This document shows positions 1 to 64,000 of a stretch of DNA of 64,000 bases, piece after piece. The notes under the pieces were generated by a model. It made no database searches. It saw only the letters and a list, made by a program, of their open reading frames with translations, and was not told the DNA's origin. The position numbers and the translations under genes are program-made. The DNA is from Metridium senile (lineage: Eukaryota; Cnidaria; Anthozoa; Actiniaria; Metridiidae): contig OX459095.1 of the NCBI GenBank assembly GCA_949775045.1, positions 26,334,978 through 26,398,977 of the forward strand, read 5' to 3'. The first letter of the stretch is position 1, and each line of letters begins with the position of its first letter.

Positions 1-1831
1 ACTCAGTGAGGAAAATAAAAATACCAGCTCACATGTACAAGTGGAATTCTCAACAAAATTCTAAAATGTTTAGTTCTAACTGTACTTTCTAACTGTACTT
101 TCTTGTACGACCAATTTGAGCAACGATGTTCGGTCGTACGGATGCTGATTAGTATTGTCTACGGGATACATTGTATCTACTGGATAACAAATATATACAA
201 ACATTAAATAAACTACGTTAAATAGGTCTTATTAGACCCCTGGCTCACGAAAAAGTCTCTACTTAATAAATGTCAATGTTTGAAAAAAAAAAAAAATGTT
301 TGAAAAAAAAATTGACATCAGAGTACTCCATTCGAGTGCTCCATACATTTTTTGTTCATAGCTAAGAAGCCAATCAGAGCGCGCGTTATAACTTATCTAT
401 GTTATAATACATATTGATACACGATCAACATGAAGACAAGGCTAGTTGGTCAAGATGAATAATTGTTTTTGATATATTTCAAAATAGATTGAGTTTCAAA
501 GTTTTGACTGTTCAATTTCTACTTTGTCGTATTCATTTATTTTAGAAATAATATATAATATTTCCTAACTTGTCAACAACTTCTTCGCTTCCTCAATGTT
601 TTTCCAAATACAACTGATCCTCCTCAGAAATAAGTTTCTTTTTTCGAGAATTCTCTTTCGTATTTTAATTAAGGTATTAAATTAAAAGAACATCTCTGAA
701 GAACATTGTATATTGGGAAACAATTAAGGCATGAAAATATTACGATTACAGCACAGTCACTTGCTGACTGTTCAATGAACGAGACTTTTTTTGGACTCGG
801 TCACGTGTATGGATAGTGCATAGCAACGGGATTTTGCTTTTTTGCTATTGTTGGGCAATTGTTGTGCAGGATATTTTCTTTTCATACCCATCCATCCTGC
901 AACTATCCACTCATTCATACCTTGTTCAACTGTCCGCGTGATTCTATCTTGACGACTACTTGATCATCTTTGTTCGCTGATAATGACGAAGAGAAAAATA
1001 TCAAATTAACTTTTCTTAACTTTTATCTAACATTTCTGCGATTGTTTTGTCACTAACCGGTTTCTTTAGAAACACCGCAACCCATTTTAAATGGCGTTTA
1101 GTGTAAAAAGTATTTCAAAATGTGTAAATTTGCTATTTTCTGACGAGACGAAGCGAAAACATTCGTTGCGCGAAAACAGCGAAAAGGGGAAGAATGGAAA
1201 GTTGCGCGCGCTTTTATATTGTGGCGAAATCTACGTCACAGTTACGTCACAATAAGAATTAGAATCCCAAATAAGGCTAAACGATGACGTTGTATGAAAA
1301 TCTTGTTCTAATTATCTGTCAGTTACATAGCAACTAACTATTTAAATGATTGACACCTGTCAAAACATTTGTTACGTAAGGAAATAATTATCTGGAAAAA
1401 CATCGCTTTACTACATCGCGCGCAATTCTAAATATGTGGTTTCTTTGAAAAAACTTTTACTTTCAAGCACCTTTTTAAGACGCAAGACTTTTAAACATTT
1501 CAATTTTTCGCCAATATCAATAGTTTGTTTACACCTAATTGCATGAACGTTGTCCTGACTTTTGTATTTTAGTGGGAAAGGAATGAATTAAAAGACAAAA
1601 GAAGATTACTCAAGCTCAACTTTCTTTTGTCCAGAATTTTGGTTTCGATTTGAATTCCATCCTGATTTCTTTTTGGTGGAATGGAAAGCACCCAAAGTAT
1701 AACTAGGTTGATTTTGATCGATGCATTTCGGAGGAATAAACACAACTAGACCAAGTTGTTTTACAGACGTATTTTAATAAACTGATTTGGTATTTATAAA
1801 TATTCCCAAGTACCTCTCTTTAGGACCTCTT
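1..1831. other. No gene recognised; AT-rich sequence
   Basis: I see no supportable exon here on either strand. The stretch is AT-rich with short A-runs, for example two tandem TGTTTGA plus poly-A blocks near 270-310. A GC-rich patch near 1200-1250 contains GCGCGC and two ACGTCAC boxes and could be promoter-like, but no transcript can be tied to it. Confidence 0.5.
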
Positions 1832-1911
1832 TAGTCTCCCTCGCAGCCGTTATCAGTGTCCCCACTGGGGTACAGGAAGCCCGACACTAATAACGGCTGC
1901 AAGGGAGACTA
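1832..1911. repeat. Small inverted-repeat element (MITE-like)
   Basis: The ends are inverted copies of each other: TAGTCTCCCTCGCAGCCGTTA on the left and TAACGGCTGCAAGGGAGACTA on the right, about 80 bp in all. A relative lies at 30999-31057 with the same TAGTCTCCC ends and a shared GGAAGCCCGACACTA core. Confidence 0.75.
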
Positions 1912-2065
1912 TTTAAGACCTCACAGATCATTAAAACACAGGGACTTCATTAATCATTGCATTAATATGAGATGATAGAAATTGCACCATGCACGTTTTC
2001 CGTAAATCATGTCTCACAATATTATGATATTTCTTAAACAAATTCTTTCTCTTAAATAGCAATTG

Positions 2066-2203
2066 TAGCCTGCAGGACAGGTGTTCTTGTGATGCTTTTC
2101 AGAGTTTGGGGTTCCTATGTTATGTTTGTATGTGAGATAACACAAGAGCCCCAACAGCCAATTGTTCCTCAAAACTCAACAAAAACGCGCCCTCTGCAGG
2201 CTA
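2066..2203. repeat. Small inverted-repeat element
   Basis: TAGCCTGCAGGAC at the left is mirrored by CCTCTGCAGGCTA at the right, enclosing about 138 bp without coding potential. The TAGCCTGC end resembles the CCTCCGCAGGC family found elsewhere in the window. Confidence 0.55.
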
Positions 2204-2239
2204 AGCAAACTATTGCGTAGTACATTAACTATATATTAT

Positions 2240-2783
2240 TATTCATTATTAATTCATTGGTGATATAGATTAAATCATTAGTTTAATCAACTTGTTTTCC
2301 ATAGTTTTCCCATGGAAGTACTCAAGCCTGTACAGAGCCATATTTAATATGTTAATTCATTGGTGACATCAACTGCATCAGTGATTTAGCCATTTTTCTT
2401 TCTCAATTGTCTTTCAATGGTCTTTGCATGTAGGACATGCACAACAATAGCAAATCATTGCAATAGAACATCATTCATTATTTATTAATCATCAATAACT
2501 GACGTTTGCCACAGTCTTTCGAGAGCCATAGCATTGCTATAATTATTCCTTAATCATCAATTTTAACTTATGACATAGCTGCATCAGCGATGTAATCATT
2601 TCCCATGTTCTTTCAATGGACTGATAAGTAAAACATGCCTAATAACAGCAAATCATAGATCATTCATTATTTATTAATCATCAATTTACTGATGATATAA
2701 ACTGCATCATAAGTTTGGCCGTTTTCTACGGTCTTTCAAGAGCCATAGCATGGCCATAATTATTTCTTAATCACTATTCATCA
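2240..2783 (-). pseudogene. Decayed tandem copies of the ABHD6 terminal exon
   Basis: Several roughly 100-bp units lie directly downstream of the ABHD6 stop codon. The nearest one (about 2660-2757) still reads GHAMALERP then a stop codon, then KTAKLMMQFISSVN and the same terminator as the real exon; the stop replaces the Trp of the intact gene. More diverged units lie at about 2466-2545, 2549-2655, 2350-2460 and 2240-2345. They retain fragments such as the TCTTTC-AGAGCCATAGC block and the AACTGCATCA block. The units have no visible splice acceptor of their own. Confidence 0.75.
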
Positions 2784-9505
<6,722 letters not shown>

Positions 9506-12500
9506 GATGGAAGCTGCAGATGTATCCTCCAAACAGTCCACTGCACTGGATGCAAAGTTCGTCAAATCTTGTTACCTGCTTTAGATGAATGTGTGCCAAA
9601 ACTCTTCTCAATTTAAAGCCGATATTTTGAAAACAGCATCAATTTTTAATTGCCTTCATAGTGTTTATATAATGTGTATTTGCATGAGATGTTTTGACAT
9701 TTGGCCGAGCAGTTCTGATAGTGCGGTTAAAGTTCTTTGTTTTGAGATGAATTATCGAGTTGTTTTTACAAGAAGTTTGATTTGTGCTCCGTCCCATACA
9801 TTAATTTTCAATTAGCTTTGTTGCGTAACTAGTAATGCAATTAGTAAATATCCCGGGTAAAAATGTGTCGAATGCAGAATCCGCTTGAAGATCGGTGTAA
9901 TATAAATCCCTTTCCTTCAAAAAACATCAAAATTTACCTAAAAGTTAAAATGAAACTATTAATTTGAACTATTTCGACTGAAATGTTTTAAAAAGTCTGC
10001 GATTGCGGCGAATTATTTTGGAGCAAAGTTCAAAGTCTTGTTTACATCTCCGCCATCTTGAAATTATCCCATATCACCTTTCGGGCAACAAGCAGTGACA
10101 CAGGAAACCCGCACGAGGGTATACTCCATTCCGTAATCTCACAGCAGGAAAGTCTGAGTCTATGGTCAACCGATTTTCAAGCGATTATTTTGTGTTCTTT
10201 TATAGTTATCAGATTAGTGAGAATATTTGAACACTGTCTTGTAAAAATGATAATAAAAGCTGTTGTTTTGGTGTGTTTTAATTAAAGTGTGAAAATAAAT
10301 AAATTTTGATAAAACAAATTCGCGCCAAAATGACGTGAATTTGATCCCGCTCGCTCGGTGTACACTTCCGGCCATAGCCATGAGGTGCGATATCTGTCGA
10401 TCAAACAAACTATTGGAATGTTTTTACGATGGTAATATAACATCATCTTTTAACATTGTAAATATAAAAACATGTATAATAACAACAAGGATGGCGACAA
10501 CCATGGGGGTTAATACTTATAATTTCATGATATTATTATTGTTATCCGATAGTTAAAGGGTATAGAGCGGTGTACATGTTGTGATGCGGTTGACATCCAT
10601 TAACTTGGGTTATGTAAATATACAATCTCACATTCCTGATCTAGCGACGCTTGTCTCACACCGCATCTCAGGACACTCTAGTGGACTTGAGTAAAGAGAG
10701 CTGGTATCACCTTAAATAGGATAACAATAACGTACTATTTGCTGCTACGTAAAGAACACACGATAGCTTGGTTATGGAGAATACTTCATGTGAACTCTCA
10801 AGCCCACAGCACGCCGATAAGGTATTTTGCATGTCCCACGTTAGCATAGCTTAGAACAGCCGCTACAGTTACAAGCTTTTCCACAAGTAATTTGTTTTCT
10901 ACAAAAATTGGCTCCCTCTTAAAATTATTATAACTCATCTCATGTGTCGACTTTAAAATCTAACCCTTTACCATTTAGTAATAGTATAAATTAGGGGTCG
11001 TTAACGGTCCCTATGTTATACACGTGCAGCATTTATCGTTTTATTTTTATAGCGATCTTCAGAGTAAGCGAAAAACCAAGATATACAAGTATAAGTACTA
11101 TCAGAAGCTCATTAACTTCTGGTACTATTGTATATGAAATAGTAGCGTCTCTTGCTAGACTAGTTAGATTCTGGTTTTGATATGCTCACCATGGCCCGGG
11201 TCTGCAGGGGCAAACGATAACATCGCAATTCATTGTTTTCCTCGCCGTCTCGACGAATGCTTCATATTTAAAGTGTTTGTAATGGTTTTGTAACGCCTAT
11301 TGCAGTCTTTCCCGGGTCATTGTTGTTGATACTTAGTACAGGTCGCATCTTCTACTATTAAAATTACACTTTAATACAAGAGTTTGCACGTAGCTATTAA
11401 GTGGATAAGTTGAGATAAGGGCAGCGTAAATCAAAACCGACATCGTTACATTCAGCGTGCGCGCATTGTCTGTTATCTACACGTTACCTGGTTACTGGAT
11501 GTTCTTCTATTTCTTCTATTTTTCGTCTTTCTCTTATGAATTCTTTCTTTAGAATCTTTGTCGATTATTTTACAAACGTAAACTAGAGTTTCTAGTTGTT
11601 GTCAGAGGTCTTCTCTTGATATTGATACTGATTGAATGAATAATCATGATATATGAGTCGTCTTTCTGATAACATACTCAAGTAAGGCATATTGACCCAA
11701 TAAAACTTTTTTTTTTTACTTGATTTTTGTAAATTCGTAGTAAGGATATTTTTTTATAGTCTTTATTGAGCTAGTTGCTTTACATATTGTAGCTGTCGTC
11801 AAATATTTACAGTAAGGCCAATCAAAGTATCTTAGGAATCCAATAACCTGACATGCGACAACAAAAGTTATTGTATGAACTGTTTGCTAAAGACTTTATG
11901 CCTTTATTGTCGAAAATTGGAATTTATATCTTACGTTAAATAAGGATTTGATTTGATCTCTGTCTTAGCAAAGGGTTGTAGTTTTTAATCTCATTACATG
12001 TTGTAGTGATGTTTTAATAAGGATGTCAACATCCTAGCCTGCGTGGCGTCTCTGTGGGATTGGAGATGTCGGGGGTGGGAAGGGAGAGGAGAGAGAAGAT
12101 GGTGATGATGATGTGTCCGTTAAACATAGTTACTGGTTGCCCAGTAGTTTTCACTATGGCCCTCCTATTAATACTATAAAATTGACAAGAAAAGTATATG
12201 AGTAGTAAAAGAAGAAGAAAGGAGACGCTCTATTTTTGAATGTCTGCTATCTCGAGGCAGGTCTCTTGCTCGAGGACGTCCCAGGCAGGGTTTGTTACTT
12301 CGCTGGCCCTTTCCTAGCTTCACTGATTTGTTAATCGAGGAAATTGTTAGGGAATTGATCCGAAGGATGATGATGATCGATTTCTGCGATTTCTATCGAT
12401 TATTGGTTTTGATGAAAATGTGTCGAATGCAAGCTAGTGCACGTGTGCCCAAAGGCCAGCCATTTTATCGCGCGATATAATATGAGCGGCGATTTCATGG

Positions 12501-12734
12501 CAACATCGAACGTGTTTAAAACTTGGCGACAGAAAATCTCAGCGAGTTGCAGTAAATCTCTAGTATGTTCAAAACTGCGTCGACAAAGCTGCGATAAAAT
12601 CGCCAATGAAATCGCTGCGGCTCATATCGTGTGACAAACTTGCTAGCGTAAACAGTCAGTATAAACGGGCAAAAACATGATTTATATATATCAACTATTT
12701 TAACATATTTTTATTGTATCTTGTAACGTTCCAG
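9506..12734. other. Intergenic region between ABHD6 and the ion channel
   Basis: This stretch separates two divergently oriented genes, so it probably contains both promoters and the missing 5' exon or exons of the channel. A possible short coding start is ATGAGGTGCGATATCTGTCG at 10380, followed by a GTAATA donor-like site, but nothing ties it to the channel. I see no other convincing exon. Confidence 0.4.
12468..12630. repeat. Inverted-repeat MITE
   Basis: CGATATAATATGAGCGGCGATTTCATGGC on the left is mirrored by GCCAATGAAATCGCTGCGGCTCATATCG on the right, around a roughly 100-bp centre. Confidence 0.7.
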
Positions 12735-15700
12735 GTCGTAGTCAAGATATGGATTTCATTCTCGTCCATTACCGATATTGATATCTTAAAACAGCAGTTC
12801 ACTGCTGAATTCCTAATGACGGCGACATGGGTTGATCCAAACCTACAAGGAAAGAAAAACGAGGTGTGTTTTCAAATCCAAAACGCTCCTTCCCAGGGCT
12901 TTTTTCTTTGCTTCTGGGTTGGTCGGGAAAAGAAGAAAAGAGCCAAGGGAGCGTGGTTGTCATGAGCCGTCACTGCGATGTTTTTGTTCTCTTTTCATCG
13001 ATGCATCGTAACTTGGCTCCAGGCGCCGGTTGTACCAAGCCTGAATAGCGCTATCCACCTGATAAATCCCTATCCAACGGATAAAACCTTTATAAATTCG
13101 ATGCACTAGATAACTCTTATAACTAATTTATCCAGGCTTCGTACAACTGGCCCTAGCTTGGTTTACTTTCTCGTGGCTTTGCTGCCTGACCTTTCTACCC
13201 AGCGAACATAGGTTATTCTCTCTGCATGGGAGTGACTTAGCCTGCGTGGTTGCCTCTAGGGGTAAGATAGGCGGGGCCTGGTAATGAAGAGGAGGTTGGT
13301 AAGGAGGAGAGGTAACAACGCATGCAGCGCAACTAGACCAAGAAATTGCACCATCAATCCCGTGTACACTTCTTCACCTTTGACACTTACAGCGTCTGCC
13401 CGTTTTTTAAATGAGATTCACTGTCGAGCTGTTTGCTAATTTTGAAGCTGAATAAATTATTCCTATCATATGATAACATTCTTTTTCCTAAATCAGCATT
13501 TTCAAAAATTATGGTAATTTGTGGCCGTAATTTTATTATGAAAGTTGTCAGTAAAGCCCGAATTTTTTCAAAAACAACGTCAATTATACTGTATGTTATA
13601 CCCAATGTATAAATGCATGCTATTAAAATGTTTTTTATTCAATCAAGGATATTGACTGGAGCAAGGAGTGGAACCCAAAGATCATATTTATCAATGACAA
13701 TACCATCGATAAACTAGAGAAATCAAGACGACTATTCACCATTGAAGAGGACGGTAAACATGTAACAAAAGTACAGGCATTGTATGGACTTCGAGCAACC
13801 TTTAGGACTTCGATGGGACTTTCTGATTTTCCTATGGACTTTCAGGTATAGTGTAGTTTATGTAATTCATTACATAGACTGAATCTGAATATAGCGAGTA
13901 TTGTTCTTTACTGGCTAGCCTCGCGATAGACGAAAACCATGAACAAGTCTATTGCTTTTCGGACTGAGGTATTGTTATTGCTCAAGTATTTGAGTCCATA
14001 TATTTTGGATAGGTTCACGCAAATGCGATGTAAAAAGATTTGACAGCACTTGATTTTGAGTTGTATTTAAAATACAGGGGCCGGTTGTGCAAAGGGTGGA
14101 TAAAGTTATCCGCGGATAAAAGTTATCCACTGCATAGGGTTTTTTTATAGATTTTATCCGCTGGATAAGGATTTGTCCGCTGGATAGCGCTATTCACCCT
14201 TCGTACAACCGCCCCCAGTAGCTGCAAATCGTAATATGATGTAAAAGCTACGAATTATTTGTCGACATTTTTTAGGTGTTTATGCACTTGATTTTGTAAC
14301 GTTTTTTTCATCATTTTATTCTCTGCTTCTCGGCCTCTTCCTTCTTCTTTTGATATGTGTCATTTGGTTATTTTTGCTGAATTAACAATGGCTATTTGAA
14401 ATACAGGAGCTGCAAATCGTCATATCATCTGATTGGTCCAATCAGCACGTTATATTCCAAAAAGACATGTTCAAAGATGATACTATCGAATCAGACGCTG
14501 GGCTCACCTCACAGGAGTGGTTACTCTGCAGTCACGTACATACTGACGTCGATAATCGTGTGTCCAAAGTACCTGGGCCAAGTCACGTGACTAAACCATT
14601 GTACGTCATAAAGTGTCACGTGTTAAGGAAAGCATGGCATTACTTCTGGAGTATCGCATTGTTGATGGTAAGCGTTCCTGCTATCTAAAACGTGCCTTTG
14701 TCTATCTTACCACCACACCTATAAGCCTTACCCAGGGGGGGGGGGGGGGGGGGGGGTGGGTGGTGGGATTAAAGGTCCTTGCTAGGGAGATTACATGTAA
14801 CTGGGGTATAGTAGGGTTAAGTATAAATACACAAGTGGTTATAGAAAATCGCGCGCGGTGATTGGTCGATAAATTTACACTATTTCTCGATAATAACCTA
14901 CAGCTTTTCGCGCGCTTTTAGAAATTAGAAATGAACAGGGGTTTTTTTTTCAAAAAAGGCTGGGTTTTTATTACTTTTTGAAATATTCACTTTTGTATTT
15001 ATCCTAAAACAATAATTATCCACCAATTTTCCTCGGCTTGACTCGGTTATTATTCACCGATTTACTTCGCTTTGGTAAAAAAATATTAAATATTTGTTGT
15101 CTATTTTGTATTCTAGTTCTTTATAACTGGTCTGTCATTTGCGTCCTTTGCTTACACTTCAAACCAAGTTATCGTTGCCTTGGTGATACTGCTGACTGGG
15201 TTGATATTCAAGTTTGCTGTCTCAAGAAACCTGCCATTGTTACAATACCCTACATTACTGGTAATACTTGTTATTCTTTTGTTTATTACTTGGTGTTCTT
15301 ATTCATCAATGTCAATTGATTCATATTTTATCGGTTATCATATCAATTTCTTTGGACAACAATGTTTTCACATATTTGTGAATTTCCTTTTTTTAATCAC
15401 ATATATGGTTTGGCATACTTGTATTTGGGTTTCCTGTGCTGCTACTAGAGAGGGCCTAGGCGCTAGTAATGCGAGAAAAAAGCTCTCCTCCTTCCCCCGC
15501 TCGTTTTTTTCCTCACCACAGGAAGCCCGATGAAAAGAGATATAAGAGATGCCTGCGGAGGAGGCTAGGGTATATTATATGGAAGATCGCGCGAACGGCA
15601 ACTATGTTTAGTAGAAACATTGATATTTGGCATTTTTATTTGATTTATTTGCTCCGGCATATTTATTAATTCATATATAATTTCACCCATCCATTCTTTC

Positions 15701-18700
15701 ATTCATTCATTCATTCATTCATTCGATCGATCGTTTCTCCAATCGTTCGTTTAATTATTCAATATTTTACTCAGCCACATCAATAAAATCTCATTCATTC
15801 ACCCATGCATTTCTCTATTTCCTGGAATAAAAAACAGTCCCGAACCTTTGTCGCGAAAATGCATTGAACTTTCGACGAAACGAGTTAAAGTTTGATCGAG
15901 TAAAGTTCTAGCCAAGAATAGAATGACGCGCACGTTTCAATCTTCAACAAATCGCGTAAAAATGACAATTATTTAGAGCAGATCAAGATTTCATGACTTT
16001 GAAAAGTTCAGTGCGTACCTTGCCGCGACCGTGATGTTTCTAGAATTTTTTGACGTGCCTTGCCGTGCCTTGACCGCCTTCGTGTCGTGAGCTTTTTATA
16101 GTCATACTAAACCTGCTATATACAATTCAAAAAACATTGTCGTCAATAGGCTTCAAGTCTACGCGACTAGACCGAAAGGTAACATGGGCAGAAATCACTG
16201 AAGCGGCGAACTATTACCTGTGGCCAGCGGTAGCGGCCCACAGGTCTTAAAATGCAGCGCGTTCCTTCTTCACTACTTCAATGTCGCGTTTTAGACAAGC
16301 CCTTGATCAATGTGTCAGCAGTAATCATGCGCTGTGCTGTGGGCTTCCTGTGGTCCCATCATGCCTTTCCCCAATCACATGTAATTTTCGAGTTAAGTGT
16401 CATTACGGTAAATAAAGCTGTGAAATACCGATGATAATATGGACTATTTTGACCGAAATATGTACCATTACAACGTGAATCTAGCATTCTTTACTCGTCA
16501 GATTGTTGGTAAGCTACATTTTATTGACGAAGAGATCTTAAACTCTGAGATCGCCACCCCTTCCATTCGTGTGTTCTCTAGATAGCGTGAAAATGTTTTG
16601 CTAAAAATAACTGCAGGCCACAGGTCAACCCTGCAATCAGGGTCTCGTTTTTTTAAAGTCTGGCAAAAAAGGTTCTTGTATAAAGGGGTAGTTGCTGGTA
16701 ATTTAGGCAAAACAGGTTCTTAATTAGGTTCTTAATTGTTATAAAGGGGATATGTTATTATTTCTTATTATAAGAATAATAAATAAGCTCGGTTTGGACT
16801 AACATTACATATAACTGTGACTTTAAACAAACAAATAAACAATCAACTTAAAATTTGATCACACTAAATGGTGCTATTTATATAGTACTGGAATTTTGAG
16901 TAATTGGCTTTGCAAAAGTTTTGGAAAAGTTTAGGAAATTTTCTCTGAGGATTCTGTACGAACCCTGAAGTAAACAACAACATTTTTTCTAGTATCATTC
17001 AGTAAAATGCAGTATTGTAAAAACTGAAATACTTTCTTCGCACATCCAAAGCAGATTCTAAGTTGCTTTAGCTTTTGAATCTATGGATATTATAATTGGT
17101 AGTGAGGGATTTCTGAAGTGATTTTATTTGCACTTCATCACACAAAGGGATAAGGGGAGAGGAGAGGAAGTTCCTCTTTCTCCCTCTTCCCCCTCCCCAC
17201 CCCTGAGAGTTTGATACTCAGGCTACAGCAGATTAGACTCATTTTATTATCACTGATGAGATATGTTTGCTTTACCTAAAGCTCGCACCTGGCTTTGGCT
17301 TTGTAATCAGCGTTTAAATTTGTAGAACCATAAAATTTGTAGTGGGTTATTGCTGTTTTTAATCACATTTTGCCAGTTTTAATATAGATTTATTTCAAAT
17401 ATTGTAGTTAAAATACAGATTTTTGGTGTTTATCTGCTACTGGATATACCTATTTCTATAACTGTAGTCACCTAGAAGAATTGGCCAATACCAAAACGCA
17501 TAGAGGACTGGGTACTAGTTTGCCTAATTGATGTAAATGAAATTCTGATCAAGATACAGCCTCATAAAAATGCCTAAAAATAGAAGGAAATGTATGGTTT
17601 GGAAGGACGCCTGTCCTTCCAATCCATTCTATGGGCCAGATTGGAAAAAAGCACGACTTTATTTGAAACCCAATAAAGATTTTTTTTTTTTTTTTCATTC
17701 ATTCCCTTTTCAATTTTGGGCAGTTTTGAATGGCTGTAATTCACTCAATATCCAACCAAAGGCACCAAATCTCAGGAATCTTACATATCTTAATCTGCCC
17801 TTTTATATTATGAAGTTCAAAGGGAAACTAGTACCCAGTCCTCTACTAGTTTTGGTATTGGCCAATATGATCGTGGAAAGATCCATTTCATAAGTTTCAA
17901 CATATTCATAGTTCTCGATAGCATGTAATATATTCTTTAGAATAAGACAACAGACCATGGCATTTTTAGTGTTTCATTTGTTTGATAGTTTGTACTGTCC
18001 TTAAATTACCGCAGGGTGTAGTCAAATTCTAAAGAATAAATAACATGCTATCAAGGTTCGGGTTGATCTTGTGTATTTCTTGATTGCTAAGCACTGCTTC
18101 ATGAGTTACATCTGATGTATTATAATTCTCACTCAAGAGGTACTTACAGTCATTATTAAACATTTGCACTTTATTTTGGTGTTGCTATTTCTCTGTACTG
18201 GAAACCTGTTGTATTCTTTGTTAGTTTCACTATTTAGCCTGCATTGTATCCGGAATATTCTTCAAAAACGTTCAGAAAATGTTAATTTGGACATTCTCTT
18301 TCGAATTCAGGCATTTTCATTTTGTTACTATTAAAGAATGCTTGATTGACATAATCACGTGGCCATGTCTTGCAAAGGATCTATTATATATACTGTGTCG
18401 GTACCAGAAGACAATGTTTGAAATTGCAGGCATCTTTGTGTACTGACCCAGTCGACTACATAATACTCCAGTTTCACATTTTCTAGCACCGCTGTACTAT
18501 TTGGCAAAAGGCGCATTTGTACAGGCTAAGCTTCGATTTGTTGTCGAAATATTCACAAATCCCAAGCAAAGCATGAAAAACTGTTATCGCTTACCAATAA
18601 AAGTCATTTAAATTTGAGGTCATCCCTGTGCGAATGCGCCTTTTGTCAAACAGTACAGCGGTGCTAGATAACATGAAACTGGTCTATTAAATAGGCCTTT

Positions 18701-21700
18701 TGCAACAACAGGTCACGTGACCCTACCCCCTTTTAAATCGAACAGCTGTGTCAGAATGAAGATCAGAAATGAAAAGAGCACCTCAACGTTAACATTAGTA
18801 AGAAGGCGAAATATCAGCTCATAAAATGTGACAAGGGAAATGGTATTATATTTTGGCTTCTTACTAATATGGAGGTGCTCTTTTCTTTTCTGATGTTCAT
18901 TTTGACACAGCTATTCGATTTAAAAGGGGTAGGGTCACGTGACCTGTTGTTGCAAAAGGCCTATTGAATCTACAAGGGACCCGAAGCTAAACGATAGAAT
19001 GAAGCTAACAAATATTCAAATGGGTTTCCTGTTTAAAACCTTTGCTGTTCATTTAAGCAACATCTTGAAATCATTGCGTTGAGTAGGCTTGTGCAATAGG
19101 TTTTTTTCATGTGCGGCAAAAACCTAGTTTAGATTCGCTGTACTTTTTATAGTCGCTCCCTTCATAGAGTGTGGAAGTTGTAGTATATTATATGTGATAT
19201 AAAAAAGTTTTAACTTCAAAATTGTATTGTTCCTCAAACAAATTTTCATTGGTTTTGTGAACTTGTCTCCTTTGCAGCCGTTTCATTATGACGCGGTCAC
19301 GATGTGTTTTACTGGGGGATAGAATCGCCAAAAACAATGGTAATTTCAACTAAATATTCTTTCTCTTTGAAAATTGAGCTTCAAATTATCTAATTTTTAT
19401 GTATGTTATGTGTCTATGTTTATACTTTCATATTTATGGCATTTTGTTGTCATTTCTTTCCTATCCGTTTTGTAAATGCAATTTTATCGTGTATTCTTGT
19501 ATTGCGGTGAATCCTCGGCGTTAGAACAATAGAATGTTTTGATGTGACGTCATAATGAAAATTAGCAAATCGAATGTGGTTTAGCGTTGTCTGTACTCTT
19601 ATCGACAACGATATTCGTCATGACAGTGGTTAAAATGTTGTGGACTCACGACGCGCAGCGGAGTGAGTCAGCAACAAATTTTGATCACTGTCATGACGAA
19701 TATCGTTGTCGATAAGAGTACAGACAACGCTAAACCACATTCGATTTGTTTTTTACAACACAAACCAAAATAAATGTACAAAAAGTAAAATGTCAGTTAA
19801 CGGACGAAAAATGACGAATTTGTCACGCATCGAACTCAATGGTTTCTCTTCAAGCTACGGAAAATCACATAAATTACGAAAATGATCTTTTTTCAGCCGG
19901 TAAAAAAACAAATAAGCTTATTTTCATACAGAAATACAGTGCACTGTTTGTCTTGAGAGACTGCTAATTGAAGTTAGAAAAGTACAAGAACGTCAAACAC
20001 GGCCGATTAGCTGGGTTCTGGTGAAACGTTTTTGAAAATTTTCAAACAAAATGCATTTTTTATACATTAAAACTGATCATATAGAAGATTACACAATATC
20101 TGATATGTCTAGCATTTGAACAGCATTCTAAGCTTTTCAAATCAGTTCTGAACGAATGGTATTGTTCGTCAAAAATGTAATTTTGAGCACGTTTTTGTTG
20201 AAAAGACTACAGAATTGATTGTGAGTGAAGATTTGTCGAAAAGACTGAAAAATCGCATAAAATTAAAACGACAACAGCTCCATGACAGCATAGTTACATT
20301 TATTACAATTTTCTACTTACAGAAAAGTAATTTCCATTGATAGTTTATCCATAAACTTCTTTTTAAAATCCTTTTTTGACGAAAAAACTTTGTGGATGAC
20401 AAACTTTCCCTCAATTCCGCACGAGTGTTGTGTGACATGATGACGTGATCACTGTTGTCTGGACTCTTATTTACCACGGTAAATCAACCAATCAGCGCGC
20501 GAGAATTCACACAAGTGTTGTAAAAAGGAGAATTGCGTGATGACACTAAGCACGGCTGTGAAGGAGACTAGGGAACTTGGGGTGTTTTTTTATTATTATT
20601 AATCAACAAAAGAAAAATGGCTTGATCATTTCCCGGTTTCGAATGGGACGGACTTTTCCAGTTAGGGACGGGACATTATATGATTGAAGGGGTGGTTGCA
20701 GCAGAAATATCCTTGAAAAAATATCATGCACAACAAAAAAAACTTGAAATGAATATCATACACAAAAAAAAAAAATTGAAATGAATATCATACACAACAA
20801 AAAAAATTGAAATGAATATCATGCACAACAAAACAAACTTGAAATGAATATCATGCACAACAAAAAAAACTTGAAATGAATATCGTGCAAAAATGTCTTG
20901 CACCAAAAAATGCTGGAAATATTTGCTGGTGCAAATATGGGGAGGGTCGCCATTTTGCTAGGGGGGGGGGGGGGGGCATAAAAAATGCATAGCAAGCCAA
21001 AATTTTAAGATGCATTGCAAGGTGGGGGGACAGCGGTGCTAGATAACGTGAACCTGGAGTATTGTGCTGGATGCTTTTTTCTGTTATACCCTCTCCCCTC
21101 TCCTCCCCTTTATTTTTTATCTAGTGCCTGTCCTTGGTCGGAGTGACTGTGATATCTCTTTAGAGCAGGTGTTTTCCAACCACTACCATACCATTTACCC
21201 AACATTTCGTGCTTCATTTTAATAGTGTCGTAGGTTTCACCATTAATAACAGTCGTAGAAGAACCATCCCATAATTTATCTTCCACCTCGTAGAAGTCGG
21301 CGTATGGACGAGTAATCCATTCGGTAGACTCGAACGGGAGGAAATCTTCAACAGATTTATTTACAGCCTCGCTAAAGAACCTATCCCCTTCCAGATCGTA
21401 CTCGTTCTTAAAGAAACGACCTGTCGTGATGTTCAAATGGGCAGGCATTAAGGAAATTAGCCTGGGAAAATCTATAAATGAATGTCCCGAAATGAAGTAT
21501 TTGTTACCAAAGTATTTCTGCAGCGTGGCGTAACTCTCCTGGTTTTGGGCGTACTTCTTGTCGAGGGTGAAATCTACGTCGCGAGTATATGGTATGATCG
21601 ATTCGCTTCGTTCTCCTCCTAATAGGGTCCCAAAAAGCACGCGGTATTGAATCCAACGTTTGTTCATCACTTCCACGATATCCTTCAATATTTGTCCCAA

Positions 21701-24700
21701 TATCACGTTGCAGCAAATTGGCTGGGCGATCTCTGGGAGGGTAGTTGGAGGGCCTTTGTAGGGCTCTTCTTTACAGAGCTTATGTGTGGCCACACATTTT
21801 GTCCACTCGATCCTATCTTCCATTATAATACGAAGAACGTTATGAACGCTACCAAAGTTGGAATATTCTGGAAAATCACCTGTTCCTTCCAATCTGCCTC
21901 TGTCACTTTTGAAAAGATCGTCATTGAAAAAACAATCCGAGGTTTTCCCGATTTTGAATCGGCCTTGCGAACGTACAAAAAAATCTAGTAGAGCTAGGCG
22001 TCCCAATCTGGCATTGAAACCGTTGAGTTTTTTGAATTTTTCCCTCCTAATGACAAACGGCCCATTTACTAGATTGCATAATTGAATCATACTAAGCCTC
22101 ATGTTTGAAAAATGAAACTTTTTGATCTTGCCAGTGTTTCTGATTTGAATACTCCACTCTCGCTTAAGAAAATTACACCAAGTTGAATTAAACAAACCTT
22201 TCCATTCCTCTCTCAACTTGAAACTTTTGGGGTTTTGGGGATTTTCCCTGTTTAGTTTCTGCGGTAAACAAGCGATGCCATCGAAATCACCTAGGCTATT
22301 TAACAAGCTACCAGCCGTCATTGCTGCTCTCTGATCACGCTCCTTGATCCATTTTTTGTTGTTTTCCATCTTTAATATCCGAGGGATGACGAGTACAAAT
22401 GGTGCATTGTTGAGACGAGTTGGAAAGGAGTATTCAGAATAATCTATAACAGCGAAGTTTTTTTCAAATGTGCCGTTGAGGCTCTTATAGCTTAAATCAT
22501 TCGAAGCGTGACTCGTATTTCTCTTTTTTCGGTTCGTTTTGGTTGATTCTATGAAGGCTGTCCTTGTCTTTTGTTGTAAGAACGACAGCCCTTTATTGTC
22601 GTCGGTTATTCCACCATTTTGCGTTTGACGAAAGGCGTTTTCGGTAATCATTTCGGCCCCAAGTTTCGTTTGTGGAGTTCCTCTAACATTTCGGTTTGTT
22701 TTGGTGGATTCTGTGAGGGCTGTCCTCGTCTTTTGTTGTAAGAACGACCGCCCTTTATTGTCGATTATTATTCCACCATTTTTCGTTTGACGAAAGCCGT
22801 TTTCCTTACTCATTTGGGCAAGTTTCGTTTGCAAAGTTTCTTTGCCATTTCGGTTCGTTTTTTTCGATTCTTTAAAGGCTGTCCTCGTATTTTGTTGTTG
22901 TAAGAACAACGGCTTTTTGTAGGCTGATTGATCGTTACCCTGGTGATCTGTGAAAGCCCACAGATAAGTTAGAACCATGAGGCTGAATATCAACGCAGAT
23001 ATGAAGAGGACACGTGCTCTTGATCTGATCATTGCTTCTAAAGGACAAATATTGATGTTAAGATAACAAAGATTACCGTTACGTTTGATAATGGTTTGAT
23101 TATGATGTGATGTGATGGCAATGGTGATGGTGATGATGATGATGAAGACACTGAAGTTATACAGCCAACGCCCTTCACGCATAAACACTAAACTTGAACT
23201 TTTACTGAGCGCGGTTCTCAGTCACACGTGGCCAACTAGACCTTAAACAAACACAGACGAAAAATAGAGTTTTGGTGGTAGTCAATCAACTCTATTTCCA
23301 AGGTAACACAGACAGACCTTTCTGTTACCAATGTGTAATCGGCGATAAATTCTCAACACGAACAATTTGTGTAAATTAGATCTAATTTTGATATAATTAA
23401 AGGTTCTATTTGTGTTTTCAGTTTGCGAAACATTTTTTTCCCTAGTATTCCATGACCTCGATTTCTGCGTAACGACTAGCTGATCGCTGATTTGAAACCG
23501 AACTTTGTGTTGCCATGGAAATACAGTTGATTGACAAAATGAATATTCGATTATTCAAAATGAGCATTCGATTATTCAAAATGAATATCCAAATCTTTGT
23601 TTTCAAAGTTGAAAATATATATATGATCAAGAAAAGGAAATCTATGTCATATTTCTAATTATTATTATATAAACTTCAGTGAAATATCAGGTGATCTCCC
23701 GCGCGAAAAAGTGATATCTTAATTCACATTGTGAAAATAGCATGACGTTACAATCTATTTGTTAAGATTGTTAAGTATTTTTGATGCATATCTTGATAAA
23801 ACATTTGCTATTTTATTTGTCATGAGTTTATATAATAAACAGAACATTACATGGGCGCTTGGAGACACGGATTTGGACACGGACACTCGAAGGTAAAATC
23901 CGTATCTCCGCGCGCCAATGTAATACAGTAAAAATCCGCATATAAGTGGATTAAGAACCACTAGGCTAAAATTTTCTTTTTAAGCACCTGTTAAAAAAGA
24001 ACCACTTAAAGCTTAAAAAAACTAGACTGGTTCTTATATGAAAGGTTTCAAGATTTATTTGGTCATTTGAAGTTGAGTCTGAATATGACCAAATTTAAAA
24101 TCAATGCAAGAAAAATGTTTTACAAATGTATTATCAGTTAGTTCTCAATGAGAATACATTCATCATTCAGATGCTTCTACATAACAATTTATATAACATA
24201 AAAAAAAACACTATATAAGGGAAATTGTTTTTGCTTTGTAAATAAGAACCAGTTAAGAACCGCCTAATTTCTCACTAAATACCAATTATATAAGAACCAC
24301 TTTAGCCTAACCTGGAAAAATAGTGGTTCTTATATGCGGGTTTTTACTGTATCCTCTATTTAAGAAAATTCGAATTTAGTTTGCTTGTGTGAATATTGAA
24401 ATATTTATTTTGAATATTCGAATAGTCAATCGTTCAAAATATGTTCATGCATAAAGTGCGCGTTGCCCTACTCCTATAATAATAGGGGAAACACAGACCC
24501 ACACTTACCTCTAAATTACACTGTAAAAATTGATATTTTAGCACAAAACTCTACTCAGATGTTGATTTTTAGCGAGTAATCGTATTGGTGATGGAGACTA
24601 CGTGGTGGTAAAAGGGTGGACAAGGGGTAACGCGTGACGCGTGATTTAATAATCATAATAATAAGTGATTTAGGGATAAGTGCGTGATTCGTGAAAATAA

Positions 24701-27700
24701 CGAACTTTAGTCCGTGATTCGTGAGTTCTATGTTGATCGTGACGCGTGATTCCCTTCATAATATGTACGTGATTCGTGATCCCCATATCAATTAGCTCCA
24801 TTTCGTGCAAGAGTTTTGTCTATATATGTCGACTCACCCTCGTTCCCAGGCCCTTATCACTTCGCTTTTGATGACTATACAGTAAACACCCGCAGTTAAT
24901 TAAGAACCTTTATTACCTGTGGCCAGCGGTAGCGGCCCACAGGTCTTAAAATGCAGCTCGTTCCTTCTTCACTACTTCAATGTCGCGTTTTAGACGAGCC
25001 CTTGATCAATGTGTCAGCAGTAATCATGCACTGTGTTGTGGGCTTCCTGTGGTCCCATCATGCCTTTCACCAATCACATGTAATTTTCGAGTGTCATTAC
25101 GGTAAATAAAGCTGTGAAATACCGATGATAATATGGACTATTTTGACCGAAATATGTACCATTACAACGGGAATCTAGCATTCTTTACTCGTCAGATTGT
25201 GGTGTTCCGCAAGGCTCTGTACTAGGGCCTCTCCTGTTTCTATTATACATTAATGATTTTCAAAACTCATCTTCTAAATTTGATTTTCACCTCTTTGCTG
25301 ACGATTCTAATCTTTTTTATAAAGATAAGAACTTGACTTCATTGGAATCTACTGTAAATGAACAGCTCTTGGCTTTGTGCGAACAAACTTTCTCTCAATA
25401 TAGAGAAATCAAACTTCGTAATCTTTCATCCGCCGCAAAAGAAACTATCTTATGACCTAGATGTATATATCAATAACAAATGTCTTAAACAAGAAACTAA
25501 CATTAAATATTTAGGCGTTGTTTTAGACAATCACCTTAGTTGGAAATCCCACATTGCTCTTGTTTGCAGTAAAATCAAAAAGAGCATTGGGATTATCAGT
25601 AAGGCTCGTCATTATCTAAATCTATCTATTCTGTGCACCTTATATTACTCTCTAGTTTATCCTTACCTTATTTACGGCATTGTTGTATGGGGTCACACAT
25701 ACGAATCTACCATTAAACCACTTCTTATCTTACAAAAGAAATTGATACGAATAATGACTTTCAGTGACTTTAAGGCACATACTAACCCTATGTTTCTGAA
25801 ACTAAAAATCCTAAAACTTCCAGAACTTGTTCATTTATACACTGGTCTGTTCATGTATGATCTCCATATGGAAAATCTACCGAACTGTTTTTCTTCCTTT
25901 TTTACCCAAGTGAAACAAAAACATAACTATAATACTAGATTGGCTTCCAAGTGTTCCTTTTCGCTTCCAAAAGTAAGAACTAATTTTGGTAAATTCAATA
26001 TAAGATATTCGGGAGCAAAATGCTGGAATTCAATTGATGAAACTCTAAAAAAAAACAAAAAAATAGAAATAAATTTAAAGAGAGGCTGAGTGATGAATTA
26101 CTCCGCTCATACTCTAGCTGAGATTATTCATATTTCTATAAGTCATATCTTAAAAGTTTGATCTACCTAGGTTAGCCCTTGTGGTTATTGTAGACAGCTT
26201 GTACCACTTATTTAAGTCTTTAAATATAATTGTAATTCTTTTTTATTTAATTATTGGTACTGAATAAACGATTGTTGTTGTTGTTGTTGTTGTTGTAAGC
26301 TACATTTTATTGACGAAGAGATCTTAAACTCTGAGATCGCCACCCCTTCCATTCGTGTGTTCTCTAGATAGCGTGAAAATGTTTTGCTAAAAATAACTGC
26401 AGGCCACAGGTCAACCCTGCAATCAGGGTCTCGTTCATAATTAGTTGATTGAGTGCGCGTGGTATTGCATTAGATACTGTGCGCATCATGTTATCCGCTT
26501 CGGTGATTTCTACCCATGCTACCTTTCGGTCTAGTCGCGTAGACTTGAAGCCTATTGACGACAATGTTTTTTGAATTGACTGTATCTATTTTCAAATCTA
26601 ACACAAGATGTTCCATTTCTAGGATAAATACTTCTGTATTCACCTGATGTTCATTTGCCTGGTTGCTGTGTTGAGTATCCTCACTGCAGCTATACCTTCA
26701 ACCAAACTGTCAACATACAACTTTGCATGTTCCCTGGGAAGTCTTGGGATCTTCGTTATCTTACAACTGATATGTGGTATCGTCATATTTTTAAAGGTCA
26801 GTAATAGATGAACAACGTTGTGATAAGGGACGAACCAGTCGATATTTGATGGGGGGAGGGGGTGGGGCCTCGATATTTTTTTTTCCTCCCTCAAATACAC
26901 CAAATCAAAACATGGCGTCCAATTTTAATAACTATTGTTCTTGACTGGCTAGCCTCGCATACATGTGAAAACTCCATTGTGTTTCAACATGAACTCGAGG
27001 CTTGCCAGTCAAGAACAATAGCTATAAAAATTGGACGTCATATTTCGATTCGGTCTATGTGGCACGAATTTTTTGATAGTTCGCAGGATAATTGTTTACC
27101 ATATTTGACATCTTTTACGATATTCTTTTGGGGATTTAACCCACCCCACCCGGCATATCAAATGGTCCGTCCCTTATATTAGACGTTTTCACACTATGAT
27201 GGACAGGTCGTCTTGTGATTTAACCCACCCCCGGGCCAGCTGGCATATCAAATGGTCCGTCCCTTATATTAGACGTTTTCACACTATGATGGACAGATCG
27301 TCATATGATGGACAAATCGTCTTGTGATTTAACCCACCCCCGGGCCAGCTGGCATATCAAATGGTCCGTCCCTTAATTAGATTAATTAGACGTTTTCACA
27401 CTAGTAGACGGACAAATCGTTTTATGATGGACAGATATTCTTATGATGGACAGGTCGTCTTATGATGGACAGGTCGTCTTATGATGGACAGATCGTCTTA
27501 TGATGGACAGGTCGTCTTATGATGGACAGGTCGTCTTATGATGGACAGATCGTCTTATGATGGACAAATCTTCTTATGATGGACAGGTCGTCTTATGATG
27601 GACAGATCGTCTTATGATGGACAGGTCGTCTTATGATGGACAGGTCGTCTTATGATGGACAGATCGTCTTATGATGGACAGGTCGTCTTATGATGGACAG

Positions 27701-28828
27701 ATCGTCTTATGATGGACAGGTCGTCTTATGATGGACAGGTCGTCTTATGATGGACAGATCGTCTTATGATGGACAAATCTTCTTATGATGGACAGGTCGT
27801 CTTATGATGGACAGATCGTCTTATGATGGACAGGTCGTCTTATGATGGACAGATCGTCTTATGATGGACAGGTCGTCTTATGATGGACAGATCGTCTTAT
27901 GATGGACAGGTCGTCTTATGATGGACAGATCGTCTTATGATGGACAGGTCGTCTTATGATGGACAGATCGTCTTATGATTGACAGGTCGTCTTATGATGG
28001 ACAGGTCGTCTTATGATGGACAGATCGTCTTATGATGGACAGGTCGTCTTATGATGGACAGATCGTCTTATGATTGACAGGTCGTCTTATGATGGACAGA
28101 TCGTCTTATGATGGACAGGTCGTCTTATGATGGACAGGTCGTCTTATGATGGACAGATCGTCTTATGATGGACAAATCCTCTTATGATGGACAGGTCGTC
28201 TTATGATGGACAGGTCGTCTTCTGATGGACATATCGTCTTGTGTGAGAACGGGACGAACACAAGACGACAAAGTTCTCTGATTTCGTTGAACTCACAACA
28301 TAATGTTTTCTTTTTCAGCAACGAGCGGCCAGCCAAATGGAGTCAAAGTATCATGCTATTTACCAGGTACTCTTTACAAATCATATCAAATTAGTTAAGA
28401 TATGGATAAGAACGATAGATAATATAATCGATATTATCGATAATATAATGACATTTGTAATACCGTAAAAAAATTTTGATTTAACTTTATTGACGTTTCG
28501 AGCTTTACCCCTTCGTCCGACGAAGCTCGAAACGTCAGTAAAGTTAAGTCAACATTTTTTACGCTGTTACAAATTTCATTATATTATCTATCGTTTATAT
28601 CAAACACCGACGCAGCCTATATTAGTTTACTCGCTAGTTTCCATTTCCATTAAGATATGGATAAGCAATCTTCTCAGTGATCATCCATTATTGTCACGTG
28701 TTTTTGAGCTGCATGCAGCTTTGGTTTCAGCTTTGATTAGGGAGAAGGAGATTAGGAATCTTGAACATGGTATCCTGACTCAATTTAAAAAAAACGAATG
28801 CACCAATTCAATCTTTGTGCGCATTTGA
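12735..28828 (+). CDS. Pentameric ligand-gated ion channel lacking Cys-loop cysteines, 5' incomplete
   Basis: Exons: 12735-12863, 13648-13845, 14407-14667, 15117-15260, 26623-26796 and 28319-28366, with a tentative last exon 28655-28828. The introns are GT-AG and all phase 0. The first six exons give 318 residues. The extracellular part shows ATWVDPNLQ, EWNPKIIFIND and LSDFPMDFQEL. The last is the Cys-loop position, but neither cysteine is present, as in bacterial-type channels. M1 spans HYFWSIALLMFFITG, M2 follows TSNQ, then IFKFAVSRNLP and LLDKYFC lead into M3, and LGIFVILQLICGIVIFL is M4. The predicted role is a ligand-gated ion channel at the plasma membrane; ligand and ion selectivity cannot be read. 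The signal-peptide exon was not found. Intron 4 (15261-26622) is 11.4 kb and hosts a gene on the other strand. Confidence 0.85.
13019..13155. repeat. GGCCGGTTGTAC-type MITE, copy 1
   Basis: Ends GCGCCGGTTGTACCAAGC and CTTCGTACAACTGGCC are inverted. The interior carries several variants of TATCCA-GGATAA. It lies in intron 1 of the channel gene. Confidence 0.7.
14077..14217. repeat. GGCCGGTTGTAC-type MITE, copy 2
   Basis: GGGGCCGGTTGTGCAAAGGG is mirrored by CCCTTCGTACAACCGCCCCC. Same family and internal TTATCC-GGATAA motifs as 13019-13155; it lies in the next intron of the channel gene. Confidence 0.75.
14735..14756. repeat. Poly-G run of about 22
   Basis: Uninterrupted G homopolymer in the channel intron after 14667. 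Similar runs occur near 20961 and at 37948-37975. Length is unreliable in most sequencing data. Confidence 0.9.
15425..15565. repeat. CCTCCGCAGGC-family MITE, degraded copy
   Basis: The right end GCCTGCGGAGGAGGCTAG and the internal CCACAGGAAGCCCGA match the better copies at 34789-34907 and 61544-61707. The left end is degraded. Confidence 0.55.
15691..15733. repeat. (ATTC)n microsatellite
   Basis: About nine ATTC repeats passing into GATC repeats, within the long channel intron. Confidence 0.85.
16207..16648 (+). repeat. Interspersed repeat with an empty LINE site, copy 1
   Basis: This 440-bp block (TATTACCTGTGGCCAGCGG to CAGGGTCTCGTT) is nearly identical to 24907-26437 minus its LINE insertion. 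The join GTCAGATTGTTGGTAAGC at 16498-16513 is the unoccupied form of the insertion site. The flank at 16120-16205 reappears inverted beside the second copy at 26495-26580, which suggests the complete element has about 90-bp inverted ends. Confidence 0.8.
17480..17866. repeat. MITE with about 45-bp terminal inverted repeats
   Basis: ATTGGCCAATACCAAAAC and AGGACTGGGTACTAGTTT on the left are matched in reverse on the right (AAACTAGTACCCAGTCCT to GGTATTGGCCAAT). Length 387 bp. The frame inside at 17570-17893 resembles no known protein. Confidence 0.85.
17914..18055. repeat. TAGCATGTAATATATTC-type MITE
   Basis: Inverted ends CTCGATAGCATGTAATATA and AAATAACATGCTATCAAGG. A diverged relative split by a nested insertion is at 34645-34926; both keep CCTTAAATTACCGC inside. 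Confidence 0.75.
18461..18682. repeat. MITE with about 50-bp inverted ends
   Basis: CCAGTTTCACATTTTCTAGC with CACCGCTGTACTATTTGGC at the left is matched by GTACAGCGGTGCTAGATAAC with ATGAAACTGG at the right. A solitary end of the same family lies at 21032-21064, next to the LicD-type gene. Confidence 0.85.
18690..18964. repeat. Foldback MITE with long inverted arms
   Basis: AATAGGCCTTTTGCAACAAC followed by AGGTCACGTGACCCTACCCC is mirrored at the right end, and the match continues through the GAAAAGAGCACCTC region, so most of the 275 bp can pair. It directly follows the element at 18461-18682. Confidence 0.9.
19284..19515 (+). repeat. Interspersed repeat, copy in plus orientation
   Basis: Homologous in reverse orientation to 55175-55405. 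Shared blocks include GGGGGATAGAATCGCC, AATGGTAATTTCAACTAAAT, ACATAACATACATAAA (reverse) and the GGCATTTTGTTGTCATTTCT segment. Family unknown. Confidence 0.75.
19567..19747. repeat. Perfect 62-bp inverted repeat with a 57-nt loop
   Basis: 19567-19628 and 19686-19747 are exact reverse complements over all 62 positions by manual comparison. The loop contains GACTCACGACGCGCAGCGG. A diverged echo of the arm (ATCACTGTTGTCTGGACTCT) is at 20449, so this may be part of a larger element ending near 20520. Confidence 0.9.
20722..20890. repeat. About 31-bp tandem repeat
   Basis: Roughly five to six units of AAATGAATATCATGCACAAC followed by a run of A and CTTG. It lies downstream of the LicD-type gene. 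Confidence 0.85.
21110..23032 (-). CDS. LicD/fukutin-type phosphotransferase, intronless, nested in the channel intron
   Basis: The start at 23032 gives 640 residues and fits a type II membrane protein: RSRAR then a hydrophobic anchor at 9-27. The open frame extends 52 codons upstream, but a TAG acceptor-like site lies just before this ATG, so the upstream part is probably a 5' untranslated intron. Residues 42-170 are about two and a half copies of a unit with FLQQKTRTA and ESTKTNR. The region near 210-370 (FVLVIPRI, GPFVIRRE, LALLDFFVRS) resembles the N-terminal half of FKRP-like proteins. The LicD core is GTLLGGERSESIIPYTRDVD (468-487) with the Asp-x-Asp of the family. Family members transfer phospho-alditols or phosphocholine in the Golgi; the exact donor is unknown. 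The lack of coding introns suggests a possible retrocopy. Confidence 0.85.
   Translation of the reverse strand: MIRSRARVLFISALIFSLMVLTYLWAFTDHQGNDQSAYKKPLFLQQQNTRTAFKESKKTNRNGKETLQTKLAQMSKENGFRQTKNGGIIIDNKGRSFLQQKTRTALTESTKTNRNVRGTPQTKLGAEMITENAFRQTQNGGITDDNKGLSFLQQKTRTAFIESTKTNRKKRNTSHASNDLSYKSLNGTFEKNFAVIDYSEYSFPTRLNNAPFVLVIPRILKMENNKKWIKERDQRAAMTAGSLLNSLGDFDGIACLPQKLNRENPQNPKSFKLREEWKGLFNSTWCNFLKREWSIQIRNTGKIKKFHFSNMRLSMIQLCNLVNGPFVIRREKFKKLNGFNARLGRLALLDFFVRSQGRFKIGKTSDCFFNDDLFKSDRGRLEGTGDFPEYSNFGSVHNVLRIIMEDRIEWTKCVATHKLCKEEPYKGPPTTLPEIAQPICCNVILGQILKDIVEVMNKRWIQYRVLFGTLLGGERSESIIPYTRDVDFTLDKKYAQNQESYATLQKYFGNKYFISGHSFIDFPRLISLMPAHLNITTGRFFKNEYDLEGDRFFSEAVNKSVEDFLPFESTEWITRPYADFYEVEDKLWDGSSTTVINGETYDTIKMKHEMLGKWYGSGWKTPALKRYHSHSDQGQALDKK
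23924..24353. mobile_element. Non-autonomous Tc1/mariner-like element
   Basis: Inverted ends TACAGTAAAAATCCGCATAT and ATATGCGGGTTTTTACTGTA bound 430 bp. CAGT...ACTG termini flanked by TA fit the Tc1/mariner pattern. The interior repeats TTAAGAACCAC and TTCTTATATG and has no reading frame. Another end of the family, TACAGTAAACACCCGC, is at 24878. Confidence 0.8.
24600..24800. repeat. Degenerate GTGATTCGTGA repeat cluster
   Basis: Multiple irregular copies of GTGATTCGTGA and GACGCGTGATT occur over about 200 bp. Origin unknown. Confidence 0.6.
25201..26089 (+). pseudogene. Reverse transcriptase fragment, frameshifted
   Basis: The first frame reads GVPQGSVLGPLLFLLYINDF and then FADDSNLF, the catalytic Asp-Asp box of non-LTR reverse transcriptases. 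Near 25360 the coding frame shifts to one that runs to 26089 with WLCANKLSLN, IKYLGVVLDNHLSWKSHI and YGIVVWGHTY, the usual thumb and C-terminal region. The endonuclease and the N-terminal fingers are missing. The frameshift and truncation make it non-functional. Confidence 0.9.
25201..26296 (+). mobile_element. 5'-truncated non-LTR retrotransposon (LINE) insertion
   Basis: The fragment begins within the reverse transcriptase palm and ends in a (TTG)n tail at 26270-26296, typical of a 3' end of a LINE that has lost its 5' part. The host repeat is continuous across the junction in the paralogous empty site at 16498-16513. No clear long target duplication is visible. Confidence 0.88.
26917..27042. 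repeat. Inverted-repeat MITE
   Basis: CTATTGTTCTTGACTGGCTA with GCCTCG is mirrored by CGAGGCTTGCCAGTC with AAGAACAATAG; the flanking CCAATTTT/AAAATTGG is also inverted. A related half is at 13905-13925. Confidence 0.8.
27125..27410. repeat. Direct repeats of about 100 bp preceding the 19-bp array
   Basis: Three diverged copies share GATTTAACCCACCCC, GGCATATCAAATGGTCCGTC, and TAGACGTTTTCACACTA, each followed by a short run of ATGATGGACAG units. This seems to be the junction where the minisatellite began. Confidence 0.8.
27410..28240. repeat. 19-bp minisatellite
   Basis: About 43 units of CTTATGATGGACAGGTCGT, alternating between GGTCGT and GATCGT variants. It lies in the channel intron between 26796 and 28319 and ends about 80 bp before the exon at 28319. 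Confidence 0.95.
28411..28649. mobile_element. 239-bp element with 16-bp target duplication, copy 2
   Basis: TTAAGATATGGATAAG occurs immediately left (28395-28410) and right (28650-28665) of the element. The interior has the palindromic core and tail of 7222-7430. It has no matching terminal inverted repeats, so a long target duplication suggests SINE-like retroposition. The insertion splits what would otherwise be one open frame continuing the ion channel. Confidence 0.85.
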
Positions 28829-29385
28829 TCATATTTAAAATGTTAAAATGCGCACTTGTAATATTCGAAATCCTAAGTTGTTAAAATGTATAACTTAAAA
28901 CTTAAATGTCTATAGTTGTTGGGGATATATGTTGGTCTGATCCGCGGTTATTAAATTGTGTACGAGTATGATATATAGTTGTTGCTTTGAGGGAAAGTTT
29001 CGATTTTTGCTAAAAGATCAACTAACCTAAAGATGAATATTTTACATTTTGTTGCTGTTTGTATCCAGTTATTAGTCAAACATCGACGTTTTGACCATGT
29101 ACAAAGTAACATTTATTTGCATATTTGCACTTACTTGACAGTTATAGCATTCAAAATTATTCAAAAGAAGTACTTTGATGTTTACTTTACGACAAATTAA
29201 TTCAGCTCTAAATCTAAACACATTGAGATATCGAATGTTTTACAGTAAACTTCAGAAATGCCAATAACAACTCTCAATAACAACTCTCACAACAAGCCTC
29301 CTCACCGTCCTGTCAGATATGGGCTGCTTTCAGGTCCTGAACAATTAACTCTATTAAAGCACGGAGAACATAACCAAATTATCGT
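28829..29385. other. Downstream flank of the channel gene, no further gene seen
   Basis: AT-rich sequence without supportable exons. It is likely to contain the 3' untranslated region of the channel if the tentative last exon is right. Confidence 0.4.
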
Positions 29386-29517
29386 CTTTTACTCCGACGA
29401 AGGGCTAAAGTTCGAAACGTCAGTAAACTTAAATCAACATTTTTTTACGGTGTTACACATTTTATTATATTACCTATCGTTTATATCAAACACCGACGCA
29501 GCCTTTACTAGTTTACT
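29386..29517. repeat. Palindromic-core element, truncated copy 3
   Basis: Starts inside the core (ACTCCGACGAAGGGCTAAAG) and continues through ACGGTGTTACACATTTTA to the GACGCAGCC tail. The left half of the palindrome is missing. Confidence 0.7.
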
Positions 29518-29747
29518 GTTAGCGTTATATATGGTTAGGGTTAGAGCTGGCTCGATTCGGCTCATATGGTTTTGAATTATATTATATAGTGCCTTTGCTA
29601 AACTTTCCTCATTGCAAAACCGCCATAGTTGTATTTGATACTGATTGTATCAAGTTAAACTTTCGCGTGCACCGCTGAGAAGTGATCGCAGGCCCAAAAA
29701 TTCGTCTTTTCGCGAAAATTAAATTGGTACAAGGCTGAAAAAAAGAG

Positions 29748-29797
29748 AAAAATTTGGAACGCTTCACGAATTTGCGTGTCATCCTTGCGCAGGGGCC

Positions 29798-29840
<43 letters not shown>

Positions 29841-29853
29841 ACCGAAGTAGCAC
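29748..29853 (-). ncRNA. U6: U6 spliceosomal snRNA
   Basis: Read on the minus strand it starts GTGCTACTTCGGTAGCACAT (the 5' stem-loop) and contains the ACAGAGAAGATTAGCATGGC core, with the invariant ACAGAGA box that pairs with the 5' splice site. It then has CCCTGCGCAAGGATGACACG, the internal stem-loop, and CGTGAAGCGTTCC, and ends in a TTTTT pol III terminator. Length of about 106 nt is normal for U6. The stem closes without mismatch (GTGCTAC/GTAGCAC). Together with its correctly placed TATA box it appears functional. Confidence 0.97.
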
Positions 29854-29876
29854 AACCACTATAGATCATTTTAAAC

Positions 29877-29882
29877 TATATA
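29877..29882 (-). promoter_or_regulatory. U6 TATA box
   Basis: TATATA lies 24-29 bp upstream of the first U6 base, the standard spacing for pol III snRNA promoters. A proximal sequence element would be expected some 20 bp further up, in GCAAGAGGCTGATTCGGGG, but I cannot confirm its consensus. Confidence 0.8.
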
Positions 29883-30998
29883 CCCCGAATCAGCCTCTTG
29901 CTCTTGCTTGTGGGATTCGATGCTATTCAATGGGGTTTTTGTTCTAGATTTGCATAAAAAGAGCTTAGCGCAGACTCCGTAAAGCCCCTAAGGACGTTTT
30001 GAGTGCGTCATTTGAATAGCAGGTCATGATAATAGGCCACTACACGCATGGACGGGTCCCCGTCATGCTGTACTACTTCCTACTATAATCTAAAAACCAT
30101 GACTAGCATACTAGGGGCATATTACTCTAGATATATATTTAAGTTAACTGAAAGTCTAGAATTTCTACAGTAAAACTCGTTAACATCGATTGCGGGGTTC
30201 CTGTGGTGTTGATTGTGTGAATACATGGTGTTAGAATATTCAAATGACCACGTGTCCTAACGACGTATTGAAAACGAAACATCTGGCATACGTAACCTTT
30301 CGTTTTAAAAAGAATAATGTGGTTGACTTGAAACTGTGCAGCTTTATTTATTACTTTCGAGATTATTTTCGAGACCTTACCCTTAATACTCCTTTCACAA
30401 AGATTGTCCGAAAAGAAAAAATAACTTATTAGGAATTAATAATTATACAAGCAAAAAGATAATACATTGTAGCACGAGCATTGTACAAATATCACTGTAT
30501 AAATAACTTCGTTAATGTCAATAACAGTAATGATATTCAGAACGAAAAAAGATCATTGTTAAAGAAAAGAACAAGAAGAAAAAATTATTTTGTAGATTTA
30601 ATATCGCGAAGAAAAAAGGCACAGAAGTGGATTGTATCAGCAGCGAAAACGTTGAGCCAACGTCAACATAACGTATCTTTGTCGTCACAGTGATTTATAA
30701 TTTTATCTGTTGTGAAATGTTTATGAGTTTGATTGATGGGATTGTGGAATGTGAAACCATAGAAACCCCAACGGTCTACCATAAATATCTCTAAAAAGAC
30801 GATAACAGGAATACACTGTACAAACAATATGAGTCACAAAAGTAAACAAGCTTTTGTTTAACGAAACCCAAAAATAAAGCTGGATGGCCTTGACGACTGC
30901 GTAAGGGCTCAGGAAACGTATCACTTTTCTCGACGAAGGATTAACGTCCTAGAGGCTAGATTTAAAACTTATAAGAGGCTAGTCGATCCAAATAATAG
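29883..30998. other. Region upstream of U6, no gene recognised
   Basis: Short frames only, none with recognisable domains or convincing splice sites. AT-rich with no notable repeats. Confidence 0.45.
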
Positions 30999-31057
30999 TA
31001 GTCTCCCTCGCAGGGACAAAGGAAGCCCGACACTACAAACGACTGCGTGGGAGACTA
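30999..31057. repeat. TAGTCTCCC-type MITE, copy 2
   Basis: Inverted ends TAGTCTCCCTCGCAG and CTGCGTGGGAGACTA, 59 bp. Same family as 1832-1911. Confidence 0.75.
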
Positions 31058-31288
31058 GAATAATAGTTATTACGTAAATTGGTCAGCATATTTCGAATTC
31101 GTGTACGATTGTCTTATCTAAACAAACTAATGCTAATACCATCACAACGTATCAATAAACTTAGCCTCCTCTTCATCTCTAATGCAGAAAAAAAACGAAG
31201 AAAAAGTTACGCGGACTTCCTGTGGCATATGGCAAAAAATGACTGAAGGGGGGAGGAGGGAGACAAAAAGAGGAAGATAAGGGAAGAC

Positions 31289-31384
31289 AAGGCCTCGTCA
31301 CCAGGCTTCGGCGTTTTTGAATTTTCAACACAGGAACCCCAAACTCACTCTCTCGTAATCAGGAATTGCCTGCGGAGGAGGCTT
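31289..31384. repeat. CCTCCGCAGGC-family MITE, degraded
   Basis: Right end TGCCTGCGGAGGAGGCTT and an internal CACAGGAACCCCAAACTC are recognisable; the left end is weak. Confidence 0.5.
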
Positions 31385-31394
31385 TAATAAATTA

Positions 31395-31872
31395 AATGCT
31401 GATGTTTTTTTTATAACAGAAAAGAGCTGATGAAATAGGGAGGATAAAGAGAGTGCCAATACTATTACAACATATCAATAAACTAATGCTGATGTTTTTA
31501 TAACAGAAAAGAGCTGATGAAATATAGGGAGGATAACGAGAGTGCCAATTCTATTACAACATATCAATAAACTAATGCTGATGTTTTTATAACAGAAAAG
31601 AGCTGATGAAATAGGGAGGATAACGAGAGTGCCAATTTTATTACAACATATCAATAAACTAATGCTGATGTTTTTATAACAGAAAAGAGCTGATGAAATA
31701 GGGAGGATAACGAGAGTGCCAATACTATTACAACATATCAATAAACTAATGCTGATGTTTTTATAACAGAAAAGAGCTGATGAAATAGGGAGGATAACGA
31801 GAGTGCCAATACTATTACAACATATCAATAAACTAATGCTGATGTTTTCATAACAGAAAAGAGCTGATGAAA
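31395..31872. repeat. About 87-bp tandem repeat, five to six units
   Basis: Each unit holds CTAATGCTGATGTTTTTATA, AGAGCTGATGAAATAGGGAG and ACTATTACAACATATCAATA. A partial unit lies at 31128-31160. The minus-strand frame over it is a repeat artefact. Confidence 0.9.
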
Positions 31873-32296
31873 TAGAGAGGATGCGAAGAGAGAGAGACTG
31901 GTACGCCGAACGTAAATCGATGCCTAAAACACCGACCATCTTGTTGACCCCAGCTACTGCAAGAGAGTTTGTGTTTCCAAGTAACGGTAGTAATACGCCA
32001 AGGATAACTCGGTATGTGATTGTACTCTCGTTGATTAATTCTTTTTTTCTTTCATACATACATTAATCGAGAAATCGAGAAATATAGTGTGAATTTCTCG
32101 ACCAATCATCGCGCACAATTTTCCATAATCACCTGCGTATTTACTTAGGCTTCCCCGCTGGGGAGCCTGAGTCTAGGTTTACCTTTTTCTATCTATGGGT
32201 CTATCGTTGTGTCGAGATTAGATTACACATAACGTAATGCCACAGGTAAACCACCTATCAATTACTACTCTATGACGTAGCCTGAGTAAATGCACT

Positions 32297-32414
32297 AAGT
32301 GCGTCCCGAAGTGTTGTGCATGTTTTCTGCGCTTGACGTCAAATTTATTATTTTTTATAAATTTGACGTCAAGGGCGGAAAACACAACACTTCGGGATTT
32401 ATTAAAAGGGTCTA
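32297..32414. repeat. TAGACCCTTTTAATA-type MITE, copy 1
   Basis: TCCCGAAGTGTTGTG and GCGCTTGACGTCAAATTTAT are mirrored by ATAAATTTGACGTCAAGGGC and CAACACTTCGGGA. The right end reads TTATTAAAAGGGTCTATA. Nearly a complete hairpin. Confidence 0.85.
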
Positions 32415-32589
32415 TACTAAAGCCTGATAAAGAATAGCAGTAGCAATCGAAACATTCATGCATGTATGAGACAAACAAACAAACCGAAATTAGTTTAATG
32501 TTACACGAATTAATTAGTGTTTTCTTTTGCAGCAAAGATCATCTTATTGACCCAACCAAGTCATATGTTTAAACAGACCAGGATTTTAG

Positions 32590-33425
32590 TCGTCAGTTAT
32601 ATACGATATTGATGAGATACGAGTAGGACGACTTACGATCAGTTATGATGTGCGATCTGTTACGATGAATTGTTGTAAGATGTCTTACGATCAGTTATGA
32701 TGTGCGATCTGTTACGATCAATTGGTTTAGGATGTCTTACGATCAGTTATGATGTGCGATCTGTTACGATCAGTTGATGTACGATGTCTAACGATCAATT
32801 ATGATGTGCGATGTCTTACGATCAGTTGTTGTACTTACAATCATTTATAATGTGCAATGTCTTACGATCAATTGGTGTAGGATGTCTTACGATCAATTAT
32901 GATGTGCGATGTCTTACGATCAGTTGTTGTACTTACGATCATTTATAATGTGCAATGTCTTACGATCAATTGGTGTAGGATGTCTTACGATCAGTTATGT
33001 GCGATGTGTTACGATCAGTTGATGTAGGATGTCTTACGATCAGTTATGATGTGCAATGTGTTACGATCAATTGGTGTAGGATTTCCTGCGATCGGTTAAA
33101 ATGTGCGATGTTTTACGATCAGTAATGAAATAAGATGCCTTCGGTTAGTTATAATATGAGATGTGTTACGATATCTCACGATTAATTACGCTGATGATCC
33201 CTTACGATTCTTTTCCGATTACAATACGATAACTGGAATTCATTCAGAGTTGAGTTTACTATTTTTGACTGTGATTTAGGATTTAACATTAAACGGACGT
33301 GTTTAGTGGTCGATTTGTTGTGATGTTGTGATGCGTGATATCTTACGATCAATAACGATCATTTAGGATTACGATCATTTAGAATTAATGCAATACGATC
33401 AATATACGATATGTTATGATTGTTT
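32590..33425. repeat. Degenerate TTACGATCA tandem array
   Basis: Units of about 20-40 bp built from TTACGATCAGTTATGATGTG and GCGATCTG. A longer supra-unit of about 120 bp, ending GTTGTACTTAC, recurs near 32830 and 32930. Decays towards the right. Confidence 0.85.
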
Positions 33426-33747
33426 GTCATATTATGTTATGTTTTTGTTGTAATAAAACTAATAAAATCTTACCGCGATACATTAGAGATTTCAGTAAGG
33501 AATCTTACCAGGCGTCGCGCATCGTTTTTCAACCATTTCTCGATTTTGTATCAATTTCAATAGCGCAATACATGAATGACGTCACAAAAATGGAGACAAA
33601 GGCTTAACTCGGATAAACAAACTTTTATTTAACTTTCAGCTCGACTCGATCATATATTGCTCAACACGTACAGAAAAACTGAACACAATGTTTGTCCTAA
33701 TCATGGAGCTATTTTTAGCATTCATGCGCTGCGCTACTAGCGTTGAT

Positions 33748-33955
33748 TATTGATCTGGAAATATTTGACCTGAGGCCAATGGGAATTCTGGGATTTCATT
33801 GATTGCAAATGCATTATTATAGTCAATCTTGAATATCAATGTTTATTTTTGAAATACTGTTATCTGTAAATCGGAATGATCAAAATATTGTATTTGCAAT
33901 TTAATGAAATCCCACAATACCTATCGGTCTTAGATCAACCATTTCCATATGATCA
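33748..33955. repeat. Inverted-repeat element, older copy
   Basis: Diverged relative of the next element: TGACCTGAGGCCAATGGGAATT at its left and AATACCTATCGGTCTTAGATC at its right are mutual inverted copies. It lies head to tail with 33961-34219. Confidence 0.75.
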
Positions 33956-33960
33956 AAGTT

Positions 33961-34219
33961 ACACCTATTTCAATTAACGTTGTCCATCTGGAATGGTTGA
34001 TCTGAGACCGATAGGAATTGTGGGAGTTCATTCAATTTCAAATACATTGTTTTAATCACACTTGAATGGTGCTGAATTACAGATAACAGTATTTCAGAAG
34101 TAAACATTAATATTCAAGCGTGATTATGATAGTGCATTTGCAGTTTAACGAGCTCCCACAATTCCTATCGGTCTCAGATCAACCATTCCAGATGGACAAC
34201 GTTAATTGAAATAGGTGTA
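33961..34219. repeat. Inverted-repeat MITE with about 65-bp arms
   Basis: ACACCTATTTCAATTAACGT then TGTCCATCTGGAATGGTTGA then TCTGAGACCGATAGGAATTG are all mirrored at the right end almost without mismatch. The arms differ much less than those of its neighbour, so it is younger. Confidence 0.9.
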
Positions 34220-34436
34220 AATGAAATTTGTCGATACAAGTTTATATACATGCACACATTGGAACATGCTGTAGCACAACAGTTTCAAACAAGGTTGTTC
34301 AAAGCAACCGCTGCAAAACGGAAAGGAATTATGGGGTTATGAAACCCTAGGGAGTTGATTCTTTCACGTATGAAGGGTTTTTTTTTTAATGTTTTTTTAA
34401 GCACCTTAAATGGTGTTTGATTCATCATAAAAGCAT

Positions 34437-34594
34437 ATAGACCCTTTTAATAAGTCCCGAAGTGTTGTGTTTTCCGCGCTTGACGTCAAATTTATTATTT
34501 TCAATTCCTTCCATATTATACAAATTTCAAAAGAATAAATTTGACGTGAAGCGCGGATAACACAATACTTCGGGACTTATTAAAAGGGTCTATA
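34437..34594. repeat. TAGACCCTTTTAATA-type MITE, copy 2
   Basis: Complete: TAGACCCTTTTAATAAGTCC to GGACTTATTAAAAGGGTCTA, with about 60-bp arms. Defines the ends of copy 1 at 32297-32414. Confidence 0.92.
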
Positions 34595-34644
34595 AAGAAA
34601 AGTTTTCAAGGGATTAATGACATTTCAGTTCCCTTCCATCCACC

Positions 34645-34926
34645 TCAGCCTCGTTAGCGTGTAATATATTTTTAGAATTTCATCATGGCCCTTAGAATGT
34701 TGAAGTATTTCAATTGTTTGATGTGTACGTTCCTTAAATTACCGCGAACTTAAATCAAATTCTAAAGAACATTTTAATTTTACGCGCTAAACTCCTCCGC
34801 AGGCAACCAGGCTGGGTTTCCTTTGTCATGCGAATGCCGCCCCCTCCCCCAACTTTTGTTGCGCCACAGGAAGCCCAGAGACAACGGATGCATGCGGAGG
34901 AGGCTAATTACGCGCTATCGAGGCTG
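34645..34926. repeat. TAGCATGTAATATATTC-type MITE carrying a nested MITE
   Basis: Left end CAGCCTCGTTAGCGTGTAAT and right end ACGCGCTATCGAGGCTG are inverted, but the right arm is split by 34789-34907. Same family as 17914-18055. Confidence 0.8.
34789..34907. repeat. CCTCCGCAGGC-family MITE with 9-bp target duplication
   Basis: TTACGCGCT flanks it exactly at 34780-34788 and 34908-34916. Ends are ACTCCTCCGCAGGCA and TGCGGAGGAGGCTAA. Internal GGGTTTCCTTTGTC and CCACAGGAAGCCCA are shared by all copies. An 8-9-bp duplication fits hAT or Mutator-type mobilisation. Confidence 0.88.
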
Positions 34927-35355
34927 AGGTTGATCGACGAGAGCCGTGAAGAGGACTATTTGTATACGAAGATATGGAGGATTATCGACAAGCTTCATTT
35001 TTCTACGCTAATACTTATGTTAGAGACTTCACAATCTTTACCTTTGCTTTTATAGCAAATTGCTGCGGAGAAGACTAACGCTGGTACTTGTTATGCTTAT
35101 CACATGTGAATCAACCCAAAATGACATACCAACAGTAGTATCCACTAACCTGACTGTGGAGCTTTCACAGGGTGCAAATTGAGGGGGGAGGAGGGGCAGG
35201 GGCAGCATTTTTCATGCTCAAAAATAGACATGCCTAAGAGAGGAGAAAAGCGGACTTAACTGGGCGTGGTAGAGGGGGAGGGGTCACACAATTTTGTGCA
35301 AATGAAAATCCATGGCCAAATGCAACAGCCCCCTACCTCCCTCTCCCTGTAAATA

Positions 35356-35610
35356 ATGACCAAAATAATATACAAAGATAAACAAAGACAAACAAACAAA
35401 ACAGAGAAAATCAAACAAACATACAAACACAGAAAACCAAACAAGCATACAAAGACAAACAAACACACGAACACAGACAAAGAAACACCGAATAGAAACA
35501 AAAACAATCAACAAACACAGCATACAACAAAACACAGAAAAAGTAAACAAAAACATAAAAAACCTTACAAACACAGAGAAACAAACAAACAGAAGCAAAC
35601 CCAGCCAATC
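35356..35610. repeat. A-rich AAACAAACACAG low-complexity tract
   Basis: Irregular repeats of AAACAAACA, ACACAGA and AAACAAAC. Frames across it on both strands are compositional artefacts. Confidence 0.85.
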
Positions 35611-35736
35611 AACTTGTCAACAAATCAACTATTCACTCAGTTAATCAAGTGTCAATGAAAGACAAATATTTCACATGAAAATTGTTTTATTTAGTTTATT
35701 ACATCTTCAACAATATTGTATAGAGTGCAAATAATA

Positions 35737-36048
35737 AACCCGTGAAATAGTTAGCTGACTATTTAGTGCAAACTTATGCTAATTCTAATGTTTATTTAGC
35801 ACTAATTAGTACTAACTAATTATACCTACTGTTTGTTTCACTGCGATATTATCTGCACTCTGGTTGTATTTATAACTAAGTTATACATGTTTGTTGTTAG
35901 AATTACTGAAATATCAACTTGATTGAAGTCATTTGAACCAGTGAAATATATATTAGACTAATACACCTTAGCAGTATCTAATTCCATTGTTTTCTTTTGA
36001 GTCAATTTGACTGTTACAATTTAGCAAGCAAATTCTATTTCACGGGTT
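35737..36048. repeat. Element with short inverted ends AACCCGTGAAATAG
   Basis: AACCCGTGAAATAG at 35737-35750 is exactly mirrored by CTATTTCACGGGTT at 36035-36048. AT-rich interior without frames. Possibly a small MITE. Confidence 0.55.
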
Positions 36049-37944
36049 AAATGCCTTGACTCTTATTATTTCCTTCGCTTATGAAAGAAAAATATCTTTA
36101 GGTTGCACTAGTTGATAAAGAACAAATGAAAACATATGGTTTAATCCTTTACTAATACATTGGTATATTCTTTAACAGGCGAAGGAAAATTATTGAAGTA
36201 TAATGCTATAATTTGTCCTCGGATATTACTTATTGCATATACCTCATATCCCATTACTGAAACTATAACACTGGCAATGTGCATGGAGTAACATTGAAAA
36301 AATGAATATTTTTATCTTTGCAAATCATAGCAAAACAAAAACAAATTTGTAAATTATTTGTGCACAATATTTAAAAAGCTAAAGGCGTGAGTACAAACAC
36401 CAAAAGCATGCAACATAGTACTAATTAGCTCTTAAAAATAGTGATATTTTATGCTAATTCTAATTATACTTTTTTATTGTTTAATTCATACTTTTTATTA
36501 CCAAACAGCAATAGGTTTTGCAAGCTTTCAGTGTTTGTGCACTATGCAACATGCTAGATTCAGGAAAATCAATGAAAACTTGTTAATGCCACTCCTGTTT
36601 CAAACACCAAGGTGACAGATCATTCCAAGGTGGAAAGTACTATCAGGTGTACAGCAAAACATGAATAATCGATCATTTTCCAATTATTTATTATATTTTG
36701 CAGAGAAAATTGATAAGATTTTTGGTATTCTTTATGGTTGCTGCTTGTGTAATCATATTTATAAAACCCATAACACCTTTCAAACTTGGAATGACCTATT
36801 TCAGTGGAAAAACACTTTGTGAAATAGGCAGTAATAATGTAAAATGGCAACAGTGTTTCGAATATGCCTATAGTACTTTATCTATTTTCTTATTAATATG
36901 ACTTTTTTTTGCAAACAATCATATATTTAATAATTTGTATGTTTTAATTAAAGTAAATTTTGAATAATATGCATTGAACTTCAAAAATATAGTGCATAAA
37001 TGGGCTGTAAATACAATGTAAGTCATAAAAAACAGAAAATATAGTGGTCTTTCTCAATTAAAAAAAAAAGGAAAAATAAAATTCCTGAGAAATGTTGAAA
37101 TCTAATGTTATAGTGAATAAACATGTTTCACTCTTTCTTAATAATTTTATTTTAATTATTTATCTTTCTTAATAGTCTTTCTTAATAATAAGTTTTATTA
37201 CTTTTCTTAATACTATATTTATTTTATATTTTTTAATTAAAATTATTTTTAATAATTCATCTTTCTTAATAATTCATCTTTCTTAATTTTGTTAATAATT
37301 AAATTTACTTAACGAAGAGGGAGTAAAGTATTTAATTAAAATTAAAAAAAAAACAAGTAAAGATACAAAAGATTTTAAAAGATACTTTCAAAAAATATAG
37401 CAGCTACTCCACAAACCATACATGGTATCCGACTCTCTATGATAGAGACCTGGAACTCACAATTTAATATGACTGATATTATACTTTTAACAAAGTACCT
37501 GTGGACATTTAATTTTACACAGTTTCGCCAATTAGAGTAAGCTAAAAAATAGAGCCATCACCATCTTATAACACTAACCAACAACATGTAAGTGGAAACC
37601 CTGTATTTTATAAATGATTTTAATTTTATTTTGAAGGAGGTTGCAAAAAGAATGAGCACTCTCCATTAACTGATCCGAGAAACCCTGGTACTTGCATCTA
37701 TGTGTCATCTTACGGTGGGACACTGGAGATTAATTTAAAGATGGAGTCGTAGAGCTAGCGAAGTGCGTGTTTGTTTCTCATTGTTCGTCTTTGTTCGCAA
37801 CATTGCTTGTAATTTGAGGTAAAAGAGCAAGATGTAAGATGAGTTATTACAAGAACAGTGATTTTTTTTTCTATTTCTAAAATACGAAGTTTCATTCCCT
37901 AGAAGACGACTAAGGGAATATTTATTTGTATGAAATTCCTGGGA

Positions 37945-37975
<31 letters not shown>

Positions 37976-38399
37976 AGGGGGGTTAACCGATTTTGGAATT
38001 TCCTGGGGAGAGGGGGTCAAAAATCAATCTCAACCGTCATAGGGTATGGTTATTTTCTGGAACTACCCAATCGCGATCTCCCAAGTCAGCCAAGAGAAGA
38101 AAAGGAACTAGAGGAAATCAAGACACACTTGGAGTACCTCTCTACCTCTTCTATGGGAGAAACAAAAAATGTCTCATGCCTCCAAGATCCAGAGGCTGTG
38201 CTCGTATTGTATACAGTGACAGGCCACTTGTTTAAAGACAGTGTGTGCGTTTCCTCTTTACAGATGTACATTTGGTTCAACATTGTTTGAAATTGGAGAG
38301 CAGAAAAAAAAATGCATTTTATCAATAATTGTAATTTTATTTTGAGAAGGGAGGGTGGAAAAAAGATAAATCGGCCTCAATTAACAGATCCAGTGAAAC
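36049..38399. other. AT-rich region without supportable genes
   Basis: Very AT-rich, with TTAATAATT-type runs at 37140-37300 and a poly-G run of about 28 at 37948-37975. One small frame with a hydrophobic segment at 36698-36901 could not be linked to any gene. The area may hold upstream exons of the family at 39620 onward, but I could not identify them. Confidence 0.45.
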
Positions 38400-38880
38400 C
38401 TGATACTTAATCCCATGGGCTCTATCTCAAAGCGGTCCTATCATACATCAGGTACATTAAAAAAGAGCAGCCTCTCAACTCTTGGAGTATGGAAGCTTTA
38501 TCCTTAATCCCATGGGCTCTATCTCAAAGCGGTCCTATTGTACATCAAGTACATTAAAGAAGAGCAGCCTCTCAACTCTTGGAGTATGGAAGCCTTGTAC
38601 TTACCACATGGGCTCTATCTCAAAGCGGTCCTATCGTACTTCAAGTACATTAAAAAGAGCAGCCTCTCAACTTTTGGAGTATGGAAGCCTTATACTAACC
38701 CAATGGGCTCTATCTCAGAGCGGTCCTATTGTACATCAATTACAAGAAAAAGAGCAACCTCTAAATACTTGGTATTTGTAGGAATTAGGAAGTATTTGTA
38801 TTTATTTTTAATGGGTTCTGTCTTAGTACTGTTGTATCGTACACTGGATACAATGGATACAAGAATATGTAAAGCTTGAA
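38400..38880. repeat. About 96-bp tandem repeat, four clear units
   Basis: CCATGGGCTCTATCTCAAAG with CGGTCCTAT recurs at about 38413, 38510, 38606 and 38702, with GAGCAGCCTCTCAACTCTTG in each unit. A diverged unit follows near 38806 and another near 38968. Confidence 0.9.
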
Positions 38881-39619
38881 TAGCTTGGGAAAAAAATGTT
38901 TTGTTTTATTATTACTGTTATAATTCAGGCAAGAAAGTGCAAAGATTTTGTACTTTGTACTACACACATGAGCTCTACCTCCAAGCGGTCCTATTTACAC
39001 CTGTACAACCAAGATAGAAGATGAACAAAATCATTCATTCTGATCATCAAACAAACTTTGATTAAGTCAATAATTATTGTCTATAATTGTATTTCATAAG
39101 AGTTTATTCTTTACTCTTTCTTAATAACTACTTTTTAAAAGAATTCATCTTCCTTAATAATTAAATTATCTCCAGTAAGAGGGAGTCAATCCTCAAACAC
39201 AAATATCTAATCTGAGGACAAAGGTGCACATAAAAAAACAAGATGCTTTGAACTTTAATGTCCAAAAGATGTTCAAAATGTCATAAAGTCAATCATCAAA
39301 CACAAATATCTAATCTGAAGACACAGATGCACTAAAAAAAAACCAAGATGCTTTGAACTTTAATGACCACTTCTAGAGAACAGAGTAATACCATGATTTA
39401 AAAAATGACAATGATCACTATCATTACCATTATGATCATGGTCCACCGGCACAAGGTGAACTCTAATTACTATTATTTTAACTATCATGATTATTATTAT
39501 TATCATCACCATGTGACCTCTATATAAAAAACCTCTATAATTCTCCTGCCATATTTTAGTTAAGAGTTTAAATTTTAATTTTTTAGAGTTTAATTTTTTT
39601 TCTCCCTTTGGTAACACAG

Positions 39620-39994
39620 CTTAGAACAGGCAAGCCCCAGCTATGCTATACTGTCAAAGCTAGAGCTTATCTTTCAGATGTAGACGACAGCAGTATACAT
39701 AGTCTTAGTGACCTTTGTAAAGACGATTCAATCATACATGAACAAGCCATAAAAAATGTAAAGCGACTAGGTGGCAACCTTAAAGACGAGGCGGTTGTAA
39801 AAGGCCAATATGCTATACAATTTGGAAAGTTTAAGGGCAAGACTTTCAAGTGGGTTCTTGAAAACGCTCTTGGTTATGGTGCTTGGCTGGTGGACAACAT
39901 GAGAAATGAAAAACCCTCACTTGCACCACTAAGCCTAAATATAAAAGAGTTCAAGGCCTATTTGACAAGCTTTCCTGAGGGACTAGAGGCCTAG
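39620..39994 (+). CDS. Exon of an unnamed protein with a GKFKGKTFKWVLEN motif
   Basis: Starts after a CACAG acceptor and reads LRTGKPQLCYTVKARAYLSD, then IHSLSDLCKDDSIIHEQAI, then YAIQFGKFKGKTFKWVLENA and GYGAWLVDNM, ending EGLEA before a TAG. The segment is conserved-looking, acidic to neutral and has no membrane span. I recall similar uncharacterised animal proteins that carry it upstream of the EYLF and ESVGP exons seen next, so this is probably the 5' part of the same gene. A short frame at 40139-40264 (AAKAVSEVSKGAQTNSGELC) may be a further piece. Function unknown. Confidence 0.55.
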   Translation, partial: LRTGKPQLCYTVKARAYLSDVDDSSIHSLSDLCKDDSIIHEQAIKNVKRLGGNLKDEAVVKGQYAIQFGKFKGKTFKWVLENALGYGAWLVDNMRNEKPSLAPLSLNIKEFKAYLTSFPEGLEA

Positions 39995-40360
39995 GAGATC
40001 AAAGCTGGTAAAAGAGAGAGAAAAAAATATTGTAGTTTGACTCAAGGTAAATTAATTTTTACTATAATATAATAATAAACAAATATGAAATTGAATAATA
40101 TTATACAAAATTATTATACCATATTTCAATGAGATATAAAAAACCGTGCTGCTAAAGCTGTGTCTGAAGTGTCGAAGGGAGCACAGACAAACAGTGGGGA
40201 GCTTTGCCAGGTCGTCAATAAGCTAAGTAATGATGTACTGGAAAAGTCTGACTATCAAGCCTAATGTTCAACAAGTTGGCATCTTCACAGGTATATTTAT
40301 TTATTACATTTAACAACCTGTCAATACCAGAATCTTAGGTGATTTTTTTATCATTGTTAG

Positions 40361-43131
40361 GTGAGCAGATTGGGGTTGAATACCTGTTCAGTCAGACTGG
40401 TCAAGTGCTTGAGAACAAGTGCATTGATGAGGAAGAAGACCAATTGGATGTCGATGTAGCCTTGTCAGATGTGGATCCAGATCAGATAGATGAAGGGTTT
40501 GGTGAAAGTGAAGATGAGACAGTGGCAACAGTTAAGGAGGTTTATTACATGCCGAGTGGCAGTGATGAAGGTAACCTAACCCTAACCCTTGAAACACATT
40601 TAGTTGTGTTAACTTTATTCATTGCACTTGTTAATTTTCTATTTATAGATACAGAAAGTGACAGCAACATATCAAACAATTGTTGTCCTTCGTGCGGGAT
40701 CCCTGTACATTTTCATAAATTTGGGCTTCCTGCTTTAAGCCTCGTTTCTGAACTGTTTTAAAATGGCCGACTGAAAGAAACAGTCAAATCTATGATATCT
40801 GGAAGTTTTTAACAAGTTTGGACTCAAAATAACAGGGGAAAAAGCGAAAAACTGTTCTATCGACACTACCAAATAAGGTAAGAACACCAAATATGGCATG
40901 CAAACGAAGGACAATTTTTTTTAGGTAATTCTTTGATATGCACTTCTGACAATACCCCTGCTGAAGACGTGTCAGATGAATTATCAAGTGAGGCAAAATA
41001 ATTGTTTACACACTTTAAACAACTGCAATCAGGAATTGATTTCTTGGGTGTCTAATTTATTTCATGATTGTTTACATTTTAGGAGTCTGTTGGCCCTGAT
41101 AACATTGAGGGATATGGACACATTCAGGCACTGGCAGAGTATTTAGTGTCACTAAGACAAGGTAGCATGGCACTAACCAATTCACAAGTCGATGAAATTA
41201 TCCGGTTGTGGAATAACCTCCATGAAGTAGATAAGACCACAAAATTCTCCCCACGACACAGAACAACATTGAACAAAGGCAAGTTCAAAGCCTCCAAAAA
41301 GAGAAAAGGCATTGTAACCCCTGGATTGGACAGTACTAAGAGGTAATTATTATCTCACATTATATAATCTTTAATAAGGATGCCTATAAGTTCATGTTAA
41401 TTACTAGAAAAATCACATCTATTGTAATATACATTTTTTCTAGGTGCTTCGTAGGCTCTAACTCTGGACCACCACAGTGGCCAGATTGCAACAGGTGCAT
41501 GGTAGCCATTATGTCCAGACTAAGTGACCTCCACCCATCACATGAGGTAGTAAAGAGCAAGTCGAAACAGCTACAAGATTATCAGAGACCGTGTAATCAA
41601 CAATGCTATGGTTATGCAAGGAACAAATAATCAATTGGTGGAAAAAAACATACTACAATTGAACAAAGGCTGCGATGCTAGAGGCATCCCTGGATGGGAC
41701 AAGGTAGAAAAGTTGGCCACGATACTGGTAGATCTCGATGGGCTGTCCGTTTCAAACAATAAAGCCAGGCAGATTAAAGACATGTATGAGAATATCGTCG
41801 ATTACGACAAACGTCCCATTACCTTCAAGATAAGGAGAGCAAGTCGAAACAGCTACAAGAATATCAGAGACCGTGTAATCAACAATGCTATGGTTATGCA
41901 AGGAACAAATAATCAATTGGTGGAAAAAACCATACTACAATCGAACGAAGGCTGCGATGCTAGAGGCATCCCTGGATGGGACAAGGTAGAAAAGTTGGCC
42001 ACGATACTGGTAGATCTTTATGGGCTGTCCGTTTCAAACAATAAAGCCAGGCAGATTAAAGACATGTACGAGAATATCGTCGATTACGACAAACGTCCCA
42101 TTACCTTCAAGATAAGGCCAGTTAAACCACAACAAGGAAGATTTGGACAAACTAAATGATCTGGACATGTGACCTTAATTAGAAGCTATGAAATGGTAAG
42201 AATAATATTTTAAAACGTACAAGTGATAAGACATGAGCATAACCAAGAGAGAAGAGAGTGGGAAGAGGAAATAAAATATACCAGCAGTAATAAACTGATT
42301 AACTCACAATTTTTGTATTTTTTTGTTATGCAGATGCTTTATAACAGCAGGTGCGCCAGCATCATCACCATCCCTGAGCCGACTGGTCGAAGCACTGTGT
42401 ATTAGACTTTGCGACAAGTATCCCACCAGTCGAACACAAGCGGGAGATAGAGGAAGAAATGTGTACACTTCCAGATGGAGACTAGTTGTATCCGCTTACA
42501 ACTCGGTAAGGGCAAGGGTCCTGAATAGTGAATCATTAGAGGACGTCCCAATCCAACTATATTACATCAATGAAAAAACTCTCGCAGCATGGTATAAAGA
42601 TAGCTTTCGACGTGACAAGGTGAAACCCCTATTGAAGGGGCTACAGGTACCACACCCTGAACAGATTTCAAGCAGACACCTTCCAGCAGCGAAGACACTT
42701 CCAACCGCGATGACAGCTCCATCTACAAGCGTTGAAATTCATGAATTTCCATCTGAACACAAGATGCACCTTCGCAAGTGATATTGTCTACCAATGAGAC
42801 TGATGAGCAGCAACAACAACAGCCAGTGGCAACAGGCATGTCAATGTCAAGAACAACTGAGTGGCGTCATAGAAAGCAGGAAATGCAAGAGGGAAGTGCA
42901 GCGACAAACAAAGTTCCAAGGAATCAAGACCGCGAAAGGGCAGTGGTAGGACAACCCAAGCACACTTACAACTCTCTCAGTAGTTCCACGGCCAACAACC
43001 TCTACCAAGAGGTATTCCGCAAGCCCCTTGACGAACACTTTTTAAAAAGCGGCAAGAGAATATACAGGTTAAATGCTAACACTAACTATTGCAATATATG
43101 TATTACAAGGGAATTACAACATCACAGTTAA
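40361..43131 (+). pseudogene. Unnamed multi-exon family, copy 1 (exon set with disruptions)
   Basis: Recognisable exons: 40361-40570 (EQIGVEYLFSQTGQ, then acidic), 41083-41342 (ESVGPDNIEGYGHIQALAEY to GLDSTKR), from 41444 (CFVGSNSGPPQWPDCNR) and 42334-42781 (CFITAGAPASSPSLSRLVEA, then YTSRWRLVVSAYN, ending HLRK). The 260-bp ESVGP exon has the same length and splice phases as its counterpart in copy 2. After 41530 the frame breaks and a tandem duplicated module follows (41608-42159). After 42781 another frame continues to 43131 (Gln-rich, then SRTTEWRHRKQEM). Either this is a decayed gene or some exons are alternative. Function unknown. Confidence 0.55.
41608..42159 (+). CDS. Two 94-codon tandem modules within copy 1
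   Basis: A 282-bp unit is repeated with few changes: MVMQGTNNQLVEK, GCDARGIPGWDKVEKLATIL, VDLDGLSVSNNKARQIKDMY, ENIVDYDKRPITFKIR. The GWDKVEKLATIL...NIVDYDK pattern is the same fold-like module as ALAEYL...NNLHEVDK in the ESVGP exons, so the locus carries at least four versions of it. It may be part of a larger spliced product or a frame surviving in a pseudogene. Confidence 0.5.
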   Translation: MVMQGTNNQLVEKNILQLNKGCDARGIPGWDKVEKLATILVDLDGLSVSNNKARQIKDMYENIVDYDKRPITFKIRRASRNSYKNIRDRVINNAMVMQGTNNQLVEKTILQSNEGCDARGIPGWDKVEKLATILVDLYGLSVSNNKARQIKDMYENIVDYDKRPITFKIRPVKPQQGRFGQTK

Positions 43132-43208
43132 TCAAATTACAGTGTATATTAAACATAAGTAAATGTTCTCATCCTTTTCTACTTTTTTCCTTAAATGTGA
43201 ACTTATAG

Positions 43209-44163
43209 ATGTAGAGTACCTCTTCAGTCTGACGGGAAGGGCTGTACAAGACCTGAGTCCTTTTAGAAAAGAAAAGCCAGATGAAATAGAAGCGGAAAAT
43301 GACGCTGATGATCCTGATGTTGACGAAGGTTTTCAGGTATGTATGTCAGCACAATAATTTGCACACAACTCAAATGCGCACATCTATAACATGTTTCTTC
43401 TCTCATTTACCAGGAAATGGATGATCCTACCATAGATGATCCAACCAATTTGAGCATTGTTGACAAATCTACAAATCAATCCGATGAAACACCGTCAACA
43501 AGTACAAGCCAGCTTGAGGTAGGTATTATTATGGGAATAATTTAAAGCTGTGGTGCTTTATCTTACATAATGTGTTGCTGTTTTAGGAGTCTGTGGGTCC
43601 CAACAATATCAAAGGCTATGAGAGGGTGACAGCGTTGGCAGATTACCTGCTGACGTTGTCGGAGTGGTCCTCCATAGCCAACAGCCAGGCCAAGACTTTG
43701 ATCACCCTGTGGAACAACCTGGAACCTTATGACAAGCGTGCAATCGCCTTTGCAGCACGTCATAAGACCAAGCTGACCAACGGGCACTTCAAAACGTCAA
43801 AAGCGAAAAGCCCTTCAAAGAGTACTAGCACTGATAACACCAGAAGGTAAGATGACCAAATGCTTCTAGTAAGTTTAAAAGTTGCGACTGACCTAAACAC
43901 TCCCTTCAATTTCCAGATGCTTTCTTGGAGAAAATGCAGGACCAGCGCAAAGACCCGAATGCAACCGATACATGGAATCGCTAGTCGTTAAACTTTGTTT
44001 AAAGTATCCAGCTAAATCGACATCGAAGGGAGTGACCACTGCCAGATGGGCATCTATCCTACGAGAATACAAAAAAATCCGGGACTTGGTGCTGAGTAAT
44101 GCCATGGTTATGAGAGATACGTCCATACAACTAGTAGAAATTAACAACGCTACTCTAACTTAA
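43209..44163 (+). pseudogene. Unnamed multi-exon family, copy 2, with premature stop
   Basis: Exons 43209-43336 (VEYLFSLTGRAVQDLSP, acidic tail), 43414-43518 (35 codons, EMDDPTIDDP to STSQLE), 43587-43846 (ESVGPNNIKGYERVTALADY to DNTRR) and 43917-44163 (CFLGENAGPAQRPECNRYME to EINNATLT). Splice sites are canonical. The last exon hits TAA exactly where copy 3 has CAA, before the expected Trp-Tyr. The rest of the exon structure is intact, so this may be a recent null or a functional shorter form. Confidence 0.65.
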
Positions 44164-45329
44164 TGGTACGGTAAAATCATTAATTCTTTTGTATATAAGT
44201 CTTTCTCGGTTGTTAACTTGCTTTCTTTGATAGATATAACAAAAGATCAAAACAACAAGAAAAGGACATCCTTGAACAAGGCATTACTCTGCCACAGCCT
44301 TCCATTGACCTCGCGACAATCTTGCTTACTTTAGTTGGAAAGGAAACCTAAAAACTAATGTGCTTTCTGAAGTGGATTTAACATTTAAAAAGGCTTTTGA
44401 AATAGTTTTTTCAATGGAAACGACTGTTCAACACTATTTACAACCGACCAATATCAAAGAATAAAATCAGTGTTTCTCAAGATAGTTTAAGTAAAGGATT
44501 ACATAATTATTTTTTAACTCTTAAAAAAACATTGAACATTGCAGCACGTCATAAGACCAAGCTGACCAACGGGCACTTCAAAACGTCAAAAGCGAAAAGC
44601 CCTTCAAAGAGTACTAGCACTGATAACACCAGAAGGTAAGATGACCAAATGCTTCTAGTAAGTTTAAAAGTTGCGACTGACCTAAACACTCCCTTCAATT
44701 TCCAGATGCTTTCTTGGAGAAAATGCAGGACCAGCGCAAAGACCCGAATGCAACCGATACATGGAATCGCTAGTTGTTAAACTTTGTTTAAAGTATCCAG
44801 CTAAATCGACATCGAAGGGAGTGACCACTGCCAGATGGACATCTATCCTACGAGAATACAAAAAAATCCGGGACTTGGTGCTGAGTAATGCCATGGTTAT
44901 GAGAGATACGTCCATACAACTAGTAGAAATTAACAACGCTACTCTAACTCAATGGTACGGTAAAATCATTAATTCTTTTGTATATATGTCTTTCTCGGTT
45001 GTTAACTTGCTTTCTTTGATAGATATAACAAAAGATCAAAACAACAAGAAAAGGACATCCTTGAACAAGGCATTACTCTGCCACAGCCTTCCATTGACCT
45101 CGCAACAATCTTGCTTACTTTAGTTGGAAAGGAAACCTAAAAACTAATGTGCTTTCTGAAGTGGATTTAACATTTAAAAAGGCTTTTGAAATAGTTTTTT
45201 CAATGGAAACGACTGTTCAACACTATTTACAACCGACCAATATCAAAGAATAAAATCAGTGTTTCTCAAGATAGTTTAAGTAAAGGATTACATAATTATT
45301 TTTTAACTCTTAAAAAAACATTGAACATT
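43752..45329. repeat. Recent 789-bp tandem duplication
   Basis: 43752-44540 and 44541-45329 are the same sequence with roughly five substitutions seen by eye, for example CTAGTCGTTAAA versus CTAGTTGTTAAA and CTTAATGG versus CTCAATGG. The junction ACATTGCAGCACG joins the end of one unit to the middle of an exon. Confidence 0.95.
44541..45140 (+). pseudogene. Unnamed multi-exon family, copy 3, lacking its 5' exons
   Basis: Made by the tandem duplication: it begins inside the ESVGP exon (44541-44635), keeps the CFLGENAG exon (from 44706) without the stop of copy 2, and has a possible last exon from 45023. In its natural-looking frame that exon reads YNKRSKQQEKDILEQGITLP and ends GKET at 45140. 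Joining it from the apparent GTAAAA donor puts it out of this frame, so either the donor differs or the frame is lost. There is no start codon or promoter of its own visible. Confidence 0.6.
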
Positions 45330-46003
45330 TTAAAGTGTGTAAATTATAATTCAGAAAATTATAATGCTGTTATTAATTTATTAATTAATTTTATTATTAT
45401 TACATATTCTTATTGATATTTTAGACATTTTAGTACTTATATAGTTATAGTTATATTCCATATTCTTACTCAATAGATTATTATATCTTAGGAGTGCCAC
45501 AAGTTTATCAGTGTAAACTGTTTTGTGTTTTACCCTCTATAAATAAAGTTGGAACTTATATTATCTATTTATTATTTTGTATTCTTATTATTTATTCTTA
45601 TTTATTCTTATTCTTATTATGTTTATGATATTTAGTGAGTTAATGTTCTTAGTAAGAATGCAGAAAAAAATATGGCCAAACAACATGCTAATTTTGAGCC
45701 AGACCATTAAATCGAAATTTAATATATATCATATTATTATGTTTTCTTTGGATTTGAATGTATTGTATTTATATACATCTAATTTTACTACTAATCACTG
45801 TCCTGATGAAATATTTTGGAAGCTATTGAAGTTCAATGCATACTATTAACAAACTATAAATATTGATCAATTCATGTAATCAACTACTTGATATGATTTT
45901 TCTTAAGCTCAGATTTTCATGGTTTTTTTCATGTCAATCTTCTATCCAATCCATAGTGGCTGGTGCAACTCTTCAACTTGAGGCAAGTGTTTTTAAGAAT
46001 ATA
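45330..46003. other. AT-rich spacer before the transposon
   Basis: Very AT-rich with TTATTCTTATT runs. Short frames only. No feature supported. Confidence 0.5.
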
Positions 46004-46186
46004 CAATGGGTCATTCCACAGTATTTGGTTACCTCTCATGTGGTTTTGAAATTTCCCCAAAACTGTGTGTATTTGGTCTTAGAATAGTGTCAGGTAGTTG
46101 AAGTAAACGTTTTTGAAAAAAAAAATCATTTATGTGTCAGCATCTGAGAATAAATTGCAACTGATTATCGAAAATCATGAAAAAGC

Positions 46187-46553
46187 CGTTGCGGAGACTA
46201 CAAATACTTTATCAGATTAAAATGAAACAAACAGCCAGACAATTCTGAAAGTTTCCTGGACTTGTCCTACTAGTTGGCCTCTTTCAAAAAATACATGATC
46301 TAAGTTGGGTGTGCCAACACTATAAAAAATATTTATGTTCCACTGGCGAGATGTAGTCTCCGCAACGTTTTTAGACCTTAAAGTTTCTCCTGTATATTCC
46401 CTGATGAGAATTTTTGTATAAGTTTTTGAGAAGTTCTAATTCTTAACCAGGGAAAACATATTCAGTACAAAGAATTCAGTTTTTTCTATTAGTTTCCTAA
46501 TTATATCACTTTTAATTTTGTTGTGGAGACTACAATTTTGTTGCGGAGACTAC
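46187..46553. repeat. Left subterminal motif cluster of the transposon
   Basis: CGTTGCGGAGACTAC at 46187-46201, its complement at 46353-46367, GTTGTGGAGACTAC at 46520-46533 and GTTGCGGAGACTAC at 46540-46553. Successive sites are about 167 bp apart before the final close pair. Likely transposase binding sites by analogy with other DNA transposons. Confidence 0.8.
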
Positions 46554-47001
46554 ATTTTTGAAAGAAATCTTCTAAAAAGTGCTTTAAAGTTCCCCATCTT
46601 TATTTAAAATTAAAATACTTATTTTGATTTATTATAGAATAAGATTATTATTACTTTATTTACTTTAATTTATATTATTTATATTTTTTTATTTATTTTT
46701 ATTGTTATTTAAAAAAAAAAAAAAATGTGATTTTTTTTTTGTAAATTCTTTTTATAATCTTTTTTTTTTTTCAATCTTGTAAAGTGCTTCTGAACCTCAT
46801 AATTATTGCTAATATATAGAAATAAAGTTATATTAATATTATATAAAAATAAAGTTATTATATCATTATATTACTTATTGTTATTATAAATATACCATTA
46901 GTAAACTTGGGCTTCCTGTGGTAAGGTTCTGGGCATGTGCAGTTTATACAGATCTCAACGCATGGGATTGTGGGTAATTATTTCTAAATTGCACATCTAC
47001 A

Positions 47002-49896
47002 ATGTCTTCAAGTAGTACTCAAAGGAGCAAACGTTTTAGAGAAAAACTTAAAGAAGATGAAGAGAAGTTGGAAGTCTACAAGAGAAAGGATAGGGAAAGG
47101 AAAAAGAGAGAATATTTGAAGAAGAAGCATACTTTAGCAGAAAGTGAAAAGCTCAGAATAAGGAAAAAGAAAACCCTCAGACAGAGGCAATGGAGAGCAT
47201 CAAAGAAGAATAAAGATAAGGCTCATCACAATCAAGTAAAGAAAGATGCTACCACTGCAGGTTCATTCAAAAGTCCCCAGAGTCTAGGAAAGGCTGTGAG
47301 AAAAGTAAATAAAAGTTTGCCAAAAAGTCCATCAAAAGCCCACCATGTGATTGCCAATGTAGTTCAGCAAATGTCTCCAAGAAAGCGGAAGTCAGTTCTT
47401 GAGATTTGTGACCAACTTGTAAAGAAAAGAAAATCAGAAGTTGAGAAAAGAAAGAAGCGATCTGATGCAATATCTGATAAAGATACAAGATCAATTGAGG
47501 AGTTTTACATGAGGGATGACATAAGTAGAATGTGTCCTGGACGTAAAGACTTTGTTACAGTCAGATCAAAAGAAGGGAAAGAGCACAAGCAAAAGAGGCT
47601 GCTTATCTACAACATCTCTGAAGTATACGAAATCTTCAAAGCAGAAATACCAAGTATCCAAGTCAGCTTATCAAAATTTGCATCCCTTAGACCACCAAAT
47701 GTCCTTCCTATTACTCCTCGTGACCAAGAAGTGTGTGTATGTAAATACCACGAAAATATCAAGTTGCTGCTTGATGGCCTGAAAGCTGTAATTCCCGAAG
47801 TCCCAAAAACGCCAGAGGACATGCTACTTACTACTGTATGTAATATGGAGGATGTAGAATGTATAGATAGAGAGTGTTCAAAATGCCAAGTCCATCAACC
47901 GATTGAAAAGCTTTTTCAGTGCGATGACAACACTCCGATGTTTTACTTCCAGTGGAACATAGGTGATGATGGTAAAGCAAGGAAGGAGAGAGTAGAGTGC
48001 ACTGCTGCTGATGCCAAAGATGATCTCAAAGCTCAGCTACAACCTTTTGCCAGGCATGTGTACAATGTAAAGCGACAATTCAATGAGTTGAAATACCTGA
48101 AAGAGAACCTGCCTGAGGGGGAAATTATAATCCAAGAAGATTTTTCTGAAAACTTCCAAATAAAGTACCAACAGGAAATCATGGCAGCACACTGGTCAAA
48201 TGATTCAGTAACCATATTCCCAGCTGTTGTCTACTATAAAGACAAAAGAGGGGACTTACAGCATAATTCATATGCTGTTGTGAGTGATGAAATGGCCCAT
48301 GACAAAGGCAGTGTGTATGCATTCAACAAAGCCATTCTTAAAGATATTAAAAAGGTGACAAAAGTAAGGAAAGTCAACTACTGGAGTGATGGTCCCTCCT
48401 CTCAATTTAAGAACCGCTACAACCTTTCTTGTATCCTATACCATCAAGAAGATTTTGGCTGTGAGGCAACATGGAGCTTCTTTGAGACAGCTCATGGCAA
48501 AGGTCCTTGCGATGGTGTTGGTGCTGAAGTGAAAAGAGCTGTGTGGCGCTCAATCCTTAGAGGTACAGAAGTCGTCAACACTCCACATGACTTCTTTCAG
48601 GCTGCACAGAATGTTAGCAAGAATATAAATATATTATATGTGTCACAAGAAGATGTGAAAGGTGAATCTGATAACCTGAAAGAACGATGGGATGAGTGCA
48701 AGCCCATTCCTAAAACCCATACTATCCACTATGCTGCAAAACTATCAGATTCAAGTTTTATCACAGCAAAGAATTCTCAGTTTCTCATCAAAGATGGCGA
48801 GCAGAACGACACTCTTGTTGCCAAAGCTACCACACATCCAAAGTCAGTGCCACAACAATCATCCAAACAAGGTAGAAAGAAATCCAACAGTGTCAATATT
48901 GAAATGGGTCTACCACCTCACCTCACCCTAAAGTTTGAGAATATCTCTCAATACTTTACATTACCTATGCACACAATGTACATGGTAAATGGCATACTTG
49001 ATGGGAAAGTTAAATGGAAAGGGAAGGGAATTATCTCACCAAGCGACTTGGATTCTCTTAATGGTGGTTATGCTAAGGCAGAATTTAACTACCTCACAAA
49101 TTTTGTGGTTGATAGTTATCTTGAGCTTTTGAAAGCCAATAGAAACATGACTGATGTGACTGTATTTCCATGGGAAATATTTAAGACATTTATCACAAAG
49201 AAGCTCCTTTCTGAAAAGGCCTTGCTTCAACAGGATATAATCCTTGTACCATGCAACACTGCTGAAACCGAACATTGGTTTCTTCTTGCAGTATTTCCAC
49301 AAGAAAAGTTGATGGCTGTGCTTGACAGCTTAGCTTGTGCTTTTGTGAAGTCCACTGCACAAGCAGCTATACAAAGAATGTGGAGGCTACTACAAATGAT
49401 GGACAGCAGCCTTGATGTTAGTCAGTGGTCATTTGTTGCAAATAAAGCTTGTAACATTCCCCAGCAAAGTAATTCATTTGACTGTGGGGTATTTGTCAGC
49501 TTATATGCAAGGTGTCTTGTAGAGAATGATATCATGTTAGGTCAACCTGACATTCAAAAATTCAGAAAACACATGGTTGCTGAACTCCACAAGCAAACTC
49601 TGCTCACAACTACACCAAACATCGAAGTTGGCATGTATTATGCTGTGGACTATGTAAATGTGTTTTACATTGGTAGAGCCCTTGAAACCAGCGGCCAATT
49701 CACAAGTTTCAAATTTCTTCATAGCTCTGGTGCCAAGAAATTCAATTGGCCAAAAAGTGATGACTTAGAAGAGAAACACATCACCTGCATCTTCTATGGT
49801 CCAATAAAGTTAACAGGAAATGGCCCTTTTACAGTTGATGACCTAGAGGAAATTGAAGCCATTTTCAAGACCTACATTGTCAAAAAGGGTCGCTAA
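47002..49896 (+). CDS. Transposase-like protein with C-terminal Ulp1-type cysteine protease domain
   Basis: A single 964-residue frame. Residues 1-75 are strongly basic and helical (RSKRFREKLKEDEEKLEVYK), likely DNA-binding or nuclear targeting. A central segment has YWSDGPSSQFKNR (Asp463) and FFETAHGKGPCDGVGAEVKR (about 494-513). These blocks recur in transposon proteins of many invertebrates and probably form part of an RNase H-like catalytic core. Residues about 740-860 match C48/Ulp1 proteases: EHWFLLAVF (His758), LDSLA (Asp775), PQQSNSFDCGVFVSLYA (Gln822, Cys828), a complete catalytic set with the usual six-residue Gln-Cys spacing. The role of the protease in transposition is unknown; cleavage of SUMO-like conjugates is the family activity. 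No introns or disruptions. Confidence 0.85.
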   Translation: MSSSSTQRSKRFREKLKEDEEKLEVYKRKDRERKKREYLKKKHTLAESEKLRIRKKKTLRQRQWRASKKNKDKAHHNQVKKDATTAGSFKSPQSLGKAVRKVNKSLPKSPSKAHHVIANVVQQMSPRKRKSVLEICDQLVKKRKSEVEKRKKRSDAISDKDTRSIEEFYMRDDISRMCPGRKDFVTVRSKEGKEHKQKRLLIYNISEVYEIFKAEIPSIQVSLSKFASLRPPNVLPITPRDQEVCVCKYHENIKLLLDGLKAVIPEVPKTPEDMLLTTVCNMEDVECIDRECSKCQVHQPIEKLFQCDDNTPMFYFQWNIGDDGKARKERVECTAADAKDDLKAQLQPFARHVYNVKRQFNELKYLKENLPEGEIIIQEDFSENFQIKYQQEIMAAHWSNDSVTIFPAVVYYKDKRGDLQHNSYAVVSDEMAHDKGSVYAFNKAILKDIKKVTKVRKVNYWSDGPSSQFKNRYNLSCILYHQEDFGCEATWSFFETAHGKGPCDGVGAEVKRAVWRSILRGTEVVNTPHDFFQAAQNVSKNINILYVSQEDVKGESDNLKERWDECKPIPKTHTIHYAAKLSDSSFITAKNSQFLIKDGEQNDTLVAKATTHPKSVPQQSSKQGRKKSNSVNIEMGLPPHLTLKFENISQYFTLPMHTMYMVNGILDGKVKWKGKGIISPSDLDSLNGGYAKAEFNYLTNFVVDSYLELLKANRNMTDVTVFPWEIFKTFITKKLLSEKALLQQDIILVPCNTAETEHWFLLAVFPQEKLMAVLDSLACAFVKSTAQAAIQRMWRLLQMMDSSLDVSQWSFVANKACNIPQQSNSFDCGVFVSLYARCLVENDIMLGQPDIQKFRKHMVAELHKQTLLTTTPNIEVGMYYAVDYVNVFYIGRALETSGQFTSFKFLHSSGAKKFNWPKSDDLEEKHITCIFYGPIKLTGNGPFTVDDLEEIEAIFKTYIVKKGR

Positions 49897-50386
49897 CTTT
49901 ATTACACTGAGCAGATGTTTGATAATCACTGTGACATAATCTCTTTTCTACAACTTCACATTCCCAAATGCTTTGTACATTTGTTCAGCTTTTTAATCCC
50001 TAAACAGAAGTTACAATTGTTAGCATCAAAGCATTCTGGTATTTATACTTTACTGATGGCATCATTTATGAACGAAATACATGTTTGAATGGTTGAGCTT
50101 TATTTGGGCTCATTTTTTCTATTTCATTGTGCAAATTGTTGCAAAATAATTCAATTTGATGTCAAAATGCAGGTGTGCATATCGTATTGAATCAAACCAG
50201 TACAAAACCCTGGTTTGACATTGTGACAATATTGTTCATATTCGGAATATGAGGTCTTTGGATTAGCATGTAATTATGGTCTTCTCATTGGTGTTTTATA
50301 GATTAAATTCATCAAATTTTGATGTTTCAATCATTATTAAGGATTAATTTGTCATTTTCTCCCTTGTTTTCAAGAAAGTACTTTTT

Positions 50387-50783
50387 GTAGTCTCCGCAAC
50401 GTAGTCTCCGCAACGGTACCACCTTCTTATTTTCTATAATTTTCAGGCAATGTAATGGACTTAGGCCAAATATTTTGGCATATATTTAAACTAGATAGAC
50501 TAGCATTCAATGTAAGCAAAAAAAGAATTTTGAAAAGATCATAGAGTCAGAGAGTTTTGAACCTGAACTTTGTTGATCAAAACAGAGGGTTTTTTTTGTA
50601 GTTTCCGCAACAGCTCATGTTTAACTCAATGTAGCTCCTCCCGCTTTTGATTTATAAATGTTGTGTAGATTTTTTGAAAGCCCTGGAGGAGACCTATTGT
50701 GTAATACCACAATAAGTTTGTATTATTTGTTGAATGGAAATATATCAATCACTTAATTGCTCTGAAGTGTAGTCTCCGCAACG
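50387..50783. repeat. Right subterminal motif cluster of the transposon
   Basis: GTAGTCTCCGCAACG at 50387-50401, again at 50401-50415 sharing one base, a variant GTAGTTTCCGCAACA from 50598, and a perfect copy at 50769-50783, 22 bp from the right end. Most face the same way, opposite to most of the left copies. Confidence 0.8.
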
Positions 50784-51293
50784 GAGGAATACTGTGGAAT
50801 GACCCCAATACTTTTTTCAAATTATTGGAATCAATGAAAATAGAACTAATATCAATAAACAATGTAATTAATTAATTAATTATCATCTATAATTATCATA
50901 TTCTACATTTAACATATTTCAGTATAATATTATTATTACACAGAAATAAATTAATGCACTCTTTATATTTAAATATAAAATACATACTGAGACCATTGAG
51001 ACCAAGTGTAATGGGCTATACAAGAATTAAAGTTATTATTATTTAAGCTTTGCAATTAGGATTTGTATTCAATATTTCAATAATTATAATGACGGGTGAT
51101 TTTTCCCTTATTTTGAATTATAAATATATTAGATGTTTCAATGGTAGGTATTATATAAAAATAGATAGTTATATAGATATGGATAATATCTTGTTAATTC
51201 TTTTATATTGTATAGAAATATATTAACTAATATAAGTCCTTTTAGCCATGGATAGAACACATTCATTACATAATTATGTTAACACATCTTTTA

Positions 51294-51594
51294 AGCCTGA
51301 TTTTCACTAGCAATGCAAGCACAAACGCAACACAAGCACAAGCATCAATGTTAGAGTGAAAACAAGTCATGGAATAAAGGCAAAAAATGCCTCATATATT
51401 CACAGAACTCCTCAAATTCTGCCATGTTGGGTCTCACAAAAACTGGAACAAGTTCAGTGAGCAAGCATAAGAAAAAAGGACATTTTTTGATTCGTTGCAC
51501 TTGCTCTTATCATTGCGCTGGACGGTTTTCACGATGAACTAAGGCATGTGATGCTTGTGCTTGCGTTTGAGTCGCTAGTGAAAACCAGGCTTTA
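51294..51594. repeat. MITE with AAGCCTGATTTTCACTAGC ends
   Basis: AAGCCTGATTTTCACTAGCA with AAGCACAAACGCAA is mirrored by TTGCGTTTGAGTCGC and TAGTGAAAACCAGGCTT. About 300 bp, no frame. Confidence 0.85.
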
Positions 51595-51884
51595 GAGTGT
51601 AAACCAATACCTCAATAATATTTGGTACCTAATTTGACTGCTTCACCTTGACTGCTGCACTTTGTTTGGAAATAGTACACCTGCGCAGTACCACATTTGG
51701 ATATGACTGCCTTTGATCATGTCCTGGTAATGATGCTGATCTTGTCCAATACACAAAACTGACATTCATTCTAGTTAGTATTACATTATAGCCAGATCAT
51801 ATGTGGATTAAACAGCATACTTTCACTTGAGGTATCTTATTCTCAGACCATCATCATACTATCATAATAACTTAGTTTTCATGG

Positions 51885-53262
51885 ACAGTTGTTCTTTACT
51901 CTGGCATAATTTCCATGGACAGTACTGTTGTTCTTTACTGGCATAATTTTCATGGGCAGTTGTTGTTTACTGGCATAACTTTCCTGGACAGTTGTTCTTT
52001 ACTGGCATAATTTTCATGGACAGTTGTTCTTACTAGCATCATTTCCATGGACAGTTGTTCTTTACTGGCATAATTTTCATGGATAGTTGTTCTTTACTGG
52101 CATAATTTCCATGGACTGTTGTTCTTTACTGGCATAATGTTCATGGACAGTTGTTCTTTACTGGCATAATGTTCATGGATAGTTGTTCTTTACTGGCATA
52201 ATTTCCATGGACTGTTGTTCTTTACTGGCATAATTTCCATGGACTGTTGTTCTTTACTGGCATAATGTTCATGGACAGTTGTTCTTTACTGGCATAATGT
52301 TCATGGATAGTTGTTCTTTACTGGCATAATGTTCATGGACAGTTGTTCTTTACTGGCATAATGTTCATGGATAGTTGTTCTTTACTGGCATAATGTTCAT
52401 GGACAGTTGTTCTTTACTGGCATAATGTTCATGGATAGTTGTTCTTTACTGGCATAATTTCCATGGACAGTTGTTCTTTACTGGCATAATGTTCATGGAT
52501 AGTTGTTCTTTACTGGCATAATGTTCATGGACAGTTGTTCTTTACTGGCATAATGTTCATGGACAGTTGTTCTTATAACTGGCATAATGTTCATGGACAG
52601 TTGTTCTTTACTGGCATAATGTTCATGGATAGTACTGTTGTTCTTTACTGGCATAATTTTCATGGGCAGTTGTTGTTTACTGGCATAACTTTCCTGGACA
52701 GTTGTTCTTTACTGGCATAATTTTCATGGACAGTTGTTCTTACTAGCATCATTTCCATGGACAGTTGTTCTTTACTGGCATAATTTTCATGGATAGTTGT
52801 TCTTTACTGGCATAATTTCCATGGACTGTTGTTCTTTACTGGCATAATGTTCATGGATAGTTGTTCTTTACTGGCATAATGTTCATGGACAGTTGTTCTT
52901 TACTGGCATAATGTTCATGGATAGTTGTTCTTTACTGGCATAATGTTCATGGACAGTTGTTCTTTACTGGCATAATGTTCATGGATAGTTGTTCTTTACT
53001 GGCATAATTTCCATGGACAGTTGTTCTTTACTGGCATAATGTTCATGGATAGTTGTTCTTTACTGGCATAATGTTCATGGACAGTTGTTCTTTACTGGCA
53101 TAATGTTCATGGACAGTTGTTCTTATAACTGGCATAATGTTCATGGACAGTTGTTCTTTACTGGCATAATTTCCATGGACAGTTGTTCTTTACTGGCATA
53201 ATGTTCATGGATAGTTGTTCTTAACTGGCATAATTTCCATAGATAGTTGTTCTTTACTGAAA
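51885..53262. repeat. 32-bp minisatellite with higher-order duplication
   Basis: More than 40 units of TTGTTCTTTACTGGCATAAT with GTTCATGGACAG and variants (GATAG, TTTCC, TTTTC). A rare variant block (GTACTGTTGTTCTTTACTGG then CATGGGCAGTTGTTGTTTAC) at about 51921 is repeated at about 52632, a 711-bp shift, so the right half is a block copy of the left. Confidence 0.95.
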
Positions 53263-54492
53263 CAGAATAATTTTTTTTAATTCTGGTAAAATGCAAGCAA
53301 TTCATGCACGAAAAAAATTGTGTGCTAGCTAACATGTGTGCCAGTTAATGCCACTTTAAACATACCCCTCTTGAGAGATTTCATTTAAAAGAAACCTATG
53401 CATGGACCTGCTAGAATTCTTTCAAGAATGTGAGGCTTACTTCTAGTGAAATGATGTCAAACATTGCACGTCTGTGCACATTCGTATTTCAACTTGTTAG
53501 AAACTGGTCTTAATTAAAGTTAAGAGCAGCTCCATGCAGAGGGTTTTGTTCTCTTCTAGAAGGGAGGGGAGTAAAAAAGTCTCTGCCAGGCACAAAAATG
53601 GAATTGTACATAGAACATGAATTTTGTATTCCTATTTTCTAACTGTAATATTGGGACTAACATTTCAGTTGAACAAAACATTTCGGTAATTTTCGATTTG
53701 GTCAAATCAAAAAAGTGCATTTTACCAATTCAAATTTAAATTCCCGGATGTTTTTTGGGGGGTAAAACACCCTGCATTTGTTAAAAACTAGTAATTAGGT
53801 AGTTCAATAAAATTTCACGGTATTACTTATGCAAGAGAGACTGACTTTTAAATGAGCCCTGTTTATAAATAACCGAATCATAAGTTGTTTAATATAATAA
53901 AGATAGCTTACCTTTCGACCGCCATTCAACATAGTTCACTCCCTGCTCTGGTCGATGTTATAACGCTTCTGGCTAAATATTTTGCCACAACACGTATTTC
54001 AACTACAATAAACATCAAGAAAAGATTTCAATTAGAAAAATTCAAAATAAAATAGGCAAAAAAATAAACAGAACAAGTTTAAAGCCACTAAAATAAGGTG
54101 GTTTATCCGATAGTTGGCCATACGTTGGCTGTTCACACATTTTGGCGAACTTACCATTCTTGTTTTCGCTGTTCATCCTCCATTAAAAGACAAATATCTT
54201 AACTTTTGCGTTAGAAATTCCATATTCAGTTAAATGTAATGCCTTTCAGGGCGTTTGAAAGGTTATATTCGGTTTAAATGGACAAGAATAACCATTACAA
54301 ACCTACTCTTGTGAACGTGTCTTCGAACCAGGACCAGACATGTACACATGATATTATCGGAAAACAATAGATTTTGACCGAATTTAAAAGGCACTGATTG
54401 GATAAATACATGTCAATCACACCAGAACGGATAAAAACACAGGAAGCCCAAGCCTATTCATATCTGACAAATTCAAATAAATAACATATTTA
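53263..54492. other. No gene recognised
   Basis: AT-rich sequence. I see no convincing exon or repeat, apart from a GAAGCCCAAGCC fragment near 54445 resembling pieces of local MITEs. Confidence 0.45.
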
Positions 54493-54740
54493 AAATAACA
54501 GTGGTTTACAGGGATTTTTGCCTCTATTTATGTTCCATAAAATTATAAAGTATATTCCATGAAATTTCATTATAAGTCATTATAATCGTTAATAAAGGCT
54601 TAAATATAAGTTTTTTTAATTACTGTACCTCCCTTCCCCCCTACTAAAAAACTAAAGGCATCCTTCTAATCTTCCCTTATATTTTGAACTATTAAAGTTA
54701 GAATTAGTATCTCTGTGTGCCCATGTAATATTCTTTATTT
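54493..54740. repeat. Interspersed repeat, copy 1 of a pair
   Basis: Begins TTAAAATAACAGTGGTTTAC with AGGGATTTTTGCC and ends CTGTGTGCCCATGTAATATT. The same start and end occur at 56112-56315, with a diverged middle. Confidence 0.7.
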
Positions 54741-54977
54741 TTTGAATGCTTTTCATTATTTTCAAATTTGCCATATTCCCACTCACAAACAAAACCACCC
54801 ATCAATATCCATCAGTGCCATCTATCCATTAGTAATTTTAAAATTATTAAATATTCTGATGTAATTGAATCAATAATGCTTGCTCATAGAGGTGCACCAA
54901 TACTAATCCAGTGGATTTAGAACAATCAGAAATATTTTTCATGAATAATAATGTCCTATCTATGATTACTCTCAGAT

Positions 54978-55126
54978 AATCACGAATTTGCAAAACAGGT
55001 GGGGAAATTGGTACAAGTTGCGACCATAAAGCATACACTAGAAAGATGCTGTCCAGCCAAACAATCCATGTATGCCTTGTGGTTGCAGCTCACACCAATT
55101 TCCCCACACATTTTGCATGACGTCAC
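54978..55126. repeat. Foldback MITE
   Basis: CAGGTGGGGAAATTGGTACA with AGCATAC is mirrored by GTATGCC with CACACCAATTTCCCCACAC; the arms are imperfect. About 150 bp. Confidence 0.75.
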
Positions 55127-55174
55127 CTCAAAACATTCTATTGTCTTAACGCTAAGGGATGCCAGTGGGGGGCA

Positions 55175-55405
55175 GATTCATAACAATACGAGAATACACA
55201 ATAAAATTGCATTAACAAGACGGAGAGGAAAGAAATGACAACAAAATGCCATAAATATGAAAGTATAAACATAGACACATAACATACATAAAACTAGATA
55301 ATATGAAACTCAATTTTCAAAGAGAAGGAAGATTTAGTTGAAATTGCCATTGTTTTCGGCGATTCTATCCCCCATTGTAAACACATTGTGATGTCATAAT
55401 GAAAT
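55175..55405 (-). repeat. Interspersed repeat, inverted relative of 19284-19515
   Basis: Shares GGCGATTCTATCCCCCA, ATTTAGTTGAAATTGCCATT, ACATAACATACATAAA and AGAAATGACAACAAAATGCC with the complement of the other copy. Confidence 0.75.
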
Positions 55406-55437
55406 AGGGCAATTGGGAACAGGCCATTTGCATGATG

Positions 55438-55530
55438 TCACATTACTCCGACAAAGGGCTAAAGCTTGAAACGTCAGTAAGGTTAAGTCAACATTTTTTT
55501 ACGGTGTTACAAATTTCATTACATTACATA
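55438..55530. repeat. Palindromic-core element, fragment (copy 4)
   Basis: ACTCCGACAAAGGGCTAAAG, AACGTCAGTAAGGTTAAGTC and TTTACGGTGTTACAAATTTC match the right half of the element at 28411-28649. Confidence 0.75.
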
Positions 55531-55941
55531 TCATATTACTAACTGTACACAAATGCTTTGCAAGTTTTCTTTCTTATTCAGATTTTTATTCACTCTTGAG
55601 AATACTAGAACAATTCGCACTTATTAATTACAAAAAGAAAGTAGGCAAGACATTCTGGTACTGGAGGTATATGACGGCATAATGTAAAAAAAGGCTTATT
55701 CTATGATCGATGATCTATCATTACCTTTCGAACACAAAACCTTTATTTAATAAAGCCAGTGTATGTTTTGTAGGTATGAATTAAACTTGAAAAAGATTTT
55801 CAATTTGTTTTATTTATTACATCAATAAACACCAATATTAAAGCACAAAAAATATGTATACAATTGTCAAGCTATTGTTCCTTTTCATAATCCAACCTAT
55901 TTTTTAAAATGTGACAAACACACATGAACTAATGTTGCCAA

Positions 55942-58900
55942 TTACAAATCAAGAGCAATTGGGTTGGCATCTGTGACAACAAAGAAATGGCCACAATCAC
56001 ATCTTTGGGGATCTCCTTTCTTGACAAGCATCCATTTGATACCAGTGGCATCTTCCTCACCTACAAACAGATAACAATTCAAACAAATGTGAATTACAGC
56101 CCATTATTATTTAAATAACAGTGGTTTACAGGGATTTTTGCCCTAAGAAATATCATATTTGAACACACGTAAACATATGATAATTTTACATATATGTAAA
56201 TATCATTTTTTGGGGGGCAAAAAAATCATTTTAGTTTATATAATAAAAAAGATTAATACAAAAATGCATTCAAAGATAAATTCCATATATCTGTGTGCCC
56301 ATGTATTATTCTCTATATAGCGAAATCATTACAATCATCATCATCTGCATCACCACCACCAGAATAATATTTTACAACCAACACTCCTTGTTGGAGCTCT
56401 TCCATGAAGTTTGCTTGAACTCACTATCACTACATTCAATATTTACAACAAAAAACACCAGACTCATATCTTGATGTTTGTTGAATAAGGAGAACAATAA
56501 AACCCTCATGGCAAGGGAGAAAACAGCACAGCACAGCACATAAAGCCAACTCACATTATCCATGCTTGAGCCAGGGCTTAAACCTGAACCACAGCAGTAA
56601 CCCAGTCAGGGTTCGAAATTCCAACCAGATTACTGGCTATAATATTATGCGAGTTGAATTTTTCAATTATCGAGTACCAAAAAAGTTGAGTGGCATTTTA
56701 AAGTGAACTGCCTTTTACTGTTTCAAAATTGAGAATTAAAATATGAAATTGTCTTCCATAATCTCTGGTGATGAACAATCTGACATTTACAGAAAATCAA
56801 AGGCTATTACAATAGCAATAAAGAGCAAAGAGTAGGAAACACCGCCTTGCAATTGTCTTGGCCGCCATGTTGTTTTTATTAAATCATGCATGGGACTAGG
56901 TTCTAGCTTTTCAAGCCTCAGGTGATACCTTCATTGACACCACCACAATCAACATAACTTTAGTAACAGCAGGAGCAACAAGTTCCTTTGCATCAAAGTG
57001 ATCAGAGCTTCAAAACCTTCCTTGAATAAAAGAATACAAATGGGGTATGAAGACCAGGAAATAAACACAGAGAAGACCTCTATGTTTACACTGGAACAAC
57101 ATACTGATCCAAAGTATTCTAGAATCCTCAGAGAATGGATTGACTTTTACATCATATCACTTTGAAACAAATAGATAGCAACCAAATTCCTCTCTTAGGA
57201 ATATTTTAACATTTAGCTTTTTAATGAAGGTTTCAAACAATCCTTTGGTGAACAGTGAAGTAAATTTTATGCACTTCACAAGTGCTATGATAATGTCAGA
57301 TATTTTCTGTTGAAGGATTTTTGTATACTTACATACACAACCCACAATACGTTCTCCAAAAGCAGAGGGTACTTCTGTAGGCTTTTCTAGTGTTCCTGGT
57401 GGTCCAGAGGCCATCTTGAGCCTGAAGGGATCCTAGAGTACAGCAATACAAAATAATGAACACAACTTTTGTATTGCTTCAATGAGAAGAAAATTGCAAA
57501 ACAAAATTTCCATTTTTCACATTTTTGATTTTTTATCAAAATTATCGTTTTTAGACTAAAAACCCATTTCTACACCAAAATTCAGCCCTTGTGCTATGAA
57601 TCTGGCAATATTTTTCCGCTTTATTTACTTTACAAACTGAGCTATGGCAATTTGATACCATACGAAACCTAACAGTGAAACTTTGAACCAATGCAGATAT
57701 CCAACAGTGCCTTGAAAAGATTTGAGAGGCTTGTGGCATGAGAACTTGAAACCTCAATATTACAAAACAGCAGCATGGTAATGCCAAATATGGACAGAAA
57801 ATTGCTCCAAAATGTCAAAAAAGCCCAATAGTCAGAGGGTTAATATTCTTGGTCACAATTGTCCAATTTTAGTTCAATTGTGCAAATTTGCACAATCCCA
57901 TTATATCAGAAGCCTTGTTTCTAACATGCACTTACTTCATCTCCAGCGATAACAGCATCATACTCAAGCTTCTCAAGACCAGTTGCCATTTCTTCAGGAG
58001 TTGCAATATGTGGCTTGCCTGTTGTGATAATAATGTGCCAAATTGGTAATGATTAAACAACACTGCATAACACACTACAATTATTATTACCAGTGTCATT
58101 GAAGTGCAACCCCCAAGCTTTGATGTCTTGTTTGCAAACTAGCATTTTGTTCGATCGATCAAGTAGTTCAGCACTAATTTGGCATAAACAATTTGGCTGG
58201 CTGTCAATCAAAATACTAGGACTGAGTTTGATTAAGTGATCCAAAAATGGTGATTAACTGATTGATAGCTGAATACTGTTGAATCTAACCGTGAATTTCA
58301 TTCCCTGCAAGCAAAGGTTACTTTTTCCACTGTACCATGCCAATATGTTCCTGTACAATGGAAAAAGCCTCTGCTAGCATAAAATGAGGTTTTCAAGTGC
58401 CATTTTGGATCACTCTAGCTGTAAAAATAATTCCTAGCATTTTGATTGACATCAAACAAAATGCTAGTTTGCAAATGACACATCAAACTTCAGGGGTCGC
58501 ACTTCAACGATAGTAAATGTGAGTAAAAAAATCATTGATGTTTCTGTCATCCAATATTGTATATTATCAATTTTTCATGGACATCAAAAATATTTCAGTC
58601 CGTATAAGGAACCTAAATATAATAAAATTACTTTCACATGAAAGATTTTGACTAATCAGAAACAGAAAAATGTTTTGAATGAATACTAAGTTGGATAAAA
58701 GCATTAACTCATTGACAGGAGATGATCTATCCATTTGATTACACTACAAACACTTCATTAAGTTAGGCCAAAAGATCGATGTTTATCGATTGGTAGGGTC
58801 AGGCTGTAATAAAAACTACAAATGTACAAAAGTACAAAACCAGGAATTTTCTATGATTAATTGTAATCATTGTTATTTTTATTCTTTATATTATTCTGGC

Positions 58901-59565
58901 TTTTTTATATAAAAGTATAGATAAAATATAAGTATCTGACTGATATGCCTTAATTCCTGGCTTGTTCCTTCTAATAAAACTGACTTTGGACAGCCTGAAG
59001 CTAAGACAAGAAAACTTCTAGAGAAATATGTGTTTACTTCCTTTTTTAACAACATTGATCTAAATCTGTATCTACTTTACAGAACATGGATGGAAGATGT
59101 AAAGAAATCTGAATATAATTAATAGTTATACCTAACAGCGTAATGCAAAGAAGGAAGAAAATGACAAAATTATTGAATTATTGCGAGCTGTAAATTTAAG
59201 CTTGAATCATTGCGTGCACTAAGTCATGTGTGTGAGTATTCACTTGTGTACTCTACTCTTTTTAATAAAAAAGAACTAGAATAAATGAAGTCGATTAAGA
59301 AAAAGTGAAATTATGTATATAGATGTTATATTTTGTACTATTTTCGTAGTTTCTATGTATTCACATGAGCTAATTTTAGATCGCTCAGCATGCTTGACCG
59401 GCAAAAGTACTTGAACACGTTTGTGTCGATTTTAAAACAAAATGCGTTCTTCTTACCATCTGACATCCATCTAGATAGCAGAGCTGGAGTCGTTCTTGAG
59501 TTAACAAGCCTTGCAATTGGTCTAAGAGTACATGGACGGACGCTTCGAAGTAATAAAGACGTCAT
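55942..59565 (-). CDS. COX5B: Cytochrome c oxidase subunit 5B, four exons
   Basis: Exons 59565-59457, 58018-57936, 57432-57333 and 56060-55942 join with GT-AG introns into 136 residues (human 129). Nuclear-encoded subunit of mitochondrial complex IV on the matrix side. The N-terminus MTSLLLRSVRPCTLRPIARL is a classic Arg-rich mitochondrial presequence. Then come EEMATGLEKLEYDAVIAGDE, DPFRLKMASGPPGTLEKPTE and the zinc-binding part: ERIVGCVCEEDATGIKWMLV followed by KKGDPQRCDCGHFF. Four Cys ligands are present, the second pair spaced Cys-x-Cys as in insects rather than Cys-x-x-Cys as in mammals. A CAAGATGGCGGA motif at 59599, just upstream, fits a housekeeping promoter with a YY1-like site. Intron 1 carries a MITE. 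Confidence 0.95.
56112..56315. repeat. Interspersed repeat, copy 2 of a pair
   Basis: Pairs with 54493-54740; lies in the last intron of COX5B, 52 bp upstream of exon 4. Confidence 0.7.
58091..58512. repeat. MITE with about 70-bp inverted ends in COX5B intron 1
   Basis: CAGTGTCATTGAAGTGCAAC with TTTGCAAACTAGCATTTTGT is mirrored by ACAAAATGCTAGTTTGCAAA with GTCGCACTTCAACG. Length about 420 bp, interior non-coding. Confidence 0.8.
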
Positions 59566-59599
59566 TTTCAACTACCCTACAGACGTTGCTCCAATATTC

Positions 59600-61535
59600 A
59601 AGATGGCGGAAAAAAGAAGGTGATCAGCAGAGGATTATGGGAAGGGAAGATCGGCCCAGTTTCCCTCGACTGGCCGGATTCACGCGAAGATACGATTGAA
59701 TTCTCTTACATGACTCTAAAAAATCCACAAATTTATCGCAACCAAAAGCGCCAAAAAAATACCATTGTAAAAGTGCAGAGAATTTCTCTACACAATCATA
59801 TTGACCAGGAAAATATTTTTTACACTAGACTGATTACACTGAAACTACTGCTTGTGGCAGGATCAAGGCAAAAAGAAAACCCCGGCGCTAGTAATCAATT
59901 TTCTTGCAATTCTTTGAATCAATTTTAAAAGTTTGCAAAAGATTTTAAATCACAGTAACTAACGACTTTGTATTTATGGAGATGACTGCTGGAAAGTCTC
60001 TTAACAGGTCACGTGAGCTGTAGTTTTCGTAACATCACTTTCTCAATGTAAACATTATTTGAATCCAGAGGTCTGTCTGAAAGAAAACCGGCCCGAAATT
60101 CAACCAGAAATTGAAGAAAAATCAAGTTTCCTATCGACGCATGGTAAGTAGAGTTTGATTTTCCTCGTATTTCCTCGTTACTTCTGGTGAATTAAGTCTT
60201 CAGGCTCTGCCAGACGATATGGCGGCATTAGGTAATTGTCAAGCGAAAAAGGACAACAAAAATCTCTCGCTAAATCTGACAAAAAAACTGAAAGAGTTAT
60301 ACAACTTATATAATAAAGTTGTTTCAATGGGGTTGGAAGGTTGTTTCTTATAGCGTTCCGTAGCAGAAAGGCCATTTTATTCTCCATTATTGATGTAATT
60401 CTATAAATATAATTATACGGTGATTAGAAATCAAGACAGCATTTATTAGCCTAGTATTACTATGTTGAAGAAGCCAATAAACTCTATTTCCAATTACATC
60501 TCGCTATGAAAGACTTGCAAGCATAGACAAACATTGGCATAAGTTAAATAAGCTCAAAGTTCACCGACAAGTGTTTTTTTCTTATCCACAAGTGTTATTA
60601 AAAATATAAAATCAACCAGCCTTAACTTCTAAACTGATAAATGCTAAATTTGTTTCCTTTGTACCTCCTGAACAACATGGGATATTTTTATTTTTTACAA
60701 AAACAAAGAATTTAACTCAAATTATTGTCTTTTTCTCAGTGTTAGTTTGAATATGATCGTTATATAAAACTGTAGATTAATTAATTGTTTTGAATAAAAG
60801 TAAAAACAAAGTCATCTGTTATTTATATCAAAATATATTTTAACTTTTTGATTCATTATAAGTCAAATTTGAAATGCAACGCTAGTCAGTAGTCGCGTGT
60901 ATAATATTCTAGTTTCGATTTTAATCAAATAAATAGTATCGTGTAGCAACATGTGAAGTCACTGACTGGATTTTGTTGATAGTAATTTAGTGATTCCACC
61001 TGAACAATTGAACAGGTGGACATGAGCGGGTTACTTGGTTACCATAGTGATAGAAGTGTTTATAGCCACCTTAATTTTTCAAACGTATAAACAAATCATT
61101 TTTTCAATTTGCATCAAATTTAAATTTAAATTTGCATATTCAATTTGCATTAAAATGCTTTAAATTTCCCAACTAAATATTGAATATATACAAAATGTAA
61201 ATATCTTGAAAAACGAAAGAAACCAAACAATTTTTAGTAAATTTTAATCTAGAATAACTCAGCCAGCCTCTTATGCCAGTGAAAACAGAGAATGTATTTC
61301 AAGTATATGAGATGATGTCGTCCTTTTGATGGATAACTTATGAATAGAAAATAAATCTACTGCTGTATTTTAGATCATCTTTCACGGTAGAAAACATTTT
61401 ATTTAGCCTGATATTCAATAACATTACAAAGACTCAATAACTAATTTAAATTAGAAATAATAAATAATAAATAATGTAAATAATGTAAATAATGTAAACT
61501 ATCATAGAAATCTGAATAAAATTTAAGCAAGGGAT
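59600..61535. other. Intergenic, no gene firmly supported
   Basis: Upstream of COX5B. ACGCATGGTAAGTAG near 60139 looks like a short first exon with a strong GTAAGT donor on the plus strand, and AGGTCACGTGAGCTG at 60006 resembles the end of the MITE at 18690-18964. The rest is AT-rich without exons I can defend. Confidence 0.4.
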
Positions 61536-61543
61536 TGTTGTAG

Positions 61544-61707
61544 CCACCTCCGCAGGCAGCCCTGCTGGGTTTCCTTTGTCATGTGAACCGGAGAGGAATG
61601 GGCCCTTCCCCCTTCCCCAAACTGTTGGTCCGCCACAGGAAGCCCAGAGTGGTTCGCATGACAAAGGAAGCCCAAAGTCAAGAGTTGCCTGCGGAGGAGG
61701 CTAGGAC
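61544..61707. repeat. CCTCCGCAGGC-family MITE with target duplication
   Basis: Ends CCACCTCCGCAGGCAG and TTGCCTGCGGAGGAGGC; TGTTGTAG flanks it at 61536-61543 and 61708-61715, an 8-bp duplication. Internal GGGTTTCCTTTGTCATG and its complement CATGACAAAGGAAGCCC are both present, so the arms are long. Confidence 0.88.
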
Positions 61708-62005
61708 TGTTGTAGACGAGATACTGAGATGATTCAAAGACGCATTTGAGGAGGCGCAAATAGAAAAAACAGTACAGTAAAACAGTAGTAATCTTCCTCA
61801 AAACCGTACATATGTCAAAAGCATCACAATTCATCATCTCTATAACGCTTTGCATACAGTAGCGCAAAACTTGGAGCTCCAGCTCAAGAACTTCCACGTA
61901 TCCTATGTTGCACTCATGTTATTTACGTGACTGGAGGAGGCTGGAAAGTTCTTCTTGTGGTATACCCATAATGTCTTTCCATTTTCTTCCTGCATGGTAG
62001 CCTTT
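61708..62005 (-). pseudogene. Possible decayed coding fragment, family unknown
   Basis: On the minus strand one frame reads GYHAGRKWKDIMGIPQEELS then SLLQSRK and a stop, then in the same frame GYVEVLELELQVLRYCMQSV and IEMMNCDAFDICTVLRKI. Composition looks coding-like. A 24-nt stretch containing the stop has GT...AG ends but is too short for a normal intron. The frame is cut by the MITE at 61544-61707, beyond which VYNNPLLKFYSDFYD could continue. I do not recognise the family. Confidence 0.3.
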
Positions 62006-62287
62006 ATATTAAGTAATATTAGAAATAATCCTTCGTAACGTTATCAGTACTGAGTTAGTATGTATTTTGTAAGGGAACTGAAAAGTTAATCATTTGTCTT
62101 ACGAATGTTGTGGGTTTAGACAGCAAAGTTCGACTAATACTGCCAGTATTCATCAGTCGTTGGTTTGTGGTGTAAACCAACAGTAACACTGTCAAAACGT
62201 CCAAACATAAAAAGAGCGATTAACAATTTTTTTTCTATATTTGTTATCATTAATCGAATTATTTCTTATTTTTCCTTTCCAGACCAA

Positions 62288-63377
62288 ATGAGTGTCATGA
62301 AGTTGGTGTCAGCGGTATTATTGTGCGCATGCGTGCTAATAGTACACACCTCGGCAGCCAATCACCATAACAAGCATCACGAAAAGCATCGACATAAAAA
62401 TGAACATAAAGTCGTTCATCATCACACGCATAACACTGTAAAACACAAACATAACGTCAAACACAATAACAGACAAAACACCTTACCAAAACATGACCAT
62501 GCTGATCTTGACAAGAAAAATAAGATACCAGAAAGCAACCTCGCGAAGAAATTTGACATCACCCCACATCCACAAAAACGGCCGGTCAGTAATCTTAATT
62601 GTTATTGTACATCTTACTTCAATTCACTTCACTTCAATTTTATTCATATTTAAAATATAGATTTATAATTGATCGGGAATAAATATCCCGGTATTAGGCC
62701 AGTTTGCACCCCTTAAATCAAACTCAATTTTCCTGAAAGGGTTAGTCTGTCTTTCATTACACCATGCGGAGACCTCCCTTATCAAAGGGGCGGGGGTCCT
62801 CGTCGTCCCTTGTAGGGTTTGAAATCAGTTTTTTGGTCCCGCTTAGGGTGATAATGACGAGAATGCCCACCAGCTGAGTTTTTGTGGTCCCTTTTAGGGT
62901 ATAGGATCAACAACAATGCTTCTTTTCAAACGACATCGTCATAAACTCATACGAGCAGACGGCGTTTGATACTAGTGTTGAAATTTCACCCCTAAGAGGG
63001 ACCAATCAATAACGTATCATTTTGGTTCGGTTTCTCGATTTTATTTGTATTTTAACACGGCCACGCCCATCATCTCAAAATACAGGTCCCTTCCAGGGGT
63101 CATTTTCAGAATTTCCGACGAGGACGGAGACTTCCTCCAACTTCCCCTTGCTTAATGAGTTAACAATGTGAGTTAACAATGTTCATCAGTATACATTAGC
63201 TTATTTCAAAAATCGTTGTAATTGTTGCAGCTTAAGCAACAAGCATCAAGCCAATTGCAAGACAGAAATGAATGCTGGTTTTGTGCTGTTAACATATTAA
63301 AATTACACTTGCTATCAACAAAATTGATTGCAATACAAAAACAAGTACGTGAACTGATGCTCACATTTTGTTATTAG
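62288..63377 (+). CDS. Secreted histidine-rich protein with saposin-like C-terminal segment
   Basis: The exon begins after TTTCCTTTCCAG at 62282; ATG is at 62288. Residues 1-24 are a signal peptide (MKLVSAVLLCACVLIVHTSA core). Residues 25-72 are extremely rich in His, Lys and Asn (NHHNKHHEKHRHKNEHK). The exon ends at 62584 (QKRP, then GTCAGT). A phase-matching exon at 63231 after TTGTTGCAG reads LKQQASSQLQDRNECWFCAV, then NILKLHLLSTKLIAIQKQV and RELMLTFC. Cys-x2-Cys followed by 28 residues and a third Cys matches the first half of a saposin B domain. The frame stops at 63377 after FCY, but a GTACGT donor at 63345 could lead to further exons outside the window. Possible roles are metal binding or membrane-lipid interaction; both are inference. 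Confidence 0.55.
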
Positions 63378-63535
63378 TTAGATCTTTGTTTAATTACCAG
63401 CGCTAAATTAAAGCGGCATTCATTTCGGTCTTGGCTTGATGCTTGCTGCTTGAGCTTCGTAAACGGTTTTTCTCAAATAATAAGGGTATAACTAAACACA
63501 GCATACAAGATCGAGTTAAACTTACTGATATTACG

Positions 63536-63876
63536 CAGTGGCGGATCCAGGGGGGGGGGTTGGGGGGTTGGTCCAAGGGTTCCACGGAACCCCCCTTGAG
63601 CATTAGATCTGTTTTTTAAATAATGAGGTTTTGCGTTATTCAATTATTTAAGACAGTGTTGCGAAATGATAACAAACATCAGTAAAGGTTCATGGTTAAA
63701 ACCATTTTCTGCCAAGCAACTATAACTCAAGGAATGACGAACTCTCAGACTTCTCAAAACTCCCGTATCTCCGGCAGTGACCGGTTTTGGTTCGCAGTTC
63801 CGGAAACTGGAAACAAAATGGCTGACGTACCCCCGGAACCCCTCTTTCAGTGTAAAATCCTGGATCTACCACTGTT
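63536..63876. repeat. CAGTGGCGGATCCAGG MITE
   Basis: Left end CAGTGGCGGATCCAGGGGGG and right end AATCCTGGATCTACCACTG are inverted. This end type is widespread among hAT-related MITEs of aquatic animals. Interior non-coding. Confidence 0.85.
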
Positions 63877-63900
63877 ACAAGAGGCCTAGTCTGGGACCTT

Positions 63901-63969
63901 AACTCGCCTTAACTCGCGCAAACTCGCCTTAACTCGCACAAACTCGCATTAACTCGCACAAGCTCGCAG
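63901..63969. repeat. 10-bp tandem repeat
   Basis: Seven units of AACTCGCNNN (CTT, GCA, ATT and ACA variants) near the window end. Confidence 0.92.
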
Positions 63970-64000
63970 TAAATTACTCAATGTCATAATGCACAGGGAA

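Follow-up and report, generated by a model that had tools for sequence, protein, structure and literature searches.

A recently amplified DNA transposon of Metridium senile with a transposase-fused C48 protease and a probable exchange of the protease cassette between transposase lineages

A transposon of 4,798 bp was found at positions 46008..50805 of a 64,000-nt stretch of Metridium senile contig OX459095.1, which as a whole is referred to as the window. It is likely that this is an autonomous cut-and-paste element in a recent burst which brings a SUMO-type C48 protease to the element, and that the protease and the adjoining beta-barrel form a cassette that was recombined between transposase lineages.

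An earlier note on this DNA had described a complete and recent transposon whose protein joins a transposase-like region to a C48 protease with four catalytic residues, and the description was confirmed in these points. The 18-bp terminal inverted repeats (TIRs) agree at 18 of 18 positions, a CAAT pair flanks them, and a frame of 964 aa is open in between. The features of the element are:

46004..46007, no strand: left target-site duplication CAAT (each of the other 24 full copies has its own matching pair)
46008..46025, +: left TIR GGGTCATTCCACAGTATT (window and genome 18-mer scans)
46188..46201, -: subterminal site GTAGTCTCCGCAAC, 180 bp from the 5' end
46353..46366, +: subterminal site GTAGTCTCCGCAAC, 345 bp from the 5' end
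46520..46533, -: subterminal site GTAGTCTCCGCAAC with 1 mismatch, 512 bp from the 5' end
46540..46553, -: subterminal site GTAGTCTCCGCAAC, 532 bp from the 5' end
47002..49896, +: 964-aa transposase-protease, single uninterrupted frame (intact in 25/25 copies)
47437..48804, +: core of the transposase (residues 146-601) with an RNase H-like fold and a Cys/His motif
48139..48141, +: D380, proposed first catalytic acid (just past strand 374-379 in the model)
48388..48390, +: D463, proposed second catalytic acid (at the end of strand 457-463)
48511..48513, +: D504, proposed third catalytic acid (at the start of helix 502-519)
49069..49599, +: C48/Ulp1 protease domain, about residues 690-866
49273..49275, +: catalytic His758 (alignment of C48 rows)
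49324..49326, +: catalytic Asp775 (alignment of C48 rows)
49465..49467, +: catalytic Gln822 (alignment of C48 rows)
49483..49485, +: catalytic Cys828 (alignment of C48 rows)
49624..49830, +: C-terminal beta-barrel, residues 875-943 (found in C48, OTU and protease-less relatives)
50387..50400, +: subterminal site GTAGTCTCCGCAAC, 405 bp from the 3' end
50401..50414, +: subterminal site GTAGTCTCCGCAAC, 391 bp from the 3' end
50598..50611, +: subterminal site GTAGTCTCCGCAAC with 1 mismatch, 194 bp from the 3' end
50769..50782, +: subterminal site GTAGTCTCCGCAAC, 23 bp from the 3' end
50788..50805, -: right TIR (window and genome 18-mer scans)
50806..50809, no strand: right target-site duplication CAAT (matches the left CAAT)

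Within the window, the 18-mer of the TIR occurs only at these two places at up to 3 mismatches (chance mean 0.07). The eight subterminal sites, four per end (six exact, two with one mismatch), had not been mentioned in the earlier note; a scan of the rest of the window at up to 2 mismatches gave no further GTAGTCTCCGCAAC (chance mean 0.18). Outside the element, tandem arrays are present at 3237-6413 (18-bp unit TGTCACCACTACCATCAG and CAT-rich repeats), 27417-28240 (19-bp unit, ~43 copies) and 51878-53259 (32-bp unit, ~43 copies). The first array probably explains the overlapping ORFs of 1,053, 952 and 853 aa; the frame of 1,053 aa matches CREPT (E 1.8e-11), which may stem from the repeat.

The genome from which the window was taken (G000; 389 Mb, 169 contigs) contains 25 copies of full length, spread over ten contigs, and a partial one at 98%. 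Sixteen of the 25 copies, including that of the window, are letter-identical over 4,798 bp. In the others, the first two bases (L043), one base each (L044-L049), a single-base deletion (L050) or a deletion and at least one more change (L051) were observed. The 964-aa frame is kept in all 25, with one changed residue in two of these. The burst is so recent that most copies are still unchanged, and it may be under way even now. In this genome the exact 18-mer was counted 50 times (reversed-pattern control 0); these matches are both ends of 24 copies, one end of the copy on C4 and one end of the partial, truncated copy on C12. Copies with the same ends and without the protease, which the earlier note had named as contrary evidence, were not seen, exact ends being found only at full-length copies and at the one truncated copy; no short derivative with exact 18-bp ends was found in the whole-genome scan. 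At up to 2 mismatches, 50 additional matches were obtained (control 3), part of them at the ends of older relatives.

All 25 copies have matching 4-bp target duplications, at 25 distinct sites. The duplications are AT-rich (ATAT 7/25, TATA 4/25; TAAT and GAAC also occur), and the share of ATAT and TATA compares with 1.5% of the 4-mers of the window (P 3e-14) and 3.1% in the flanks (P 7e-11). With TIRs and duplications of fixed length in multiple copies, the element has the marks of a cut-and-paste TIR element.

Beside these copies, some further observations were made in the same genome. In L043 (201-202, on C4), TA replaces GG at one end of an otherwise identical copy with intact duplication, which is possibly due to imprecise end processing. 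The 2-mismatch scan also returned AGGTCATTCCATAGTATT at 16 places. Seven of these loci, with eight sites, were fetched, and AGGC directly precedes every site, so AGGTCATTCCATAGTATT is probably an internal part of a different repeat family. A mini-element of 76 bp (L054:703-778, on C3) consists of GGGTCATTTCACAGTATC and a near-match inverted copy with AAAT at both flanks, and a second pair with the same spacing is located at C3:1489602-1489677; the L054 mini-element is possibly a short non-autonomous derivative of a related family. On C8, ~2.5 kb lie between the related ends GTGTCATTTCACAGTATT and GGGTCATTTCACAGTATC (L053:2569-5081), the 4-bp flanks of which differ (AAGA, TTAA). This interval holds two fragments of the C48 cassette (39 and 62% identical), and no transposase core was found in it with four query proteins.

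The core of the protein contains a Cys/His motif (C245, C247, H250, C280, C287, C292, C295), and its predicted structure shows the topology of RNase H, the three conserved acids lying where they are expected. Building a structure model had been suggested in order to look for precisely such a fold. In the alignment of 196 rows, D380 is conserved in 193 of the 194 rows with a letter at this position, D463 in 196/196 and D504 in 194 of the 195 with a letter. Judged from the model and this conservation, the protein is a DDE/D-type transposase of the RNase H fold with a predicted DDD triad D380/D463/D504. With Foldseek, no match below E 0.001 was obtained for the core, and the top entries were Argonaute, RNase H and RuvC chains; re-ranking of this list by VIA-align placed retroviral integrases first. 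In the comparison of the whole model, the C48 region was the sole part well tested, and the barrel was given no fold name.

The C48 domain was identified by Pfam (E 2e-14, residues 733-861), and the profile match is accompanied by the His-Asp-Gln-Cys tetrad. Among the 31 C48 rows examined, H758, D775, Q822 and C828 are kept in all 27 that have letters at all four positions. The domain is probably active. The closest solved structures by sequence and fold are SENP1, SENP2 and SENP5. In comparison to the SUMO proteases SENP1, SENP2 and Ulp1, the identity is 15-27% over the aligned residues, and here the domain is fused to a transposase. A protein search with the C48 region only yielded four proteins, including that of the window, all of them in this superfamily, which does not point to a particular host origin of the protease.

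Searches with the window protein (240 matches, of which the best 120 were listed) and with an OTU-bearing relative (216 matches, the best 120 listed) provided 196 rows, i.e. 195 database proteins including that of the window, and L002. Acropora, Lottia, Plakobranchus, Patella, Diabrotica, Frankliniella, Asterias, Antedon, Styela and the fish Neoarius are among the sources named in the listed matches. The 196 rows comprise 30 with C48, 9 with OTU and 107 with a barrel and without a protease; the remaining 50, in which no barrel was found, were labelled unknown and kept out of the protease-less count. P0196, which was found later, is one more C48 row, and of the C48 rows, then 31, four match only in part. 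From core to barrel, the gap measures 19-81 aa in 107/107 protease-less rows, 191-232 aa in 9/9 OTU rows and 286-408 aa in the 23 of 30 C48 rows in which it could be measured. These three distinct ranges indicate a single slot between core and barrel with three fillings. The capture of a Ulp1 protease, which the earlier note regarded as special to this element, is consequently a feature shared with relatives, and a single capture of a host Ulp1 private to the element was rejected, because relatives carry the protease as well.

In genome contigs, the protein search revealed one relative, L002, in a sponge-associated MAG, and none was found in viral contigs. Eighteen IMG/VR viral contigs (L001, L003-L019) showed one match each to the end or site pattern; all were taken as chance, L001 alone having been inspected at the sequence level. 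A distant relative with a 713-aa frame in the fetched stretch was observed in G000 (L069:797-2938, minus strand, on C1; hhalign probability 99.9% over 378 columns), for which no Pfam match to a transposase or to C48 was found. Four other places in this genome match P0001 at nearly the score of L069 and over the same residues.

The phylogeny of the core was calculated from 92 of the 141 rows with at least 350 core residues and a known label (C48 26/26, OTU 8/8, protease-less 58/107, the latter being those nearest to the queries by identity and 30 random draws). On this tree, the 26 C48 rows are split into two distant clades of 13, and a single C48 clade was rejected (p 4e-6) in an AU test from which eight protease-less rows with end branches of 0.76-1.58 had been dropped, while some rows with similar branches were retained. 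If the core tree is calculated from 27 C48 rows alone, each clade has a support of 100/100. The C-terminal parts are grouped differently. For the C48 domain (tree of 27 of the 31 C48 rows), none of 200 bootstrap trees keeps clade I together (AU p 0.028), and in the tree of the C-terminal half (C-half; 23 rows) it is likewise never whole and the clades are mixed (AU p 0.007). In a quick barrel tree of 83 columns only, the protease-bearing barrels form one group of 30 rows (20 C48, 7 OTU, 3 without protease; SH-aLRT 99).

The same conflict is seen inside single genes. The core of P0016 belongs to clade II, and joining it to P0001 was rejected (p 3e-28), whereas its C-half is sister to that of P0001 (100/99) and joining it to P0021 was rejected (p 1e-5). 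The switch lies after residue 684, in a poorly conserved linker: P0021-like states are found at 217 of 242 informative sites before the break and at 27 of 90 after it, a contrast reached by 0/2000 shuffles. These tests of P0016 were picked after the data had been seen. P0016 is present on two contigs (the longest 878 kb), so a short mis-assembly is unlikely. In G000 itself, the decayed relative L060 (C6:17153500-17161500), the reading frame of which is interrupted, has a core that is 65% identical to P0021 and P0016 and 34% to P0001. In the C-half, by contrast, the identity of L060 amounts to 57.5% with P0001, 59.8% with P0009, 67.7% with P0016 and only 44.6% with P0021. The hybrid make-up is thus present in the host itself, at a chromosomal locus; more C48-bearing fragments occur elsewhere in this genome. 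P0016 and L060 each combine the core of another lineage with a cassette resembling that of the window element. Together with the conflict between the trees of core and C-half, this makes an exchange of the cassette between transposase lineages probable.

The ends of L060 were assigned to GGGCCATTCCAC and GGGCAATTCCAC, with AAAA at both flanks. They are likely rather than proven, since the scan of the locus gave two other partial matches too and AAAA is a simple sequence. The end-like repeats of the protease-less L002 are similar, not identical, to the TIRs of the window element; this pair alone is within chance (42/200 shuffles) and its 4-bp flanks do not match (AAAT vs TTCT), and the assignment therefore rests on the repeat together with the spacing of the sites. 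Matching arrays of sites were detected in both elements (GTCATGTCCGCAAC in L060, GTACGTCCAACACC in L002). One type of end has sites at 23, 194, 391 and 405 bp in the window element (3' end), at 12, 181, 369 and 390 bp in L002 (3' end) and at 12, 192, 382 and 404 bp in L060, where it is the 5' end and the site at 192 has 3 mismatches. The other type has sites at 180, 345, 512 and 532 bp in the window element (5' end), at 364, 518, 541 and 555 bp in L002 (5' end) and at 347, 513 and 528 bp in L060 (3' end). Over the elements, the distances thus correspond to ~12-23, 181-194, 369-391 and 390-405 bp at the one end and to ~345-364, 512-518 and 528-541 bp at the other, and the site near 180 is present in the window element alone. 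The gene of L060 is inverted relative to the ends when compared to the window element and L002. It is likely that the subterminal sites are binding sites of the transposase, as predicted from these arrays. The ~165-200 bp between the sites resemble nucleosome spacing, from which no claim is made.

According to the proposed mechanism, the DDD transposase would recognise the 18-bp TIR together with the arrayed 14-bp subterminal sites, excise the element and insert it with a 4-bp stagger, AT-rich targets and often ATAT or TATA being preferred. Cut-and-paste by the DDD domain is the best supported part of this mechanism. The C48 domain may be an active isopeptidase for SUMO, or for a related ubiquitin-like modifier, that is carried to the element by the transposase. 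Its targets there would be modified host proteins of silencing or repair, or the transposase, from which it would strip the modifier. In animals, silent chromatin is promoted by SUMO (PMC8131101), and its removal at the element would therefore be a reasonable way to stay expressed; the protease perhaps counters host silencing. Protease and barrel would be passed on as one cassette, for which one breakpoint was mapped. A wider proposal, which is put forward tentatively and towards which we lean slightly less than away from it, is that this animal transposon superfamily trades counter-defence modules. The slot would hold either a SUMO or an OTU protease or stay empty, and the cassette would recombine inside host genomes. 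Ends, transposase and protease would then be three separable modules, and the gene could stand in either orientation between two unlike ends.

The conflict between the trees might be explained without any exchange, if an ancient transposase with C48 had lost the protease many times and the likeness of the C-halves resulted from uneven rates. Losses are easy; the protease-less P0049, P0123 and P0125 have a barrel of the protease type, and five label changes on the core tree are readable as losses. However, C48 diverges faster than the core within the clades (identity 49.5 vs 63.1% and 43.9 vs 55.3%) and is yet closer between them (41.2 vs 34.1%). The barrels of C48 rows are 50.2% identical between the clades, but only ~19% like those of the chosen protease-less rows nearest by core (8 and 5 rows). 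Together with the switch inside P0016 and L060, this makes an explanation by losses very improbable, and an exchange of the cassette is preferred. An action of the C48 domain on a modifier other than SUMO, such as NEDD8 or ubiquitin, is unlikely in view of the SENP proteases as nearest solved structures. The main alternative to the counteraction of silencing is a role in transposition or repair, where the protease would serve the stability of the transposase or steer repair at excision and insertion sites. Such a role has been proposed for the Ulp1 and OTU domains of Ginger1 (PMC2836005, available text), and through the fusion the protease would come to lie at the ends of the DNA. On the other hand, 107 of the 146 labelled rows have no protease and 39 have C48 or OTU (50 more are unlabelled), and for this reason the protease is probably not required for transposition in the superfamily, as far as the rows can tell; a function in transposition is possible, but we regard it as rather doubtful.

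It is an almost evenly balanced question whether the element belongs to a catalogued family of Sola, or another one in Repbase, so that only the C48 domain would be noteworthy. Sola is defined by a DDD catalytic triad, and both this triad and the 4-bp AT-rich duplications agree with the element. No transposase profile was matched in Pfam, which does not count against Sola: at E values up to 1, C48 was the only match of the protein. The same search had been proposed for recognising an element of the Zisupton type, and in Pfam, which we take to include a KDZ model, no KDZ profile was found for any of the 56 members of alignment A1 (the protein itself included) at E values of 0.01 or below. Zisupton/KDZ elements have target duplications of 8 bp; membership was rejected with 4 bp in 25/25 copies. 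Mutator/MULE membership was likewise rejected, as no such match was obtained at E up to 1 with a library that does include a Mutator model; the target duplications of Mutator are also longer. Ginger1 was excluded, as the TIR starts with GGGTCA and none of the 25 duplications is CCGG, CCGT or ACGG.

Among the papers covered by the search, none was found that combines Sola, Ulp1, transposase and DNA transposon, and among the matches listed for the TIR string none was on transposons by title. In the titles and beginnings of abstracts that were listed, with subscription papers, Repbase reports and supplements outside this scope, no report was found of a C48/OTU slot in a superfamily with such a transposase and such ends; a prior description of the slot or the superfamily is possible. 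SUMO- and ubiquitin-system proteases occur in transposases of several superfamilies. With 16 letter-identical copies, a conserved tetrad, protease-less relatives and natural hybrids, a direct test of the role of the protease is feasible here.

In comparison to known systems, the element shares with Sola the 4-bp AT-rich duplications, short TIRs and a DDD-type transposase, a comparison made by description and not by sequence. For Sola2 in slime moulds, the available text of PMC3627910 gives AT-rich 4-bp duplications of the AWWT type and TIRs of 12-21 bp; ATAT is the sole AWWT type here (7/25). Ginger1 resembles the element in a transposase with a C-terminal OTU or Ulp1 domain, 4-bp duplications and animal hosts. 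The Ginger1 transposase is, however, similar to Gypsy integrases, with TIRs of 40-270 bp starting with TGTNR and CCGG or CCGT duplications (PMC2836005, available text), whereas here an 18-bp TIR (GGGTCATTCCAC...) and AT-rich duplications occur and Pfam recognises C48 only, though the fold is integrase-like. Mutator elements of plants and animals also carry Ulp1/C48 in a DNA transposon (cited in the available text of PMC2836005), but no Mutator or MULE profile matches the present protein. A further likeness exists to the fungal TET/JBP genes, which according to the available text of PMC12730594 encode a presumed anti-silencing enzyme that was passed between transposon lineages. TET/JBP is a separate gene directed against DNA methylation, whereas here an in-frame protease occupies a fixed slot, with a mapped break inside the coding sequence. 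If the cassette is indeed a tradeable anti-silencing module, it would be an animal counterpart of the fungal TET/JBP genes at the protein level.
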